A stretch of DNA of 64,000 nucleotides, taken from assembly GCF_000011905.1 (NCBI RefSeq), contig NC_002936.3, positions 992,001 to 1,056,000 on the forward strand, written 5' to 3'. How positions within the stretch are numbered: position 1 is the first letter of the stretch; every line of letters begins with the position of its first letter. Below, piece by piece: positions 1 to 64,000 of this stretch. A program made the translations under genes and the position numbers. The notes beneath the pieces are model-generated. The model made no database searches and was not told where the DNA came from. It saw only the letters and a program-made list of their open reading frames with translations. The DNA is from Dehalococcoides mccartyi 195. Lineage in GTDB: Bacteria > Chloroflexota > Dehalococcoidia > Dehalococcoidales > Dehalococcoidaceae.

Positions 1-254
1 TCCTCGAAGCGGGCGATGGTCTCGATCAGGCTGGAGAAGGTGGAGCTTATCGTGAATTCCTTCACTCCCAGCTTCCTGCAGTCGGAAAGGATCGTCTCGA
101 TGTCGTCGTCCCAAATGACCTCGGCGAAGTTCGGCAGGTCGTTTCCGGCTTCCTTGCTGTAAAGGTAGGCCTGTCCGAGTGTCCAGTGGCATCCGATCTC
201 GTCCCATTTCATTCCGGGCTTTGCGTTCTCAATGGCTTCGATTGTGTACTTCAT
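1..254 (-). CDS. Partial phage hypothetical protein (C-terminus outside window)
   Basis: Read leftward from an ATG at 254-252, the frame stays open for 84 codons to the window edge with no stop, so the gene is cut by the window. A strong SD (AAGGAGGA, 262-269) lies 7 bases upstream of the ATG. The N-terminus reads MKYTIEAIENAKPGMKWDE and is followed by an acidic, Trp-containing region. I recognise no domain. It is the last visible gene of the leftward phage block and carries upstream a 46-bp sequence (280-325) that recurs upstream of the gene at 779-1474, so the two may share a regulator. Confidence 0.6.
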   Translation of the reverse strand, partial: MKYTIEAIENAKPGMKWDEIGCHWTLGQAYLYSKEAGNDLPNFAEVIWDDDIETILSDCRKLGVKEFTISSTFSSLIETIARFE

Positions 255-279
255 GGTGGTTTCCTCCTTGTTCTGTGTT

Positions 280-325
280 CCTTTTGGTATGTACATATAT
301 CACTCTGAACGCCTGTAATAGCAAG
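280..325 (-). repeat. 46-bp upstream repeat, copy 1
   Basis: This block matches 1515-1560 at 39 of 46 positions by hand count, with no gaps, and lies between the 386-562 gene and the gene starting at 254. Both copies contain a TATA-rich near-palindrome (ATGTACAT here, ATGTATATACAT in copy 2) and the constant core CACTCTGAA on the + strand. It is most likely a shared leader or operator for two phage transcription units. Confidence 0.6.
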
Positions 326-385
326 TTAATTCGGAGAATATATGTGACAATCCTGCGGGAATATCCGAGGCCGTAATTGTGTAGT

Positions 386-562
386 TTACGCCTCGCCGGT
401 CAGGATAAATTTTGCGTATTCTGACCGGTGATCCTCAAGGTAGAGAACCAGCTCGTAGAAGTCTCTCTCGTAGGCCAGCCGCTGGACGGCGGTGACATCA
501 AACATATTCGTGAGGCCGGTGTCCCGGATGGCGAGGATCTGCTCTTTTACTTTTTCATCCAT
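386..562 (-). CDS. DUF5049 small phage protein
   Basis: A protein of about 58 residues beginning MDEKVKEQILAIRDTG and ending near FILTGEA. I recognise this pattern from DUF5049 proteins in prophages and conjugative elements of Firmicutes; the function is unknown. I chose the ATG at 562 over an upstream in-frame codon at 586 because family members begin with this Met and because it overlaps the stop of the DUF4314 gene (TAAGATG), a typical coupled start. Confidence 0.65.
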   Translation of the reverse strand: MDEKVKEQILAIRDTGLTNMFDVTAVQRLAYERDFYELVLYLEDHRSEYAKFILTGEA

Positions 563-563
563 C

Positions 564-788
564 TTAGTCCACCACCTTCCTGACAAAGTCGATGCCGTAG
601 ATCACGTTCAGGCCGCAGCCGTTATCCCAGTTCACCATAAGGCTTCCGGTATCATCGACACCCGTAACCGTTCCTTTGGTGCCAATGGGTGGAGCATGCA
701 CATCGTCCATCTGAAGAAGCTCCACGCGGGTGCCTGCCGGGTAGCGCAGGCGGAGCGCTTCAAGCTCGTGCTGCTTTATCATTCGCAT
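564..788 (-). CDS. DUF4314 domain protein
   Basis: A 74-residue protein with the small beta-rich pattern of DUF4314: GTRVELLQMDD, then GTKGTVTGVDDTG and a tail ending in VDFVRK-like sequence. The family is common in Firmicute phages beside DUF5049 and terminase genes; its role is unknown. The SD GGAGG sits 7 bases before the ATG at 788. The start overlaps the end of the upstream gene (779-1474) by 10 bases, so the two are probably translationally coupled. Confidence 0.7.
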   Translation of the reverse strand: MRMIKQHELEALRLRYPAGTRVELLQMDDVHAPPIGTKGTVTGVDDTGSLMVNWDNGCGLNVIYGIDFVRKVVD

Positions 789-1474
789 GCCGCCACCTCC
801 TTTTCCGGTGCGCCGTTCTTCCAGCTGGAGTTGCCGGAAAGGTTCTGAAGGAGAATCTTGCGCTCGGCCTTGTACTCGTTTCCGATGAAGCCAAGCCGCA
901 GGAGGAAGCAGCGGAAGGCGTATTTCTCGTTGTCGACTTCCTTCTCGGTGGCGCTTACCCGCTTCAAATCCTTACTCATCTTGCAAAGGGCTGCGATGAA
1001 GTGGGTGTAAGCCTTGACTGCTTCCGGCTCCGGCAGTTCGGAAAACCAAGGGAAGGTGACCTTATCCTCTGTGATCTCGATGCCGAGATCGTCAATGCCG
1101 AGTGCCTTCTTGATGAGGCTTTCCTTGGCGGTTAGGAGGTTGGTGAGGTTTCCGACCGCAGCCTTCTCCAGCGGGAGGCTGACCGTGAGGCCGGTGCCTT
1201 CGTCCGCTTCCGGTTCCTCTGCGGTGGCTTCCTCGTCGGTGCTTTCGATTTCCTCAGCCGGAGTGAAGCCGTCCGCGATGAGGTTGTGGATCAGGCGCTC
1301 CAGCTTGTCCGCGTCCTCGCAGGTGACGCCGCCTTCCTTGTCGACCGTGATGTCGCCGATCTCGAAGGCGCAGGTGGGCATGAACTTGTAGACTGCCTTG
1401 TCGCCGGTGAGCTCTGCGATGGCTGCGACCAGTGCTTTTCTTTCTTTTCCGGTTACGTTGTAGTTTGCTTTCAT
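779..1474 (-). CDS. Conserved mobile-element protein ('virulence-related' family)
   Basis: A 231-residue protein whose start (MKANYNVTGKERKALV, then a KFMPTCAFEIG stretch) matches a family often labelled 'virulence-related protein' in Clostridia prophages and integrative elements; the label has no biochemical support that I know of. It has three parts: a small N-terminal alpha/beta domain, an acidic linker rich in E and T around residues 75-95, and a C-terminal helical domain ending in a lysine- and glutamate-rich tail. SD GGAGG precedes the ATG. A TTGAAA/TATATA promoter and the second 46-bp repeat lie upstream. Confidence 0.6.
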   Translation of the reverse strand: MKANYNVTGKERKALVAAIAELTGDKAVYKFMPTCAFEIGDITVDKEGGVTCEDADKLERLIHNLIADGFTPAEEIESTDEEATAEEPEADEGTGLTVSLPLEKAAVGNLTNLLTAKESLIKKALGIDDLGIEITEDKVTFPWFSELPEPEAVKAYTHFIAALCKMSKDLKRVSATEKEVDNEKYAFRCFLLRLGFIGNEYKAERKILLQNLSGNSSWKNGAPEKEVAACE

Positions 1475-1514
1475 TGTGTGTACCTCCGTTTTTCAAATGT
1501 GGTTTTTGGCTGTG

Positions 1515-1560
1515 CCTTTTGGCATGTATATACATCACTCTGAAAGCCTTATATAGCAAG
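1515..1560 (-). repeat. 46-bp upstream repeat, copy 2
   Basis: Second copy of the 280-325 block. It includes a perfect 12-bp palindrome, ATGTATATACAT. It begins inside the -10 of the promoter at 1550-1579, so most of the repeat would lie in the transcribed leader of the 779-1474 gene, suggesting an operator or a leader structure. Confidence 0.6.
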
Positions 1561-1579
1561 CGTTTTCTCGATATTTCAA
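1550..1579 (-). promoter_or_regulatory. Candidate sigma-A promoter for the 'virulence-related' gene
   Basis: On the minus strand TTGAAA (1579-1574) is followed after 18 bases by TATATA (1555-1550), predicting a start near 1543 and a leader of about 70 bases. The equivalent spot upstream of copy 1 has a poorer match. Confidence 0.4.
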
Positions 1580-1619
1580 AGGAATATAATCGACAAATAT
1601 ACAGGGCAGAAATTGTGTA

Positions 1620-2885
1620 CTATACACCCGCCGTCGGAGAGGTCTCGACCTCTTTTGCCAGAGCGGAGTAGTAGAGCTTTTCGCCGTTTCTTACTACATA
1701 CACATTTTCCGTATCGCCAGTATCCTCCACATAGCGCCGGAGGATGACAGAGGCGTATTTCGGATCAAGCTCCATCATGCAGCAGATACGGTTGAGCTGT
1801 TCGCAGGCCATGAGCGTGGAGCCGGAGCCGCCAAATGTATCAATGACCACAGAATTCTCCTGAGAGGAGTTCTTTATAGGATAGCCCAGAAGATCCAGCG
1901 GTTTGCTGGTCGGGTGATCCTTATTACGCTTTGGTTTGTCATAGTTCCAGATGGTCGTCTGCTTTCTGTCGGAATACCACGGGTGTTTGCCGTTTTGCAA
2001 AAATCCGTAGAGCACCGGCTCATGCTGCCACTGATAATCGGAGCGACCGAGCACGAGGCTGTTCTTTACCCAGATACACACACCGGCGAGATGGAAGCCT
2101 GCGTCAATGAATGCCTTCCTAAAGGTGAGGCCTTCGGTGTCTGCATGGAAGCAGTAGGCCGCTCCGCCTTTTTCGAGGTGGTCAGCCATGTTCTTGAATG
2201 CCGCCAGAAGGAACTTGTAAAATTCCTCGCCCTTTAAGGAGTCGTTCTGGATCGTCAGACCGTCCGAGGCTTTGAAGGATACGCCGTAAGGAGGATCGGT
2301 CAGGATGAGGTTTGCTTTCTTGCCGTCCATGAGCTTTTCCACATCTTCCGGAGAAGTGGCGTCGCCACACATGAGGCGGTGCCTGCCGACTGTCCAGATG
2401 TCGCCGGGCTCCACGAAGGAAGCCTTCTCCAAAGCGGAAGTCAGGTCAAAGTCGTCATCGGCGATGTCCTTTTCGTTTTCGGTGCCGAGGAGCTTGTCGA
2501 GTTCACCGGCATCAAAGCCAAGGAGCGAGAGGTCAAAGGACTGATCCTGCAGGTCGGATAATTCGACCGACAGCATTTCCTCATCCCATCCGGCATTGAG
2601 CGCCAGCTGATTATCCGCAAGGATATATGCTCGCTTCTGGGCTTCCGTCAGGTTCTCGGCAAAGACGCAGGGCACGTTTTCATAGCCTTCCTCGCGGGCA
2701 GCCTGTACACGTCCGTGTCCGACGAGGATGTTATAGTCCGCGTCAATGACCGCAGGGCTAACAAAGCCAAACTCCCGAAGGGAAGCTCTAAGCTGCGCGA
2801 TCTGTTCCTTGGAATGCGTTCTGGCGTTCCGGGCGTAGGGTACCAGCTTATCTATAGGTACCTGTTCAAATCTTTCTGTATTCAT
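1620..2885 (-). CDS. ParB-domain DNA methyltransferase (phage)
   Basis: A 421-residue fusion. Residues 1 to about 100 form a ParB/Srx-like domain (PIDKLVPYARNARTHS, then LVGHGRVQAA). The remainder is a beta-class N4-cytosine/N6-adenine DNA methyltransferase with the catalytic motif TDPPYG near residue 195 and the SAM-binding FGGSGST near residue 365. Such proteins are frequent beside terminase genes of Firmicute phages and probably protect phage DNA from host restriction or mark it for packaging. It starts directly after the stop of the small terminase gene. Confidence 0.85.
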   Translation of the reverse strand: MNTERFEQVPIDKLVPYARNARTHSKEQIAQLRASLREFGFVSPAVIDADYNILVGHGRVQAAREEGYENVPCVFAENLTEAQKRAYILADNQLALNAGWDEEMLSVELSDLQDQSFDLSLLGFDAGELDKLLGTENEKDIADDDFDLTSALEKASFVEPGDIWTVGRHRLMCGDATSPEDVEKLMDGKKANLILTDPPYGVSFKASDGLTIQNDSLKGEEFYKFLLAAFKNMADHLEKGGAAYCFHADTEGLTFRKAFIDAGFHLAGVCIWVKNSLVLGRSDYQWQHEPVLYGFLQNGKHPWYSDRKQTTIWNYDKPKRNKDHPTSKPLDLLGYPIKNSSQENSVVIDTFGGSGSTLMACEQLNRICCMMELDPKYASVILRRYVEDTGDTENVYVVRNGEKLYYSALAKEVETSPTAGV

Positions 2886-3467
2886 TTACATGTTCCTCCT
2901 GCTTCGAAGCAGCTGCTCCATCACGCTGTCCTGCGGACTGCCTTCAAATGGCTCGGTGCAGTTCTGCTTTACAATGTCGTAAATCTCATACCAGAGCAGG
3001 TTGGCCTGCTTCTGGAAATTAAGAGAGAGCTGCACGAATGGACTCGCAATCGCAGCTCCCGTAGTCGGGTGTTTTCCGAGCAGGCCGTATTTGCTGACCG
3101 CCTCGGAGCACTGAATATATCTGGCAAAGGCCTCGGAGTAGCTTTCGAGTAGGCGCTTGTTTACGAGCCTGTCGCAGCCGCGCTCCTTGAGCCACAGCCA
3201 TGTTTCCTTATAGATTTCATCTGCGCCCAGCGGCTTGCCGTCCTTCTGCTGTGCAGATAGGTAGTCGTCCGGGCTTGGCATATCCATGCCTTCGAGCTCC
3301 ACGCCGTCACCGATGTTCTCTGTATCGAGGTCAGTTAAGTCGTCTGTGAAGTCGGGAAGCTCCATGCGCCTTGCCGGTGCTCCTCTTGTGATTTTGTCGG
3401 CGAGGGCGTCAGGTTTGGAGCCTGCTTTTACACGCCGCCCGCCGCGATTGGTTCCGTCTTTTGCCAC
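2886..3467 (-). CDS. Phage terminase small subunit, P27-like
   Basis: About 193 residues. The protein begins with a basic segment (AKDGTNRGGRRVKAGSKPDAL) and continues with an acidic linker and a helical C-terminal part (KETWLWLKERG, YSEAFARYIQ, PFVQLSLNFQKQANLLW) typical of P27-family small terminases, which recognise DNA for packaging. I chose the GTG at 3467: AAGGAG lies 8 bases upstream. The open frame to 3632 has no SD and an atypical Pro/Arg-rich N-terminus. The large terminase should follow downstream but is not among the genes seen here. Confidence 0.7.
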   Translation of the reverse strand: MAKDGTNRGGRRVKAGSKPDALADKITRGAPARRMELPDFTDDLTDLDTENIGDGVELEGMDMPSPDDYLSAQQKDGKPLGADEIYKETWLWLKERGCDRLVNKRLLESYSEAFARYIQCSEAVSKYGLLGKHPTTGAAIASPFVQLSLNFQKQANLLWYEIYDIVKQNCTEPFEGSPQDSVMEQLLRSRRNM

Positions 3468-3583
3468 GTCAATCACTCCTTGTCTTATCGGGCTGGGTTT
3501 AATACCCCGTTTGAATTGCAATTTTTGCGAAGAAGACCCCGCGCCGTTTTCCGGGAAAACAGGTCGTAGAGATTTCACCCGCC

Positions 3584-3931
3584 CTACCGGTCGCCGCGCT
3601 CGTGGTGAATCTTCTCGTGGCACGAACGACAAAGGCTCATGAGATTGGACTCCTCGTTCGTTCCTCCGTCAGCAAGAGGAATGATGTGGTGGACTTCCTC
3701 GACCGCGACGTAGCGTCCGGCCTTTAAGCACTGCTCACAGAGCGGGTGCTTGTGGACATACCTGTCACGGATTCGTTTCCAAGCTCTGCCGTAGCGTTTG
3801 CCGGGAGAGTAGCCGCGCTGGAACTTCTCGTAGTGTTGTTCCATCACCTTGGCGTGCTCCTCGCAGTAAGCACCGTCGGTCAGGTTCGGGCAGCCGGGAA
3901 AGCGGCACGGTCGTTTTGGTTTCCTTGGCAT
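3584..3931 (-). CDS. HNH endonuclease (phage)
   Basis: A 115-residue protein with an N-terminal zinc-ribbon-like segment (CRFPGCP...CEEH) and a C-terminal HNH motif: CEQCLKAG, then VEEVHHIIPLADGG, then NLMSLCRSCHEKIH. HNH proteins next to small terminase genes are known to assist cos or headful DNA cleavage during packaging. SD AAGGAGG lies 7 bases before the ATG. It is the first gene after a terminator and candidate late promoter (3956-4035), so it would open the late operon. Confidence 0.85.
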   Translation of the reverse strand: MPRKPKRPCRFPGCPNLTDGAYCEEHAKVMEQHYEKFQRGYSPGKRYGRAWKRIRDRYVHKHPLCEQCLKAGRYVAVEEVHHIIPLADGGTNEESNLMSLCRSCHEKIHHERGDR

Positions 3932-3955
3932 AAGCCGCGCCTCCTTTCGGGCAAA

Positions 3956-3988
3956 GAAAAAGCCCTGCAGGATAATCCCACAAGGCTT
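3956..3988 (-). terminator. Terminator between early and late phage genes
   Basis: On the minus strand AAGCC...GGCTT arms with inner GGAT/ATCC pairing form a hairpin that runs into TTTTT (plus 3956-3960). It follows the DUF1492 regulator gene and precedes the HNH gene. Confidence 0.5.
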
Positions 3989-4029
3989 GGTGGCTGCGCG
4001 TGCAGCCGTTTCTTTATTCTGTTTCGCTG

Positions 4030-4035
4030 ATTATA
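4030..4035 (-). promoter_or_regulatory. Candidate late promoter -10
   Basis: The minus strand carries TATAAT here with no good -35 at 16-18 bases, which would fit an activator-dependent late promoter served by the adjacent DUF1492/ArpU-like protein. A perfect GGCTGC-GCGT-GCAGCC hairpin (3992-4007) lies just downstream. This is an inference from position and one hexamer only. Confidence 0.3.
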
Positions 4036-4093
4036 TACTATCATAAGTGGCAGGTGGGCATCTTAGGACAAATATGGACATTTCGGGCGCATT

Positions 4094-4522
4094 TCATATT
4101 TCGATAGGATTTTCAGGGAGAGATGCATGCAGCAGTGCGTTTCCGTGCCAGCGCCGGATGGTGCGGGCATCTGCACAAAGCTCGGTGCCGATCTGCTCCC
4201 ATGTATAGTTGTGGATGTAACGGTACTTCAAAACCATGCGCTCGTCGGTGTCCGGAACTGCCTCGATCACTTCCCGGATCTGCTTTTTCAGGTCGGAAAG
4301 CATCTCAAGCTCCCGTGCAATTCTTTGTTCCAAGTCCCAGAGCTTTTCAAGCGTCCGGGCAAAGGGAGCCTCGGTGTTCCTTGAAGTCTGCACCCGGTCT
4401 TTATCATATTGGATAGCCGACACGCTGCCCGCCATCTCACGAAGGTTCTGGGCTTCCATCGTATCGGACTTGATTCTCTGATCAAGGCGGTAGGCCTGAT
4501 GGAGATATTCTTTTACTGTCAT
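4094..4522 (-). CDS. DUF1492 / ArpU-like late transcription regulator
   Basis: A 142-residue protein with a coiled-coil N-terminal half (KLWDLEQRIARELEML) and a C-terminal sigma-70 region 4-like helix-turn-helix: VLKYRYIHNYTWEQIGTEL followed by ARTIRRWHGNAL. DUF1492/RinA/ArpU proteins activate late gene transcription in Firmicute phages. Its place as the last early gene, upstream of the HNH-terminase block, supports that role. The start overlaps the stop of the preceding gene by 4 bases. Confidence 0.7.
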   Translation of the reverse strand: MTVKEYLHQAYRLDQRIKSDTMEAQNLREMAGSVSAIQYDKDRVQTSRNTEAPFARTLEKLWDLEQRIARELEMLSDLKKQIREVIEAVPDTDERMVLKYRYIHNYTWEQIGTELCADARTIRRWHGNALLHASLPENPIEI

Positions 4523-4743
4523 TTAGGCTTAGCCTCCTCTCGTAGTTTTGTGATTAGGTACTCGCCGTCCACGCTCGTTAGGGTCTTGTACCAGCCGGAG
4601 CGGAAGAAGCGCTCGCATTCCAGCGCGTCTGCCATCGCGGCCTTGTTGCCGGACTTCTTTTTCAGGCGCTTCAGGGCGTTGCGGTAATCCTTCACGGCCT
4701 GCAGCACGATTGCGTTTGCGAGATTTTCATAAGGATCGCTCAT
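4519..4743 (-). CDS. Small phage hypothetical protein
   Basis: A 74-residue basic, helical protein (MSDPYENLANAIVLQAV, KRLKKKSGNKAAM, WYKTLTSVDGEYLI). No domain recognised, though similar small proteins sit between the SNF2 helicase and the DUF1492 gene in other Firmicute prophages. The ATG at 4743 overlaps the stop of the helicase gene by one base. Confidence 0.6.
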   Translation of the reverse strand: MSDPYENLANAIVLQAVKDYRNALKRLKKKSGNKAAMADALECERFFRSGWYKTLTSVDGEYLITKLREEAKPK

Positions 4744-6089
4744 CACACCACCTCGGCTTTGACCGCGTCGATCAGTGCCGACTGTGTCAGTTCTTTCTTG
4801 GTGAGTGCCCGCATGATCCGCTCATCAATGGTGCCCTTTGTGATGATGTGCTGGATCACCACGGTATGGGACTCTTGGCCTTGCCTCCAGAGGCGGGCGT
4901 TGGTCTGCTGGTAGAGTTCCAGCGACCATGTGAGCCCGAACCATACAAGGGTGGAGCCTCCGGCCTGAAGGTTTAGGCCATGACCGGCAGAGGCCGGATG
5001 TATGACTGCTACAGGAATCTTTCCCGCATTCCAGTCAGCGATATCGCGGCTTGTCTTGATCTCCCGAACATTGAAGCGGTTCTTTATGCGGGATAAGTCG
5101 TGCCGGAACCAGTAGGCTACAAGGAGCGGTTTTTCATTGGCGGCCTCGATAATATCCTCCAAAGCGTCCAGCTTTCTGTCGTGAAACTCGATGATTTCTC
5201 CGGTATCCGCATAAATCGCACCATTGGCCAGCTGGGAGAGCTTCCCGGTGAGGGATGCTGCATTGGCAGCGGTGACTTCGCCGTCTGGGAGCTGCAGGAT
5301 GAACTCCTGCTTCAAATCCTCGTAGCGGTCACGCTCCGATTCCGAAAGCTGCACCTCATAGGCCGTGGATACCAGCTCCGGCATCTTTAAGTGGTCGGTC
5401 GATTTCATGGAAATCGTGATATCCGAGATTTTCCGGTAAATCGCGTCCTCCGCATAGAGCAGCGGCTTGTAGGAGTAGATGATCTCGCCGTTTCGCTTGT
5501 CCGGCATGAAGTAATTTGTCCGGTATTGTGTGATGAAGCGTCCGAGGCGCTCACCCATATCCAGCACTTTGAACTCTGCCCACAGATCCATGAGACCGTT
5601 GGAGGAAGGTGTGCCGGTGAGGCCGATAATGCGATGGAGTCTGGGTCTAACCTTCATCAGAGACTTGAAGCGCTTTGACTTGTGGTTTTTGAAGGACGAT
5701 AGCTCGTCGATAATCACCATATCGTAGTCAAAGGGAAAGCCGGACTCGTCAATGAGCCACTGCAGGTTTTCGCGGTTGATGATCGTGATGTCCGCTTGCT
5801 GCATAAGTGCTGCTTTTCGCTCCTTGGCAGTCCCGACTGCGACCGAAAAGGTTAGACCCGCAAGGTGACTCCATTTCTGGATTTCCGAAGGCCAAGTATC
5901 ACGGGCGACTCGTAAGGGAGCGACCACCAGAACGCGCCGTACCTCGAAGCTGTCAAACAAGAGATCATATACAGCAGTCAGGGAGATCACCGTTTTGCCA
6001 AGTCCCATATCTAAAAGGACAGCGGCCACGGGATGCTTTTCGATGTAGCGGATGGCATAGTCCTGATAATCATGTGGCGTGAAGTTCAT
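4743..6089 (-). CDS. SNF2-family DEAD/DEAH helicase (phage)
   Basis: About 448 residues with the full SF2/SNF2 motif set: HDYQDYAIRYIEKHP near the start, Walker A MGLGKTV around residue 32, DEAH-like VIIDELSSFKN, motif III GLTGTPSSN and C-terminal PASAGHGLNLQ plus QQTNARLWRQGQ. It is a replication-module helicase of Firmicute phages. I chose the ATG at 6089, preceded by GGAGGG, over an upstream in-frame start at 6122. The start overlaps the VRR-NUC gene by 20 bases. Confidence 0.85.
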   Translation of the reverse strand: MNFTPHDYQDYAIRYIEKHPVAAVLLDMGLGKTVISLTAVYDLLFDSFEVRRVLVVAPLRVARDTWPSEIQKWSHLAGLTFSVAVGTAKERKAALMQQADITIINRENLQWLIDESGFPFDYDMVIIDELSSFKNHKSKRFKSLMKVRPRLHRIIGLTGTPSSNGLMDLWAEFKVLDMGERLGRFITQYRTNYFMPDKRNGEIIYSYKPLLYAEDAIYRKISDITISMKSTDHLKMPELVSTAYEVQLSESERDRYEDLKQEFILQLPDGEVTAANAASLTGKLSQLANGAIYADTGEIIEFHDRKLDALEDIIEAANEKPLLVAYWFRHDLSRIKNRFNVREIKTSRDIADWNAGKIPVAVIHPASAGHGLNLQAGGSTLVWFGLTWSLELYQQTNARLWRQGQESHTVVIQHIITKGTIDERIMRALTKKELTQSALIDAVKAEVV

Positions 6090-6363
6090 CAAGCATCCCT
6101 CCAATCTGTGAGATATCGTCAATGACGTAAACCTTGAATCCCAGCTCCCGAAGAAGTCGGTGTCTTGCCAGCTGGAGCGGGCGCGGTTTCTTTCCCGGAG
6201 CCTTTAGCTCCGCAAAAGCCATAACACCTCCCGGAAGAAGGACAAGCCTGTCCGGCATCCCGTCAAAGCCCGGAGAGACGAACTTGGGCGCGATGCCTCC
6301 CATTGATTTCACTGCATTTATCAGCTTTTTCTCAATTGTCTTTTCATCTATTTTCATTTCCAT
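6070..6363 (-). CDS. VRR-NUC domain nuclease
   Basis: A 97-residue protein of the VRR-NUC type, a minimal PD-(D/E)xK nuclease fold found as a free-standing Holliday-junction-like nuclease in phage replication modules. Visible motifs are GIAPKFVSPGFDGMPDRLVLLPGG (metal-binding Asp in the GMPDRL part), then MAFAELKAPG holding the E-x-K, and KPRPLQLARHRLL. The start at 6363 has AAAGGAG 4 bases upstream; the Met at 6357 is an alternative. It lies between VapE and the SNF2 helicase. Confidence 0.8.
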   Translation of the reverse strand: MEMKIDEKTIEKKLINAVKSMGGIAPKFVSPGFDGMPDRLVLLPGGVMAFAELKAPGKKPRPLQLARHRLLRELGFKVYVIDDISQIGGMLDELHAT

Positions 6364-6376
6364 TCATCTCCTTTGA

Positions 6377-6516
6377 GTGGACAAGGTGGAACAAGCGGAC
6401 AGCTTTTTCCTATATTTATCTACGCGGGTGTGCGCAGGTGCCTGTGTGGCCTCCTTTTTCTGTTTTGCCGGATTAAATAAAGGGAAAAAGTTGTCCTTGT
6501 CCACGAGGTTGTCCAC
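6377..6516. repeat. Inverted and direct GTGGACAA repeats between vapE and VRR-NUC
   Basis: This non-coding gap holds GTGGACAAGG at 6377-6386, its exact inverse CCTTGTCCAC at 6495-6504 and another TTGTCCAC at 6509-6516, plus near-copies (GGAACAAG, TTGTCC). The A+T-rich middle (TTTTTCCTATATTTATC) and the neighbouring primase gene make a replication origin or an initiator-binding site possible. Confidence 0.4.
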
Positions 6517-8886
6517 CTATGTTGTGCGTTCGTACAATCGCTGACGTCCGTAAAGAGGCTGGGAAGCCCTGCGATTGGTACGCTTCCAGCCGTCCACCTG
6601 TGTCATAAGTGCCGCGATGGCATAAGAGTCGGTGGGCTTTAAGTCAGCGATATTCCTTCCGAAGCATTCACACCAGATTTCCGCATTGCTGACCTCGGTG
6701 CGTTCCACGGTGCCGGAATCAGATGTGATGTCATCACCGTCAAGGAAATTCCGACGCTGGTAGAGATCCATCTCAGACCAGTTTTCCGGCAGGAGCTTTG
6801 ACAGGTACTGTTCCACGAGGCCTTGGCGCTCGTCTGTTTCCATAGCGCTTCTCTGGGCTTCTTCAGCTTCCGCAAGAAGGTCACCTTCGAGATACAGCTT
6901 TTCGCCTTGCTCGTAGTAATACTTGGCCTCCGCCCATATCTGGTCACGTTCTTCGGGCGTGATTTTCCAGCGCACGGCATTTTCCGTCTGGCGACATTTC
7001 ACAATCCAGAAGCGCCGGTTTCCGGTGATATCACGGAGGTATCCATGCTCGCCGTTGACCGTAGCGACCACAACACACTGCCTCGGATGACTTTCGACCA
7101 CCTTGCCGTAGCTGGGACGGTACTTATCATCTGAAGTGGAGAGGAAGGACTTGACCTTCTCGATGTCGGCCTTTTTCATTCCGGCCAGTTCGCCGATTTC
7201 AATGATCCAGAAGCCCTGCAGCTTTTCCGCACCGGACTTGTCGTCCATGTCAGTAAGCGAAAGGGCGTCGGAGAAATATTCATCACCGGCAAGAGACTTC
7301 CACATGGTGCTCTTGCCGATACCCTGTGCGCCGTCAAGGACGGGAACGGTATCGAACTTGGTGCCGGGATGGTAGATGCGGGTCACGGCGGCCACTAAGG
7401 TTTTTCTGGTGACTGCCCGGACATACTTCGTGTCATCTGCCTGCAGGCAGCGGATAAAGAGCTCGTCCACGCGAGGCACCTGATCCCATTTCGGCAGGTC
7501 GTTTAAGTAGTTCCTCACGGGATGGAACCGGCGGTCGTCTGCCACTTTCGTAAAGCTGACATTGTGGTTTCTGTCAGAGAAGCAGACATAGCGGATGTCG
7601 ATCAGGGCTTTCAGCTGCGCCGTATCGGCATCGCGCCAGAACTTATTGTCAGCGGGACGATCCCAAGGAACATCGCCGATCACCTGTATGCGGTTGGCCA
7701 TCTCGTTATAGGCAAAGCCCTGACAATCCGGATCGTTATTCAAGATCAGCATCTCGTTCCAGACGCTGTTCTGAAGGACGGTGCTGCGGGACTGATATTG
7801 GAGCTTGGCTTTCCAGTCATCATCGGAGCCGTCGTCTGTAGCGGCAAACTCCTCACCGGCCTGCGCCTGCTTCTCCGAAAGCAGCAGGATTTTCACCTTG
7901 TCGCAGCCGGAGGCAAAGTCCATCATGGCCTTATAGGACGGCATCTTCGACGAGGTTGACTCATCCAGCACATCCTTGTCCAGATCGCTGAAGCGGTGGA
8001 CGCGGACAAGGTCAAAAGCATTCAGGAGCTTTTTGCAGGCAGGGTCTGAGGAGTGATGCGAATACAAAAACTTATCTCCGTAGGAAACGGCACCGGCGGG
8101 ACTGTCCGCAGGGATATAGTCGTAGCGGTTCTCGTCATCGGTCGGAGCATATACATCGGAGAGGAACTCCGGGATTACCTCCGAGATCGGATAAGCCCGG
8201 CAGAACGCACCGATGATTCCCGGCTTGGCAAGAGGATCAGCCTGCTTGCTGGCACCGTGATCTTCCACGCAGGACTCACGGGAGGATACCGGCCATGTGC
8301 TGGAGTCCTGCCAGTCATCGTATTTGGCAAGGTAGGCATCCGGGTCTAAGGCGTCGCCGTCCTTTTCCTTGAATACATACTCGCCGTTGACGGAAGTGGA
8401 AGGCCAGTACATGAGGCGGTTGGCCTCATAGGTGCTGTCGTCGAACATATCAATGCCGACTTCCTTGGCGAACATTCTGGCGACTGGCTCATATTCGGGC
8501 TCGCTGATCTCGCGGGTGAGCGGGATTACCAGACGGAGCCTCGGATTTTCCGGTGTATGCTTATGCGTCGAGTGGCACAGGCACTGGTACGGGATTTTGC
8601 TGATGGTGGTATCCCACACATCCGGCTCGCCGTAGTCCATGTCGAGAGTCAGCATGGAGCGGCAAAGCACATATCCCTTTTTACGGCGACCGTTCCGAAG
8701 ATGCCCGCCCACGAAACCGCCGATGTCTTTGATGTCTGCCTGCTGGGCTTTGGACATCTTGCGGTATTCCTCAATGGTCTCCGTGGTGCGGACGGTGTTC
8801 TGGAATCTGGCCTTTAAGGCATCCATCGAAGTGTCGCCGTTTTTCCATTTGATAGCCTTGCGGCTATTGGCGGTGGCGTATTTCAT
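6517..8886 (-). CDS. VapE-family primase/helicase (phage replication)
   Basis: A 789-residue protein of the virulence-associated E family. The N-terminal half resembles a primase/polymerase domain (LTLDMDYGEPDVWD, CHSTHKHTPENPRLRLVIPL). The C-terminal half is the VapE ATPase domain with Walker A GAQGIGKSTMWKSL near residue 510, FWIIEIGELAGMKKADIEKVK and a TGNRRFW arginine-finger-like motif. It is the core replication ATPase of many Firmicute prophages. The start overlaps the stop of the upstream small gene. Confidence 0.85.
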   Translation of the reverse strand: MKYATANSRKAIKWKNGDTSMDALKARFQNTVRTTETIEEYRKMSKAQQADIKDIGGFVGGHLRNGRRKKGYVLCRSMLTLDMDYGEPDVWDTTISKIPYQCLCHSTHKHTPENPRLRLVIPLTREISEPEYEPVARMFAKEVGIDMFDDSTYEANRLMYWPSTSVNGEYVFKEKDGDALDPDAYLAKYDDWQDSSTWPVSSRESCVEDHGASKQADPLAKPGIIGAFCRAYPISEVIPEFLSDVYAPTDDENRYDYIPADSPAGAVSYGDKFLYSHHSSDPACKKLLNAFDLVRVHRFSDLDKDVLDESTSSKMPSYKAMMDFASGCDKVKILLLSEKQAQAGEEFAATDDGSDDDWKAKLQYQSRSTVLQNSVWNEMLILNNDPDCQGFAYNEMANRIQVIGDVPWDRPADNKFWRDADTAQLKALIDIRYVCFSDRNHNVSFTKVADDRRFHPVRNYLNDLPKWDQVPRVDELFIRCLQADDTKYVRAVTRKTLVAAVTRIYHPGTKFDTVPVLDGAQGIGKSTMWKSLAGDEYFSDALSLTDMDDKSGAEKLQGFWIIEIGELAGMKKADIEKVKSFLSTSDDKYRPSYGKVVESHPRQCVVVATVNGEHGYLRDITGNRRFWIVKCRQTENAVRWKITPEERDQIWAEAKYYYEQGEKLYLEGDLLAEAEEAQRSAMETDERQGLVEQYLSKLLPENWSEMDLYQRRNFLDGDDITSDSGTVERTEVSNAEIWCECFGRNIADLKPTDSYAIAALMTQVDGWKRTNRRASQPLYGRQRLYERTT

Positions 8887-9215
8887 CAGTCGTACACCTC
8901 CTGCGATTCATCTTCGAGCACCTTCGTGATGAACTTCAGCGCCCGGATCATGGTTTCCAGCTCACAGTCGCCGCCGAGGGTAACCTCAAACTCGCTGCCG
9001 CCATAGCTGTCGGTGTGAGAACGGATATTTATATCTGTGCTGGCCAGATCCTTGATGCGGAAATAGGTGCGGCTGCCGTGGCCGGAGTCACCTCCCTGAA
9101 AACCGTTCGTACCGGCTTCGACCTGCAGGATGTTGCAGCTGATAACCTCACGGGTGTAAGTTGTGATTTCGGTGCCGTCTTCGAGTTTTCTACGTCTTTC
9201 TGTTACTTCATACAT
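8886..9215 (-). CDS. Phage hypothetical protein
   Basis: A 109-residue protein starting MYEVTERRRKLEDGTEIT at an ATG with AGGAGG 9 bases upstream; a longer frame to 9278 would overlap the DUF4406 gene. The middle is glycine- and serine-rich (GFQGGDSGHGSRTYF), followed by a strand-rich part (EFEVTLGGDCELETMI) and an acidic C-terminus. I recognise no family. The position between DUF4406 and vapE suggests an accessory replication role, but nothing in the sequence shows one. Confidence 0.6.
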   Translation of the reverse strand: MYEVTERRRKLEDGTEITTYTREVISCNILQVEAGTNGFQGGDSGHGSRTYFRIKDLASTDINIRSHTDSYGGSEFEVTLGGDCELETMIRALKFITKVLEDESQEVYD

Positions 9216-9219
9216 GGTG

Positions 9220-9642
9220 TTAGACCTCCTGACATTCTTCTGTGAAATAGCGCAAGTGGTAGCCTTTCCACTTGGCACGTTTGATTTCTGTTTCCATCCC
9301 GGATGAGATGCGGCTTCCGAACACCCAGACCTCTGCGCACTTGCTCATAAGCGCATTCCCGAAGAAGAGACCGAGCTCGCGCTCCGATGGGTCATCGTCG
9401 TTCAGGAACTGCGGGTACAAAAGGTGCGGAGCGATGGGAATGAAGCCCTTGTCCACGGCAAAGCGGCAGTAGCGTCTCGCCGCAGCCACGTTTCCCTCCA
9501 CATCTCCGGAATAGGGAGAGCAGATGTAGACGATAGGCCTAAAGGCACGCAGGAACTGCTTCTCATTGGCGGCAATCCGACAGATCGCCTCACCGGCAGT
9601 CGGGTCAGGATAGCCTTCGCTGTTTCGATAATCGTTACTCAA
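9220..9642 (-). CDS. DUF4406 (nucleoside deoxyribosyltransferase-like) protein
   Basis: A 140-residue protein with the DUF4406 signature: VYICSPYSGDVEGNVAAARRYC, then GFIPIAPHLLYPQF, then EVWVFGSRISSGMETEIKRA. The fold resembles nucleoside 2-deoxyribosyltransferases, so a role in nucleotide salvage or modified-nucleotide handling is plausible for a phage, but activity is unproven for the family. The C-terminus ends just before the next gene begins at 9215. Confidence 0.75.
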   Translation of the reverse strand: MSNDYRNSEGYPDPTAGEAICRIAANEKQFLRAFRPIVYICSPYSGDVEGNVAAARRYCRFAVDKGFIPIAPHLLYPQFLNDDDPSERELGLFFGNALMSKCAEVWVFGSRISSGMETEIKRAKWKGYHLRYFTEECQEV

Positions 9643-9691
9643 ACCTTGAGTCCTCCTTTCCGGGCAGACTTAAAAGGCGTCCACCTCTAAT

Positions 9692-9724
9692 TTCCACTGG
9701 AGATGAACGCCTGATTTGAGCGGA
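9692..9724. repeat. 33-bp intergenic repeat, copy 1
   Basis: TTCCACTGGAGATGA (9692-9706) and GATTTGAGCGGA (9713-9724) recur with identical spacing at 14212-14244. Both copies lie just downstream of a leftward gene. Here the minus strand can also fold GGCGT...ACGCC with a following TTTT, a possible terminator for the DNA polymerase gene. Confidence 0.55.
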
Positions 9725-9730
9725 CGATAT

Positions 9731-11719
9731 TTAATCTTTTTTGTAGAAGGGCGTGGTGTACCCGTCTGCCCTAAGCTGCAAGCCGCGAGCCCACGGCGGT
9801 GTCCTGCCCATCTGCTCACAGAGAACATCAAGGGACATGTGAGGATCAGCCTCAATGACCAGCTCGTCGTGGATATGCATGACGATTTCGCAGTTCCTAA
9901 GCGTCTTCATGGCATAGCAGAGAATGTCACGGCTGGTCGCCTGCACGATGTTTTCCACAAATTTCGGGCCGTATGAGTCGAGCCGTTCCCACTTTTTCGT
10001 GGCTCCGACGCCTTCATAGGTGATACACTCGCCGCCGAACTTGTTTGTGCCGACCTTGGGCTTTACATAGGCGAGGTTTCTGCCGGATGGCAGCGTGATA
10101 AAGAGCATCCCGGAGCGGCAGGAAAAGGTCAGCCCGTAGGACGAGGTCGTGTGCTTATGCTTTACGGCCTCCATGACCGCCCGGTCGACATCCCACCAGA
10201 ATTTTACGATGTGCGGATTGGTCTGCCGCCAAGCATCCACCAGCGGAGGAAGCTCGTCTTCGGACAAGCCCATCTCGATAGCACCCATCGCCTTTAATGC
10301 ACCGACCGAGCCGCCGTAGCCGAGCGCGAGTTCTGCGATCTTACCTTTTTGCCGCAGGTGGCCGTTGACGCCGTGCTTCTCAACCGGGACATGAAACATC
10401 TGGGACGCGCTGGCGCAGTATATGTCGCCGCCGTCTGCAAAGACCTTCTGCCGCCACATCTCACCGGCATACCAAGCGATCACGCGGGCTTCGATGGCAG
10501 AAAAGTCCGAAACATAAAGCTGCGTGCCGTCCTTCGGAATAAATGCTGTCCGGATAAGCTGCGAGAGCGTGTCCGGCACATCTTCGTACAGGAGCTTCAC
10601 GGCATCGAAGTCTCCGGATTTAACAAGGGCGCGGGCATCGGCCAGATCCTCCAGATGGTTCTGAGGGAGGTTTTGCAATTGGATCAGCCTGCCTGCCCAT
10701 CGACCGGTGCGGTTGGCTCCGTAAAACATGAACATGCCGCGAGCCCGGCCATCATCGCAGACCGCCCGTTCCATCGTCTGATATTTCTTGACGGAGGATT
10801 TGGCAAGCTGCTGGCGGAGCTCCAGAACAGTCTGAAGTTCAGAGGGAGCGGTCTTTATGAGTTCGGCCACGACCTTCTTTCCAAGACTGTCGGTTTCGAG
10901 GCCGTTGTCAGAGAGCCACTGCTTCATTTGCTGGACGGAGTTGGGATTGTCGAGCTCCGTAATATCCTTCATGGCCGTGGTCAGTTCTGTCCGGGAGCGG
11001 GTGTCCATCTCGATTGCCTTTGCCACCAGATCCATATCAAGGCGCACGCCACGGTCGTTGATTTCCTGATCGATTCGATATTCATCCCAGACGAAGTCCG
11101 GTACCGGGAAATTCGTAAGGCGCTGCTGAATCGCCATCTCGACCTCGACGTCCCGCTTGTTATATGCTTTGAAGGTTTCCCACTTTTCAGGATCATGGAA
11201 GGGCATGTTCCGGGTGCGGCCTCCGTTGGCTTTGGTAGGAGCGCAAGGCACGGAGAAGTATTTGATGAGCGCCTTGCCCTCGTCCATCTTTTGATCTTCG
11301 AGCTTTAACACCTGACCGACGCCTTTTAATGAAAGCGGCAGTCCCATCGTGGCTGCCCAGACCATAGAGCAGCGCCAGCCTTCCGGATTCAGAAACCGGG
11401 CGCACTCCGTGGAGAGAGGGTGGTTATCATGGAAGGGATCAAGGCTCACGCCAAGATCGGAAAGATACCGGGACAGGCAGACTCGTTCAAAGTTCGCATT
11501 GAAAGCCCATTTTGTCACCTCATCGTCTGTCAGGGCATCGATGATTTCCTGCGGGATATGTTCTCCCTGTGCAAGGTCAATGACCTGCACCTTGCCGCCA
11601 TCGACCGCATAACCGAAAAGCAGAATTTCAAAGTTCGGAGACTCCGCGTATTTGTAAACGCCGCACTTATTCAGGTCGATGTCGGAGAAGGTTTCTATAT
11701 CTATACTGATGTTTTTCAA
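9731..11719 (-). CDS. Phage DNA polymerase I (family A)
   Basis: About 662 residues. The N-terminal 3'-5' exonuclease shows SIDIETFSDIDL and NKRDVEVEMAIQQRL. The polymerase domain shows motif A YVSDFSAIEARVIAWYAGE, a motif B region GKIAELALGYGGSVGALKAMG and motif C IVMHIHDELVIEAD. It replicates phage DNA with VapE and the helicase. I prefer a TTG start at 11719 because GAGGTGATC lies 3 bases before it; a GTG at 11728 would sit within that SD. Confidence 0.9.
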   Translation of the reverse strand: MKNISIDIETFSDIDLNKCGVYKYAESPNFEILLFGYAVDGGKVQVIDLAQGEHIPQEIIDALTDDEVTKWAFNANFERVCLSRYLSDLGVSLDPFHDNHPLSTECARFLNPEGWRCSMVWAATMGLPLSLKGVGQVLKLEDQKMDEGKALIKYFSVPCAPTKANGGRTRNMPFHDPEKWETFKAYNKRDVEVEMAIQQRLTNFPVPDFVWDEYRIDQEINDRGVRLDMDLVAKAIEMDTRSRTELTTAMKDITELDNPNSVQQMKQWLSDNGLETDSLGKKVVAELIKTAPSELQTVLELRQQLAKSSVKKYQTMERAVCDDGRARGMFMFYGANRTGRWAGRLIQLQNLPQNHLEDLADARALVKSGDFDAVKLLYEDVPDTLSQLIRTAFIPKDGTQLYVSDFSAIEARVIAWYAGEMWRQKVFADGGDIYCASASQMFHVPVEKHGVNGHLRQKGKIAELALGYGGSVGALKAMGAIEMGLSEDELPPLVDAWRQTNPHIVKFWWDVDRAVMEAVKHKHTTSSYGLTFSCRSGMLFITLPSGRNLAYVKPKVGTNKFGGECITYEGVGATKKWERLDSYGPKFVENIVQATSRDILCYAMKTLRNCEIVMHIHDELVIEADPHMSLDVLCEQMGRTPPWARGLQLRADGYTTPFYKKD

Positions 11720-11778
11720 TCGGATCACCTCAATTCAAACAGGCGGCCTAAGATCGCTCCTAAGCCGCCTGCCGTCAG

Positions 11779-11991
11779 TTATTTGTCTAAGGCTTGCATG
11801 CGCTTTTCGTGGTATTCGAGGTCGCGGGCGGCCTGTTCTTTTTCATGCTGTTCACGTTCTGCCTCTCGCTTGTCGCGTTTGCGATCATTGAAGAGGGTCT
11901 GGACTGCGACTGCCGCCCATACAAGGATGAGCACGCAGAAGCAGCCGACGAGAATGTTGCAGAGGACTGTGGAGATCATTACTTCGTTCAT
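11779..11991 (-). CDS. Small membrane protein with charged tail (phage)
   Basis: A 70-residue protein with one strongly hydrophobic segment (residues 5-30, including CNILVGCFCVLILVWAAVAV), then a highly charged helical tail (RKRDKREAEREQHEKEQAARD) likely to form a coiled coil in the cytoplasm. SD GGAGGTG lies 5 bases before the ATG. I recognise no family; similar single-span proteins occur in Firmicute phage early regions. Confidence 0.55.
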   Translation of the reverse strand: MNEVMISTVLCNILVGCFCVLILVWAAVAVQTLFNDRKRDKREAEREQHEKEQAARDLEYHEKRMQALDK

Positions 11992-12004
11992 AGTCGCACC
12001 TCCA

Positions 12005-12577
12005 TCAGTTCAGGAAATCTTCGTCGTCATCGGTAGCGAAGTCAGACTCTGCGCTGGCCTTGCCGCCGAGAGGCTCACCGTCACGGATCTTCTGCAGGTT
12101 GTTGAGCCCGCAGGCGATACCCTTGTTGCCAGAGCTGTTGAAGGCGTAGAAGGTGATGCTGGCTCTGCCGTACACTCCGGAGTACACCTCGGAGCGTGTC
12201 AGGATCGGGTTCAGATCTGCGTCCACGATGCCGGGAGCAGAGGTGGCGTTGGCATTGACGAAGTAGGAGTTCTTGTAAGCCTCGTCGTCCGGGCGCTCTG
12301 CGTCTCCGTCACGAAGAGGAGTCTTCAGAACGGAAAGAGCCGGTACAGACTTGCCGTTGCCCTTGAGCTTGGCCTCGCCCTCCTTGTAGGCAGCTTCGAT
12401 GGCGTCCTTGATCTTGGCGATGGTCTTGGTATCGGACTTCGGGATGATGAGGCTCACGCTGTACTTGGGTGTGCCGCCGTTCACGGACTTGGGCTCCCAG
12501 ACGTTTGCGTAGCTCCAGCGGGTGTCGACACCGGTGATAACCTTCATGGGATTGCTGATTTTTACATTCTTACTCAT
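12005..12577 (-). CDS. DUF2815 single-stranded DNA-binding protein
   Basis: A 190-residue protein beginning MSKNVKISNPMKVITG, with WSYANVWEPKSVNGG, YSVSLIIPKSD and GVYGRASITFYAFNSSG, the pattern of DUF2815 proteins such as phage T7 gp2.5-like ssDNA-binding proteins. The acidic C-terminal tail (ATDDDEDFLN) is typical for SSBs that recruit partners. The ATG at 12577 has GGAGG upstream; the longer frame to 12601 would overlap the DUF2800 gene. It pairs with DUF2800, its usual neighbour. Confidence 0.8.
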   Translation of the reverse strand: MSKNVKISNPMKVITGVDTRWSYANVWEPKSVNGGTPKYSVSLIIPKSDTKTIAKIKDAIEAAYKEGEAKLKGNGKSVPALSVLKTPLRDGDAERPDDEAYKNSYFVNANATSAPGIVDADLNPILTRSEVYSGVYGRASITFYAFNSSGNKGIACGLNNLQKIRDGEPLGGKASAESDFATDDDEDFLN

Positions 12578-13709
12578 TGTCGTTTTCCTCCATAAAATCA
12601 TTTTTTGCTGTATTCATGGCCGGGCGCTTATCGGACTCCGGCACAAGAGTGGGTTTGCCCTGCGGCTTTTCGATGTAGGCCGTCAGGAGTTCATCAAAAC
12701 GGGACTTGCCGAGGAGCTTCTGCATGGCGGTGATGCCGAGCAGCTTCTTCTCATACGGGTCAAAGCCCGCTTTCTCGACCGCATCGATAACTGCGGCCTC
12801 GTTGCTGTATCTGCGGTTGGCTCTGCCCTCGACGAGCTTGAAGCCAGACCATTCCTTCCCGGAGAGTGCCTGCTGGAGAGCATATTCCTTGATGTCGGAA
12901 GCCCAGCTGACCAGCTCGTCCACTTTTCCGAGAATGACCTCAATCTCCGTATCTGTAAGCAGAGGCGGGAGTTTGAAGTCGTGCTGTGCGAGCTTTAAGT
13001 TTGCTTCGGCTCTGGCACGGCACTCGTTCTTGGCTTTGCAGAATCCGCACCATTCGCCGCACAGGAAATTTCCGTCACCGGCAAAGGCAAGCTCTGCGGT
13101 GGGCTTTAAGACTTCATCCGCCCAGCGGTACAAATCTTCCTTGCTGATCTCGTAGGTGCTGACGTTCTGGCGTCTCGGCTGATAGATGGTCATGGAAACC
13201 TTGTCGATGTCGTAAAGCGCATCGAAAAGTTCCAAAGCGCCAAGGCTGTAACACTGCATCTGCGGATTTTCCTCTGCGGAGACCAGAACGCCAAGGCCGT
13301 GCTTGTAGTCGATCACTCGGAGCGTGCCGTCTGCGATGATGATGCAGTCGGCGGTGCCGAAGCCCTGTTCTACCCAGCGAGAGAAGTCCACACGCTGCTC
13401 GATCAGGACGACCGGGTCAGCGCAGGTTTCCTTGGCGGCTTCAACCTGCTCCAGCACATATTCGGCATAGCCGCTGGTGCAGTCCTCCATCTCCTCGGAA
13501 TACCACTTGAGGCTTTCGGTCGGGTCTTCTGCAGGCAGTCCCAGCGCGGTCTTTAGCTTGAACTCGCCAAGTGCGTGGGCGTCGGTTCCTTCTGCTGCGT
13601 AGTCGCTTCCTTTATCCTCGTAGGACTCACAGAGCCTTGCGGACGGCGGGCAGTGGAGCCAGCGGTCAGAGCTTGAAGCCGACAGGATCGCGTGTGCTTT
13701 AGCTGCCAT
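12570..13709 (-). CDS. DUF2800 exonuclease (Cas4/RecB-like)
   Basis: A 379-residue protein of DUF2800, a PD-(D/E)xK exonuclease family related to Cas4/RecB. The start has the signature LSASSSDRWLHCPPSARLC; the catalytic core shows GFGTADCIIIADGTLRVIDYKHG (Asp...Asp-x-Lys); and a C-terminal cysteine pair CGEWCGFCKAKNEC suggests an iron-sulfur cluster. With DUF2815 it probably forms a phage recombination/replication pair. The end overlaps the start of DUF2815 by 8 bases. Confidence 0.85.
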   Translation of the reverse strand: MAAKAHAILSASSSDRWLHCPPSARLCESYEDKGSDYAAEGTDAHALGEFKLKTALGLPAEDPTESLKWYSEEMEDCTSGYAEYVLEQVEAAKETCADPVVLIEQRVDFSRWVEQGFGTADCIIIADGTLRVIDYKHGLGVLVSAEENPQMQCYSLGALELFDALYDIDKVSMTIYQPRRQNVSTYEISKEDLYRWADEVLKPTAELAFAGDGNFLCGEWCGFCKAKNECRARAEANLKLAQHDFKLPPLLTDTEIEVILGKVDELVSWASDIKEYALQQALSGKEWSGFKLVEGRANRRYSNEAAVIDAVEKAGFDPYEKKLLGITAMQKLLGKSRFDELLTAYIEKPQGKPTLVPESDKRPAMNTAKNDFMEENDNE

Positions 13710-14025
13710 TGCCGATCACCTCCGCGTCCTTCATCAAGGCTTCGTAGTTTGCCGGGTCAACAGCCGAGAGCTTTTCGGCACCGTACTTCTGGAGAAGGGT
13801 GCGTACCTCTGCGGTATGACCGGCGCGGGACTTCTCGGCAAGGACGGCTCTTACGTCCTCCAGCTTGATTTCAGGCTTCGGATTTTCCTTCTTGGCGGGA
13901 GCCTTCTGCACGGGAGCGTCGTCGCCGGAAAACTGCTGGTAGAGCCAGTCGGCTGCGGCATTAATAGAAGCAGCAGCGCTTCTGAGTTCTTCGATGGTCT
14001 GTGCCATTTCTGCCATCTTTGACAT
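13699..14025 (-). CDS. Small phage protein of the replication block
   Basis: A 108-residue helical protein starting MSKMAEMAQTIEELRSAAAS, with a lysine/proline linker (KKENPKPEIK) and a C-terminal helical part (EDVRAVLAEKSRAGHTAEVRTLL). SD AGGAGG lies 7-8 bases before the ATG at 14025. Such proteins sit directly upstream of DUF2800 in related prophages. The C-terminal half resembles a small SAP- or Rho-N-like helical DNA-binding module, but I cannot confirm this. Confidence 0.6.
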   Translation of the reverse strand: MSKMAEMAQTIEELRSAAASINAAADWLYQQFSGDDAPVQKAPAKKENPKPEIKLEDVRAVLAEKSRAGHTAEVRTLLQKYGAEKLSAVDPANYEALMKDAEVIGNGS

Positions 14026-14167
14026 TCGTTTTTCCTCCTTCCTCGGATTTGCTTGCGGCAAGGATAGAGAGGTTCCTTGCCAGTCTGGCGGATACGTGGC
14101 TGATGGTATTTAGGAGCTTGATCTCCTCGGCCACGTTGCCGCCGGTGTCTGCGTAACTGCGGTACAT
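13961..14167 (-). CDS. Small phage protein overlapping the next gene
   Basis: A 68-residue protein starting MYRSYADTGGNVAEEIKLL, with ARLARNLSILAASKSEEGGK and a basic C-terminus. GAGGTG lies about 8 bases before the ATG at 14167. It overlaps the following gene (start 14025) by 65 bases in another frame, an arrangement I recall in Firmicute prophages. Function unknown. Confidence 0.5.
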   Translation of the reverse strand: MYRSYADTGGNVAEEIKLLNTISHVSARLARNLSILAASKSEEGGKTNVKDGRNGTDHRRTQKRCCFY

Positions 14168-14211
14168 CGTGTTCACCTCGCTTTCTGAAGGCTTTGTCTC
14201 TGTCCTTCACC

Positions 14212-14244
14212 TTCCACTGGAGATGAGCTGTCGATTTGAGCGGA
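14212..14244. repeat. 33-bp intergenic repeat, copy 2
   Basis: The same two blocks (15 and 12 bases) and the same spacing as 9692-9724. Here the copy sits between the sigma-like gene and the 68-residue gene and is not itself a clear hairpin, so the shared element is more likely a protein site or a conserved leader than a terminator. Confidence 0.55.
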
Positions 14245-14250
14245 AGAATT

Positions 14251-14300
14251 TATAAAAAGTTTTCCGGCCACCATCCCGAAGTGGGACAGTGACCGGAAAG
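14251..14300 (-). terminator. Terminator after the sigma-like gene
   Basis: On the minus strand TTTCCGG...CCGGAAA arms with an inner GTCCCA/TGGGAT-like pairing run into CTTTTTAT. It lies about 20 bases beyond the stop of the 14322-14843 gene. Confidence 0.55.
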
Positions 14301-14321
14301 CCGTGGTTCGTGGTCTGGGTA

Positions 14322-14843
14322 TTACTTGTCGCCGGTGATCCTGCGAAGGTCGGTACGGTACTTCTTCATCTGATCAGCGAAGGTCTTCTGCGGGCGACCG
14401 AGCTCTCTGGCGATGGCACGGTCGGAGATGCCCTCTGGGTGATCCTGCCAAAGCTGAATGATGGTGTCGGCCTCCGGATCAAGCTCGCGCAGGCGGGCAA
14501 AGAGCTGCTCCAGCAGCATACGGTCTGCGATGACCTCGTCCATAGGCTTACGGGTATCCGGGATATAATCACCGAGGGTACCGTTGCCGTCCGGGAGAGG
14601 CTGATCCAGAGAAGTGACGTCTCCTGCAGCGTGATATTCGCAGTCGAGGCAATCACCGTCACATTTCCAGATGAAGCGATAGGGACACATACACCTGCCG
14701 TGATCCTGCTCCTTGTGGCGGATGCGGTCGGCTTCCTTATAGAAAGCGTCGTGCTGTGCCTTGCTGACCGGCACCTTCTCGCCGGTGCTGCGAACGTAGA
14801 TGAAATAAGTCTTCTGTTTACTATCATTTTCATTATTTTTCAT
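14322..14843 (-). CDS. Sigma-factor-like phage regulator with cysteine cluster
   Basis: A 173-residue protein starting MKNNENDSKQKTYFIY at an ATG with GGAGG upstream. The N-terminal part has RSTGEKVPVSKAQHDAFYKEADRIRH. A cysteine cluster follows (CMCPYRFIWKCDGDCLDCEYH), possibly metal-binding. The C-terminus carries a region 4-like helix-turn-helix (LRELDPEADTIIQLW, then ISDRAIARELGRPQKTF). Similar proteins are annotated as RNA polymerase sigma factors in Firmicute mobile elements. It would be the first gene of the leftward early operon. Confidence 0.65.
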   Translation of the reverse strand: MKNNENDSKQKTYFIYVRSTGEKVPVSKAQHDAFYKEADRIRHKEQDHGRCMCPYRFIWKCDGDCLDCEYHAAGDVTSLDQPLPDGNGTLGDYIPDTRKPMDEVIADRMLLEQLFARLRELDPEADTIIQLWQDHPEGISDRAIARELGRPQKTFADQMKKYRTDLRRITGDK

Positions 14844-14889
14844 GTTGAAACCTCCAGTTTCGAGTGGTTCCCGAACCGGAGGTCTCACG

Positions 14890-14953
14890 AAAAAAGAGCG
14901 TGGAAGGCCGACCGGAACGAGAAATTAATCCGTTTCAGTTGCCATCCACGCTC
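14890..14953 (-). terminator. Large hairpin with U-run in the leader of the phage early operon
   Basis: GAGCGTGGA (14896-14904) pairs with TCCACGCTC (14945-14953), extended by GGC/GCC past one mismatch, with a 32-base loop. On the minus strand the stem is followed by TTTTTT (plus 14890-14895), about 50 bases before the ATG at 14843. It could end antisense transcription or act as an attenuator for the operon. Confidence 0.45.
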
Positions 14954-14978
14954 GTAGGATGGGTTTATTTACTTGTTT

Positions 14979-15029
14979 CCGCTATGGACGTTCGAGCCAC
15001 TCTGCATGCCGGGTGAGCGTCCGTAGCGG
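14979..15029. other. Second large hairpin, possible structured RNA
   Basis: CCGCTATGGACG (14979-14990) pairs with CGTCCGTAGCGG (15018-15029) over 12 bp with one G-T wobble, enclosing 27 bases. On the plus strand TTTTT follows at 15036, but no plus gene precedes it. With the hairpin at 14890-14953 it fills most of the divergent intergenic region (14844-15275). Confidence 0.4.
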
Positions 15030-15125
15030 TGAGCCTTTTTACGCCTTGCTCAGGGCAGTCAGTAAAATAGACTAAAAAACTTCTTTGCGTTCACAAAATA
15101 TATATCAGCGAAAGCTCGTAAAGAA

Positions 15126-15154
15126 TTGAAATTCGCCGAAATCTGTGGTATAAT
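15126..15154 (+). promoter_or_regulatory. Promoter of the defence operon
   Basis: TTGAAA (15126-15131), 17 bases, TATAAT (15149-15154). It predicts a start near 15161 and a leader of about 115 bases before the GTG at 15276. It is the only strong promoter I found driving the 14 rightward genes. Confidence 0.7.
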
Positions 15155-15241
15155 GTAAAAGCAAGTTTTTGTCAGTAATCCACTGACTGACTTCATTGTA
15201 CAAAATCCGGCCATTTCGGTTATGACCGCCGATGACTGCGG

Positions 15242-15260
15242 TTTGACCTAAGAGGTCAAA
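15242..15260 (+). promoter_or_regulatory. Palindrome directly upstream of the SD (candidate operator or leader hairpin)
   Basis: TTTGACC-TAAGA-GGTCAAA is followed immediately by AGGAGG (15261-15266) and the GTG start. An RNA stem here would touch the SD; as DNA it could bind the operon's own XRE regulator. A second inverted repeat, GTCAGT...ACTGAC, lies at about 15171-15187. Confidence 0.45.
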
Positions 15261-15275
15261 AGGAGGTGTAGCGGA

Positions 15276-16274
15276 GTGCTCTTTCATGAGATTGCTGGCG
15301 AATTGAAGACATACATGGATCCGACCGGACGCGGTGGCGATTTTGTAATTGCTCTGGTTGGCGACACTCTGCGCGATCCGATGACTGAGGAAGAAGAAAA
15401 GATGGCCGAGAATGACGAATTCAATCCTCTCGCCAGCCGGATGTCGATCAATATGCTTGATCAGATCCTTGAGGGTAAGAAGTTTATTTCAAAAGCTCGC
15501 GCAGGGCTGATCTGCAGTCGTTATGACGGACAGGATTTTGCAGAAGAAATTGATAACCTTTACGATGCCGACAAGGAGCACCTTCAGCAGTTCCTCCAGC
15601 GCCGTGGAATATTAGTGGAGATAGATGAGCTTGGGTCTGCCGTTCAGGACATTCTGAACCAGATTTTTCATGGGCTCTCCAAGGGAATACATGATGTCGA
15701 TATCACTCTGACCATTCATGATCCCAAGCCCAGTATCAAGAATCTGGCCGGTGACCGTATCTATTGCGAAAACGGAAAACTGTATATTGACGGCGACGTG
15801 ATTGAGCTTCCGATTAAGCTGAGCGACGCACAGATTTATGATTTTGAGGCAGACTACATATCTGCCCTTTGTGATGCATACGCCGAGGTTCTTTCTCGTG
15901 ATTCGGTAACGATGGACGACATTCCGACGCTGCCAAAGAAGTATCAGACGAACTTCTATGACCAGCGGAAGGCTTACCTGAGTGCTGAGAGTATTCAGAG
16001 ATCCATCAGCGAGGTGTATGAGGATGGAGAAAATCAGTTTGATATTTTGAAAAGCGATGCTTTTGATGGAATAAAGACTACCTACCTTGACGATTACGAC
16101 AATGGGTATAGGAGGCTGCTGGAAGTGTTAAAGAAGATTTCTGATGTCCAGCTCACGAAGTCGAAGCTGTCACTGATAAAGAATTTGATAGGAAATTTAG
16201 AAAGGCTTGGAATCGTTCACATACTGGTGAATGACAAGACGATAAAATCGTGGGTTGACCCATATGAGGAGTAA
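15276..16274 (+). CDS. Putative ABC-three-component system protein (effector position)
   Basis: A 332-residue protein from a GTG with AGGAGG 9 bases upstream. I recognise no catalytic motif. It is acidic and largely helical, with a middle segment (DELGSAVQDILNQIFHGLSKG) and a region KNLAGDRIYCENGKLYIDGD that looks like a small beta domain. Its place first in a run with a small winged-helix-like protein and an SMC-like ATPase matches ABC-three-component (ABC-3C) systems described by Aravind and colleagues, where the first protein pairs an effector with a dimerisation domain. That assignment rests on context. Confidence 0.6.
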   Translation: MLFHEIAGELKTYMDPTGRGGDFVIALVGDTLRDPMTEEEEKMAENDEFNPLASRMSINMLDQILEGKKFISKARAGLICSRYDGQDFAEEIDNLYDADKEHLQQFLQRRGILVEIDELGSAVQDILNQIFHGLSKGIHDVDITLTIHDPKPSIKNLAGDRIYCENGKLYIDGDVIELPIKLSDAQIYDFEADYISALCDAYAEVLSRDSVTMDDIPTLPKKYQTNFYDQRKAYLSAESIQRSISEVYEDGENQFDILKSDAFDGIKTTYLDDYDNGYRRLLEVLKKISDVQLTKSKLSLIKNLIGNLERLGIVHILVNDKTIKSWVDPYEE

Positions 16275-16710
16275 AGTATTTAACACGGTGTTCGAGAACA
16301 TGCTGAGGGTGCTGCTTCTGGCAGATACATTAGATGCTCCGGCAAACGTGGACAGGTTCGCAGCGCTGGACTTTATCTGTATTTACGGAAAGAAGTGCAA
16401 GGTGCTGGACAAGAACCTACATGGAGATAATGAATTCGGGTTTGCCGAATTTGCGAACAAGCGTGAAAAAATAACTGAGGCTATAAAGCTCTCAGTCAGG
16501 AATGATTTTATAAATGTAGAGCATACCGATCAGGGCTTTCTTTATAGCATCAACGACAGAGGACGCGAGGTCGTCCAGAACATTCAGTCCTCTTATTCGA
16601 AAGCCTATACAGTAGGAGCCAAAATTGTATGCAGGAAGTTTTCAGGTTTCACCGATGATGGTGTTTTACAGTACATAAGTGACCGGGCTACGGAGTCAAA
16701 GGAGGCGTAA
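16264..16710 (+). CDS. Putative ABC-3C middle component
   Basis: A 148-residue protein starting MRSKVFNTVFENMLRVLLLAD at an ATG that overlaps the previous gene by 11 bases. The order of predicted helices followed by a wing-like part (REKITEAIKLSVRNDFINVE, GFLYSINDRGREVVQNI) suggests a winged helix, as in the small middle components of ABC-3C systems. It ends 2 bases before the ATPase gene. Coupled translation with both neighbours supports a complex. Confidence 0.55.
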   Translation: MRSKVFNTVFENMLRVLLLADTLDAPANVDRFAALDFICIYGKKCKVLDKNLHGDNEFGFAEFANKREKITEAIKLSVRNDFINVEHTDQGFLYSINDRGREVVQNIQSSYSKAYTVGAKIVCRKFSGFTDDGVLQYISDRATESKEA

Positions 16711-16712
16711 GA

Positions 16713-18545
16713 ATGCAAAAGTTCATGATTGAAAAATTACGTGTCTCCGGAGCCGGAAAGATTGATGGTGTCGTTAATTTTACCGACGGATTAAACATCA
16801 TACAGGGCAGGTCAAACACAGGTAAAACGTGGATACTGAAATGCATCTATTATCTTTTCAGCTCTGACACAAGGCCTTATTCTCCACTGACTGGCTACAC
16901 AGATATCGAAGGTACTTTCCTTACGGAGAGGTATGGCCGGATCAAGATTTCCAGAACACTCGATGAGGAAAAGGTCATAGTTGAGGCAGAAAGTGAAGAA
17001 GTAGAAAACGGCGAGTATGACACAAATTATAAAAAGGATAATTCAAGATACCTGAACGATCTGTGGTTACGCATCATCGGTCTCAATGAGACGATTGAGG
17101 TTCCAAAGACTGCGCGTTATGCAAGAGAGAGAATGTCATGGACTAACATTGCCAGCGTTTTCTTTGCCGATGAAAATGAGATTGATAAATCTGAGTCGCT
17201 GGTGATTAAGGACTCTCGATATGAAACGCCTTTAATCGCTTCCTTATATTTTCTGCTGACCGGTGATTACAAAAAGGGTGTACCGGAAATCACAAAGCCG
17301 GAGGTGGCCACGGCAAAGAAAAAGGCCGTAGTCGATTATATTGACGAACAGGTCGCTGCCCTGACTGAAAAGCGTATCAGCTACATCATGCAGCTGGAAG
17401 AGCTGGAAGGTACGGATATCGATAAAGAGATGCAGAAGCTCTCCGAACGTATCCAAGAAGTGCAGCAGGAAATAAAAGACCTGATGGAGGAGAACACGGC
17501 CATTGTCAGGCAGGTCGCTGAATACCAGCAGGAGGATGCAAATTGTCGTGTCCTTGTTGATCGATATGAATCGCTCATAAGTCAATACAAGGCCGACCTG
17601 CAGAGACTCGACTTTATCTCGAAGGGTGAGCAGGCGGTCAAAGACCTCCCGTCGAATGGTGTCTGCCCGTTCTGTGGCGGAGAACTTCATCCGGAAGATG
17701 ACGATAGCTATGCTGAGGCAATCAATGCTGAAATAAAAAGGATTGCTTCTGAACTCGCAATAATTGTAGCCACAGAGGATAGTGTCCGGGATGAACAGAA
17801 AACGATACAAAAAAGCATCAAGGAATTGCAAGAGCGAAGATCTGAAATAAGCGCTGCTCTTGATGAAAAGAATCAAGAAATCCAGAACTGCCGTTATAAT
17901 ATGCAGCAGTTTAAGGATTACACGACGCTTCAAAATGGAATTGATTTCGTAAATGATCAGCTGGCCATTCTTGGTGACAAGAAGGTCTCCGAGCTAAAGA
18001 AAAAGAAAAATCCTCCTCTCTACCATGCAAAGCAGGAGTTTGAGGAGGAAGTAGGAACCGGCTTCAATACGATCCTTAACAGAATACTGAAGGAGTGCAA
18101 TTATCGTTCTGTGGGATATGCCAGCTGGGATTTTTCTACATTTGATATTCTTATGGATGGAGTTCCCAAGTCGGAAGATCAAGGCAAAGGATATCGGTCT
18201 TTTCTGAATTCAGTGGTTGCGCTGATGCTATATGAATACTTCAACAAAGATGATGTGTTTATAAAACCGGGCTTCCTAATGATAGATACACCATTGCTGG
18301 GCTTCGATGAAAATGAGGAAGGATTTGATGGCGAGACCATTAAGAACGGCTTGTATCAATATTTCCTTAATCATCAGGGTTCCGGACAGGTGATCTTAGT
18401 AGATAACCTTAATGTCATACCTCAAAACATAGATTTCAAAGCAAGAGGAGTTAATGTAATAACGTATCACAAGGACGAGAAGGACAGTCACGTATACGGT
18501 TTTATGCCGAGTTGGAGAAAAGATCTCCCGAAGGAGTCGAAATGA
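16713..18545 (+). CDS. SMC/Rad50-like ABC ATPase (ABC-3C type)
   Basis: A 610-residue ATPase. Walker A GRSNTGKT is at residues 32-39, followed by a long coiled coil (about 200-420) rich in E, Q and K. The coiled coil is split by VCPFCGGELH, a single CxxC like a zinc hook. The C-terminal lobe has a Walker B-like FLMIDTPLLGFDENE and VILVDNLNVIPQ. DUF3732-type ABC-3C ATPases share this design. It probably uses ATP to sense DNA ends or invading nucleic acid and to control the protein at 15276. Confidence 0.75.
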   Translation: MQKFMIEKLRVSGAGKIDGVVNFTDGLNIIQGRSNTGKTWILKCIYYLFSSDTRPYSPLTGYTDIEGTFLTERYGRIKISRTLDEEKVIVEAESEEVENGEYDTNYKKDNSRYLNDLWLRIIGLNETIEVPKTARYARERMSWTNIASVFFADENEIDKSESLVIKDSRYETPLIASLYFLLTGDYKKGVPEITKPEVATAKKKAVVDYIDEQVAALTEKRISYIMQLEELEGTDIDKEMQKLSERIQEVQQEIKDLMEENTAIVRQVAEYQQEDANCRVLVDRYESLISQYKADLQRLDFISKGEQAVKDLPSNGVCPFCGGELHPEDDDSYAEAINAEIKRIASELAIIVATEDSVRDEQKTIQKSIKELQERRSEISAALDEKNQEIQNCRYNMQQFKDYTTLQNGIDFVNDQLAILGDKKVSELKKKKNPPLYHAKQEFEEEVGTGFNTILNRILKECNYRSVGYASWDFSTFDILMDGVPKSEDQGKGYRSFLNSVVALMLYEYFNKDDVFIKPGFLMIDTPLLGFDENEEGFDGETIKNGLYQYFLNHQGSGQVILVDNLNVIPQNIDFKARGVNVITYHKDEKDSHVYGFMPSWRKDLPKESK

Positions 18546-18766
18546 AATTATCTTACAAAAAATTATGGGTGAAACTGGTAGAGCAGGATATGAAAAAAAC
18601 TGAATTTGCAAAGAAGGCAAAGATAAGCTCAGCCTCCCTCGCCAAGCTCGGTAAAGGTGCTAATGTCACGACAGATGTATTAGTGAAGATATGCGAAGAA
18701 CTGAAGTGTGACATTTCAGATATTTGCGAAATAGTGCCGGATGAGGCTGCGGAGGAAAAGAACTGA
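18542..18766 (+). CDS. XRE-family helix-turn-helix regulator
   Basis: A 74-residue Cro/CI-like protein starting MKLSYKKLWVKLVEQDMKK. The helix-turn-helix (TEFAKKAKISSASLAKLGKG, then NVTTDVLVKICEELKCDISDI) matches the short YozG-like XRE proteins. GGAG lies a few bases before the ATG, which overlaps the ATPase stop (ATGA). Its position inside the operon suggests autoregulation of the defence genes, perhaps through the palindromes at 15171-15260. Confidence 0.8.
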   Translation: MKLSYKKLWVKLVEQDMKKTEFAKKAKISSASLAKLGKGANVTTDVLVKICEELKCDISDICEIVPDEAAEEKN

Positions 18767-18791
18767 TCGTGGCATCCAAAGGAGTAAATCT

Positions 18792-21700
18792 ATGAAAATC
18801 TTTGACAATGTCACGGATATAGTCCGGGACGACTTAAAACAGACGGTGAAGCGTGGCAGCAAGGTTTCCATTGCCGCTGCATGCTTCTCCATGTACGCAT
18901 ATAAGGAGCTGAAGGCTCAACTGGAGCAGGTGGACGAGTTCCGCTTTATTTTCACGTCTCCGACCTTCATCAAGGAGAAGGCTGAGAAGCAAAAACGCGA
19001 ATTTTATATTCCTCGTCTCAGCCGTGAGAGCAGTTTATATGGTACAGAATTTGAAATCAAGCTGCGTAACGAAATGACGCAGAAGGCCATCGCCAAGGAG
19101 TGCGCGGATTGGATCAGACGTAAGGCGACTTTCAAGTCCAATGTTACCGGAGAGAACATGGGCGGCTTTATGACTGTCGCTGCGCCTGCAGAGGAAGTGG
19201 CCTATATGCCGATGAACGGTTTCACGACCGTAGACATCGGATGCGAACGTGGCAATAACAGCTACAACATGGTCAACCGTATGGAGGCTCCGTTCTCTAC
19301 GCAGTACATGCAGCTTTTCGAGTCGCTTTGGAATGACAAGGATAAGATGCAGGACGTAACTGATGTTATTATTTCCAATATCAGTACGGCCTACAATGAG
19401 AACTCACCGGAATTCATCTATTTCATGACGCTTTACAATGTTTTCAGTGAGTTCCTCGACGATATATCAGAGGACGTCCTCCCGAACGAAGCCACGGGTT
19501 TTAAGCAGAGTAAAATCTGGGGTATGCTATATGATTTCCAGCGAGATGCAGTGCTTGCCATCATCAACAAGCTGGAGAAGTACAATGGCTGCATCCTTGC
19601 TGACAGCGTCGGTCTTGGTAAGACCTTCACTGCGCTGGCTGTTATCAAATATTACGAGAACAGGAATAAGACTGTTCTTGTCCTTTGCCCGAAGAAGCTA
19701 TGCGAGAACTGGAATACATATAAGGATAACTACGTAAACAATCCAATAGCATCAGATCGCCTGAATTATGATGTTCTGTTCCATACGGACTTATCAAGGA
19801 ATGGCGGCACTTCAAATGGCCTTGATCTTGATCGCTTGAACTGGGGTAACTACGATCTTGTGGTCATCGACGAGTCCCACAACTTTAGGAATGGCGCAGG
19901 TACCCATGCCAACACGCAGGAGAACCGCTATGTGAAATTGATGGACAAGGTGATCCGTGCTGGCGTCAAGACGAAAGTGTTGATGCTGTCAGCGACACCG
20001 GTCAACAACAGATTCACCGACCTGAAAAATCAGCTGGCCATCGCCTATGAGGGGAACTCGGAATTTATCAATGAGAAGCTCGATACCAAAAAGCCGATTG
20101 ATGAGATATTCCGTCAGGCGCAGAAAGCCTTCAATGCATGGAGCAAGCTCGATCCGGAAGCAAGAACGACGGACGCGCTGCTTAGGACACTGGATTTCGA
20201 TTTCTTTGAAGTCCTCGATAGCGTGACGATTGCCCGCTCCAGAAAGCACATAGAGAAATATTACAACACGGAAGAAATCGGCAAATTCCCGCAACGCCTG
20301 AAGCCTATCTCAAGGCGTCCGAGCATGACCGATCTTTCGAGCGCCATAAACTATAACCAGATTTACGAGCAGTTGATGCAGCTGACGCTCGTGATCTATA
20401 CTCCGTCAAACTATATCTTTCCGAGCAAGATGTCGAAGTACATCGACCTCACGCACAACAAAGGAAATAACCTTACGCAGAAAGGCCGTGAGCAAGGCAT
20501 CCAGCGTTTGATGAGTATCAATCTCCTGAAGCGTCTGGAGAGCTCTGTTTATTCCTTCAATTTGACATTGAGCAGAATTCTGGCGCTGATAAAGAGCACC
20601 ATCTCAGCCATTGACAGCTTTGAGAAAAACGGAAAAGCTGATCTGGATATGTATGAGGCTTCTGACAGCGATTTTGATATTGATGACGAGAATAACGATT
20701 ACTTCACCGTCGGCAAAAAGGTAAAGATTGACCTTGCTGATATGGACTATAAAACATGGCGTGATGAGCTGCAGCGCGATGCGGATACGCTTGAGCTGCT
20801 GACGCTTATGATAGCAGACGTCACACCGGAGCATGACCTGAAGCTGCAGACCTTGCTTCATCTTCTGGATGACAAAATGAAGCATCCTATCAATGAGGGC
20901 AACAAGAAGGTGCTGATCTTCTCCGCGTTCTCCGATACGGCAGAGTATCTGTACGATCAGGTGTCTGCCTACATGAAATCAAACTATGGTCTGGATACAG
21001 CGGTTATTACTGGAAGCATTGACGGACGGACTACCATCAAAGGCCTGAAAGCCACGCTCAATAATGTGCTGACCTGCTTCTCGCCTATATCAAAGAGCCG
21101 TGATGTTCTGATGCCGGGCAGTACAAAGGAAATTGATGTCCTGATTGCTACGGACTGTATTTCCGAAGGTCAAAACCTGCAAGACTGCGATTATCTGGTG
21201 AACTATGACATTCACTGGAATCCGGTGCGCATCATCCAGCGCTTCGGTCGAATTGACCGTATCGGCAGCAGGAACCTGTATATTCAGCTGGTGAACTTCT
21301 GGCCGGACATGACGCTGGACGATTACATCAACCTTAAATCTCGCGTGGAGACCAGAATGAAAATCTCCGTTATGACCTCGACCGGAGACGATGACCTGAT
21401 CAATCCAGAGGAAAAAGGCGACCTCGAATACAGAAAGCAGCAGCTGAAGCGTCTGCAGGAAGAGGTCGTGGATATTGAAGATATGTCCACGGGTATTTCC
21501 ATCATGGATCTGGGACTAAATGAGTTCCGGCTTGACCTGCTGGAATATATAAAGACGCATGACCTTAGTACTAAGCCGAAGGGACTGCACGCGGTAGTTC
21601 CGGCCACGGAGGAGAATCCGGAGGGCGTGATCTTTGTCCTACGGAACATCAATAACAGTATCAACATTGATAACCAGAATCGCATTCACCCGTTCTACAT

Positions 21701-22019
21701 GGTGTATATCGGTGTAGACGGAGAAATTGTCTGCGACTACTTGAATCCGAAGAAGCTGCTGGACACCGTCCGGTTGCTGTGCCGAGGAAAGTCTGAACCG
21801 ATTTTGACACTGTGCGAGAAATTCAACAAGGAAACTGATGATGGAAGGAACATGGAGGAAGTGTCGCAGCTTCTCTCCGATGCGATAAATTCCATTATTG
21901 ATGTAAAAGAAGAAAGCGATATTGACAGCCTGTTCTCCGCTGGCGGGACTTCTGCCCTGATGTCGGAGATCAACGGGCTGGATGACTTTGAGCTTATTTG
22001 CTTCTTAGTAGTGAAATGA
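18792..22019 (+). CDS. Helicase with PLD-like N-terminus and SNF2 core
   Basis: A 1075-residue protein starting MKIFDNVTDIVRDDL, preceded by AAAGGAG. Residues 1 to about 200 resemble a phospholipase D-like domain (SIAAACFSMYAYKEL), but I see no clear HxK(x4)D motif, so it may be inactive. The SF2 core follows: ILADSVGLGKTFTAL near residue 280, VVIDESHNFRN, LSATPVNN, and C-terminal ATDCISEGQNLQ plus IIQRFGRIDRIGS. Helicases of this design stand beside DUF4391, Mod and Res genes in many bacteria and probably translocate on foreign DNA. The C-terminal part after residue 850 is unassigned. Confidence 0.8.
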   Translation: MKIFDNVTDIVRDDLKQTVKRGSKVSIAAACFSMYAYKELKAQLEQVDEFRFIFTSPTFIKEKAEKQKREFYIPRLSRESSLYGTEFEIKLRNEMTQKAIAKECADWIRRKATFKSNVTGENMGGFMTVAAPAEEVAYMPMNGFTTVDIGCERGNNSYNMVNRMEAPFSTQYMQLFESLWNDKDKMQDVTDVIISNISTAYNENSPEFIYFMTLYNVFSEFLDDISEDVLPNEATGFKQSKIWGMLYDFQRDAVLAIINKLEKYNGCILADSVGLGKTFTALAVIKYYENRNKTVLVLCPKKLCENWNTYKDNYVNNPIASDRLNYDVLFHTDLSRNGGTSNGLDLDRLNWGNYDLVVIDESHNFRNGAGTHANTQENRYVKLMDKVIRAGVKTKVLMLSATPVNNRFTDLKNQLAIAYEGNSEFINEKLDTKKPIDEIFRQAQKAFNAWSKLDPEARTTDALLRTLDFDFFEVLDSVTIARSRKHIEKYYNTEEIGKFPQRLKPISRRPSMTDLSSAINYNQIYEQLMQLTLVIYTPSNYIFPSKMSKYIDLTHNKGNNLTQKGREQGIQRLMSINLLKRLESSVYSFNLTLSRILALIKSTISAIDSFEKNGKADLDMYEASDSDFDIDDENNDYFTVGKKVKIDLADMDYKTWRDELQRDADTLELLTLMIADVTPEHDLKLQTLLHLLDDKMKHPINEGNKKVLIFSAFSDTAEYLYDQVSAYMKSNYGLDTAVITGSIDGRTTIKGLKATLNNVLTCFSPISKSRDVLMPGSTKEIDVLIATDCISEGQNLQDCDYLVNYDIHWNPVRIIQRFGRIDRIGSRNLYIQLVNFWPDMTLDDYINLKSRVETRMKISVMTSTGDDDLINPEEKGDLEYRKQQLKRLQEEVVDIEDMSTGISIMDLGLNEFRLDLLEYIKTHDLSTKPKGLHAVVPATEENPEGVIFVLRNINNSINIDNQNRIHPFYMVYIGVDGEIVCDYLNPKKLLDTVRLLCRGKSEPILTLCEKFNKETDDGRNMEEVSQLLSDAINSIIDVKEESDIDSLFSAGGTSALMSEINGLDDFELICFLVVK

Positions 22020-22032
22020 GGAGGTGCATCCG

Positions 22033-22701
22033 GTGATTGGATTACCGAAGAGCACGGAGTTTAACCGGCGCATCCCGAAGCAGAAGTTCTATGAGAACAT
22101 TTCTGTATCGCCGACGTTAAAGCGAGTGTTCATAGATCAGATCAAGGTGATCTACTGGCGCAACAAAGTGGCCACTACGACCATGAATCTTGCCGCCGGT
22201 GAAACCGTAACAGAGCTGGAGATATTTGAGGTAAAGCTAAACGGGCAGCAGCTTGAAGAATCCGTCCTCCGGCAGATTGATAAAGAGATACCTTATCACA
22301 TTCTGTTCCTACTGGAATACGATGGAAAGTATCAAGCGTGGACGGCCTACAAAGAGGCTGCGGCCTCCGGGTCAAATGCTTTTAAGGTAGGCACCTACTA
22401 TCACACAGATTGGCTCCCGGAAGATGAGCTGCCTCTGAAGGTAGAAGGCCTGAGTGTCGATAAGGTTTATGAGAATTTTGTGCGGCAGATCGCGGGCGAT
22501 GCGCTCCGCGCCGAGGACGGAAAGACTGAATCGCTGAAGGAATCCGTAGAACGCGATACCCGCCGTCAGGAGCTGGAAAAGCAGATTGCAGCACTTCAAG
22601 CGAAAGTCCGCAAGGAAAAGCAGCTGAACAAGCAGGTGCAGCTGAACGCAGAGCTAAAGAAACTAAAAAAAGAACTGGAGGTGCTGGGTAATGGATCATG
22701 A
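22033..22701 (+). CDS. DUF4391 protein
   Basis: A 222-residue protein from a GTG at 22033 with AGGAGG 8 bases upstream. The N-terminus IGLPKSTEFNRRIPKQ and the core IKVIYWRNKVATTTMNLAAGE match DUF4391, a family of unknown function that accompanies helicase-Mod-Res clusters. The C-terminal 55 residues form a charged coiled coil (LEKQIAALQAKVRKEKQ), suited to holding together helicase and methylase subunits. It overlaps the next gene by 11 bases. Confidence 0.75.
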   Translation: MIGLPKSTEFNRRIPKQKFYENISVSPTLKRVFIDQIKVIYWRNKVATTTMNLAAGETVTELEIFEVKLNGQQLEESVLRQIDKEIPYHILFLLEYDGKYQAWTAYKEAAASGSNAFKVGTYYHTDWLPEDELPLKVEGLSVDKVYENFVRQIAGDALRAEDGKTESLKESVERDTRRQELEKQIAALQAKVRKEKQLNKQVQLNAELKKLKKELEVLGNGS

Positions 22702-23770
22702 TAAAGAAGTTCGAAAAATCCTTGCAGGAAGAACTTCTTCTGGCACGATGAGGAGCAGAGAAAGTAATACTGTTGAGTTCAAACAGTCTTTCAATAAAGG
22801 AAATACTGCAGCTTATGCTAAAACGATGGCTGCTTATGCAAATAACAGCGGAGGGTATATTATCTTCGGCATCACAGACTCGCCAAGAAAAATCGTAGGC
22901 CTTAAAAATGATAACTTTGAAAACTTGAAGCAGGAAGTATTTACTGACGCCATAAACGCCCTTTTCTCACCTGCTATAGAATGGGAAATGGGGGCAATTG
23001 TTCTGGAAGAAGAAAAAGAGGATGATAACGGTGTCATTATTACAGAGCGAAAGAAAATCGGCTGGATATATACAATCGAGTCTGAAATAAAGCCCGTGAT
23101 CGCTCAAAAGGATAACAGCAGCGAAAGTATAACAGCTGGAGATGTATTTTATCGTTATCGGGCGAGAAACGGAAAAATAAAGCCCGCCGAGATGGAGCGG
23201 ATTATATCGGATCGCATAAATCGAGAACGAGAAAATTTGCTTCGCGTCCTTGAGGTGATACGCAAGAGCGGGACTGCCAATCTGGGTATTGTAAATTATA
23301 GCGACGGAAAGTTTTCAACTCCGTATGGTGTGGATGTTGCCTTTGATAGAAAACTGGTCACTCAGGTTTTGAAGAAAGCAAAGTTCATAAAGGAAGGGAG
23401 CTTCAACGAGACGGATGGTATTCCGGTTATAAAAGTCACTGGTAATATTGATCTGGCAGAGGAAGTTCCCGTCCCTGAAGGGAATCCAGACGATACTCAT
23501 CCGTATATTCAAAAGCAGATGGCTGAAAAACTGGGAATCAGCACGCAAGATTTATACGCACTCATTTGGTACTTCAAGATGAAGGAATCCAAGAAATATC
23601 ATCTGGAAATAACCGTCTCCAAGAGTGGAAAGACACACAAGTTTTCAAACTTTGCGCTCGAATTCCTACAAGAGAAACTAAACGAGCTGAAGGGCAATGA
23701 TGCAGAGTTTGAAAAAATTAGAATAGCTTATAAGAACAGAAACAAGCAGGAGGAAAGAGCTAATGGATAA
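22691..23770 (+). CDS. AlbA_2/Schlafen-type putative DNA-binding protein
   Basis: A 359-residue protein. Residues 25-160 form an AlbA_2 (Schlafen-like divergent AAA_4) domain: SNTVEFKQSFNKGN, then AYANNSGGYIIFGITDSP, and the C-terminal YRYRARNGKIKPAE. The rest is a helical region with a possible winged helix (TANLGIVNYSDGKFSTPYG). AlbA_2 proteins are linked to nucleic-acid binding and some act as RNases in defence. GGAGG precedes the ATG. Overlaps with both neighbours show it belongs to the operon and is not a casual insertion. Confidence 0.7.
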   Translation: MDHDKEVRKILAGRTSSGTMRSRESNTVEFKQSFNKGNTAAYAKTMAAYANNSGGYIIFGITDSPRKIVGLKNDNFENLKQEVFTDAINALFSPAIEWEMGAIVLEEEKEDDNGVIITERKKIGWIYTIESEIKPVIAQKDNSSESITAGDVFYRYRARNGKIKPAEMERIISDRINRERENLLRVLEVIRKSGTANLGIVNYSDGKFSTPYGVDVAFDRKLVTQVLKKAKFIKEGSFNETDGIPVIKVTGNIDLAEEVPVPEGNPDDTHPYIQKQMAEKLGISTQDLYALIWYFKMKESKKYHLEITVSKSGKTHKFSNFALEFLQEKLNELKGNDAEFEKIRIAYKNRNKQEERANG

Positions 23771-25526
23771 AATGAGAATGGAGTCAGTTGACATGACCGA
23801 GAAAAACATCGACAGGATTGCTGCCCTGTTTCCGAATTGCATCACCGAGACCGTAGACGAGGAGCGCAGCACTCCCGACAAAAAGGTCTACAAGAAGGCG
23901 GTTAACTTTGAGCTTCTCCGGCAGATGCTATCCGGTGATGTGCTGGAGGGCGACGAGGCCTATGAGTTTACATGGGTTGGTAAGAAAGCGGCCATAGTCG
24001 AAGCCAATAAGCCCATCCGCAAGACTCTGCGTCCGTGCCCAGAGGAGAGTGTAAATTGGGACTCCACAGAGAATTTGTATATCGAAGGTGACAATCTCGA
24101 AGTCCTCAAGCTCATACAGGAGAGCTATATGGGGAAAGTGAAACTAATCTTTATTGATCCGCCATACAATACGGGCAGCGATTTCATCTATGCAGATGAC
24201 TTTGCAGTTGGCTCAGCGGAGTACAGTGATGAAATTGGTGAGGTGGATGCAGACGGGAATAGACTTTTTAAGAATACAGATTCCAATGGGAGGTTCCATT
24301 CTGATTGGTGCTCGATGATGTATTCAAGGCTCATGCTCGCCAGAAATCTCCTTACAGACGACGGAAGCATTTTTATAAGTATTGATTTTAATGAAGTCGA
24401 AAACCTGAAGAAGATAATGGATGAGGTTTTTGGAGCAGAGAATTTTCAACGAGAAATTGTCTGGAGAATAGGGTGGCTCTCAGGTTATAAAACAATGGCT
24501 CCGAATTTCATCCGAAATCATGACACTATTCTGTTTTATTCGAAGAACTCAAGTAAAATTGAGTTCATAAAGAAATATATTGAGAATAAGGATTTCAAGC
24601 CTTTGCTTAAGAAAGATGCAAAGGTGACGGCAAAGCTGAAAAGCCTCGGTTTAAGCGACGAACAGCAGAAGGAACTTCTGGAATTTATTAATCATGGAAA
24701 TCGACCAGAAAGATATCCGATAGAGGATACATGGAATTCGAATGAGTATGATGATTTGAACAGCATTGCAATCGTCTCTTTTTCAGGAGAGAAAATCTCG
24801 AAAATTCTCGATGTTGATCAGGATTTTAAAGGACAGAAGTCAGTGAAAATGCTGATGAGAATTATTGAGGCAACGACAAAAGAAGATGACATCGTGATGG
24901 ATTTCTTTTCCGGAACCGGATCAACGGCTCACGCTGTCATGCAGATGAATGCTGAAGATGGTTGTCATAGGAAGTATATTATGGTGCAGCTTCCTGAACC
25001 GTGCGAAGATGGCGGCGCTGCTAAAGAAGCCGGATATGAGAATATCTGCGAGATTGGAAAGGAGCGAATTCGCAGGATTGGGCAGCGCATCAATGAATCT
25101 GCACCGTTGTTCGATTTGGATACTGGATTCAGAGTGTTCAAGGTTGCAGAAAGTAATATGAATGATGTTTATTATTCTGCTGGGGAATACAATCAGGGAA
25201 TGCTTTCGATGTTGGAGTCCAATGTGAAATCGGATCGTTCTGACCTCGATCTGCTATTTGGTTGCCTGCTTGAATGGGGATTGCCGCTCTCGATGCCGTA
25301 CACGTCAGAGCAGATTGAAGGCTGCACAGTTCACACATACAACGATGGCGATCTGATTGCCTGCTTTGATGAGAACATTCCGGATTCTGTTATTAAAACT
25401 ATCGCCAAGCGTCAGCCGCTCCGCGCAGTTTTTCGCGATAGCAGCTTCGATGGAAGCCCGGCAAAGATCAACGTAGGGGAGATTTTCAAAATGTTGGCAC
25501 CGGATACGAGGATCAAGGTGATTTAA
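23763..25526 (+). CDS. Type III restriction-modification methyltransferase (Mod-like)
   Basis: A 587-residue beta-class DNA methyltransferase. The catalytic motif IDPPYNTGSDF is at residues 131-141 and the SAM-binding motif DFFSGTGSTAHA is near residue 380-390, the order and spacing typical of type III Mod proteins. A region between them would hold target recognition. It probably adds N6-methyladenine to host DNA so that the Res protein downstream spares it. Length fits the family. It overlaps the previous gene by 8 bases. Confidence 0.9.
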   Translation: MDKMRMESVDMTEKNIDRIAALFPNCITETVDEERSTPDKKVYKKAVNFELLRQMLSGDVLEGDEAYEFTWVGKKAAIVEANKPIRKTLRPCPEESVNWDSTENLYIEGDNLEVLKLIQESYMGKVKLIFIDPPYNTGSDFIYADDFAVGSAEYSDEIGEVDADGNRLFKNTDSNGRFHSDWCSMMYSRLMLARNLLTDDGSIFISIDFNEVENLKKIMDEVFGAENFQREIVWRIGWLSGYKTMAPNFIRNHDTILFYSKNSSKIEFIKKYIENKDFKPLLKKDAKVTAKLKSLGLSDEQQKELLEFINHGNRPERYPIEDTWNSNEYDDLNSIAIVSFSGEKISKILDVDQDFKGQKSVKMLMRIIEATTKEDDIVMDFFSGTGSTAHAVMQMNAEDGCHRKYIMVQLPEPCEDGGAAKEAGYENICEIGKERIRRIGQRINESAPLFDLDTGFRVFKVAESNMNDVYYSAGEYNQGMLSMLESNVKSDRSDLDLLFGCLLEWGLPLSMPYTSEQIEGCTVHTYNDGDLIACFDENIPDSVIKTIAKRQPLRAVFRDSSFDGSPAKINVGEIFKMLAPDTRIKVI

Positions 25527-25543
25527 ACGAGGAGGTGCCTATG

Positions 25544-26026
25544 ATGTGGGTGATACGTGCCGGACAGAACTCCGGATTCTATGACAAATATTTGAGAACG
25601 AGCCGTGTTTATATTCCTTGGGACGGGTATAAGTTCGACTTGTCATCAATCAAAGAGCGAGCCGATTTTAGAGCCGTTGTTGAAAAAGAAAAAAAGATGG
25701 ATAACCGGACTTCAGTCTCTAATTGGGCGGGGCAGCTCTTTACCTTTACACAGGAAATACAAACGGGCGACTATGTGCTGATTCCATCAAAAGGAAGCAG
25801 AAACTACTGCCTTGCCAAGATTACGGGCGCGTACAGCTTTGATGAAAAAGAGCCGGATAAACTGTATCATTCACGTCCAATAGAGATTTTACTGAAGGAT
25901 ATACCAAGAGACATTTTTTCACAGTCAGTTATCTATTCTCTGGGTGCTTTCAGAACGATTTTTAGGGCAAAGCATGAGGATGAAATTATGAATACTATAA
26001 AGAAATGGAAGGAGGCGCACAGATGA
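25544..26026 (+). CDS. Stand-alone EVE/PUA-like domain protein
   Basis: A 160-residue protein starting MWVIRAGQNSGFYDKYL. I aligned it by eye with the N-terminal domain of the Mrr protein at 29119. Shared points are the W at the start, QEIQTGDYVLIPSK against HEVQIGDYVVFPSK, a following GAYSF/GDYFF motif, and DIPRDIFSQSVIYSLGAF against HIPRLSFSQGALYEVGSA. This pattern resembles PUA-superfamily readers (EVE-like) fused to restriction nucleases, which bind modified bases. GGAGG lies 8 bases before the ATG at 25544. The end overlaps the res start. Confidence 0.65.
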   Translation: MWVIRAGQNSGFYDKYLRTSRVYIPWDGYKFDLSSIKERADFRAVVEKEKKMDNRTSVSNWAGQLFTFTQEIQTGDYVLIPSKGSRNYCLAKITGAYSFDEKEPDKLYHSRPIEILLKDIPRDIFSQSVIYSLGAFRTIFRAKHEDEIMNTIKKWKEAHR

Positions 26027-29000
26027 GAATTCAATACAAACATCAAAAATTCCAAGCTGATGCTGCCAAGGCGGTCGTGGATGTTTTTGCAGGCCAGCCT
26101 TATCTGACGCCTACCTATATGATGGATAGAGGAACCGGTATGTTTCAGATTGGATTGAATGAGGAACGTGATTATACCGGTTGGAGTAACCAGAAGATTG
26201 TGCCGGAGCTTTCCGATCATCTGATTCTGGAGCATATACAGAAAATTCAGCGTACAAATCAAATCCAGCCGTCTTCCAAGCTGGAAGGCCGCAGCGACGG
26301 TTTCAATCTCACCATCGAGATGGAGACCGGTGTTGGCAAGACTTATACCTATATCAAGACAATGTATGAGCTGAACCGCGCCTATGGCTGGAGTAAGTTC
26401 ATCATTGTGGTTCCGAGTATCGCTATACGTGAGGGCGTGTATAAGTCCTTCCAGATGACGCAAGAGCATTTCGCAGAAGAGTACGGAAAAAAGATCCGCT
26501 TCTTTATCTATAATTCTGCACAGCTCACGGAGATTGACCGCTTTGCTTCGGATAGCTCTATTAATGTCATGATCATCAATTCGCAGGCGTTCAATGCCAA
26601 GGGCAAGGATGCAAGGCGTATTTACATGAAGCTGGACGAGTTCCGCAGCCGTCGCCCGATTGACATCATTGCGAAGACGAATCCGATTCTGATCATCGAC
26701 GAGCCACAGTCTGTGGAAGGTAAGCAGACAAAGGAGCGCCTGAAGGAATTCCAGCCGCTGCTGACGCTGCGTTATTCCGCTACGCATAAGTCAGACAGCA
26801 TTTACAATATGATATATCGGCTGGACGCTATGGAAGCATATAACAAGCGTCTGGTTAAGAAGATCGCCGTTAAGGGTATCACCGAGACCGGCAGCACGGC
26901 CACGGACAGCTATCTCTATCTGGAAGGTCTGAATCTTTCCAAGGGTGATCCTACTGCTACGCTGCAGTTTGAGGTCAAGATGGCCAGTGGCACTCCAAAG
27001 AAAAAGAGCCGCGTTGTGAAAATCGGAGATAATCTCTACGACTATTCCGGCGGGCTGGAAGAATACAAAAACGGCTTTGTGGTCAAGCAGATCGATGGCC
27101 GGGACGACTCCGTGGAATTCCTGAACGGCATCAAGATTTATGCCGGTGACGTGATGGGCGCGGTCGATGAAGACCAGCTGCGCCGTATTCAGATCAGAGA
27201 GACAATCTTGTCGCATATTCAGAGAGAACGTCAGCTCTTCTATAAGGGCATCAAGGTGTTGTCCCTGTTCTTTATTGACGAGGTTGCAAACTACAGAGAG
27301 TATGATGCTGCAGGTCAGCCGGTAAATGGAAAGTACGCCAGAATGTTTGAAGAGGAGTACGAGGACATCATCAGCAATATGCAGCTTAGTATAGGCGAGG
27401 ATGAATACATCAAATACCTGCAGAGCATCAAGGCTTCTAAGACGCATGCGGGATATTTCTCAGTGGACGGAAAAGGCAAGATGATCAATTCCAAGGTCGG
27501 TCGTAAAGAAACGACCTCAGACGATGTGAGCGCCTATGAGCTGATTATGAAGAACAAGGAGCTGCTTCTTGATCGTGATCCGAAGAAGTCTCCGGTGCGC
27601 TTCATCTTTTCACACTCCGCTCTGCGTGAAGGATGGGACAATCCTAATGTGTTCCAGATCTGTACGCTGAAGCAGTCCAGCAGTGATGTTCGTAAGCGTC
27701 AGGAAGTAGGCCGTGGCCTGCGTCTTTGCGTCAATCAGGACGGTGAGCGTATGGATACCAATGCGCTCGGAAATGACGTTCATAACGTGAATGTTCTGAC
27801 GGTTATTGCCAGCGAGAGCTACGATTCCTTTGCCAAAGGCCTGCAGACCGAGATGGCTGACGCCGTTGCTGATAGACCGCGTGCGGTTACCATCGATCTC
27901 TTTGTCGGAAAAGTAATCAAGGACGACAAGGGTAATGAGCAGGTTATCGATCAGGATACTGCTTCCGCAATCCACTACGATATGATCGTTAACGGTTATA
28001 TCGACCGTAAGGGCGTTCTGACAGATAAGTATTACGAGGATAAGGCAAACGGAGAAATCAAGGTCGCAGAGGAAGTGGCTGATTCCGCAGCCTCTGTTAT
28101 TGAGATTGTTGACTCCATTTACGATGCTCGTAGCATGCAGCCTGAGAATGCCCGCAGCAATAACGTCGAGCTTCAGGTCGATGAAGAGAAACTGGCTATG
28201 CCGGAATTCAAAGCGCTGTGGTCAAAGATCAATGCTAAGTCCGTATATGTTGTTGATTTTGATACCGACGAGCTGATCAGGAAGTCCATCGCCTCCCTTG
28301 ATGCCAAGCTGCGTGTATCGAAGATTTACTTCCGCGTAGAGTCCGGTGCAATGGATAACATCAAGTCGAAGGAAGAGCTTGTATCCGGAGCCTCCTTCGT
28401 AAAAGAAGAGTCCGCCAGCTACGGTGTGACCATCACAGCGAACTCGAATGTAAAGTATGACCTGATTGGGAAACTGGTGGACGAGACCGGGCTTACCCGT
28501 AAGGCGGTCATTGCAATCCTTCAGGGAATCAAGCCGTTTGTGTTCGACCAGTTTAAGGATAATCCGGAGGAGTTTATCGTCAAGGCCGCCGCGCTGATCA
28601 ATGACGAGAAAGCCACGGCCATTATCGAGCACATTACCTACGACGTTCTGGATGAGCATTATGGCATGGATGTTTTCACCGATCCCACCATCAAGGGCAA
28701 GCTGGGCGTTAATGCGATGAAGGCAAAGAAGCACCTGTACGATCACATCGTTTACGATTCATCGAACGAGCGCGACTTTGCTACAGACCTTGATACAAAC
28801 ACCGATGTTGCGGTTTACGTGAAGCTGCCGGATGGATTCTATATTTCCACTCCTGTCGGCCACTACAATCCCGACTGGGCAATTGCCTTCTACGAGGGCA
28901 AGGTAAAGCACATATACTTCGTGGCAGAGACGAAGGGCTCCATGAGCTCGATGCAGCTGCGGCTGATTGAGGAGTCCAAGATTCACTGCGCGAGAGAACA

Positions 29001-29082
29001 CTTTAAGGCCATTTCCAATGGGAATGTGGTATACGACGTAGTCGATAGCTATAAGTCCCTATTGGAGAAGGTAATGAAATAA
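26023..29082 (+). CDS. Type III restriction enzyme Res subunit-like helicase-nuclease
   Basis: A 1019-residue protein starting MRIQYKHQKFQADAAKAVV. SF2 motifs are Walker A METGVGKTYTY near residue 105, IIDEPQSVEG, LRYSATHK and SALREGWDNPNVFQ with QEVGRGLRL. The C-terminal region holds a PD-(D/E)xK nuclease: HYNPDWAIAFYEG followed by YFVAETKGSM (Asp...Glu-x-Lys). These are the hallmarks of type III Res subunits, which cut DNA after two head-to-head target sites are met. Partner of the Mod at 23763. ATGA overlap with the upstream gene. Confidence 0.88.
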   Translation: MRIQYKHQKFQADAAKAVVDVFAGQPYLTPTYMMDRGTGMFQIGLNEERDYTGWSNQKIVPELSDHLILEHIQKIQRTNQIQPSSKLEGRSDGFNLTIEMETGVGKTYTYIKTMYELNRAYGWSKFIIVVPSIAIREGVYKSFQMTQEHFAEEYGKKIRFFIYNSAQLTEIDRFASDSSINVMIINSQAFNAKGKDARRIYMKLDEFRSRRPIDIIAKTNPILIIDEPQSVEGKQTKERLKEFQPLLTLRYSATHKSDSIYNMIYRLDAMEAYNKRLVKKIAVKGITETGSTATDSYLYLEGLNLSKGDPTATLQFEVKMASGTPKKKSRVVKIGDNLYDYSGGLEEYKNGFVVKQIDGRDDSVEFLNGIKIYAGDVMGAVDEDQLRRIQIRETILSHIQRERQLFYKGIKVLSLFFIDEVANYREYDAAGQPVNGKYARMFEEEYEDIISNMQLSIGEDEYIKYLQSIKASKTHAGYFSVDGKGKMINSKVGRKETTSDDVSAYELIMKNKELLLDRDPKKSPVRFIFSHSALREGWDNPNVFQICTLKQSSSDVRKRQEVGRGLRLCVNQDGERMDTNALGNDVHNVNVLTVIASESYDSFAKGLQTEMADAVADRPRAVTIDLFVGKVIKDDKGNEQVIDQDTASAIHYDMIVNGYIDRKGVLTDKYYEDKANGEIKVAEEVADSAASVIEIVDSIYDARSMQPENARSNNVELQVDEEKLAMPEFKALWSKINAKSVYVVDFDTDELIRKSIASLDAKLRVSKIYFRVESGAMDNIKSKEELVSGASFVKEESASYGVTITANSNVKYDLIGKLVDETGLTRKAVIAILQGIKPFVFDQFKDNPEEFIVKAAALINDEKATAIIEHITYDVLDEHYGMDVFTDPTIKGKLGVNAMKAKKHLYDHIVYDSSNERDFATDLDTNTDVAVYVKLPDGFYISTPVGHYNPDWAIAFYEGKVKHIYFVAETKGSMSSMQLRLIEESKIHCAREHFKAISNGNVVYDVVDSYKSLLEKVMK

Positions 29083-29118
29083 AAAACCAGCGAATACTGG
29101 TATTAATTGGAGGGCATT

Positions 29119-30120
29119 ATGGACGGAAATTCTGATGAAAAAAAGGTCTGGGGTATTCATACCCAGAATGACAGTCTGTTCTTAAATAAGGACTTGATCG
29201 CGATTGGCTGGAGAGATTTTGGCGATCTTACAAAGGTTGAGGCAAACCGAGATGCCTTTAAGGCTCATTATATAGAGGCTTACCCGGATGCTAAGAAAGG
29301 CCAAATTGCAAATGGTGCCGGTATGCTCTACAGGTTTATCCATGAGGTGCAGATCGGCGATTATGTGGTTTTTCCGTCCAAAACTGATAGGAAGATAAAT
29401 ATTGGTACCGTTGAAGGCGATTACTTCTTTGAGGATAACGACGGAGAGTATGTTCAGCGTAGAAAAGTAAAATGGCTTAAGCATATACCGCGTCTTAGCT
29501 TCTCACAGGGTGCGCTATATGAAGTCGGCTCTGCGATGTCTTTCTTTTCGGTGAAGAACTATGCTGACGAGTTTTTATCAGCACTTGATAAAGACTTTAA
29601 GAAATCGATAACATCCGACGATTCAGAGGATGAAAGTGTCGGAGCGACCGCAGAGGATATCGTTGAGAGCACGAAGGACTTTATTTTGAAAGAGCTGAGT
29701 CGCCAGCTGAAGGGATATGATCTTGAGGCCTTTGTGGCCGATCTGCTCCGGGCAATGGGATACCGGACGACGGTTTCTCCGCAGGGTGGAGATAGCGGCA
29801 TTGATATCACAGCATATAAAGATGAGCTTCCTCCGCGTATTCTTGTTCAGGTCAAGAGTCAGGATAGCGACATAAAGGAAACTACCATCCAGTCCCTCAA
29901 AGGTGCAATGCGCGAGGGAGATTATGGCTTGTTCGTGACGCTTTCTAATTATACGAAGAATGCTCAGAAGTATCTGGATAGCACGCCGATCATCCGTGGT
30001 ATAAATGGCACAGAGTTGGTAGACCTAATCCTCAAATACTACGAAGATTTGAGCGAGAAATACAGAAAGATGATCCCTCTGAAGATGGTTTATATTCCGG
30101 TGCCGAAAGAGGATGCGTAA
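29119..30120 (+). CDS. EVE-like domain fused to Mrr-type restriction nuclease
   Basis: A 333-residue protein. Residues 1 to about 150 are the EVE/PUA-like domain shared with the gene at 25544. An acidic linker (DDSEDESVGATAED) leads to an Mrr_cat nuclease: LEAFVADLLRAMGYRTT, then SPQGGDSGIDITAYKD, then ILVQVKSQ, with Asp and Gln-x-Lys in the expected order. Mrr enzymes cut modified DNA; a reader domain fused to one suggests recognition of modified phage DNA. SD GGAGGG lies 4-5 bases before the ATG at 29119. Confidence 0.82.
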   Translation: MDGNSDEKKVWGIHTQNDSLFLNKDLIAIGWRDFGDLTKVEANRDAFKAHYIEAYPDAKKGQIANGAGMLYRFIHEVQIGDYVVFPSKTDRKINIGTVEGDYFFEDNDGEYVQRRKVKWLKHIPRLSFSQGALYEVGSAMSFFSVKNYADEFLSALDKDFKKSITSDDSEDESVGATAEDIVESTKDFILKELSRQLKGYDLEAFVADLLRAMGYRTTVSPQGGDSGIDITAYKDELPPRILVQVKSQDSDIKETTIQSLKGAMREGDYGLFVTLSNYTKNAQKYLDSTPIIRGINGTELVDLILKYYEDLSEKYRKMIPLKMVYIPVPKEDA

Positions 30121-30840
30121 ATGTACCAATTTGATGAGCCTCTTATCAGAGGCACAATGCTAAAAAGAAAAAGTCAGTTCACTGCTGTCGTTCAGATTGA
30201 CGGCGAGGAGCTGATCGCACATATACCGACAACAAACCGGATCGGAGACGTGGAGAATAAGAATCTACCTTGTCTGCTTTCTTATCATCCAGATCCGAAG
30301 CGAAAGCTGCATTATGACATTGAGGCCGTGCTTCTGTCGGATGATGACAACTGGGTGGGCATCAATCAGATTCTCTCCAACAGGCTGGTGGAGCATTTCT
30401 TTCGGGAGCATGAGCTGGATAAAATTGTGGCGGAGTATGACGATATACAAAGAGAGGTCAAGCTCGGTATCTCCAAGCTGGACTTTAAGGTCGGTGACAC
30501 ATACCTTGAGGTGAAGACACCACTCACTACCATCAATGTGAAATACGGCGAGACCATCAAGACGTTGCCGCCGAAGCCGTTCTCATCGACAGACCGGATG
30601 GTCAAGCACGTGAACGAGCTGGCAGGCTCTCTTTCGGAGCACGAGAGAGCGATCTTCCTGCAGGTGTATCAGTATCGCATCACCGAACGCAAGGAGCGAC
30701 TGCGCTCGACGCATTATGAGGAGGTCTCTGAGACGATCCACAGGGCTGCCGAACAGGGCGTGGAGTTCTGGGAAATCCAGATGGACTTTCGACCGGAGGG
30801 TGTGAGTCTTTATAATGTGGAGAGAAGTACAGATTTATAG
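30121..30840 (+). CDS. SfsA-like PD-(D/E)xK protein in a defence operon
   Basis: A 239-residue protein starting one base after the mrr stop. It follows the SfsA pattern: EPLIRGTMLKRKSQFTAVV (OB-like part), AHIPTTNRIG, DNWVGINQILSNRLVEHFF, then REVKLGISKLDFKVG and YLEVKTPLTTINV, giving the Asp...Glu-x-Lys of SfsA nucleases. Classical SfsA was named for a role in sugar fermentation; its fold is an OB domain plus a PD-(D/E)xK nuclease. The classical C-terminal FPDAVT motif is not visible. The context, after Mrr, argues for a nuclease or DNA-binding role. Confidence 0.65.
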   Translation: MYQFDEPLIRGTMLKRKSQFTAVVQIDGEELIAHIPTTNRIGDVENKNLPCLLSYHPDPKRKLHYDIEAVLLSDDDNWVGINQILSNRLVEHFFREHELDKIVAEYDDIQREVKLGISKLDFKVGDTYLEVKTPLTTINVKYGETIKTLPPKPFSSTDRMVKHVNELAGSLSEHERAIFLQVYQYRITERKERLRSTHYEEVSETIHRAAEQGVEFWEIQMDFRPEGVSLYNVERSTDL

Positions 30841-30851
30841 GAGGCAGCAGT

Positions 30852-31262
30852 ATGCAGCACGAATGCAAAATAACAGTATTAGAAACGAAAGTCTTTCCAG
30901 AGCTGCAAGAAAAATATCTGGCTAATCCGAAGTCCGGCGCCTGTCCTTTCTTTAAGGCAGGAGATGAATTTATCCTGAAGAGAACGCCGGAGCAGGATGA
31001 CTTTTACCATCTGATGGACGGAAAATTCTGCGGTGAAGCGTGGGATGCCATCAGCCGGTATGTTTATACGGCATTGCAGGGCGGCTCCATAATGAAGAGC
31101 TGGACAAACGATGACCGTATGATGATTGCCTGCTGTAATGACGGTACCCAGCCTGTGATCTTCAAGATAGAACGGATCGATATTCCGGAGAACGAGGAAG
31201 AGCGCGAGTGGCTGGAGAAGCAGAACTTTAAGAACACCGTAGATGATGCCTATACGGGGTGA
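30852..31262 (+). CDS. TIGR04076 family protein
   Basis: A 136-residue protein with the TIGR04076 pattern: CKITVLETKVFPELQEKYL, CPFFKAGDEFIL, FCGEAWDAISRYVY, GGSIMKSW, MMIACCNDGTQPVIFKIERI. The family's function is unknown; conserved cysteines suggest metal or redox chemistry. It starts 11 bases after the SfsA-like gene with AGGAGG-like GGAGGCAGC upstream, so it is co-transcribed with the defence genes, but may be unrelated cargo. Confidence 0.7.
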   Translation: MQHECKITVLETKVFPELQEKYLANPKSGACPFFKAGDEFILKRTPEQDDFYHLMDGKFCGEAWDAISRYVYTALQGGSIMKSWTNDDRMMIACCNDGTQPVIFKIERIDIPENEEEREWLEKQNFKNTVDDAYTG

Positions 31263-31271
31263 GGACATAAC

Positions 31272-31745
31272 ATGCAGATAATCACTTATCAGGAAAAATA
31301 CAAACAGCAGATCATCGACCTGATTCTGGGCATCCAGAACAATGAGGCAAAGATAAATCTTTCGCTTGAGGAACAACCTGATCTGCTGGACATACCCACC
31401 TGCTATGAAAAGGATGGCGGCGAGTTCTGGCTGGCCGTTGAGGGTGATACGCTCATTGGCACCTTGGCGCTGATGAATAAAGGAAACGGTAATGCGGTTC
31501 TTAAGAAGGGCTTTGTTAGAGCGGACTATAGAAAACAAGGTATTCTTGGAAAGCTTTATGCGACGCTTCAGGAGTTTGCAAAGGAGCAGGGACTGACTAC
31601 CTTTGTTTTTGATACTCCATCCGTGGCCACGAACTGTCATAGCTTTTTTGAGAAGCGTGGCTATCGGCGAATAACAAAATATGAGCTTCCTTTCCCGTAT
31701 GAATACCCAGACAGGGATTCGTATCTGTACATGATCCAGCAGTAG
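31272..31745 (+). CDS. GNAT acetyltransferase
   Basis: A 157-residue GNAT-fold protein. Visible motifs are GEFWLAVEGDTLIGTLALM (strands 2-4), then KKGFVRADYRKQGILGKLY (the acetyl-CoA-binding R-x-x-G-x-G/A region) and CHSFFEKRGYRRITKYELP (typical C-terminal block). The substrate is not known. Last gene of the rightward array, 9 bases after TIGR04076. A role in modifying a toxin or protein is possible but not shown. Confidence 0.75.
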   Translation: MQIITYQEKYKQQIIDLILGIQNNEAKINLSLEEQPDLLDIPTCYEKDGGEFWLAVEGDTLIGTLALMNKGNGNAVLKKGFVRADYRKQGILGKLYATLQEFAKEQGLTTFVFDTPSVATNCHSFFEKRGYRRITKYELPFPYEYPDRDSYLYMIQQ

Positions 31746-31852
31746 AGTCGAGTGGATGGTAAACCACAGATTTTCGGACATATTCCCTCAGAGCGAAGTG
31801 TCGAGGCGATTGGAAAATATGTGCGGCTGTATTATATAAGTAGGGACAAGCA

Positions 31853-32023
31853 CATCGACCTGTTTCCGAGAACGTCCGCGGTCGAGAAAATGGCAATTTT
31901 GAGGTCAAAAAAGCCGTGGATTTATTTCCGAGAACGAACGGACTGATTTTCCGGGGTTTTGACATCCATCTGGAGCAATCGAGCCACGTTGAAACGCTGG
32001 CTTTACTAAAATGCAGGTCATAG
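31853..32023 (+). other. rumA-like attachment-site scar at the island/chromosome junction
   Basis: Two frames here encode pieces of the RumA/RlmD C-terminus. One reads IDLFPRTSAVEKMAIL (about 31853-31900). The other reads FEVKKAVDLFPRT, then 11 unrelated codons, then EQSSHVETLALLKCRS and a TAG at 32021-32023. RumA-type methyltransferases end in D-L/M-F-P-x-T-x-H-V-E. TTTCCGAGAACG is repeated at about 31862 and 31926. The 3' end of rumA is a known target of integrative elements, so the simplest reading is a recombined att site, with the last block being the host rumA tail. Confidence 0.5.
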
Positions 32024-32117
32024 TGCTTGGCCGGAAATAAATCCCAAATAGGTTTTGATAATAAGACGCACTGCCTGATTGCAGATAAAAATATCCGGTA
32101 CGGGAGCAAACAAAATC

Positions 32118-32792
32118 ATGCCTGACTGCCAAAATACCAATCTGCCTGAAATAATACTGGCCTCAGCCTCACCCCGCCGGCAACAGATACTAAGGGAAAT
32201 GGGCTTCACGTTTTCAGTTTGCCCTTCCCAGGCTGAGTTACACCCTGACGGTTCGGTTGCACCCGCCAAATTTGCCACTTTAAATGCCGAAACCAAAGCC
32301 AGAGACATTGCCCGGAATACCAGACAGGGGCTTATCATAGCTGCAGATACAGTAGTGGTGGATACACTAGGCATACTGGGCAAGCCTGCTTCCCCGGAAG
32401 AAGCCCTTAACTACCTGCTCAGGCTGGGCGGTAAAAGCCATACGGTAATAAGCGGCATTTGCTTAATAAATACCCAAAACGGCCAGGTACGCTCCGGCAC
32501 CTGTCAGAGCAGCCTCCATATGCGCCCTTTTACTCCGGCGGAAGCCCAAAGATATGTGGAAAGCGGCCTGCCCATGGACAAAGCCGGTGCCTACGGCATA
32601 CAGGACAGGGAATTTGAACCGGTGGAAAAGATAGAAGGCTGCTATCTGAATGTAGTCGGCCTGCCGGCCTGTACTTTAGTGCGGCTGATGAAAGAAATGG
32701 GCTTTTGCCCGGAACTGCATGATAACTGGCAGCCCGAAGGAGATTGCACCCTTTGCCGTATTTACCGCACCGGTATAAACCAGACCTGTTAA
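32118..32792 (+). CDS. maf: Maf-like nucleoside triphosphate pyrophosphatase
   Basis: A 224-residue Maf/Ham1-fold protein: ILASASPRRQQILREMGF near the start, AAKFATLNAETKARDIA, IIAADTVVVDTLGILGKP and AGAYGIQDREFEPVEKIEGC, which carry the conserved S-R-R, E, K and D residues of the family. It hydrolyses non-canonical or methylated NTPs and was linked to septum arrest. The ATG at 32118 is preferred over a TTG at 32079. This is the first clear chromosomal gene right of the island; the last ~25 residues (CTLCRIYRTG) include a CxxC. Confidence 0.85.
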   Translation: MPDCQNTNLPEIILASASPRRQQILREMGFTFSVCPSQAELHPDGSVAPAKFATLNAETKARDIARNTRQGLIIAADTVVVDTLGILGKPASPEEALNYLLRLGGKSHTVISGICLINTQNGQVRSGTCQSSLHMRPFTPAEAQRYVESGLPMDKAGAYGIQDREFEPVEKIEGCYLNVVGLPACTLVRLMKEMGFCPELHDNWQPEGDCTLCRIYRTGINQTC

Positions 32793-32843
32793 AGGATAAA
32801 TCTACAGCCAGTTAAGCTAAGTGCGCTACCGGTAGAGTAAAAT

Positions 32844-33269
32844 TCAGCCGCTGCCGGCTGTTTCATATTTTTTAAGGCAGCTGCTGCAGATATGATTATG
32901 CAGGCAGATTACCCCGCCGCATTCCGGGCAAGTCCAGCGTTCTTTTTCCCTGTCCAAAAATGCTTCCATCCCGTTTTGTTTCAGGAAGAGTCCATTTTCA
33001 ACCAGGCTGAGGCTGTAACGCAGGCGATACCTTTTATCAATATGGGTAATCAGGCGGCAGGGGAAGGTCTGGCATTCGCCGCAACTCTTCAGCCCGTGTT
33101 CTGCGGCACATGTTTTGATAAGGCAGTTACGGCAACTGGCGGCCTTGGTCGGGCTATCGCTTAAACACCCCGGGCAGGTTTTCTTTTGCATAATATGAGC
33201 CTTGCACCCGAGGCAGTTTATACCGCAGGGGGCAATCATTTCGGGGTCCAAATTTTCAGGCATTTTCAT
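32844..33269 (-). CDS. DUF3795 cysteine-rich protein
   Basis: A 141-residue protein packed with cysteine pairs: APCGINCLGCKAHI, KTCPGCLSDSP, CRNCLIKTCA, KSCGECQTFPC and a C-terminal zinc-ribbon (TCPECGGVIC, then CSSC). This matches DUF3795 proteins of anaerobes, which probably bind metal or an iron-sulfur cluster; function unknown. The ATG at 33269 follows GGTGG; an in-frame GTG at 33278 is possible. It converges with maf. Confidence 0.7.
   Translation of the reverse strand: MKMPENLDPEMIAPCGINCLGCKAHIMQKKTCPGCLSDSPTKAASCRNCLIKTCAAEHGLKSCGECQTFPCRLITHIDKRYRLRYSLSLVENGLFLKQNGMEAFLDREKERWTCPECGGVICLHNHICSSCLKKYETAGSG
32845..32873 (+). terminator. Terminator after maf
   Basis: CAGCCG-CTGC-CGGCTG (32845-32860) is followed by TTTCATATTTTTT. 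It overlaps the 3' end of the converging DUF3795 gene. Confidence 0.4.
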
Positions 33270-33337
33270 ATAAACCACCCCGCAAAATAATCCGGCAAAA
33301 ACGCCGACAAGGTTTATTTTGCCAGCCCGGCAGGTAT

Positions 33338-35038
33338 TCAGCCAACATGATTATAACGGTTGGTAATAGGCAAACGGCGGTCACGCCCGAAGGCTTTGGG
33401 AGTGATTTTTATACCCGGAGGAGCCTGACGGCGTTTATATTCACTCCGGTCTACCATTTTGACCACCCGCTTAACAATGCTTTCCTCAAACCCCAAAGCC
33501 ACAATCTGGTCTATGCTTTTATCCTGCTCCACATAAGCCTCCAGAATAGGGTCAAGCAATTCATAAGGAGGCAAAGAATCAGTATCAAGCTGGTTGGGTT
33601 TAAGTTCGGCAGACGGCGGTTTAGTGAGCACATTATGGGGTATCAGCTCAAAGCCGGCTGATTTATTACGGTTGTGAGCCAGGCGGTAAACCAGCACCTT
33701 GGGAACATCCTTGATAATGGCAAAACCGCCGGCCATATCACCATACAGGGTACTGTAGCCGATAGCGGTTTCGCTTTTATTGCTGGTATTAAGCACCAGC
33801 CAGTGAAATTTATTGGAAAGGGCCATAAGCAGATTGCCCCGGATACGCGCCTGAATATTTTCTTCGGTAGTGTCAGTTTCAGTTCCGGCAAATACCTCTG
33901 AAAGGGTACTCAGAAAGGATTTGAAAATGGGGTCTATGGGGATTTGCAGGGTTTTTATACCCAGGTTTTCCGCCAGACGCAAACTGTCTGAAATACTGCC
34001 TGCGGAAGAATAACGGGAGGGCATAATAACCCCCACTACATTATCCGCACCTAAGGCATCTGTGGCTATAGCAGCTACCAGACTGGAATCTATCCCCCCG
34101 GAAAGACCGATAACCACCTTCTTAAAGCCGTTTTTATTTATGTAATCTTTAGTACCCAGTAAAAGCGCCTGATAAACCTCTGCATCAGCATCCAGAGGGA
34201 CACTGTCACTATTTTCAAACGGCAGTTTTGGTTCACTAAGACCTGATGCTGAAACAAAGATAGAGTCCGGGATTTCAGTGCTCATATCTCCTTGCCGGGT
34301 TAAAGCCGGTATATCCAGGTCCAGCACCAGCAAATCTTCCTGAAACTGTTTTCCCCTTAACACCAGATTGCCAGTATAGTCAAAAACATTGCTGGCACCG
34401 TCAAATACCAGCTCATCCTGACCGCCCACCATATTGGTATAGGCAATATAGACCCGGTTTTCCCGGGCGCGGTCTGAGAGCATCTTTTCACGCTGGTTTC
34501 TTTTGCCAAAATGATAGGGCGAAGCACTGATATTGATAATCAGCTCCGCCCCTTTGTTGGACTGAGCGGTAGACGGGCCTGAGGCAAACCAGATATCTTC
34601 ACAGATATTCACCCCCACCCGAAGCCCGCAGATTGTATACACAGGGCAGCGGTTACCCGGCAGAAAATAACGGTTCTCATCAAACACGCCGTAATTAGGC
34701 AGGAATATTTTATGATAACTGTCAATCAGGCTGGCATTATGAATAATGGCGGCAGAGTTATGCAGACCGTTATGGGAATCCACATACCCCACAATAACCG
34801 TAATACCCTCTGAGGCTTTGATAACAGAGTCAAGCGAGTGAAGATTACCTTCAACAAAACGGGGTTTATGGAGTAAATCTTCGGGCGGATAGCCGCAGAT
34901 GGCCAGTTCGGGAAAAACTATTACGTCTGCGCCAAGTGAACGAGCCTCTTGAATATGGCGGATAATACAGGCCGTATTCCCGGCCAAATCACCCACCACG
35001 CTATCAATTTGTGCCATTGCTAAACGCAATTTCCCCAT
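33338..35038 (-). CDS. nadE: Glutamine-dependent NAD+ synthetase
   Basis: A 566-residue two-domain enzyme that amidates nicotinic acid adenine dinucleotide to NAD+. Residues 1-260 are a nitrilase-fold glutaminase with the triad Glu (VFPELAICGYPPEDL), Lys (HKIFLPNYG) and Cys (GVNICEDIW). The C-terminal half is an N-type ATP pyrophosphatase synthetase with the loop VIGLSGGIDSSLVAAI. The ATG at 35038 has GAGGGA close upstream; the longer open frame to 35089 runs into the glnA terminator hairpin. The glutamine requirement fits the neighbouring nitrogen genes. Confidence 0.9.
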   Translation of the reverse strand: MGKLRLAMAQIDSVVGDLAGNTACIIRHIQEARSLGADVIVFPELAICGYPPEDLLHKPRFVEGNLHSLDSVIKASEGITVIVGYVDSHNGLHNSAAIIHNASLIDSYHKIFLPNYGVFDENRYFLPGNRCPVYTICGLRVGVNICEDIWFASGPSTAQSNKGAELIINISASPYHFGKRNQREKMLSDRARENRVYIAYTNMVGGQDELVFDGASNVFDYTGNLVLRGKQFQEDLLVLDLDIPALTRQGDMSTEIPDSIFVSASGLSEPKLPFENSDSVPLDADAEVYQALLLGTKDYINKNGFKKVVIGLSGGIDSSLVAAIATDALGADNVVGVIMPSRYSSAGSISDSLRLAENLGIKTLQIPIDPIFKSFLSTLSEVFAGTETDTTEENIQARIRGNLLMALSNKFHWLVLNTSNKSETAIGYSTLYGDMAGGFAIIKDVPKVLVYRLAHNRNKSAGFELIPHNVLTKPPSAELKPNQLDTDSLPPYELLDPILEAYVEQDKSIDQIVALGFEESIVKRVVKMVDRSEYKRRQAPPGIKITPKAFGRDRRLPITNRYNHVG

Positions 35039-35052
35039 ACTTCCCTCATATA

Positions 35053-35102
35053 TAAAAAACAGGGTCTGGTATAGGCTATTGTAACCCATTTACCAGACCC
35101 TG
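35053..35102 (-). terminator. Terminator after glnA
   Basis: A perfect 12-bp stem, CAGGGTCTGGTA (35060-35071) with TACCAGACCCTG (35091-35102), encloses 19 bases and is followed on the minus strand by TTTTTTATA. It lies 22 bases past the glnA stop and only 22 bases before the nadE start. The loop holds TACAAT on the minus strand, a possible -10 for nadE. Confidence 0.75.
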
Positions 35103-35123
35103 CGCCAATTTATTCAGTAAAGA

Positions 35124-36455
35124 CTAGAGGAGGGGCAAATATCTCTTGAGTTCCCAGTCAGTAACAGCTGCGCTGTACTCAGTCCACTCTATTTTCTTGT
35201 TAGAGATAAATGCCTTATGAACATGGTCACCCAGAGCTTCACGCATCAGATCACTGCCCTCGGTCAGCTTCAGGGCTTCCAGCAAGCTGCCGGGCAAAGT
35301 CCCGATGCCGCGTTTGGCACGCTCAGCTTCGTTCATCTCATAAACATTTTCTTCAATGGGGGCGGGAGGAGTCAGTTTTTCCTCAATACCCTTAAGACCG
35401 GAGGCCAGCATAACGCTGAAAGCCAGATAAGGGTTACAGCCCGGGTCAGCCGAGCGGAGCTCTATGCGGGTGGATTTCTCATGTCCCGGCTTGTACTCAG
35501 GTACCCGTACCAGGTCAGCCCGGTTGCGCCGTGCCCAGGAAAGGTATACCGGAGCTTCAAAACCGGGTACCAGACGCTTGTAGGAGTTTATCCACTGGTT
35601 AGTAACTGCGGTAAATTCGGGAGCATATTTAAGGATACCGGCAATATACTGCTTGGCCATAGTAGACAGGTAATAGGAATCTTTGGCATCAAAGAAGGCA
35701 TTTTTGTCACCCTTGAAAAGACTCTGGTGGGTATGCATACCGGAGCCGTTTACCGAACCAACAGGCTTAGGCATAAAGCTGGCATGTAAACCATGACGCA
35801 GAGCCACTTCTTTAACCAGCAATCTATAAGTCATAACATTGTCCGCCATGGTTAAAGCATCAGTATAGCGGATATCAATTTCATGCTGGCTGGGGGCAAC
35901 TTCATGGTGAGCATATTCAACTATGATACCCATGTCCTGCAAAGCCACTATAGTTTCGCGGCGAAGGTCGGTGGCCAAATCACGGGGAGTCAGGTCAAAA
36001 TAGCCGCCTTCATCTAAAAACTCGGTTGATCGGTCATTCTTGAAGTAAAAATACTCCAGTTCAGGCCCGACATAGAATGTAAAACCCATATCAGCCGCTT
36101 TTTTCAAGTTCCTCTTCAGGACATAGCGGGGATCACCCTCAAACTGCTCGCCGGACGGGTGTTTGATATCGCAAAACATACGTCCAACCTGATATTCACC
36201 ATTTGACCAGGGCATAATCCGGAAAGTATCCGGGTCAGGCAAGGCCAACATGTCAGATTCATCTATGCGGGCATAACCTTCAATAGAAGAACCGTCCAAA
36301 CCCATGCCGTCTTCCAAAGCCCTTTCAAGCTCGTTATAGGCAATGGAATAACTTTTCAGGGTGCCCAAAATATCAGTAAACCACAGGCGAATAAACCGTA
36401 CATTATGATCCTTAGCCGTTTTAAGAACGTACTCTACAGATTCTGCCCTCGTCAT
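35124..36455 (-). CDS. glnA: Glutamine synthetase, type I
   Basis: A 443-residue GSI enzyme forming glutamine from glutamate, ammonium and ATP. Visible are LWFTDILGTLKS, GMGLDGSSIEGYARI, the substrate region YVGPELEYFYF, PVGSVNGSGMHTHQSL and the glutamate-binding NRADLVRVPEY. The length matches the short GSI-alpha type without the adenylylation insertion seen in enterobacterial (GSI-beta) enzymes, so control is likely by transcription or by feedback. A GlnR-type motif lies at 36527-36564 and a palindrome at 36481-36497. Confidence 0.93.
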   Translation of the reverse strand: MTRAESVEYVLKTAKDHNVRFIRLWFTDILGTLKSYSIAYNELERALEDGMGLDGSSIEGYARIDESDMLALPDPDTFRIMPWSNGEYQVGRMFCDIKHPSGEQFEGDPRYVLKRNLKKAADMGFTFYVGPELEYFYFKNDRSTEFLDEGGYFDLTPRDLATDLRRETIVALQDMGIIVEYAHHEVAPSQHEIDIRYTDALTMADNVMTYRLLVKEVALRHGLHASFMPKPVGSVNGSGMHTHQSLFKGDKNAFFDAKDSYYLSTMAKQYIAGILKYAPEFTAVTNQWINSYKRLVPGFEAPVYLSWARRNRADLVRVPEYKPGHEKSTRIELRSADPGCNPYLAFSVMLASGLKGIEEKLTPPAPIEENVYEMNEAERAKRGIGTLPGSLLEALKLTEGSDLMREALGDHVHKAFISNKKIEWTEYSAAVTDWELKRYLPLL

Positions 36456-36480
36456 TTCTAACGTATCTCCTTTTATTGCC

Positions 36481-36497
36481 GGGGAAATATTTTCCCC
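36481..36497 (-). promoter_or_regulatory. Palindrome upstream of glnA
   Basis: GGGGAAATATTTTCCCC, a perfect 7-bp inverted repeat around 3 bases, begins 26 bases before the glnA ATG. It may be an operator or a leader hairpin. Confidence 0.4.
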
Positions 36498-36526
36498 AAA
36501 TCAGTTGTTTAGTCTACCAGTTATAT

Positions 36527-36564
36527 ATTTCAGCATTATTTCGTATTTGTTTCAGTGATGTTAC
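36527..36564 (-). promoter_or_regulatory. Predicted GlnR-like binding site, glnA
   Basis: On the minus strand: GTAAC-N6-GAAAC-N6-GAAAT-N6-GAAAT, four 5-base elements at exact 11-base steps. Actinobacterial GlnR binds GTnAC-N6-GaAAC repeats. Comparable arrays are found before amtB and before the glutamate synthase operon. Confidence 0.6.
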
Positions 36565-36576
36565 GGCACGTATGGC

Positions 36577-36915
36577 TTAGACAGCCTCGCTGCCTGTTTC
36601 ACCTGTACGAATCCGCACCACCTGCTCAACTGGCATTATGAATATTTTACCATCTCCGATACGTCCTGTCCGGGCAGCCTTGACGATGGCATCAACTGCA
36701 ACCTGGCAATCATCATCGTGGCAAATCATCTCCAGTTTCAGCTTCGGCAGAAACTCTACCCGGTATTCACCTACTCTCCACTGAAGCGGAACACCCTTTT
36801 GCTTTCCGCGTCCGCTGACTTCGGTGACAGTCAACCCGGCAAAACCTGCCAGTTCCAATGCTTTTCTAACCGGTTCCAATCTTTCTTCGCGGATAATGGC
36901 TTCTATCTTTTTCAT
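36577..36915 (-). CDS. glnB: Nitrogen regulatory protein P-II (GlnB/GlnK)
   Basis: A 112-residue PII trimer subunit that senses ATP/ADP and 2-oxoglutarate. The family pattern is clear: MKKIEAIIREERLEPVRKAL, TVTEVSGRGKQKG, VEFLPKLKLEMICHD and RTGRIGDGKIFIMPVEQVVRIRTGE. In the T-loop the position of the uridylylated Tyr51 of enterobacterial PII appears to hold Trp (PLQWRVGEY), so control by uridylylation is unlikely. The start overlaps the amtB stop by 4 bases; AmtB-PII binding at the membrane is the expected partnership. Confidence 0.92.
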   Translation of the reverse strand: MKKIEAIIREERLEPVRKALELAGFAGLTVTEVSGRGKQKGVPLQWRVGEYRVEFLPKLKLEMICHDDDCQVAVDAIVKAARTGRIGDGKIFIMPVEQVVRIRTGETGSEAV

Positions 36916-38138
36916 CTTAAACTCCCACCATAAGCCCGTTCAGAGTGCTGGGCAATATCAAGCCCTATCATTTCTTCGGGTTCTTTGACCCGCAGGCCTA
37001 CCAGCTTATCTACCACCTTGGCAATTATGAAGCTGCCCACGAAGGCAAAGCCGCCTGTAACAGCCACACCCAAAGCTTGTTTAAGGAACAGTTCCACGTT
37101 ACCGGACAACAGACCGTCAGCACCGGCAGAGTTTACCGCCACGCTGGCAAAGATACCTGTTGCCAAAGCACCCCAGATACCGCCTACACCGTGTACTGCC
37201 ATAACATCCAGTGAATCATCAAATCCGCGTTTCATCTTGAATATCATAGCACCGTAGCAAACCAGAGCTGCCACCGCACCGATAGCGATAGCCGCCAAAG
37301 GTGTTACAAAACCAGCCGCAGGGGTAATGGCTACCAAACCGGCAACTGCACCGGTAACTGCACCCAGAAGCGACGGCCGGCGATGACGCCAACTAAGGAA
37401 TATCCAGCACAGAGCTGCACTGGCAGCCGCAGTGTTAGTAGTAACAAAAGCATTTGAAGCCAGACCACCGGCAGTTAAAGCGCTGCCGCCGTTGAAACCG
37501 AACCAACCGAACCAGAGCAGAGCCGCACCCAGCATAACCATGGGCAGGTTATTGGGTTCCATCTGTTCTTTAAGGAAACCGCGGCGGGCACCCAGTGCCA
37601 ATACCAAAGCCATTGCAGAAACACCAGCGTTGATGTGTACAACAGTACCGCCGGCAAAGTCCAAAACACCCAGATTGAATAACCAACCACCATCACCCCA
37701 GACCCAGTGGGCAATGGGCGAATAGATAAGGCAAAGCCAGAGTGCCCCAAACAGGAGCAAAGCACTAAAGCGGATTCTCTCTACTACCGCACCGGTAATA
37801 AGGGCCAGAGAGATAATGGCAAACATACCCTGGAACATCATGAAGGCCAGATGAGGTACTGTGGTAGCATAAGTGTCAGATGGATCTTGCCCCACACCAT
37901 TTAAACCCAGGAAGTTCAGACCGCCTACCAGACCGTTGATATCGTTACCGAAACCAAGACTGTAGCCGATCAAAACCCAGAGCACTCCACCCAGAGCCAT
38001 AGCCCCAAAGCTCATCATAAGGGTGGAAACCAGATTTTTGCGCCGGACCATGCCTCCGTAAAACAGAGCCACGCCCGGAGTCATCAGCATGACCAGAGCG
38101 GTAGAGACAAGTAACCAAGTCGTATCGCCGCTGTCCAT
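36912..38138 (-). CDS. amtB: Ammonium transporter Amt
   Basis: A 408-residue membrane protein with about 11 transmembrane segments and Amt signatures: TPGVALFYGGMVRRKNLVST near the N-terminus, FDFAGGTVVHINAGVSAM-like sequence (LGVLDFAGGTVVHIN), and DDSLDVMAVHGVGGIWGA near residue 310, which contains one of the pore histidines. The C-terminal tail (KEPEEMIGLDIAQHSERAYG) is the conserved region that docks PII, whose gene follows with a 4-base overlap. Promoter carries a GlnR-like array at 38179-38248. Confidence 0.93.
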   Translation of the reverse strand: MDSGDTTWLLVSTALVMLMTPGVALFYGGMVRRKNLVSTLMMSFGAMALGGVLWVLIGYSLGFGNDINGLVGGLNFLGLNGVGQDPSDTYATTVPHLAFMMFQGMFAIISLALITGAVVERIRFSALLLFGALWLCLIYSPIAHWVWGDGGWLFNLGVLDFAGGTVVHINAGVSAMALVLALGARRGFLKEQMEPNNLPMVMLGAALLWFGWFGFNGGSALTAGGLASNAFVTTNTAAASAALCWIFLSWRHRRPSLLGAVTGAVAGLVAITPAAGFVTPLAAIAIGAVAALVCYGAMIFKMKRGFDDSLDVMAVHGVGGIWGALATGIFASVAVNSAGADGLLSGNVELFLKQALGVAVTGGFAFVGSFIIAKVVDKLVGLRVKEPEEMIGLDIAQHSERAYGGSLR

Positions 38139-38178
38139 AACTAAACCCTCCTTCTGTATTTTTATTACATACAGTTTA

Positions 38179-38248
38179 CCGATGGAAGGTTAACAACAGA
38201 TTAAGTTTATATTGCAATTAAATTAATTTTATATTTCGGGAATATTAC
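38179..38248 (-). promoter_or_regulatory. Predicted GlnR-like binding array, amtB
   Basis: The best pair is GTAAT-N6-GAAAT (38233-38248, minus strand). Weaker elements continue at the same 11-base step toward amtB (TTAAT, GCAAT, TTAAT, TTAAC). The gene lies about 40 bases beyond the array. Confidence 0.5.
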
Positions 38249-38277
38249 GAAATCCAGGGATAAAGGAGACTACAGGG

Positions 38278-38949
38278 TTAAAACCGGCGTTTAAAACGGT
38301 AGCCTATGTTACGCACAGTCTCAACAAAGGTATGGGTCTGGTCTTCTATTTTGCCGCGCAGGCGGGTTATGTGGACATCAACCGTGCGGTCTCCGCCGTA
38401 ATAGTCATAACCCCACACTTTGTTAAGCAAAGCCTCACGCGAAAAAACCCGCCCCCGGTTTTGGGCTAAAAATTTTAAAAGCTCAAATTCACGGAAGGTC
38501 AGGTCAAGCAGCCGCCCTGACAGAGTGACTTCACAGCCAAGGGTATCTATTATGAGGTCACCGGCCCGGATAATACCCGGCTCACTCATGCCCCATTTTT
38601 CAGCCAGCCGCACCAGCCGCACTTTAAGCTCATTTACCGAACCCGGCCAGCGGATAAAGTCATCCAATCCCGGTTTAAGGGCTATTTCTTCGTAATCATC
38701 TGCCGGCAGCAGGCCCATAATAAGGGGGTTTTTGGCTAAGGAAACATTTTCCGGGATTTCCCATTCGGATTCCTCAGTTTTCAGGCTAAGAAAATCCAGC
38801 AGGACAATATCAGGTACAAATTCAGCAAGCAGAGGATAAGCCAAAACAAAAGAGGCCGCCTGTTTTATTTCAAACCGGTCAGCCTCCAGTTCCCTAAGCA
38901 AACTGCCCATTTTTTTAGTATCTGCAGTCACAATAAACAGTTTTAACAA
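38278..38949 (-). CDS. GlnR-like OmpR-family regulator with degenerate receiver
   Basis: A 223-residue orphan response regulator. The receiver lacks the acidic pair after strand 1 (FIVTADTKK) and the conserved Lys-Pro late in the domain (IRWPGSV), although an Asp remains in VLLDFLS. The C-terminal winged helix is canonical: LTFREFELLKFLAQNRGRVFSREALLNKVWGY, then RTVDVHITRLRGKI. Actinobacterial GlnR has the same design and does not need phosphorylation. It ends the glutamate synthase operon next to amtB. No sensor kinase gene is seen nearby, so I propose it as the nitrogen regulator. Confidence 0.75.
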   Translation of the reverse strand: MLKLFIVTADTKKMGSLLRELEADRFEIKQAASFVLAYPLLAEFVPDIVLLDFLSLKTEESEWEIPENVSLAKNPLIMGLLPADDYEEIALKPGLDDFIRWPGSVNELKVRLVRLAEKWGMSEPGIIRAGDLIIDTLGCEVTLSGRLLDLTFREFELLKFLAQNRGRVFSREALLNKVWGYDYYGGDRTVDVHITRLRGKIEDQTHTFVETVRNIGYRFKRRF

Positions 38950-38970
38950 CTGGCCCGCCTTAAGTGTTTC

Positions 38971-39741
38971 TTAATAAGCGTACATTCTGCCATAAGGCCT
39001 GAGATACTTCGGATAAAGCTTGTAGAAAGGCCTGGCAGCTATCTCCTCTGCATTATAACCAAAGTGGAGAGCAAATTCATCAATTAAAGGGCGTAAAGTT
39101 TTCCAATCGGTCTCATCCAGCTCGGCTATAGCCACTTCTTTGCCAAGCTGGTGTTCTTCAACCTTGCCGCTCATATATATTACGCCGCCGTGCATGCCTG
39201 TGCCGATAAAGTTGGCCTTGTGGGTTTCATTTTCCCCAAGACCCAAACCCAGTACTACCAGCACACCTCCGGCCATATACTCCCCCAGAAAGTCCTGGGC
39301 GGTATTCCCGATAACCAGAGACGGTTTTTTATCCTGATAGGCTTTCATATGAATACCGGCACGGTAACCCACATAATCACGCACGAAAAGCTTGCCGCCG
39401 CGGGCAGACATACCGAATATATCCCCGCCATGCCCGTGAACGACAATACAGCCGTTATTTAAAGTATTGCCGCAGCAATCCTGCACATTTCCGTTTACTG
39501 TTATACTGGGGCCATCCATAAAAGCCCCCAGGTCGTTGCCGGGTGTGCCGTTTATGGTTATTTTCAAGTCACCTTTAAGGCTGGTACCGATATAACGCTG
39601 GCCGCAGGCATTGTTAAGTTCCAAAGAGCGGACACCCTGATTTACCAGCTCTGCCAAACGGGTATTAAGCTCACGGTAATAAACACCGTGCAAATTTACA
39701 CAGGCAGTATCCTGGTTTTGTTTCACTTCGATACTAGTCAT
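38971..39741 (-). CDS. Glutamate synthase domain 3 (GXGXG) protein
   Basis: A 256-residue protein equal to the C-terminal beta-helix domain of the large GltB subunit, with GXGXG-type repeats (GTSLKGDLKITINGTPGNDLGAF, GNVQDCCGNTLNNGCIVVHG, GDIFGMSARGGKLFVRD). This part is structural and lines the ammonia tunnel between glutaminase and FMN domains. In archaea and several anaerobes it is a separate gene, as here. It begins directly after the stop of the FMN subunit gene. Confidence 0.85.
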   Translation of the reverse strand: MTSIEVKQNQDTACVNLHGVYYRELNTRLAELVNQGVRSLELNNACGQRYIGTSLKGDLKITINGTPGNDLGAFMDGPSITVNGNVQDCCGNTLNNGCIVVHGHGGDIFGMSARGGKLFVRDYVGYRAGIHMKAYQDKKPSLVIGNTAQDFLGEYMAGGVLVVLGLGLGENETHKANFIGTGMHGGVIYMSGKVEEHQLGKEVAIAELDETDWKTLRPLIDEFALHFGYNAEEIAARPFYKLYPKYLRPYGRMYAY

Positions 39742-41244
39742 TTATTCACCTGCCGCCCTTACTCCAAGTATTTTCAGCTCTTCAGCGGATAGACCTACAC
39801 CCCGCAGATGGAGGCGGTTGCCTCTGAGGCTTTCAATAGCGTTTACGCCCAAGCCGCCCAGCATGTCTTTAATCTCAAGACTCCAACCGCGCAGCAGATT
39901 GGTCAGGCGCTTGGCACCTATCTCAGGGTTAATCCGCTTGGTCAAAGCCAAATCCGAGGTACAAATACCCCAAGCACATTTGCCGGTATGGCATTGCTGG
40001 CAGAGATGGCAGCCTAAAGCCACCAAAGCCGCCGTACCGATATTTACAGCGTCAGCACCCAAAGCAATAGCCTTGAAAACATCACCGCTGTTGCGGATAC
40101 CGCCTGAAATCACCAGCGAAGCCTGATTACGGATACCCTCTTCACGCAGCCGTGAATCAACCGCCGCCAGAGCCAGCTCAATAGGTATACCCACATTATC
40201 ACGGATAACCTTAGGTGCAGCCCCGGTAGCACCCCGCATACCGTCAATGGTCACTATATCCGCACCCGCCCGGACTATACCGCTGGCAATAGCCGAAACG
40301 TTATGTACAGCCGCAATCTTTACCGAAATGGGTACGCGGTAATGGGTGGCTTCTTTAAGCGCATATATAAGCTGGGATAAGTCTTCTATAGAGTAAATAT
40401 CATGCTGGGGGGCAGGGGAAATAGCATCTGTCCCCATGGGTATCATCCGGGTAAGCGAAACATCAGCACTTACCTTTTCACCGGGCAAATGTCCGCCTAT
40501 GCCGGGTTTGGCACCCTGGCCTATTTTGATTTCCACAATACGCCCGGAATTAAGGTAATCATTTTGAACGCCGTAACGGCCGGAAGCTACCTGAACAATG
40601 GTATTATCTTTAAATTCCATCAGGCTGGAGTGGAGACCGCCTTCACCGGTATTCCACATAGTGCCCATATTTTTAGCTGCCTGAGCCAGGGAACGGTGGA
40701 CATTCAGACTGATAGCACCGTAAGACATGGCGGAAAACATAACCGGCACATCTATTTTCACCAGGGGGGTAATGTTTTCTTCCACATTACCGCAATTATC
40801 AAAAGCGGCTTTATCAGGCCTGCGTCCCAGATAGGTGGTAAGTTCCATAGGCTCACGCAGAGGGTCTATGGAAGGGTTGGTTACCTGTGAAGCGTTTATA
40901 AGCAGTTTATCCCAGTAAATGGGTTTAGCCTTATCCATGCCCATACCGGTAAGGAGAACGCCGCCTGTTTCTGCCTGCTTGAAAATATCCTCTATCATTT
41001 CGGGCGTCCAGTTGGCATTCTGGCGGTATTCCAAAGGATTATTGCGCACTACCAGAGCATTGGTGGGGCAGAAAGTCACACAGCGGTGACAACCCACACA
41101 GTTCTGGTTGCGGACCTTTATCTGGTCATCATCTTCGTCATAATAATGGGTATCAAAGCTGCACTGGGTTATGCAGACTTTGCATTTAATACAACGGTCT
41201 TCAATCCTGTCTACTATAAACTTAGAAGGTAAAAATGTCTTCAT
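39742..41244 (-). CDS. gltB: Glutamate synthase FMN-binding (central) subunit with ferredoxin domain
   Basis: A 500-residue subunit. Residues 10-75 form a two-cluster ferredoxin (CIKCKVCITQC, then CVGCHRCVTFC). The rest is the FMN-binding glutamate synthase domain: PVMFSAMSYGAISLN, NTGEGGLHSS, KIGQGAKPGIGGHLPG and IVTIDGMRGATGAAP. CHLCQQCHTGKCAWGIC near residue 420 should hold the 3Fe-4S cluster. It converts 2-oxoglutarate plus ammonia to glutamate, probably with ferredoxin as donor. The usual single GltB is split here into three genes. Confidence 0.9.
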   Translation of the reverse strand: MKTFLPSKFIVDRIEDRCIKCKVCITQCSFDTHYYDEDDDQIKVRNQNCVGCHRCVTFCPTNALVVRNNPLEYRQNANWTPEMIEDIFKQAETGGVLLTGMGMDKAKPIYWDKLLINASQVTNPSIDPLREPMELTTYLGRRPDKAAFDNCGNVEENITPLVKIDVPVMFSAMSYGAISLNVHRSLAQAAKNMGTMWNTGEGGLHSSLMEFKDNTIVQVASGRYGVQNDYLNSGRIVEIKIGQGAKPGIGGHLPGEKVSADVSLTRMIPMGTDAISPAPQHDIYSIEDLSQLIYALKEATHYRVPISVKIAAVHNVSAIASGIVRAGADIVTIDGMRGATGAAPKVIRDNVGIPIELALAAVDSRLREEGIRNQASLVISGGIRNSGDVFKAIALGADAVNIGTAALVALGCHLCQQCHTGKCAWGICTSDLALTKRINPEIGAKRLTNLLRGWSLEIKDMLGGLGVNAIESLRGNRLHLRGVGLSAEELKILGVRAAGE

Positions 41245-41245
41245 C

Positions 41246-42007
41246 TTAGTTCTCCAGCCTTACCGGCAAACCCTTGCTCTTAAGATATTGTTTTACTTCG
41301 GCTATAGTGTAACGCCCGTAATGGAAAATGCTGGCCGCCAGCACCGCATCCGCCTGCCCTTTATCCAGGGCATTATACAAGTCTTCCGGGCTACCCGCCC
41401 CGCCAGAGGCGATAACGGGTATATTCAAGCGGGAACTGATTTCCCGGTTAAGCTCATTGTCATATCCGGTATTTTTACCGTCGGCGTCAATACTGGTCAG
41501 GAGTATTTCCCCGGCACCCAGTGCTTCGGCCTTAATAGCCCATTCCACCGCATCCAACCCGGCGGGTTTCTTTCCGCTATGGGTATAAACCTGCCAGCCG
41601 CTGCCTTCACGTTTGGCATCAATAGCCACTACAATACACTGCCGGCCGAATTTTTCAGCCCCCCGGCTTATCAAATCCGGGTCAGATACGGCTGCCGAGT
41701 TTATAGAGACCTTGTCAGCCCCGGCCCGAAGCAGAGTATTCATATCCGCAATGCTCCGCAGCCCGCCGCCCACACACAGAGGTATAAAAACCTCCTTGGA
41801 TACCTGCTCTACCACCTCGGCCATAGTCTTGCGTTCTTCGGTAGTGGCTGAAATATCTAAAAACACCAGCTCATCAGCGCCTTCGCGGTAATAACGCGCC
41901 GCCAGTTCCACCGGGTTTCCGGCATCACGCAGATTAACAAAGCTGGTGCCTTTTACTACCCGCCCGTTATTCACATCTAAACATGGAATAACCCGTTTAT
42001 TCAGCAT
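41246..42007 (-). CDS. hisF: Imidazole glycerol phosphate synthase cyclase subunit HisF
   Basis: A 253-residue (beta/alpha)8 enzyme of histidine synthesis. The first catalytic Asp is in [16 protein letters not shown] and the second in [11 protein letters not shown]. Other marks are [13 protein letters not shown] and [15 protein letters not shown], a phosphate-binding motif. It works with HisH, which supplies ammonia, to make IGP and AICAR. Its gene lies inside the glutamate synthase operon, overlapping the glutaminase gene by 7 bases, and 1 base before gltB. Confidence 0.92.
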
Positions 42008-43131
42008 GCAGTAGCTTCCTTCTGCACCTTAATGGGGTTTTGCAAACTGCCCACCACCGGTTCGCCGCCGACAGGCAGCCAGACCTTATCCAGTTCAGGC
42101 TGTATCAGCCTGATGGCAGACTCCTCAGAAGAAATAAACAGCTTGGAACGGTATTCACCGACCACCATAGGACGCAAACGGATGCGGTCAGTCATACCTA
42201 TCATTTCGCCGGTATGAGCCACAATAATTGTAAACGGGCCGTTAAGCAGCAAACCGCCGTAAATCTGGCGAAGAGTAGTCATAATCTTGCGTTCGTGTTC
42301 CGGCAACCGGGCTATCTGATTCCAAAGAGGGGCAGCCAGCACTTTGGCAGCCATCCCAACAGACAGGCCATGCTTACGCATCAGCAAATCTACGGCATAA
42401 GCAACCACCTCGGTATCAGTTTCCATAGTGCATTTGTATCCGTACTGCTCCAGAAAACGCTTGTTTATGCCATAGGAAGAAATCTCCCCGTTATGCACCA
42501 CTGTCCAGTCCAGCAGGCAGAAGGGGTGAGCACCTCCCCACCATCCCTTGGTATTGGTAGGAAAGCGGCCGTGGGTAGTCCACAAATATCCTTCGTATTC
42601 TTCCAGGCGGAAGAACCGCCCGATATCCTCGGGATAGCCCACACCCTTAAAGACACCCATGTTTTTCCCGCTTGAGAAAACAAAGGCATCATTTATGCAG
42701 GTGTTTATATACATTACCCGGTCTACCACGTAATCTTCTTCAATAAACTTACCGCATTTTTCAGGGCTGACCGAAGCAAAATACCGCCAGACAATGGGCG
42801 GGTTAGTTATCCCCTGCTGGTCACGGGTAGGAACTTCTTCTTTGTGTTTAAGATTAAAAGAGCTTTCCAGAAAACACTCTGTTTCCGTCTTAGCCTGCTG
42901 GCTGAGGAACATGATATGGAAAGCATAATCATCTGCAAAATCAGGGTAGATTCCATAAGCGGAAAAACCGCCGCCCAGACCGTTTCCGCGGTCATGCATA
43001 CTGCCAATGGCCGTAATTAAATCTGCCCCGGAGAAACGTCCTCCGGAGGTATCCATCATACCGAAAAGCGAACAGGCATCTATAACCTTGCTGTCCGAAT
43101 GGCTATTGCTTACTCTAGTTAAGTCTCTCAT
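42001..43131 (-). CDS. Glutamate synthase glutaminase subunit (class II GATase)
   Basis: A 376-residue class II glutamine amidotransferase equivalent to GltB domain 1. A 19-residue leader precedes [13 protein letters not shown], so the catalytic Cys20 would become the N-terminus after cleavage. Further marks are [45 protein letters not shown] (glutaminase loop) and [14 protein letters not shown]. It supplies ammonia to the FMN subunit. The genes in between (hisF) are transcribed with it. Confidence 0.85.
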
Positions 43132-43143
43132 GGAAATCTCCTG

Positions 43144-44451
43144 CTAATGCTTAAAATCTGCCGGGGCTACCCTGCCCGAAGTATTGCCATGAAGGTGCTC
43201 TTCGCGGCTGTCAGCCGGCAGATAGGCCAGACCAAAATTTTCATTAAGTATATTGTCTTTGATGGGACGCACATCACTCTGGTCACGCATAAGGCCGAAT
43301 ATAATACCGGCAGTATCCGTTTCGCCCAGAGTTAACATGCCCACAATCTTGCCTTGTTCATTTAAGACCAGTTTCTTATAGCCGTTGGCAGTCAGAGTGG
43401 AAATAACCTCAAGACCGCCAGCATCTGGAGGCAAAACCGACATGCCGGCAGTGGCAATATCCATACCAAAATAGTTAAGCGAGTTCATCACCGTACCGCC
43501 ATGATAGGTGGTCTCCAAACCGGCCATATTGTAACCAGCTATCCGCCCGCCTATATAGGCATTCGGCCAGATAGGGGTAACCCGGCGGCTGTTATAAATA
43601 AAGTCAAAAGACTCACAGGCATCACCGCAGGCGTATACGTCCGGGCTGCTGGTACGCATATTGTCATTTACCACCACCCCCCGGTTTACTTCCAGACCGG
43701 CAGCTTTACAAAGCTCAGTCCGGGGAATAACGCCGATAGCTATTACCAGCATCTGGCTTTCTATCTGGTGGCCGTTATCCAGCTCTACGCCTGAAACTTT
43801 ATGTAAACCTAATACCTTGCTGACAGTCCGTCCGGTATTCAGTTTCACCCCATAAGAGGTGACAGTCTGGGCGGCTATCTTGCCGGCCGCTTCATCCAGA
43901 ATAGTATTCAGGATATGGCCTTTAAGCTCTATAATATCTACTTCAATACCCAGCTTGGTCAGGGCATCCGCGGCGCTCATGCCGATAAGTCCGCCCCCTA
44001 TGATAACTGCCTTCTTTACATTTTCAGCCTTTACATAGCTGTCTATCAAAGAGGCGTCTTTCATATTTATAAAGTTGAAAACACCCGCTTTGTTTGCCCC
44101 GTCAATAGGCGGAACAATGGGTTTGCCGCCAGGGGCAAGCAGGAGTTTGCCGTAGGCTACTTTTTCACCGTTTGACAGGCTGACTTCATGGGCAGTTGTA
44201 TCCACTGCTTCCGCTTTGACGCCGGTCAGGCAGGTGATGTTGTTGTTGGTATAGAATTCCGGGCGGCGGAAAAGTATTTTTTCCACAGTCTTCTGTCCGG
44301 AAAGATATTTGGCTATCATGGGGCGGGAATATGCCAGATAAGGCTCTTCCCCTACTATAACAATAGAACCGTCACGGTCTACTTCCCGAATAGCCTCCGC
44401 CGCGCCTATACCGCCGGCAGAACATCCTACAATCAAATAATCGGCTTTCAT
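43144..44451 (-). CDS. FAD/NAD(P)-dependent oxidoreductase of the glutamate synthase operon
   Basis: A 435-residue pyridine nucleotide-disulfide oxidoreductase fold without the redox CxxxxC. FAD-binding YLIVGCSAGGIGAAEA is at the start, the NAD(P)-binding VIIGGGLIGMSAADAL is near residue 150, and the second FAD motif is SPDVYACGDACESF. It resembles NirB- or rubredoxin-reductase-like proteins. Together with the ferredoxin gene at 45081 it could feed electrons to glutamate synthase in place of GltD. The start overlaps hisH by 4 bases. Confidence 0.75.
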   Translation of the reverse strand: MKADYLIVGCSAGGIGAAEAIREVDRDGSIVIVGEEPYLAYSRPMIAKYLSGQKTVEKILFRRPEFYTNNNITCLTGVKAEAVDTTAHEVSLSNGEKVAYGKLLLAPGGKPIVPPIDGANKAGVFNFINMKDASLIDSYVKAENVKKAVIIGGGLIGMSAADALTKLGIEVDIIELKGHILNTILDEAAGKIAAQTVTSYGVKLNTGRTVSKVLGLHKVSGVELDNGHQIESQMLVIAIGVIPRTELCKAAGLEVNRGVVVNDNMRTSSPDVYACGDACESFDFIYNSRRVTPIWPNAYIGGRIAGYNMAGLETTYHGGTVMNSLNYFGMDIATAGMSVLPPDAGGLEVISTLTANGYKKLVLNEQGKIVGMLTLGETDTAGIIFGLMRDQSDVRPIKDNILNENFGLAYLPADSREEHLHGNTSGRVAPADFKH

Positions 44452-45065
44452 TTTTTATCTCCCAGAGCCATCTTAAAAAAGTTTTGATATAACTTTAAGC
44501 CGTAGCTACCGCTCTTTTCAGGGTGGAACTGGGTAGCGATAAGGCGTTTACTGATAACCAGACTGCAAAAATCCACCCCGTAGTCTGTGGTCGCCCCGAT
44601 AATGCCGGGGTCAGCAGGGCTGGCATAATAACTATGAACAAAATAAAAATCTATTCCGTCAGGTATACCCTCAAATATGGGGTGCGAAACCCTCTGTTTA
44701 AGCTGATTCCAGCCCATCTGGGGTATTTTTAACCCTTCGGGCAGGCGTTTCACATCACCCTTTAAAATGCCAAGACACTTGGTATTATCACCCTCGGCAG
44801 TATAATCAAAAAGCACCTGCATACCCACGCAGATAGCCAGCAGGGGAATATCCCGCGCAACCAGCTCTTTTATAGCTTTATCCAGCCCTTTGGACTGCAA
44901 ACCGGCCATGGTATCGGCGGCTGCACCTACCCCGGGCAGAATAACTGCTTCGGCTGAAAGAATCTCTTCAGGGGAGGAAGTCAGCTTAAACTCATAACCC
45001 AAAGCATGTATGGCATTGGCCACACTCTTCAGGTTACCCCCACCGTAATCTACAAGCGCAATCAT
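44448..45065 (-). CDS. hisH: Imidazole glycerol phosphate synthase glutaminase subunit HisH
   Basis: A 205-residue class I amidotransferase. MIALVDYGGGNLKSVANAI opens the protein. The nucleophile elbow is AICVGMQVLFD (Cys near residue 80) and the His-Glu pair is ATQFHPEKSG near residue 185. It hydrolyses glutamine and passes ammonia to HisF. It is separated from hisF by two glutamate synthase genes, an unusual order. Confidence 0.92.
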   Translation of the reverse strand: MIALVDYGGGNLKSVANAIHALGYEFKLTSSPEEILSAEAVILPGVGAAADTMAGLQSKGLDKAIKELVARDIPLLAICVGMQVLFDYTAEGDNTKCLGILKGDVKRLPEGLKIPQMGWNQLKQRVSHPIFEGIPDGIDFYFVHSYYASPADPGIIGATTDYGVDFCSLVISKRLIATQFHPEKSGSYGLKLYQNFFKMALGDKK

Positions 45066-45080
45066 CTTTTTGCCAGCCTT

Positions 45081-45512
45081 TTAGCCGTCAACCAGCCCCA
45101 GAGCTTCATTAGGGCAGTTGGCTACGCAAGCGGGTATTTCTTTGCCCCCGCACAAATCACACTTGAGAATTACATGGTTAGCCTTGTCTTTTATAAGAGC
45201 GCTATTCGGGCAGGCCACAATGCATGTCCAACAGCCGATACATCTTTCAGGGTCACTGGAAACAATGCCGGTTATGGGGTCACGGGTCATAGCACCGCTG
45301 ATACAGGAATAAGCACACCATGGCTCATCACAGTGGCGGCAGGGCACAGAGAAACTTATCTCACCCTTGCGTTCCACCCGTATTCTGGGCTTCTGATTTT
45401 CCTTTTTGACGGCCTTGATAACGTCATGAGAGACCGAGTGTTCGGTCTGGCAGGCTACACGGCACAGGCCGCAGCCCATACAAAGTTCTTCTTTAATCTG
45501 TACCCTTTTCAT
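45081..45512 (-). CDS. 4Fe-4S ferredoxin-type electron carrier
   Basis: A 143-residue protein with three to four cluster motifs: CMGCGLCRVACQTEH, CRHCDEPWCAYSCISG, CIGCWTCIVACPNSA and a C-terminal CDLCGG...CVANCPNEAL. It resembles small iron-sulfur subunits of oxidoreductases (HycB/DmsB/CooF-like). The ATG at 45512 follows AGGGG; the longer frame to 45581 has no SD. First gene of the operon, with a GlnR-like motif about 100 bases upstream, so it probably serves glutamate synthase. Confidence 0.8.
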   Translation of the reverse strand: MKRVQIKEELCMGCGLCRVACQTEHSVSHDVIKAVKKENQKPRIRVERKGEISFSVPCRHCDEPWCAYSCISGAMTRDPITGIVSSDPERCIGCWTCIVACPNSALIKDKANHVILKCDLCGGKEIPACVANCPNEALGLVDG

Positions 45513-45609
45513 ACTTACCCCTATATACGGTATATAACTTCCGTATTTATATAAATTAGCATGTAAATAACCGCTTGTCAAATACAGCCAAAGCTAAATC
45601 AACATTATT

Positions 45610-45636
45610 ATTTCGCAATCATTTCGCCGGTATTAC
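45610..45636 (-). promoter_or_regulatory. Predicted GlnR-like binding site, glutamate synthase operon
   Basis: On the minus strand GTAAT-N6-GAAAT-N6-GAAAT at exact 11-base steps, about 100 bases before the ferredoxin start. It touches the last codons of mntP. Confidence 0.55.
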
Positions 45637-46214
45637 AGTAATATGTCCCAGCCCAGCGTATGTTCCGCCAGTATTTTCAGCCCGATAAGACACAGTATCA
45701 GCCCGCCTGCTATACCTACCCAGCGGCTGGCCAAATGGCTGATACGGTTACCCAGTTTGAAACCCAGATAACTTACCGCCAAAGAAACCGCACCTACCAG
45801 CAAAGCCGCAAGCCCGATATTAGTTTCGGACAGCGAAAAGGTCAGGCCTACAGCCAGCGCATCTATAGAAGTGGCAATAGCCACCCCCAACAGTCCAAGC
45901 CCGCGGGTCAGGTCAAGCCTGACCAGTTTCTGGTCATCTTCCCCCTGCACAGACTCATATACCATACGCCCGCCGATTACTGTCAGCAGGCCAAAAGCAA
46001 CCCAGTGGTCAAAAGAGGAAATAACATCTGCAATACTTAGACCGGCGTAATAACCTATAACCGCCATACCGGCCTGAAACAAACCGAACGTGCCAGCCAC
46101 CCGCCACATAATACGGGGTTTAACATCTGTATGGGTGCAAGCTATGCCGATTGATACGGCAAAACAGTCAGCAGAAAGCGCCAAAGCAACAAATACTACA
46201 GACAATAAGCTCAT
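45633..46214 (-). CDS. mntP: Manganese efflux pump MntP
   Basis: A 193-residue membrane protein with six predicted helices in two related halves, each with an acidic motif: ALALSADCFAVSIGIA near the start and GVAIATSIDALAVGLTF in the second half. This is the MntP (DUF204) pattern, exporting Mn2+. No yybP-ykoY riboswitch was recognised upstream. Its stop lies beside the promoter of the glutamate synthase operon; the two are otherwise unrelated. Confidence 0.85.
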   Translation of the reverse strand: MSLLSVVFVALALSADCFAVSIGIACTHTDVKPRIMWRVAGTFGLFQAGMAVIGYYAGLSIADVISSFDHWVAFGLLTVIGGRMVYESVQGEDDQKLVRLDLTRGLGLLGVAIATSIDALAVGLTFSLSETNIGLAALLVGAVSLAVSYLGFKLGNRISHLASRWVGIAGGLILCLIGLKILAEHTLGWDILL

Positions 46215-46260
46215 AATGAAATATCAGTATAACACGAATAAGGCTATTTTTAAAACATTC

Positions 46261-46289
46261 TTGACAAACTTGCGGCCATGCCCGACAAT
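46261..46289 (+). promoter_or_regulatory. Candidate promoter of cysK
   Basis: TTGACA (46261-46266), 17 bases, GACAAT (46284-46289), about 45 bases before the cysK ATG. Confidence 0.5.
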
Positions 46290-46335
46290 CCTATTTATAC
46301 CGGGTTTTGAGTAGTTACTCTGAAAGGGTCAGGGC

Positions 46336-47298
46336 ATGGATAATATAACGCCTGAGCATAATAAACATACCAACCAAAATATCGCTCCGGATATTACTAA
46401 ACTTATAGGCAATACCCCGCTGGTGCGTCTGAACAGGATAGGCAGCGGGCTGAAAGCCGAAATTGTGCTGAAACTGGAATCATTTAATCCCACCCACAGT
46501 GCCAAAGACCGCCCCGCCCTGCATATGATAGAAAAGGCCGAGCAGGAAGGCAAGCTTCGCCCCGGAAGCATCATAATAGAATCCACCAGCGGCAATACCG
46601 GAATAGCCCTTGCCGCGGTTTGTGCCGCCAGAGGCTACCGCCTGATGCTGACCATGCCTGAAAGCTTCTCACTGGAAAGAAGGCGTTTGCTCCGCCTGCT
46701 GGGGGCGGAACTGGTACTTACCCCGAAAGAACTTGGTATGCAGGGGGCTCTGGAAAAAGCAGCCGAACTCAAAAACAAGCTCCCAGAGACTTTTATACCC
46801 GGCCAGTTTGTAAATCCGGCTAATCCGGAAAGCCACTGCCAGACTACTGCCGCAGAAATCTGGCGGGATACAAACGGCAAAGTAGATATACTGATAGCGG
46901 GCGTAGGCACAGGCGGCACTCTAAGCGGCACAGCCAAAGGCCTAAAAGCAGTCAAACCTTCGGTACAGATAATAGCGGTAGAACCGGTCGAATCACCGGT
47001 ACTTTCAGGCGGAGAACCCCACCCCCATCTTATTCAGGGCATAGGGGCAGGCTTTATACCCCGCATACTTTCCGTGGAACTGATAGACAAAGTCATACAG
47101 GTGCCCGGAGAAGAAGCAGTGAAAATGGCACTCCGCCTGGCGCGTGAAGAGGGTATTATGGCGGGTATTTCATCCGGGGCAGCACTCTGGGCAGCGCTGG
47201 AAACAGCTAAACAGGGCGAAAACTGCGGCAAGCTTATTGTAGCCATTATGCCTGACAGCGGCGAACGCTATTTATCCAGCCTGCCGCTGGGTGACTGA
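46336..47298 (+). CDS. cysK: Cysteine synthase (O-acetylserine sulfhydrylase)
   Basis: A 320-residue PLP enzyme joining sulfide to O-acetylserine. The PLP lysine is in [15 protein letters not shown] (normally S-x-KDR), followed by [14 protein letters not shown] (substrate loop) and the phosphate-binding [26 protein letters not shown] carries the C-terminal PLP serine. The N-terminal segment of about 15 polar residues is longer than in typical CysK. It stands alone. Confidence 0.9.
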
Positions 47299-47386
47299 AA
47301 TCACTGCCCGGACAAGGCCTATAATCCAGCAGGCCCAAAAAAGTTCAGTCCGCTAAAAGGGGCTTACCGGACAGGGAATTTTCAGC

Positions 47387-47887
47387 CTATCCCAGAATCC
47401 CCTTTTTCATATCCAGTTTGTCTCCCAGCACAGCTTCAAACAGGCCTGTCATTTCTTTGCTGCTGCCATTAATAAAGTATTCTTCTTTACCGCCTGCGGT
47501 CTCAATTTTTATTTCGGTAATGTCCGCCTGGTCTTCACCACCGGTCTTTTTACTGACAGTTACCTTTGAAATATTCGAAAGCCATATCTGAAAATTACCT
47601 TTACTCTCATCCAGTATAGATTCGGCGGGCATATTGTAATACTTTTTATAAAGGGTAAAACCGCTTCGTATCTGGTCACCCCAGCGGGCAAAAAACCCTT
47701 TGCCGGATTCCTTCCCCTTCTTTTGAGCTTCGGCTGCCGCATCTTTTAGCATCTGGCTGGTCATCAAAGCAAATATAAAGCTCTGGTCGGTAACCACCAG
47801 AGAATAAGTATCCCGCTTACCTAAGGGCTTTGACTTTTTAAAATCAGGCACTACGCCAAGTATTTTTTCTTCCACCGGACACCTCAT
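47387..47887 (-). CDS. Conserved hypothetical protein, possibly PH-like
   Basis: A 166-residue soluble protein. The pattern of strands around a charged helix (KPLGKRDTYSLVVTDQSFIFAL, then AAAEAQKKGKESGKGFF, then ISKVTVSKKTGGEDQADIT, ending in a C-terminal helix) resembles bacterial PH-like domains that bind surfaces or peptides. I cannot name a family. Both an ATG at 47887 and a GTG four codons later could start it. It converges with cysK; no partner is suggested by context. Confidence 0.55.
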   Translation of the reverse strand: MRCPVEEKILGVVPDFKKSKPLGKRDTYSLVVTDQSFIFALMTSQMLKDAAAEAQKKGKESGKGFFARWGDQIRSGFTLYKKYYNMPAESILDESKGNFQIWLSNISKVTVSKKTGGEDQADITEIKIETAGGKEEYFINGSSKEMTGLFEAVLGDKLDMKKGILG

Positions 47888-48016
47888 ACATAAGTCTTAC
47901 CCGTTCATAATAACAACCGCTTTCCCTTTTGCCAATACCCTGATGCCCCAAACCTGAAAAAATCATTTCTAAATTGTACATTTTTAAAATTCCTGAGCCG
48001 TTTTGCCAGAATGTTG

Positions 48017-48025
48017 TGTTATAAT
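48017..48025 (+). promoter_or_regulatory. Extended -10 promoter of the radical SAM gene
   Basis: TGT-TATAAT (TG at 48017-48018, hexamer 48020-48025) lies about 30 bases before the ATG at 48057. No good -35 is seen, as expected for extended -10 promoters. Confidence 0.4.
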
Positions 48026-48056
48026 GGTAGATAATTTTTTATAGGGATATACACTT

Positions 48057-48878
48057 ATGACTGCAAATTCTCATACCCCGCGCATTATGCCTGACCGCCA
48101 AGCCAACCCGGATATGACAAATGTCTATCATATAGCTTATGCACCGGGTATTAAAAAAGCGTATCTGTTTCACTGGAATTGCAATCTAAAATGCCGCGGC
48201 TGTCTTTGTAAAAAGGAAATCAACTGCCTGGCTCTGGAAGAAAATCTGGATGTAGTTGCCCGTGACCCTCATCTAGCCCCGCCCCGTGGTCCTGAATCGT
48301 TCCTTAGCCTGAACGGAATTATGGAAACACTGCGCAAAGTGGAGCTCAAAGAGGTTCTGTTTGAAGGTCAGGAAGCCACCATAGACCCCCATTTTGCCGA
48401 AATATGCCGCCGTCTCAAAGCTGAGTTTGGTGTTTATATAACCTTAAATACCAACGGGCTGAAACTACCTGACCTTTCCAACGTAGATGAAGTAGTTTTC
48501 AGCCTGAAGGCAGTTACCCCGGAACTCTATCTGGACTATACCGAAGTACCCAATACCAGAATGCTGGAAAATTTTGAAAATATTTTCCGTTCAGGCAAGA
48601 AACTGCGGGCTGAAATGGTATTTATCCCCGGCTATATAGATATAGCTGAAACAGAGGTCATTGCCAAACATATTGCCAGTCTCAGCCGGGATATTCCCCT
48701 CAGGATAGACGCCTATTTTGAATGCGGTGATAATACCTGGCGGAGAGCCACCCCGGAAGAAATGCGTCAGGCAGTAGCTGCGGCCAAAAAACACCTTAAT
48801 ACCGTGACCTGCACCCAGCAAACTACCGACAATCTGGATAAAAAAGACCTTTTCTTTGAGGTAAAACGGCTATTCTAA
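48057..48878 (+). CDS. Radical SAM protein (activating-enzyme-like)
   Basis: A 273-residue radical SAM enzyme with the cluster motif CNLKCRGC (CxxxCxxC) near residue 42, extra cysteines (CLCKKEINC), and the SAM-binding GQEATIDPHFAEICR and NTNGLKLPDL stretches. It resembles pyruvate formate-lyase activating enzyme-like proteins, but no glycyl-radical enzyme is nearby and the substrate is unknown. The ATG follows a weak AGGGA SD. Confidence 0.75.
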   Translation: MTANSHTPRIMPDRQANPDMTNVYHIAYAPGIKKAYLFHWNCNLKCRGCLCKKEINCLALEENLDVVARDPHLAPPRGPESFLSLNGIMETLRKVELKEVLFEGQEATIDPHFAEICRRLKAEFGVYITLNTNGLKLPDLSNVDEVVFSLKAVTPELYLDYTEVPNTRMLENFENIFRSGKKLRAEMVFIPGYIDIAETEVIAKHIASLSRDIPLRIDAYFECGDNTWRRATPEEMRQAVAAAKKHLNTVTCTQQTTDNLDKKDLFFEVKRLF

Positions 48879-48928
48879 TTAGTCAGTCAACTCTAAAAAC
48901 ACTAACTCTATTTTATTTTTAGATAATT

Positions 48929-49852
48929 GTGGAAACTGTATATATAATTGTGCTTGCCCTTGCCTTAGACCTGTTACTGGGTGAATATCCCGCACCTCTT
49001 CACCCGGTAGTTTGGCTTGGCAAATTTATATCCTTTCTTAACCGCTTCAGTCCTTCACACAGTCCTAAAATCCAGTTTATTTACGGGGCATTTCTAAGCA
49101 TACTGACCGTGAGTATATCTTTTGCAGCCGTATTTTTCATTTTGGGGTATCTCAAAGATTTTAATACCCTGCTTTATATAATTGCGGGTGGGCTTATGCT
49201 TAAACCCGCCTTTTGCCTGCGCAAGCAATGGACAATAGCCTTGAAAATAAAAAAACTGCTGGGGAATAATAGCAACAGTGTACCCCCTAAAGAATTGGAA
49301 ACACTGATAGGTACCGTCCCGCATACTCAAGAAGGCCTCAGCCGCAAAGACATTGTTTCCGCTTCCATACGTTCCATTTCGGAAAACGCCAGCGATTTTT
49401 TTGTAGCTCCCCTCTTTTACTTTATATTTTTGGGCGTACCCGGGGCTTTTGCCTACCGGGCTATAAATACACTGGACAGCATGATAGGTTATCATGGCCA
49501 GTACGAATACTTGGGGAAATTTGCCGCCCGGTTGGATGACACAGCTAATTTTATCCCAGCCCGCCTGACCGCCCTGCTTTTTGTAATAGGAGCATTTATT
49601 CTTCGGCAAAACCCCAAACGGGCACTACACTCTGCCGTCGCAGACCATGCCAGAACTACCTCCCCTAACGCAGGCTGGCCTATGGCTGCCATGGCCGGAG
49701 CAATTGGTATTTCGCTGGAAAAGGCTAACTGCTACACTATAGGTAAGCCGCTTCACCCGCTAAGTGACACAGACCTGAGTGTTGCCGTCAGGCTGTATAA
49801 AGCCAGTATGTTTATCTGGGCAGGTATATGCATAGCCATTGCCTGGATATAA
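48929..49852 (+). CDS. cbiB: Adenosylcobinamide-phosphate synthase CbiB/CobD
   Basis: A 307-residue inner-membrane enzyme with 5-6 hydrophobic segments. Marks are LDLLLGEYPAPLHPVVWLGK at the N-terminus, GLSRKDIVSASIRSISENASD (the active-site region) and AYRAINTLDSMIGYH. It attaches aminopropanol to cobyric acid. In Dehalococcoides, which needs corrinoids for reductive dehalogenases but cannot make the ring, this serves salvage and remodelling. It starts with GTG at 48929. cobO follows 35 bases later. Confidence 0.88.
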   Translation: METVYIIVLALALDLLLGEYPAPLHPVVWLGKFISFLNRFSPSHSPKIQFIYGAFLSILTVSISFAAVFFILGYLKDFNTLLYIIAGGLMLKPAFCLRKQWTIALKIKKLLGNNSNSVPPKELETLIGTVPHTQEGLSRKDIVSASIRSISENASDFFVAPLFYFIFLGVPGAFAYRAINTLDSMIGYHGQYEYLGKFAARLDDTANFIPARLTALLFVIGAFILRQNPKRALHSAVADHARTTSPNAGWPMAAMAGAIGISLEKANCYTIGKPLHPLSDTDLSVAVRLYKASMFIWAGICIAIAWI

Positions 49853-49887
49853 ATAACAATGGTCTGAATATTTGCAGGAGTTGAAAA

Positions 49888-50436
49888 GTGAATGATACCC
49901 CACAAACGGCTAAGTACCATACAGGTCTTGTTCAGATATTTACCGGAGACGGCCGGGGCAAAACCTCGGCGGCTCTGGGTACAGTTATGCGGGCATCCGG
50001 TTACGGACTAAAGGCCTACATAGTCTTTTTCTTAAAGGGCCTTCACGAAGGCGGCGAATACAATTCGCTGAAGCGGCTGCCGGGGATAGATTACGCTATT
50101 TTCGGCCGGAGTGATTTTATGGGGCCGCAGTATACCACTCAGGCAGATTTGGACTACGCCCGACAGGCCTTAGCGGAAGCAAAGAAGGTGATTTTAAGCG
50201 GTGAATATGATGTAGTCATGCTGGACGAAATAAACACCGCCTCTGCCTGGAAGCTTATAAATGTAGAAGATGTGGTTGAACTGGTAAAATCCAAACCGGA
50301 AAAAGTGGAACTGATACTCACCGGACGCCATGCGGATACCCGTCTGGTAGTGCTGGCAGACCAGGTAACCGAACTGGTGAACCGTAAACACCCCTTTGAA
50401 AAAGGAGTGGATGCAAGACAGGGGATAGATTACTAA
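49888..50436 (+). CDS. cobO: Cob(I)yrinic acid a,c-diamide adenosyltransferase
   Basis: A 182-residue CobA/CobO/BtuR-type enzyme attaching the adenosyl group of ATP to the corrinoid cobalt. The P-loop IFTGDGRGKTSAALGTVMRA is near the start, VMLDEINTASAWKLI gives the Walker B-like region, and ELILTGRHADTRLV is family-typical. A GTG start at 49888 has CAGGAG 8 bases upstream. It follows cbiB and overlaps the nitrilase-like gene (TAATG), suggesting one transcript. Confidence 0.9.
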   Translation: MNDTPQTAKYHTGLVQIFTGDGRGKTSAALGTVMRASGYGLKAYIVFFLKGLHEGGEYNSLKRLPGIDYAIFGRSDFMGPQYTTQADLDYARQALAEAKKVILSGEYDVVMLDEINTASAWKLINVEDVVELVKSKPEKVELILTGRHADTRLVVLADQVTELVNRKHPFEKGVDARQGIDY

Positions 50437-51212
50437 TGACTGAAACATTTAAAGTAGCCATGCTGCATATAGAGCCCAAAACCGCAGATATTGAAGCCAA
50501 CCGTACCCTAATTTCAAATTCCCTCCGCAAAGCCGCTCTGGCCGGGGTAAAATGGGTGCTGACCCCTGAAATGGCCGTCTCAGGCTATTTTTTTGAAGAA
50601 GTCATAGGCACAAAATGGATATCTCCCCAGCCCGACCGGTGGCTGACAGAAATAATGGAGTTATGTAAATCTCTGGATATAGGGGTATTCCTCTCCTACC
50701 CGGAAAGAGAGCTCTCCAGCGGTAAATGCTATAACTGCTTGTTTGCCATAAACCGTAAAGGCGAACTGGCAGGCAAACACGCTAAAATAGAAGTACACCC
50801 CGGTGCGGAGGAAGGCTGGTCAAGCCCCGGAAACAGCCTTTCAGTCTTTGAGATGGACGGGTGCAAGCTGGGTATGCTTATCTGTGCGGACACTTATGAC
50901 GGCAAACATGCCGGGATACTTGCCGGGCAGGGTGCAAAGCTTATTATTGCGGCGGCAGCCTGGGGCAGTAAATACCCGCCGGAGGAGCGCTGGAAGAAAC
51001 GCACGGTTGAAACAGGTCTGCCCCTCTGGGTGTGCAACCGTACAGGCCGGGAAAAGCAGGTTGATTTCACTCAGGCCAGAAGCGTGGTAGTTGAAGACGG
51101 GGTTGAAAAGCTGGTTTATATAGGGGAGAAATCAGCTATGCTTGTTTTTGACTTTGACCCCGGCTCTAAAAGAACACTAAGCCAGACCTTCAGGATTATT
51201 GATATACCTTAG
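50436..51212 (+). CDS. Carbon-nitrogen hydrolase (nitrilase superfamily)
   Basis: A 258-residue amidase with the family triad: Glu in VLTPEMAVSGYFFEE, Lys in GKHAKIEVHP and Cys in LGMLICADTYDG. The substrate is unknown; omega-amidase or carbamoyl-type activities are possible. It starts on the stop codon of cobO, so co-expression is likely, although no link with corrinoids is known to me. No signal peptide. Confidence 0.8.
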   Translation: MTETFKVAMLHIEPKTADIEANRTLISNSLRKAALAGVKWVLTPEMAVSGYFFEEVIGTKWISPQPDRWLTEIMELCKSLDIGVFLSYPERELSSGKCYNCLFAINRKGELAGKHAKIEVHPGAEEGWSSPGNSLSVFEMDGCKLGMLICADTYDGKHAGILAGQGAKLIIAAAAWGSKYPPEERWKKRTVETGLPLWVCNRTGREKQVDFTQARSVVVEDGVEKLVYIGEKSAMLVFDFDPGSKRTLSQTFRIIDIP

Positions 51213-51251
51213 CTATGACATATTTTGACATATAGGCTATAATAACGCCGT

Positions 51252-52697
51252 ATGATCAGTGTTGTATTACCTGCATGCAATGAAGAGAAATTTCTTCCCC
51301 GCAGTCTTGACAGCCTGTGCCGGCAAGATTTCGGCAGTTATGAAGTTATCGTAGTAGTAAACGGCAGCACCGACAAAACCGCCCTGGTTGCCCGTAAATA
51401 CCCCGTAAAGATACTGCACTGCGAGAAACACAGTGCCTTTTATGCCCGGCAAATAGGTGCGGAAGCTGCTTCAGGTGAAATAATAGTTCAGGCAGATGCT
51501 GACACCATCTACCCGCCGGACTGGCTTTCCCTTATCTATGCGGATTTCAAACGCCAGCCTTCTGCCGTAGTCGTAGCCGTAGCCGGGGTTTACAAATATG
51601 CTGACCCGCCTTGGTGGGCATTTCTGGAGTATTTTCTGCGGCTGGTATGCAATACCTATACCCGGCTGTTTCATGGCCGCCCTATGCTCATTTCAGGGGC
51701 GAATTTTGCCTTTAAACGCCACGTATTTGAAAGAATAGGCGGATACCACGTAAGTGCCTTTTCAGCAGACCAATATGATATCTCCACCCGCTTAAGCAGA
51801 CAGGGCAAAGTCCTCCTGGACCGCCGCCTGATAGCCCTTACCTCTGCCCGGAGGGTCAAAAAACCGTTCCTCAGGATACTGCGGGATGTATTTAATAATA
51901 TTGCTATGGTAACCGGCTGGGTATTAGAGCATATAAGCCAGTTTTTCCGCAGCCTGTACCGCAGTCCCAGCTTTTTTCATTCAGTCAAAAATACCTTACC
52001 CATACTAGGCTTAGTAGGCATACTCTTCTGGGGGTATGCCAGCCCTTCGTCACAGCTGTTCGGCAAAGTTTATTTTGAGGGTGACGGTCAGGGTAAAAAT
52101 ATTGCCCTGACGTTTGAGGACGGCCCCAGCCCCGAATATACCGGCGCAATCCTGGACATACTAGATAAGTACAATATAAAGGCAACCTTTTTTGTGGTGG
52201 GCAAACAGGTGGAAGTTTACCCTGAACTAACCAGGGAAATACTTGAACGCGGGCATATACTGGGTAACCACTCTTACAGCCATGATGCCAACCATGCCCT
52301 GTCTGATTTCGGTTCAAAAGATATGCTAAGGTGTGCCGAAGTCATCTGCCAATATACCGGCATTACTCCCTGTTTGTACCGCCCGCCATATGGGAAAAGC
52401 TCCCCCTGGGAACTGTCGGCTACTAAGGAAATGAATATGATAACGGTCAACTGGAGCTATGCGGTAGAGGGTGACAGTCTGGCCGAAACTGACAACGCCG
52501 TTTCCAAGGTACTTGATGAAATAAACCCCGGCTGTATTCTGCTGCTCCATGACGGATACGGCATAGACTCCAACAGCCTTGAATCTGACTGCCAGCTGAC
52601 TCTCAAAGTGCTGGACAGCCTTATATCAAACCTGCTCAAGCAGGGCTACAATTTTGTGACCGTACCCGTCTTACTGGGCACGAATGCTTACAGTTAG
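51252..52697 (+). CDS. Glycosyltransferase 2 - polysaccharide deacetylase fusion
   Basis: A 481-residue protein. Residues 1-210 are a GT2 domain: ISVVLPACNEEKFLPRSLDSL, VVVNGSTDKTALVA, VQADADTIYP (DxD-like) and GGYHVSAFSADQYD. A hydrophobic stretch follows (LPILGLVGILFWGYASPSS). Residues 280-475 are a NodB/CE4 domain with ALTFEDGPS, NHSYSH (metal His pair), YRPPYGKS and ILLLHDGYG. The CE4 motif is normally TFDDGP; here the first Asp, the catalytic base, is Glu. It may make or trim an N-acetylated surface glycan. Confidence 0.82.
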   Translation: MISVVLPACNEEKFLPRSLDSLCRQDFGSYEVIVVVNGSTDKTALVARKYPVKILHCEKHSAFYARQIGAEAASGEIIVQADADTIYPPDWLSLIYADFKRQPSAVVVAVAGVYKYADPPWWAFLEYFLRLVCNTYTRLFHGRPMLISGANFAFKRHVFERIGGYHVSAFSADQYDISTRLSRQGKVLLDRRLIALTSARRVKKPFLRILRDVFNNIAMVTGWVLEHISQFFRSLYRSPSFFHSVKNTLPILGLVGILFWGYASPSSQLFGKVYFEGDGQGKNIALTFEDGPSPEYTGAILDILDKYNIKATFFVVGKQVEVYPELTREILERGHILGNHSYSHDANHALSDFGSKDMLRCAEVICQYTGITPCLYRPPYGKSSPWELSATKEMNMITVNWSYAVEGDSLAETDNAVSKVLDEINPGCILLLHDGYGIDSNSLESDCQLTLKVLDSLISNLLKQGYNFVTVPVLLGTNAYS

Positions 52698-52706
52698 GTA
52701 TATTTA

Positions 52707-53369
52707 ATGGATTTTGAAACCTTAATTAACCAGAGCGTTGCCATGCTCTCCGAATTTAATCTGGTAGTTTTACTGGTACTTTTCGGGGTCTGTTTTATCA
52801 GTGAAACTGTAGGGCTGACCATACCATACCTCTTGGAAACAGCCTGGCTGATGGGCGGATATCAGGTGGCTAACGGAGAGCTTTCCTTATGGCTGCTTAT
52901 TTTGCTGATACTGGTAGCTCAGGCCGGACGGCAGATAGGGGCTTTGGCATTGTCACGTTTGGGAATGGTAGGCAGCGGCCCTATAGAAAGGTTTATCACT
53001 TTCCTCCGCACCAGAACTCCGCTTAAAAAGATGTCGGAATCCCCGGCCTTGCAGAGGGTAAACCTGTATTCGCCCTTTGCCATAGCAGTAGGCAGGTTTA
53101 TGTGGCTGCGCATACCGCTGACACTGCTCATGGGAGCCAAACGCAAAACCAAGGTACTCATGCTGGGAGTGCTGATATCCGGCCTTTTTTATGATGCCCT
53201 TTACGTTATCTTCGGGGCAGTAGTGGGCAAGGTATTCACCTTAAACCCAGTCCAGATGGTAATCATCTTCACCGGAGGGCTGACACTTCTGTATATAGGC
53301 ACATTTGCCATTCAGCAGGTTGTAAGCCGTCTTAAAAATAAACCCCCAAACACCAGCCGGGGAGTTTAA
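52707..53369 (+). CDS. DedA/VTT-like membrane protein
   Basis: A 220-residue protein with 4-5 hydrophobic segments (NLVVLLVLFGVCFISETVGL, LWLLILLILVAQAGRQIGAL, KVLMLGVLISGLFYDALYVI, VIIFTGGLTLLYIGTFAI) and the arrangement of a re-entrant-loop DedA/VTT protein, including GRFMWLRIPLTLLMGAKR, similar to the F/Y-x-R-x-x-P motif. DedA proteins move lipids such as undecaprenyl phosphate, which would fit the glycan enzyme just upstream (9 bases). The match is by pattern only. Confidence 0.6.
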   Translation: MDFETLINQSVAMLSEFNLVVLLVLFGVCFISETVGLTIPYLLETAWLMGGYQVANGELSLWLLILLILVAQAGRQIGALALSRLGMVGSGPIERFITFLRTRTPLKKMSESPALQRVNLYSPFAIAVGRFMWLRIPLTLLMGAKRKTKVLMLGVLISGLFYDALYVIFGAVVGKVFTLNPVQMVIIFTGGLTLLYIGTFAIQQVVSRLKNKPPNTSRGV

Positions 53370-54187
53370 ACCGAAAAATCCTCCCGGCGCAACTGGTAGC
53401 GGGCATGGCGTATAGCCCTTACTAGTAACAGCAAACTTAATGCGGCCACCGCCAGCAGCACTACCGCCGCCCAGACACCGGGCAGATTCAGCCCGCTGGC
53501 TATATCCCAGACAATATGCAGTGCCACAGCCAGCATAAAAGCCAGTATAACTGCCAGATTAAGCGGCCCTCTGCCATATTCGGCGCGCTGTCTCCACAGC
53601 ACGGCACAGACTATACCAGTCCAGGCGGCATGCCCGGCAGGTGAAAACAAGCCCCGGAAAAGAAGCACCTGCTCCAAGATATTTATATCCCCCTGGCTCT
53701 GGATAAGGCTAACCACCCCATAACCCATCGTTTCCAAAGCGGCAAAGCCCATTCCGGCTGCCACTCCGAATAAAACCCCGTTAGCCTCAGCCCGGAAACC
53801 TCCGCCCCAGAAAAGCAGCATCGGGAATATCAGTTTGGCAGCTTCTTCAATAACTCCCACCACAAACAACCCTGACAGGTTCAGGTTGGAGACAGTAGCA
53901 TATTCCAGCAAACCTGCCATAATCAGCCCGATTATCCCGCCCACAAAGAAACTGGCCAGCACCCAGCGGATATTTTTGTTCGCCAGAGGCAAACGCTCAT
54001 AGATAAATACGACAAAGGTTACCGGCATGATAAAGGCACCCAGCACTACCAGTAGCGGCAAAAAGTTAGCCCCGCCGGTCAGCTTGATAAGCTGGTCGGC
54101 AACTAAAAACAGTCCCAGCCCGCCTACCAGTACCCAGGTCCAGCGGTAAGTGGTCAGATAGGTTTTAATTTTCTTCAGGTAGTTCAT
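53366..54187 (-). CDS. PrsW-family intramembrane metalloprotease
   Basis: A 273-residue protein with about eight hydrophobic segments and the PrsW motifs GVIEEAAKLIFPML (EExxK), GMGFAALETMGYG, FSPAGHAAWTGIVCA and ALHIVWDIASG, which together supply the predicted metal-binding Glu and His residues. PrsW proteases cleave anti-sigma factors or other membrane proteins. The ATG at 54187 lies just beyond TATACT, so translation may be leaderless; a longer frame to 54229 has a weaker start. It converges with the DedA-like gene with a 4-base overlap. Confidence 0.78.
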   Translation of the reverse strand: MNYLKKIKTYLTTYRWTWVLVGGLGLFLVADQLIKLTGGANFLPLLVVLGAFIMPVTFVVFIYERLPLANKNIRWVLASFFVGGIIGLIMAGLLEYATVSNLNLSGLFVVGVIEEAAKLIFPMLLFWGGGFRAEANGVLFGVAAGMGFAALETMGYGVVSLIQSQGDINILEQVLLFRGLFSPAGHAAWTGIVCAVLWRQRAEYGRGPLNLAVILAFMLAVALHIVWDIASGLNLPGVWAAVVLLAVAALSLLLLVRAIRHARYQLRREDFSV

Positions 54188-54591
54188 ATCTGTTAGTATA
54201 AGCCTAACACTGGAAAGCCGCCCCTTCAATCACCCATATGGTTAAAACATAAATATTCATTAAATCTTTTAAATATCCAAACTAAAAATACTATAATTCT
54301 TCGCCTCTAAAGATATAACGCACAGACAGGCCAGAAGATGGCAAAAGTATCTTAAATACTGCGGTAATACCACCAAGCTTACCGTACAGCCAATATCTCT
54401 GATACCCAAAAAGAATTAAGCGTCTTTATAAATTAAACAGATTGCTTATGCCAGCCGGTAAAGAGGTCTCGAGTGACTATAAAAAATGATGGCAGTGCGG
54501 AATGTTCGGCTATCTCAAGATATAGCGGGGATTAAGGTCTTACCGCCGCAAGCGGCAAGACCAAAATATTTGAATATTTAAACCGATACAG
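54188..54591. other. A+T-rich intergenic region with hairpin
   Basis: No credible gene in about 400 bases. It contains a TATAAT (54292-54297, plus) with a poor -35, and a strong hairpin GGTCTT-A-CCGC...GCGG-C-AAGACC (54536-54562) without a U-run on either strand. It lies just downstream of the NarL-type regulator gene. A small RNA is possible but unproven. Confidence 0.3.
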
Positions 54592-55371
54592 CTAAACAAG
54601 CCCGAACTTGACAGCCGCAATACCCGCCAGAGTCCGGTTGGAAACGTTGAGTTTGCTTAGAATACTTTTAACATATTTCTTGATGGTGATTTCAGCATAA
54701 TCCATATTAACGCTGATTTCCTTGTTGGTATAACCGCGCGCCACCATAATAAGTATCTCCAGTTCACGCGGGGAAAGCACGTCCTGAGGTACGATACTTA
54801 CTGCTGAAGACGAGTGTTCACTGCTTAAATTCTGTCTTTCAGCCCGTATATTTAAAGCTTTGATCATTTTTTTAGAGGCATTTTCAAGTAATTTTTCCTG
54901 CCAGACACTGCCGCCGCAAGCTACAACCCTGATAGTGTTGGAAAGAAGCTCAGGCGAAGAGTTTTTAGTCAAAAACCCATTTATACTGTTAGCCAAAGCA
55001 TCGGCTGTATATTGTTCAGCCTCGTACTCGGTAAGAAATATAACCCTGGCCGGAGGATATACGGCCTTCAGCTGGCGGCTCAGCTCACATCCGCACATAC
55101 CGGATATGGTAACATCCATTACAATAACCTGGGGTTTTAGTTCCTGTACCAGCTTGATAGCATCCGAGGCATTATCCGCCTCGCCCACTATCTCAATATC
55201 TGCTTCGCATCGCAGCATTTTACGCAAGCCTTCTCTGGCAACTTCGTGGTCATCCGCCAACAGGATTTTGACAGGTGAAGGACAGTGCCCTGCCCTGGCA
55301 GAGGGTTTGCCGGGTTTCAAGGTTATCTTATTCACAGCCTTTATTACCTCTTTAGATGTATGCAAAGACAT
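54592..55371 (-). CDS. NarL/LuxR-family response regulator
   Basis: A 259-residue regulator with an N-terminal extension of about 33 residues before a standard receiver: acidic pair in ILLADDHEVAREGL, phospho-Asp in VIVMDVTISG and Lys in GFLTKNSSPELL. The C-terminal LuxR helix-turn-helix is LSPRELEILIMVARGYTNKEIS followed by YVKSILSKLNVSNRT. I chose the ATG at 55371; a start at 55410 is open too. No partner kinase lies adjacent, so the signal is unknown. Confidence 0.85.
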   Translation of the reverse strand: MSLHTSKEVIKAVNKITLKPGKPSARAGHCPSPVKILLADDHEVAREGLRKMLRCEADIEIVGEADNASDAIKLVQELKPQVIVMDVTISGMCGCELSRQLKAVYPPARVIFLTEYEAEQYTADALANSINGFLTKNSSPELLSNTIRVVACGGSVWQEKLLENASKKMIKALNIRAERQNLSSEHSSSAVSIVPQDVLSPRELEILIMVARGYTNKEISVNMDYAEITIKKYVKSILSKLNVSNRTLAGIAAVKFGLV

Positions 55372-55503
55372 GAATATGCCTTGTGTCAATGCAGCCGCAG
55401 CATTCCTCATAATACTACGTACAACTACGGAATAAAAGACCTGATTTTCATTTTCAGCCCGGAATTGCCCGTCAGCGACTGAATTTATCCAATAATACTC
55501 ATT

Positions 55504-55537
55504 AAAAAAGGAGGCTACGGATATCCGTAGCCTCCTT
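55504..55537 (-). terminator. Terminator after the ACD/Pat-like gene
   Basis: A perfect 13-bp stem (55508-55520 with 55525-55537) around ATAT, made of AAGGAGGCTACGG and its complement, followed on the minus strand by TTTTTT. It lies about 30 bases past the stop at 55570. Confidence 0.85.
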
Positions 55538-55569
55538 AACCATTACTCCTAAACGCTTTGGCTGTATTT

Positions 55570-58056
55570 TTAGAGTTCCATATTAACTTTGTATTCGGTG
55601 GACTTGTCTTTCTTGATATTAAAACCGAAATCTTTACACAGATTCAGCATAACCACATTTTCGGCCAGTACCACACCATACAAATTCTTCAGGCCCTTTT
55701 CGCGGCCAATGCCAATCAGCATATCCAGCAGTTTAGCCCCCAGCTCATGGTGCTGGAAGTCATCTGCCACCAGTACTGAGAACTCACCGCTCTGGCCGCT
55801 GTGGTCAATTATCAGCCGGCCTACGCCCACGTTGCGTTTCTTGCCCTTGTCATTATATTCGGCAATAATGGCCATTTCGCGGTCATAATCAATATTGCAG
55901 AAACGCACCAGCAGGGAATGGTTAATGTCCTTGAGTATGTGGAAGAAGCGCATACGCGAAGATTCTTCGGACAAGCCTTCCAGCAGAGCTTTTTCCATAG
56001 GCTCGTCTTCAGGGCGGATAGGCCTGAGGATAACATCACGCCCGTCCTTGGTATGCCACGGCTTGATATACTTGGCCGGATACGGGGTAATAATAAGGTG
56101 GTTATGGTCACCCGCCGGGTTCTTGATATATTCTTCGTCTATTATTATGCGGGCATCCAGGGCAATGGCCTCTGAACCCAGCAGTGCCAGCGGGTTAATA
56201 TCAATCTCCATAATCTCAGGGAAATCCACCAGCAAGTTGGAGAACTTAACCAGAGTTTCCTCAAGCAAACGCAGATTCGCCGGGGGTTTGGTGCGGAAGC
56301 CCTTGTAGAGCATTTCGTAGATTTTAGTGCCTTCCATGACCCGTCTGGCAAGCACCTGATTAAGGGGCGGCAGACCCACAGCCACATCCTTTTGGAATTC
56401 GGCTTCAATACCGCCGGAGCCAAACAGAATAACCGGCCCGAAGACCGGGTCTTTCTTTGAGCCGATAATCAGCTCGTAGTCATATTTGTCTACCATGCGC
56501 TGCAGGGTCACGCCCTCAATATTAGCCTCAGGACAGGCCACCTTTACATTTTCCATCATGGTGGCAAAGGCTTTTTCAACCTCGGCCTCGGTTTTAAGCC
56601 CCAGGATAACCCCGCCCACGTCTGATTTATGGGAAATATCCGGCGAAGCAATCTTCATCACCACCGGGAAACGCAGGGCGGACGCAATCTGGGCGGCATC
56701 TTTGCCATCCCGTGCCAAAAACGGTACGGTAGCATCAATGCCGTAGGCCTGAAGGAACTTCTTGGATTCAGTTTCGGAAAGAAGAGTGCGCCCTTCGCTG
56801 GCCACCTTCTTGAGAATAGTCCGTATGTACTCTTTGGAAGGGTCTACGTCTACTGCCAGCTCTTCGGGGGTTTCATACAGGTTTTCAAGGCCGCGGGCAT
56901 AGCGGTACATGAAAATATAACCCTTAACCGCCTCTTCGGGGAACTCAAAACTGGGTATATTGTTCTGATAGAAGAGCTTCCGCGCCTCGGCCACGTTGGC
57001 ATCACCCATCCACGAGGTAAGCACCGGTTTCTTGCTCTTCTTGGCAATTTTGACAATAGTTTTGGCAATATCCAGAGGATTAGCCGCACCCTGGGGGGTA
57101 TAAATAACCACTACACCGTCCACCCCGGGGTCTTTAATGGCGGCTTCAAGGGTGACTGCATACCTTTCGGGGTCGGCATCCCCCAGAATATCCATGGGGT
57201 TGCCTTTACTCCATGAGGGAGGTAGAACCGGATTCAGGGCGGTAACTGTTTCGTCAGTTATATGGGCCAGTTTGCCCTTCTGTTCCATAAGGGAGTCGGT
57301 AGCCAGTACGGCGGGACCGCCGGCATTGGTCACAATAGCCAGGTTCGGCCCCTTGGGCAGATTTGAGGTATTTAAAATAGCGGCACAGCTGAAGAGGTCA
57401 CCGATATTATCCACCCGGACCACGCCTGCCCGCTGGAAAATAGCGTCCACAAACATGGCATTACCCACCATTGAGCCGGTGTGGGATTTGGCGGCCTGAG
57501 CGCTCTCTTCAAAGCGGCCGGGTTTGATAACGATAATGGGCTTGGTGCGGGCAAAACCACGGGCGGCACTCATGAATTTCTTGGCTTCACCCATGGTCTC
57601 CAGATATACAATAATACTCTTGGTATTTTCATCAGTACCAAAGTAATCAATCAAATCACCGAAATTGACATCCATCATAGAGCCGATGGAAGCAAACCCT
57701 GAAAAGCCCACATTCCGGGCAATAGCCCAGTCAAGTACGGCCGAGCCCAAAGCACCGCTCTGTGAGAGGAAAGCCACATTGCCGGGCTTAGGCATTTCCA
57801 TACGGGCAAAGGTAGCGTTGAAACCGCTTGCGGGGCTCATGGTACCCATACAGTTAGGGCCGATAATACGTATGCCGTACTGCTTGGCAATTTCGGCAAT
57901 TTTCTCTTCAAGGGCTTTGCCCTCAGGGCCAACCTCTTTGAAACCAGCCGAAATGATAATAACAGACTTGGTGCCTACTTTGCCGGCATCTTCTATAACC
58001 TGGGGTACAAACTTGGCAGGGACTACCACCAGTACCAGTTCAGGCACTTCGGGCAA
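55570..58056 (-). CDS. ADP-forming acyl-CoA synthetase / Pat-like acetyltransferase, main open frame of a broken gene
   Basis: An 828-residue frame lacking its natural N-terminus. Domain order: the end of a CoA-binding domain (SVIIISAGFKEVG, IRIIGPNCMGTMSP), ligase-CoA (AFLSQSGALGSAVLDWA, AKSHTGSMVG), an ATP-grasp domain (PVVMKIASPDISHKSDVGGVI) and a C-terminal GNAT domain (GRDVILRPIRPED, VADDFQHHELGAKLLDMLI). This matches both ADP-forming acetyl-CoA synthetases and Pat/YfiQ lysine acetyltransferases. An in-frame TAG at 58083-58081 separates it from its start at 58245. Restart could use the TTG at 58056. Confidence 0.85.
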   Translation of the reverse strand: MPEVPELVLVVVPAKFVPQVIEDAGKVGTKSVIIISAGFKEVGPEGKALEEKIAEIAKQYGIRIIGPNCMGTMSPASGFNATFARMEMPKPGNVAFLSQSGALGSAVLDWAIARNVGFSGFASIGSMMDVNFGDLIDYFGTDENTKSIIVYLETMGEAKKFMSAARGFARTKPIIVIKPGRFEESAQAAKSHTGSMVGNAMFVDAIFQRAGVVRVDNIGDLFSCAAILNTSNLPKGPNLAIVTNAGGPAVLATDSLMEQKGKLAHITDETVTALNPVLPPSWSKGNPMDILGDADPERYAVTLEAAIKDPGVDGVVVIYTPQGAANPLDIAKTIVKIAKKSKKPVLTSWMGDANVAEARKLFYQNNIPSFEFPEEAVKGYIFMYRYARGLENLYETPEELAVDVDPSKEYIRTILKKVASEGRTLLSETESKKFLQAYGIDATVPFLARDGKDAAQIASALRFPVVMKIASPDISHKSDVGGVILGLKTEAEVEKAFATMMENVKVACPEANIEGVTLQRMVDKYDYELIIGSKKDPVFGPVILFGSGGIEAEFQKDVAVGLPPLNQVLARRVMEGTKIYEMLYKGFRTKPPANLRLLEETLVKFSNLLVDFPEIMEIDINPLALLGSEAIALDARIIIDEEYIKNPAGDHNHLIITPYPAKYIKPWHTKDGRDVILRPIRPEDEPMEKALLEGLSEESSRMRFFHILKDINHSLLVRFCNIDYDREMAIIAEYNDKGKKRNVGVGRLIIDHSGQSGEFSVLVADDFQHHELGAKLLDMLIGIGREKGLKNLYGVVLAENVVMLNLCKDFGFNIKKDKSTEYKVNMEL

Positions 58057-58080
58057 ATCTTTGAGGGCCGGATAACATTT

Positions 58081-58245
58081 CTATTCCAGTACGGATTCCC
58101 GGTTCGGGTTAACAGGATAAACAGCCCTTCGGTCTTTACCTTTAATAAGATTCTGAAGAATAATTTTGCCGGTAGAACCTTCTTTGTCAGTTGCGCCTAC
58201 CAGAGCTACGCTCTTAGGGTTGAAAAATAGCTTGATCTTGTCCAC
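58081..58245 (-). pseudogene. N-terminal fragment of the ACD/Pat-like gene ending at an in-frame TAG
   Basis: A GTG at 58245 with AAGGAG about 5 bases upstream opens a 54-codon frame reading VDKIKLFFNPKSVALVGATD and continuing IILQNLIKGKDRRAVYPVNP, the normal start of a CoA-binding domain. It ends at TAG (58083-58081), after which KCYPALKDLPEVPEL continues without a frame change. The full gene would encode about 891 residues. It is either a real nonsense mutation or a sequence error. Confidence 0.75.
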
Positions 58246-58515
58246 GTTTCTCCTTTAGTAAATTACTTGTGGGCAAACAGGCTGATAGAGCCGAGGCAAA
58301 AGGCCGTTACGGGTAAAAAATAAAAAAACTTCCCCCTCGGTATTTTTCTGCCCAGTGACGATGTGCCATAGAATACCATGTCCCATACTATTTTTTCAAA
58401 GTTTTAGCCAAGTTATTTAAGCGCTTAAGGCAGTTTTCCCAAAATCACGGAAAAATAAATTAGCCGCCGGGCTTACGGGCAGGATTAGGCTCATTATCAG
58501 CAAACCGGCATTAAC
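58246..58515. other. Intergenic region without recognised gene
   Basis: This stretch lies between the GTG of the ACD/Pat-like fragment and the fur terminator. I see no open frame with an SD, no clear promoter and no RNA motif; it is A+T-rich with several poly-A runs. Confidence 0.4.
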
Positions 58516-58548
58516 CCAAAAAATGCAGACAGCCAAAAACCAGGCTGT
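58516..58548 (-). terminator. Terminator after fur
   Basis: ACAGCC (58529-58534) pairs with GGCTGT (58543-58548) around 8 bases. On the minus strand a TTTTTT run follows 5 bases later. It lies 15 bases past the fur stop. Confidence 0.5.
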
Positions 58549-58563
58549 AAAAGCGGAGGGTTG

Positions 58564-58971
58564 TTACTTGCGGCAGTCAGCACACAGGCCGTTTATGACC
58601 ATGTGGCTCAGGTTGGGATTAAACCCGTACTTGGACTGAATATCTTCACGCAGGGAGCTAAGCATATCATCACTGCATTCTATCCGCCGTCCGCAGCGGC
58701 TGCAAACCAGATGATGGTGATGCCCTTCGTCAGCATGGTGATAAATAGTCCGGTCATCCATCTTGCTTTTTACCACACAGCCGGTGTTTTCCAAAAGCTC
58801 CAGAGTGCGGTAAACGGTGGAACGGTTGATATCCGGAAATTTTTCCTGAACCTTGCTTATTATCTCCTCGGCAGTCAGGTGGGAAGGATACGAGTGAATA
58901 ACATCCACCACCAACTTGCGCTGGAGAGTGAGCTTGTAACCGGCGTTTTTCAGAATATTTATGCAACTCAT
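58564..58971 (-). CDS. fur: Fur-family metalloregulator
   Basis: A 135-residue regulator with a winged helix (AGYKLTLQRKLVVDVIHSYP, DINRSTVYRTLELLENTG) and a metal-binding dimerisation domain (DEGHHHHLVCSRCGRRIEC, and CADCRK at the end, giving two CxxC zinc sites). Fur, Zur or PerR roles cannot be separated from sequence. The ATG at 58971 is chosen because an upstream ATG at 58992 overlaps the -10 of a strong promoter. Next to nifB it may link iron supply to nitrogen fixation. Confidence 0.88.
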   Translation of the reverse strand: MSCINILKNAGYKLTLQRKLVVDVIHSYPSHLTAEEIISKVQEKFPDINRSTVYRTLELLENTGCVVKSKMDDRTIYHHADEGHHHHLVCSRCGRRIECSDDMLSSLREDIQSKYGFNPNLSHMVINGLCADCRK

Positions 58972-58990
58972 AGCTGAATTATCCTGTTGC

Positions 58991-59018
58991 ATTATAACAA
59001 GCATATATCAGATGTCAA
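58991..59018 (-). promoter_or_regulatory. Strong promoter of fur
   Basis: On the minus strand TTGACA (59018-59013), 16 bases, TATAAT (58996-58991), both perfect consensus hexamers. The start of transcription would fall near 58984, leaving a leader of only about a dozen bases before the ATG at 58971. Confidence 0.75.
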
Positions 59019-59053
59019 GCAAATGCCGCCGGACAGAATAACCCGGCCGGAAA

Positions 59054-59884
59054 TTAACAGGCAAACAGCGTTTCTTTATTTCCCAACAGCCCCACCGCAT
59101 CAGCCCGGCACTGCTGGCAATGATGTATCTGCCGGATATATTCAGCACACTCAGTGCGGATTTTGTGGTGGAGCACCATAGAAACCGGGGTTAAGTCAGC
59201 AAACTTAGCCTGGGGAATAAGAGGCATAATATTCATAACCGAAACCCCCATATCCCCCAGCAGACGGGCTAAAAAGGGCATTTCGTGTTCGTTTATGCCG
59301 GGCAGCAAGACCGAATTGACCTTAACCCTTATACCCCGCTCCACCGCCTGCCGGATACCGGCCAGCTGCTTATCACGGAGAAGCGCAGCCGCCTCTATAC
59401 CTCTTAACACCTCTCCCCCATAGGATACATAATCGTAAATACGGGCGCCGCTGGATTCATTAAGAGTGTTAACCGTAACTGTCAGCGAATCCAGCCCGGC
59501 ATCTGTCAGAAGGTCTATTTTATCTGAAAGAAGCAGGCCGTTGGTGCTTAAGCAGAGTGATAAATCCGGAAAATTCTGCCTGACCATCTGTAAGGTTTCA
59601 AAAGTGGCCTGGTTGGACAGGGGGTCACCCGGTCCGGCAATACCCACTACCTGAATACGCGGCTCGGCCGCCACTGCCTCCCTGACCAGCCGCAGAGCTT
59701 CAATAGGGGTAATCACCCGTGAGGCAACCCCGGGGCGGCTTTCATTGGCACAGTCATATTTGCGGGTGCAGTAGTTGCACTTTATATTACAGCGGGGCGC
59801 AACCGCCAGATGAATACGCCCAACCGAAGACCTGCTTGCCATATCAAAGCAGGGATGCCCCATACTTTTGTTACATTCACCCAT
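59054..59884 (-). CDS. nifB: Nitrogenase cofactor radical SAM protein NifB
   Basis: A 276-residue NifB making the NifB-co core of the FeMo cofactor. The radical SAM motif CNIKCNYC and the following TRKYDCANESRPGV are diagnostic, with VAGPGDPL-like sequence (VGIAGPGDPLSNQA) and KVNSVLLPGINEHEM downstream. HPC near the N-terminus is also conserved. It lacks the NifX-like C-terminal domain of many bacterial NifB proteins; a separate NifX gene lies upstream. Confidence 0.93.
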   Translation of the reverse strand: MGECNKSMGHPCFDMASRSSVGRIHLAVAPRCNIKCNYCTRKYDCANESRPGVASRVITPIEALRLVREAVAAEPRIQVVGIAGPGDPLSNQATFETLQMVRQNFPDLSLCLSTNGLLLSDKIDLLTDAGLDSLTVTVNTLNESSGARIYDYVSYGGEVLRGIEAAALLRDKQLAGIRQAVERGIRVKVNSVLLPGINEHEMPFLARLLGDMGVSVMNIMPLIPQAKFADLTPVSMVLHHKIRTECAEYIRQIHHCQQCRADAVGLLGNKETLFAC

Positions 59885-59980
59885 GCTGCCTTTACCCCTA
59901 CTTTCTGTTTAAATCTGAGCCTATATAATAACTATAGAACTGCAAGGTTTCGGCCAAATTTACAAAGTGTTAAATCCTTG

Positions 59981-60475
59981 TTAACTAAGGTTCTTGGGGC
60001 TGCCCGCCAGACCGGCCGAACCCAGATTTCTCCGCAAACAGACCATATTTGTTCTTTGCCAATCACAGGCCCGGTAGAAACCCTGAGCCGGTAAATTCCG
60101 CGAATCAGCCAGAAGCTGGAGGCGGGAAAACCCTTTAGAAAGCGCCCAGTCTTCAGCAGCTTCAAGCAAAATCCTGCCCACTCCCCGGCCGCGGAAGGCT
60201 TCGCTTACCACCATATCCTCCAGCAGACCGGAGGGACAACCTTCGGCTGTGGAAATGATGGTCTGAACAGTACACATTCCCGCTACCCGGCCGCCTATCT
60301 CAGCCACCAGAACAATAGCCGAAGGCTGTTCCAGCAGTTTAAGCAGACCGGCCTGCTGTTTGGACTGATTAAAAGTAAAATCAGTCTCTATCAGGAAAAG
60401 GTCCTGAAGCAGGGCCACCATCTGGCTGACGTCAGATGGAATTGCCGGGCGGATAATGCAGTCTTGGCGGGACAT
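59981..60475 (-). CDS. GNAT acetyltransferase in the nif cluster
   Basis: A 164-residue GNAT: IIRPAIPSDVSQMVALLQD, VAEIGGRVAGMCTVQTII, then VVSEAFRGRGVGRILLEAAEDWA (the acetyl-CoA motif R-G-x-G) and RNLPAQGFYRACDWQ. Substrate unknown. It sits between the ferredoxin and nifB with the same orientation, so it is transcribed with the cofactor genes; whether it acts in nitrogen fixation cannot be told. Confidence 0.8.
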   Translation of the reverse strand: MSRQDCIIRPAIPSDVSQMVALLQDLFLIETDFTFNQSKQQAGLLKLLEQPSAIVLVAEIGGRVAGMCTVQTIISTAEGCPSGLLEDMVVSEAFRGRGVGRILLEAAEDWALSKGFSRLQLLADSRNLPAQGFYRACDWQRTNMVCLRRNLGSAGLAGSPKNLS

Positions 60476-60489
60476 AATAGTCTTGAGCC

Positions 60490-60792
60490 TCAGCTAAGAC
60501 ACAACTCGGAGGCAGCCTGGCCATCCTCCAGCGCATCCAGAATGATATCCAGCTTGGCAGTATCTACTTCGCCATACCACCAGCCGGGCGGGTAAATAAC
60601 CATAGCCGGCCCGTGTTCACAGGATTTGAGACAGCCGGTGCTGGAAACAAGCACATTCAGACCCCGGTCAATTATTTCGTTTTCCAGATAACCCAGCAGG
60701 TCAGCCGCCCCTTTACGGTTACAGATACCCTGAGGGTCACCGTTTACACGGAAACTGTTGCAAACAAGTATGTGATAATCAGGGGTTTTCAT
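60490..60792 (-). CDS. 2Fe-2S thioredoxin-like ferredoxin
   Basis: A 100-residue protein with the thioredoxin-like [2Fe-2S] pattern: ILVCNSFRVNGDPQGIC gives two cysteines and STGCLKSCEHGPAMVIYPPGWWYG gives the other two. Nif clusters of many diazotrophs carry such a ferredoxin near nifX/nifB, where it may donate electrons or hold clusters. The ATG at 60792 follows AAAGGAG by 11 bases. Confidence 0.85.
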   Translation of the reverse strand: MKTPDYHILVCNSFRVNGDPQGICNRKGAADLLGYLENEIIDRGLNVLVSSTGCLKSCEHGPAMVIYPPGWWYGEVDTAKLDIILDALEDGQAASELCLS

Positions 60793-60831
60793 AAGAATCA
60801 AACTCCTTTAAGTCAGATATTTTTATTAAAT

Positions 60832-61236
60832 TCAGCCGCAGCCCATACCGCCTTCACCGCTCATAGCCCGGCGGCATCCCCGGGCAACCCGGCGCGGCAT
60901 CCGGAGGGCCTTGCCCTGCCAGATAGCTTCCAGAGCATATTCCACCAGACCTTCTACTTCGTATATAGCCAGGCCGGAATCACTCAAAATCCCGTTCGGG
61001 GTTTCGCCTATTCCGTTTACCAGCAAGGCCTGACAGTCCCCGATAATCTCTGCCAGCTTTTTCCAGCGCTCTTCACCCCCGCCCTTTTCCGGAGTGGGGC
61101 GGGTTTCGGCAAATACATAACCGGAGTCTGTCCGCTGGTATATAAACAGCTGCTCAGCCATACCCAGATGCTGGTTAACCAGCACCCCTTCATAACTGGC
61201 CACTGCCACTTTATCCCGAACCGCTGCCTCAGACAT
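60832..61236 (-). CDS. nifX: NifX-like nitrogenase cofactor-binding protein
   Basis: A 134-residue protein of the dinitrogenase iron-molybdenum cofactor domain family: KVAVASYEGVLVNQHLGMAEQ, then CQALLVNGIGETPNGILSDSGLAIYEVEG. NifX carries NifB-co or its precursor to NifEN. The C-terminus is basic and glycine/cysteine-rich (RGCRRAMSGEGGMGCG), longer than the core domain. GGAGGG lies 8 bases before the ATG. Confidence 0.82.
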   Translation of the reverse strand: MSEAAVRDKVAVASYEGVLVNQHLGMAEQLFIYQRTDSGYVFAETRPTPEKGGGEERWKKLAEIIGDCQALLVNGIGETPNGILSDSGLAIYEVEGLVEYALEAIWQGKALRMPRRVARGCRRAMSGEGGMGCG

Positions 61237-61253
61237 TTTGCGTTCCCTCCTGC

Positions 61254-62609
61254 TTACATATAGCTGTAGCCAATGTCCGACTCATCCTGGCGGTGTTCCA
61301 GCAGGGCATTGACAATACGGTCAAACAGCTCCTGAGTGCCGGCATAACCGACACACCTAAGGCGCGCTCCCCCCAGCCGGTCATGCACCGGAAAACCCAG
61401 CCTCACCAAGGGCACACCCAGTAAGCGGGCCAGCTTATAGCCCTTGCTGCTGCCGATAAAGATATCCGGCTTAAGTTCAGTTGCCAGGGTTTCAATATCC
61501 GCAAAATCTGCCCCTTCCAGCACCACCGCCTTTTCAACCCCGGCCAGCAAATCCTCCGCTTGCCCGGCCAGATTGCCCCCTTTGTCAGCAGTACACAGCA
61601 CCGGCACCATGCCTATTTCAGCCAGAAAACGCCCGATACCCATAACAAAGTCGGCATCCCCGTAGACCAGGGCTTTACGGCCAAACACATATTTATGGGC
61701 ATCCACATAGGCATCCAGCAGCCGCCCCCGCTCACGGGTATAGCCTTCCGGCAGCGGCCGCCCGGCATAGCCGGAAAGCAAATCCATAAATTCATCTGCC
61801 GCCCGCACACCCACCGGCAACCCGATACGGTAAGCCGGAAGGCCGTGGCACTTTTCCAGAAAAGAGGCGGCTGACAGCTGGGGGTCTGAAAAGCGGCAGA
61901 GCTCTATACTGGCCTTTGCCCCGCCCATACCTTTCAGCACAGAGACCGGGGTACCGCCCTCAGGGAAGCAGTGGTATTCAGGCCAGCTTACCCCGTCAAG
62001 CGTATCCGAATAGTCAGGCAAAAGAGCGGCAGATATACCCAAATCCTGACAGATGCGCTTTATATAGCGGATATCTGCCGGAGATATCATTCCGGGCATT
62101 ATGTTTATGCCGCCATGTTCTTCTTTTTTCACAGCCAGAGCCTTAGCGGTTGCCAGAACAGCCTTGTGAAAACCGGTCAGGTGTGAACCGGCATAACTGG
62201 GGGTAGAAGCGAAAACCAGCTGGGTCTCACCCAAATCAACGCTTTGGCGGAATTCTTCTATTAAGGCCGGCACATTTTCACCAATGGTTTCTGAAAGGCA
62301 GGTGCTGGCAATACCTATAAGGTCAGGCTGATATTGAGAAATAACATTTTTCAAGCCGCAAAAAAGGTTATCCTTGCCCCCGAAGACAGTGGCCTCTTCT
62401 CCAAAGGAAGAGGAAGCAATATCCATAGGCTCGCGGAAATGGCTGATAGTATAACGGCGGATATAGGTTGCACAGCCCTGCCCGCCGTGAAGATAAGGCA
62501 GACAGCGGGCTATCCCCGAAAAGGCAATGCTTGCCCCAAGAGGTGCGCATAAATAACAGGCGTTACGGGTAGCCTCGTGAGGGGCAGTTTGATAATCAGA
62601 AACAGTCAT
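61254..62609 (-). CDS. nifN: Nitrogenase cofactor scaffold protein NifN
   Basis: A 451-residue NifK/NifN-fold protein: CYLCAPLGASIAFSGI near the start, PYLHGGQGCATYIRR, SSSFGEEATVFGGKDNL and IGIASTCLSETIGEN, which hold the cluster-ligand cysteines. GMISPADIRYIKRI and YGDADFVMGIGRFL continue the fold. It pairs with NifE as the scaffold on which FeMo-co is finished. Length and its place after nifE favour NifN over NifK. The ATG overlaps the nifE stop by 4 bases. Confidence 0.87.
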   Translation of the reverse strand: MTVSDYQTAPHEATRNACYLCAPLGASIAFSGIARCLPYLHGGQGCATYIRRYTISHFREPMDIASSSFGEEATVFGGKDNLFCGLKNVISQYQPDLIGIASTCLSETIGENVPALIEEFRQSVDLGETQLVFASTPSYAGSHLTGFHKAVLATAKALAVKKEEHGGINIMPGMISPADIRYIKRICQDLGISAALLPDYSDTLDGVSWPEYHCFPEGGTPVSVLKGMGGAKASIELCRFSDPQLSAASFLEKCHGLPAYRIGLPVGVRAADEFMDLLSGYAGRPLPEGYTRERGRLLDAYVDAHKYVFGRKALVYGDADFVMGIGRFLAEIGMVPVLCTADKGGNLAGQAEDLLAGVEKAVVLEGADFADIETLATELKPDIFIGSSKGYKLARLLGVPLVRLGFPVHDRLGGARLRCVGYAGTQELFDRIVNALLEHRQDESDIGYSYM

Positions 62610-63970
62610 GTCTGTTCACCCCCGGTATGCAGGCGGCGTCTGGGCATTAGAGACCAGACCGGGCTGCAAACTGAGGTATACACTTCGCGCGCAAAATTAA
62701 GCATGCCGCTGTATCCGGCCAGACAAATTTTGCGTTCATGGTTATGGTCACAAAAGCCCACCCCCAGCTTATAGGCAATGGGTCTTTCCTTGACCCCGCC
62801 GATAATCAAATCAACCCCTTTTTCCTGCACATATTTAGCCAGCTCCAGCGGGTTGGTATCGTCCAGCAGCACGGTGTCTTCGTCACACAAATCCGCCAGC
62901 TGGCGGTAGTCATCTTTATCTCCTGTTTGGGAACCGGCTACCACTGTTTTAATCCCCAGCGTCCGCAGGGAGCGTACCATGGAAAACACCTTGAAAGCCC
63001 CTCCGGTGTAGACCAGCGCTCTGGCCCCCTCCAGCTTCCGCCGGTATTCCCGCAGTTCGGGCATTATAGAGGCTACTTCCTGCGAAACCAGCTCCCGGGT
63101 ACGGCTAAGCATGGCCTCATCTCCCAGCTTTTCCGCCACCTCGTACAGGGCTTTAGACATATCTTCAATACCGAAATAGGAAACCCTGAGGTAAGGAATA
63201 CCATACTTTTCCTGCATCATTCTGGCTAATGCCATCATAGAGCCGGAACACTGGACTACGTTCAGACTAGCCCCGTGGGCACGGCGGATTTCATCTACCC
63301 GGCCATCTCCGGTTATAGTTGAAACTACCTGTATACCCATCCGCCGATAGTATTCCTTTATCTGCCAGATTTCACCGGCTATATTAAAGTCTCCCAGAAT
63401 ATTCAGGCTCAGCTTGCTGATTCCGGCGGTATCAGCCGTACCTACCAGACGGCTCAGGGCCTGGCAGGCAGCCTGATAGCCGTTTTTCTTGGTACCCCTG
63501 AACCCTTCGGAATGAACCGGGATAACATCAATCCCTTTTTCCCGGCTAACAGTCCGGCAAACCGCCTCCACATCATCCCCGATAACCCCCACAATACAGG
63601 TGCTGTATACAAAGGCGGCTTTGGGATGATAAGTATCAATAAGCTCTGTCAGAACCCGGTAGAGTTTCTTTTCCCCTCCGAATATAACGTCCTTTTCCCT
63701 AAGGTCAGTTGAAAAACTCATCCGGTGCAGCTGCGGCCCGGAGGAAAGCGCCCCCCGTATATCCCAGGTATAGGCGGCACAACCTACCGGCCCGTGCACC
63801 AGATGCAGTGCGTCAGCAATGGGGTAAAGAACCACCCGTGAACCGCAAAACACACAGGCGCGCTGGCTTACCGAACCGGCCAGACTGGCCGTATCGCAGA
63901 CCATATCAAAGCCGGCGGCCTTGCCGCCTTCGCGTACCTGTTGTTTACGGTCTTTCAGAATTTCAATCAC
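62606..63970 (-). CDS. nifE: Nitrogenase cofactor scaffold protein NifE
   Basis: A 454-residue NifD/NifE-fold protein: CVFCGSRVVLYPIADALHLVHGPVGCAAYTW (split here as the CVFCGSR and HGPVGCA motifs), FSTDLREKDVIFGGEKKL, YSTCIVGVIGDDVEAV and VHSEGFRGTKKNGYQAA. It lacks the catalytic His of NifD as far as I can see. It forms the scaffold complex with NifN. The nitrogenase structural genes should lie upstream, past the window's right edge. Confidence 0.88.
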   Translation of the reverse strand: MIEILKDRKQQVREGGKAAGFDMVCDTASLAGSVSQRACVFCGSRVVLYPIADALHLVHGPVGCAAYTWDIRGALSSGPQLHRMSFSTDLREKDVIFGGEKKLYRVLTELIDTYHPKAAFVYSTCIVGVIGDDVEAVCRTVSREKGIDVIPVHSEGFRGTKKNGYQAACQALSRLVGTADTAGISKLSLNILGDFNIAGEIWQIKEYYRRMGIQVVSTITGDGRVDEIRRAHGASLNVVQCSGSMMALARMMQEKYGIPYLRVSYFGIEDMSKALYEVAEKLGDEAMLSRTRELVSQEVASIMPELREYRRKLEGARALVYTGGAFKVFSMVRSLRTLGIKTVVAGSQTGDKDDYRQLADLCDEDTVLLDDTNPLELAKYVQEKGVDLIIGGVKERPIAYKLGVGFCDHNHERKICLAGYSGMLNFAREVYTSVCSPVWSLMPRRRLHTGGEQT

Positions 63971-64000
63971 TTTTGTTTACCTACATGACCAGCTCAAAAG

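Follow-up and report, generated by a model that had tools for sequence, protein, structure and literature searches.

Does an SfsA-like gene placed directly behind an mrr-like gene in Dehalococcoides mccartyi 195 encode a component of the restriction operon that it follows, or a protein with its own history and function? The gene lies in a 64,000-nucleotide stretch of contig NC_002936.3 (positions 992,001 to 1,056,000, forward strand), referred to here as the window. According to the original prediction, an SfsA-type nuclease fold had been recruited into the operon, and a diverged version of it beside Mrr would be either a defence nuclease or a DNA sensor of a new type. The genome is a single contig of 1,469,720 bases, in which 19 reductive-dehalogenase matches were found, and the gene under study is the sole SfsA-family gene found in it. 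Table 1 presents the features of the locus.

In 2005, PMC1189080 drew attention to a D. ethenogenes cluster in which two COG4127 genes are accompanied by a member of the SfsA family. That cluster is very probably the present locus, because the organism is the same, the window holds one full COG4127 gene (29107-30120) and one that consists of the N-terminal part only (25535-26026), and the genome has a single SfsA. The neighbourhood of sfsA and restriction genes in this organism has therefore very probably been on record since then. The passages of PMC1189080 that concern the cluster speak neither of a separate clade, nor of a prophage, nor of a lack of conserved linkage. In the literature on SfsA in defence, the only other item found was PMC2743648, where an Argonaute-linked protein contains a domain with weak likeness to SfsA.

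Table 1. Features of the sfsA-like locus, in positions of the window or residues of the sfsA-like protein
Feature	Position	Strand	Remarks
Restriction operon: SNF2-type helicase, DUF4391, AlbA_2, type III Mod, COG4127 N-terminal-only protein, type III Res	18741-29082	+	Upstream
mrr-like gene (COG4127/PDC-S02: N-terminal domain and Mrr catalytic domain)	29107-30120	+	Pfam, PADLOC
sfsA-like gene, 239 aa	30121-30840	+	ORF open; Pfam and structure matches
OB domain, N-terminal (PF17746)	residues ~14-81		Pfam
PD-(D/E)XK nuclease domain (PF03749)	residues ~85-226		Pfam
Codon of Glu112, first catalytic acid	30454-30456	+	Invariant in 79 SfsA proteins
Codon of Asp121 (S-K-L-D-F)	30481-30483	+	Invariant in 79 SfsA proteins
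Codons of Glu130-Val131-Lys132 (E-V-K)	30508-30516	+	Glu130 and Lys132 invariant
TIGR04076-family gene	30852-31262	+	11 bases after the sfsA-like gene
GNAT acetyltransferase gene	31272-31745	+	Last gene before the element's right end
Right junction: 3' end of rumA-like gene rejoined to host sequence	31984-32010		Boundary known to ~15 bases

Family, fold and active site

The product of the gene is a real, divergent SfsA-family protein and, as a member of that family, an ordinary one. Both of its domains score above their Pfam cut-offs, the N-terminal OB domain with 46.7 bits (cut-off 25) and the nuclease domain with 65.9 bits (cut-off 22.8), which places it in the SfsA family (COG1489), and the best match of its sequence among solved structures is E. 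coli SfsA (4dap, E 8.5e-12). No match was obtained with the PADLOC defence-family models. An AlphaFold model built with 49 clade members (pLDDT 90.3, pTM 0.88) was compared with solved structures and has the SfsA fold over its whole length. The closest structure is again 4dap (Z 22.3, 220 residues, 2.4 Å, 26% identity), followed by P. furiosus SfsA bound to DNA (4dav, Z 21.7, 216 residues), which shares the fold at an identity of 18%; the next structure is EndoMS with a Z of 5.6. The likeness to SfsA recognized in the original prediction is borne out by these results, and a position outside the SfsA/PD-(D/E)xK fold, which would have told against it, is contradicted by the structure comparison.

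The PD-(D/E)xK residues that had been proposed for the protein hold up in the sequence alignment. E112, D121, E130 and K132, the E ... D ... E-x-K set, are unchanged across 79 aligned SfsA proteins, classical and divergent, and align to the catalytic motif given for SfsA in a passage of PMC1189080. As in other PD-(D/E)XK enzymes, these residues may bind a divalent metal and cut the backbone of DNA or RNA that the OB domain would grip. The protein is probably an active SfsA-type nuclease. E. coli SfsA itself is summarised in PMC1189080 as a non-specific DNA-binding protein tied to sugar fermentation, and the window protein could likewise do no more than bind nucleic acid and regulate expression, leaving the nuclease site unused on DNA. 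This alternative is unlikely, although slightly less so than the others considered below: simple binding would not need all catalytic residues to be invariant in both SfsA clades.

A second clade of SfsA proteins

While the protein shares with E. coli SfsA the two-domain OB and PD-(D/E)XK architecture and the E/D/E-V-K site, it differs from classical SfsA on three counts. Its TIGR00230 (SfsA equivalog) score of 101.1 bits is under the cut-off of 126.45, so that the protein belongs to the family without being among those that NCBI names on the strength of this model. The FPDAVT/FPDAPT block that follows E-V-K in the alignment is missing, as had been noticed earlier; all 28 classical SfsA proteins have the Asp of this block, whereas the position is mostly Phe in 51 proteins that carry a W-x-G-I-N-Q motif. 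Finally, in a maximum-likelihood tree of the 79 proteins, the WxGINQ proteins, the window protein among them, are split from classical SfsA at 100/100.

To survey this group, an alignment of three sequences (the window protein and members from a Rhizobium plasmid and phage SP-15) was searched against the genomes of 84,980 species. It returned 91 relatives, of which 80 were kept, from Bacillota, Thermoplasmatota, Methanobrevibacter, Holosporaceae, Verrucomicrobia, Paenibacillus, Patescibacteria and others. The W-x-G-I-N-Q motif is invariant in the 51 clade proteins. Both kinds of SfsA occur together in 9 of 16 named genomes tested, and the gene is rare: within one sampled family close matches to the window protein (E 1e-60 or better) were found in 4 of 397 genomes. 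The WxGINQ proteins form a deep second SfsA clade with a broad but patchy distribution over bacteria and archaea, and the window gene is a member of this clade rather than a diverged copy made for defence. The papers searched contain no description of the clade, and membership in it makes the protein notable.

Two members have neighbourhoods of their own interest. On the Rhizobium plasmid (L032, 14983-15738) the gene lies near SIR2, DUF87, SbcD and AbiE-type genes, and in a Rickettsiales metagenome-assembled genome (L093, 9674-11623) the WxGINQ SfsA is contained in an ORF of 649 residues, possibly a fusion, right behind an ssb-like gene.

Location in a prophage

Comparison with relatives places the gene in a mobile element. 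Two other species of the genus have only the right flank, from window position 32052 on, and the sequence that adjoins this flank in the sister species is found here at genome positions 962,709-968,263, about 56 kb to the left. The two flanks are contiguous in genome G049 and about 56 kb apart in this genome, so the element extends from 968.3 kb of the genome (the left flank ends at 968,263) to about 31990 of the window. Its integration point is the 3' end of a rumA-like methyltransferase gene. A perfect direct repeat was sought as a mark of the element's ends and discarded, as none of at least 14 bases is present between the two flank stretches; the boundary is therefore drawn from the comparison with relatives.

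A serine recombinase is encoded near the left end, phage replication genes occupy 0.8-13.7 kb of the window, and these are followed in order by an ABC-three-component (ABC-3C) system, the restriction operon, the sfsA-like gene, the TIGR04076 and GNAT genes, and the right junction. The ABC-3C system (15276-18545), which combines CTD6 and MC2 domains with an ATPase, sits between the replication genes and the restriction operon. The element is a serine-recombinase prophage of about 56 kb and of clostridial look, whose site is empty in two sister species. Since the sfsA-like gene lies inside an element missing from the same site in relatives, as prophage cargo should, it came into the genome with the prophage.

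Given this location, the beneficiary of the gene could be the prophage or a phage instead of the host; its product might, for instance, be a nuclease that takes part in phage DNA metabolism or is directed at competing elements. Such a role would agree with the presence of a same-clade member in Bacillus phage SP-15, the 'sugar fermentation stimulation protein' SP15_191, which is phage-borne, 37% identical to the window protein and, unlike the window gene, has no restriction genes annotated nearby. However, the PHROG families gave no match to the sfsA-like protein, and the gene belongs to the cargo region, which lies at the attachment end and away from the replication genes. In scans of viral contigs, nothing matched the single protein as query, and SP-15 was the sole match to the clade alignment; a general phage origin was set aside on these grounds, and service to the phage is accordingly improbable.

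Association with restriction genes

As the original prediction had it, the sfsA-like gene starts right after mrr: the stop codon (TAA) of mrr occupies 30118-30120 and the ATG follows from 30121, a gap of 0 bases. Because the start codon abuts this stop, the protein would be translated from the restriction transcript. A junction of this kind could also arise if a gene were inserted after mrr, and on its own it is no proof of a joint function. The block upstream of mrr, with a C3a139-like SNF2-type helicase, DUF4391, AlbA_2/Schlafen and type III Mod and Res, has the look of a composite operon for defence that goes beyond an ordinary type III system. Its protein at 25535-26026, between Mod and Res, is clearly matched by PADLOC PDC-S02 and has no match in Pfam.

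Were the sfsA-like protein a working part of this operon, it might act as a second nuclease or clean up DNA ends after type III or Mrr cuts, and be kept for that purpose. The junction, the location on one strand together with the seven preceding genes of the block, and the intact active site are consistent with this possibility, as are two properties of its nearest relative described below. The neighbourhoods of relatives argue the other way. At the 82 loci of SfsA relatives, searches with single-sequence queries over up to 10 kb around each match (some contigs being 3-8 kb long) turned up no homologue of Mrr, Res or Mod from the window. Neighbours of the relatives were also identified by direct reading and by Pfam and PADLOC scans. 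The nearest genes are mostly housekeeping or metabolic. The PADLOC scan of nearest neighbours revealed one clear restriction gene, at locus L036, and its remaining matches are generic (WYL regulators, AAA ATPases, and a few MADS, PDC and other models), so a general defence neighbourhood for the WxGINQ clade was rejected.

Among the 82 loci, three kinds of neighbour recur, namely a small cupin gene (12 loci, mostly adjoining), a metallo-beta-lactamase-type gene (7 loci) and TetR regulators. The cupin gene adjoins the WxGINQ SfsA on either side at L037, L038, L042, L048, L052 and L058, and further adjoining cases are L060, L064, L067, L074 and L075; this neighbourhood is seen in Bacillota, Atopobiaceae and Thermoplasmata.

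Viewed from the side of Mrr, the pairing was not found either. Close Mrr homologues (65-83% identical) have type I restriction genes as neighbours in Butyrivibrio plasmid pCY186, a Subdoligranulum plasmid and the genome stretches L136 and L139, the neighbours in the last three having been read from the sequence, and others lie elsewhere; no SfsA gene was seen next to any of them, and the 11 Mrr loci examined outside the window have none. In the sampled family, close Mrr occurs in 6 of 397 genomes, with no overlap with the 4 that carry close SfsA. The genomes of the ten nearest SfsA relatives gave no match to the window Mrr in a search run without a positive control. Mrr and SfsA as a conserved pair, looked for at the 82 SfsA loci, at plasmid and phage Mrr homologues and in the 397 genomes of one family, was thus discarded, and the mrr-like gene is probably not a functional partner of the sfsA-like gene. 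With SfsA relatives lacking Mrr and type III genes, and close Mrr relatives lacking SfsA, present evidence does not support the claim that the gene is a new kind of defence nuclease or DNA sensor. A defence role in this one operon can still be entertained, but the protein is about as improbable a working part of the operon as it is a servant of the phage.

The nearest relative

The nearest relative is encoded by an uncultured Erysipelotrichaceae, hRUG900 (L036), and is 98% identical in protein and 90.6% in DNA. Between the two sfsA-like genes dN is 0.0099 and dS is 0.52; the resulting dN/dS of 0.019, which would also fit a working part of the operon, indicates that the protein is under purifying selection. 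The two DNAs are similar from within about 20 bases ahead of the start codon as far as the TIGR04076 gene, inside which the L036 contig breaks off. The two loci differ in the preceding gene, which in L036 is GmrSD-like (GmrSD N-domain) instead of mrr.

In the window and in L036, which have the most similar copies known, the gene immediately follows restriction genes, although their type differs, and a defence link is therefore possible in this small sub-branch. It has the least probable of the readings as its extension, namely that the sub-branch is an interchangeable add-on nuclease in which the sfsA-TIGR04076 pair moves between restriction operons, type III/Mrr in the window and GmrSD-type in L036, and helps to destroy cut invader DNA.

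Proposed role and significance

The explanation favored here, which is likely on the whole, is that the gene encodes an SfsA-type nuclease of the WxGINQ clade, with its activity being predicted, and that it is carried as prophage cargo behind a restriction operon and acts alone. A clostridial prophage may have captured the sfsA-TIGR04076 cassette behind its restriction operon, and the protein would then work independently of the restriction system instead of being one of its subunits. The analysis settles the family, the fold, the conserved site, selection, the prophage location and the absence of conserved linkage with Mrr or type III genes.

The biological role of SfsA is still unclear. In the second clade of the family, which is inherited patchily, the active site is intact; members of this clade can share a genome with the classical protein and are also present on phages and plasmids. 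Comparing the two clades is therefore a natural route to the function of SfsA nucleases.
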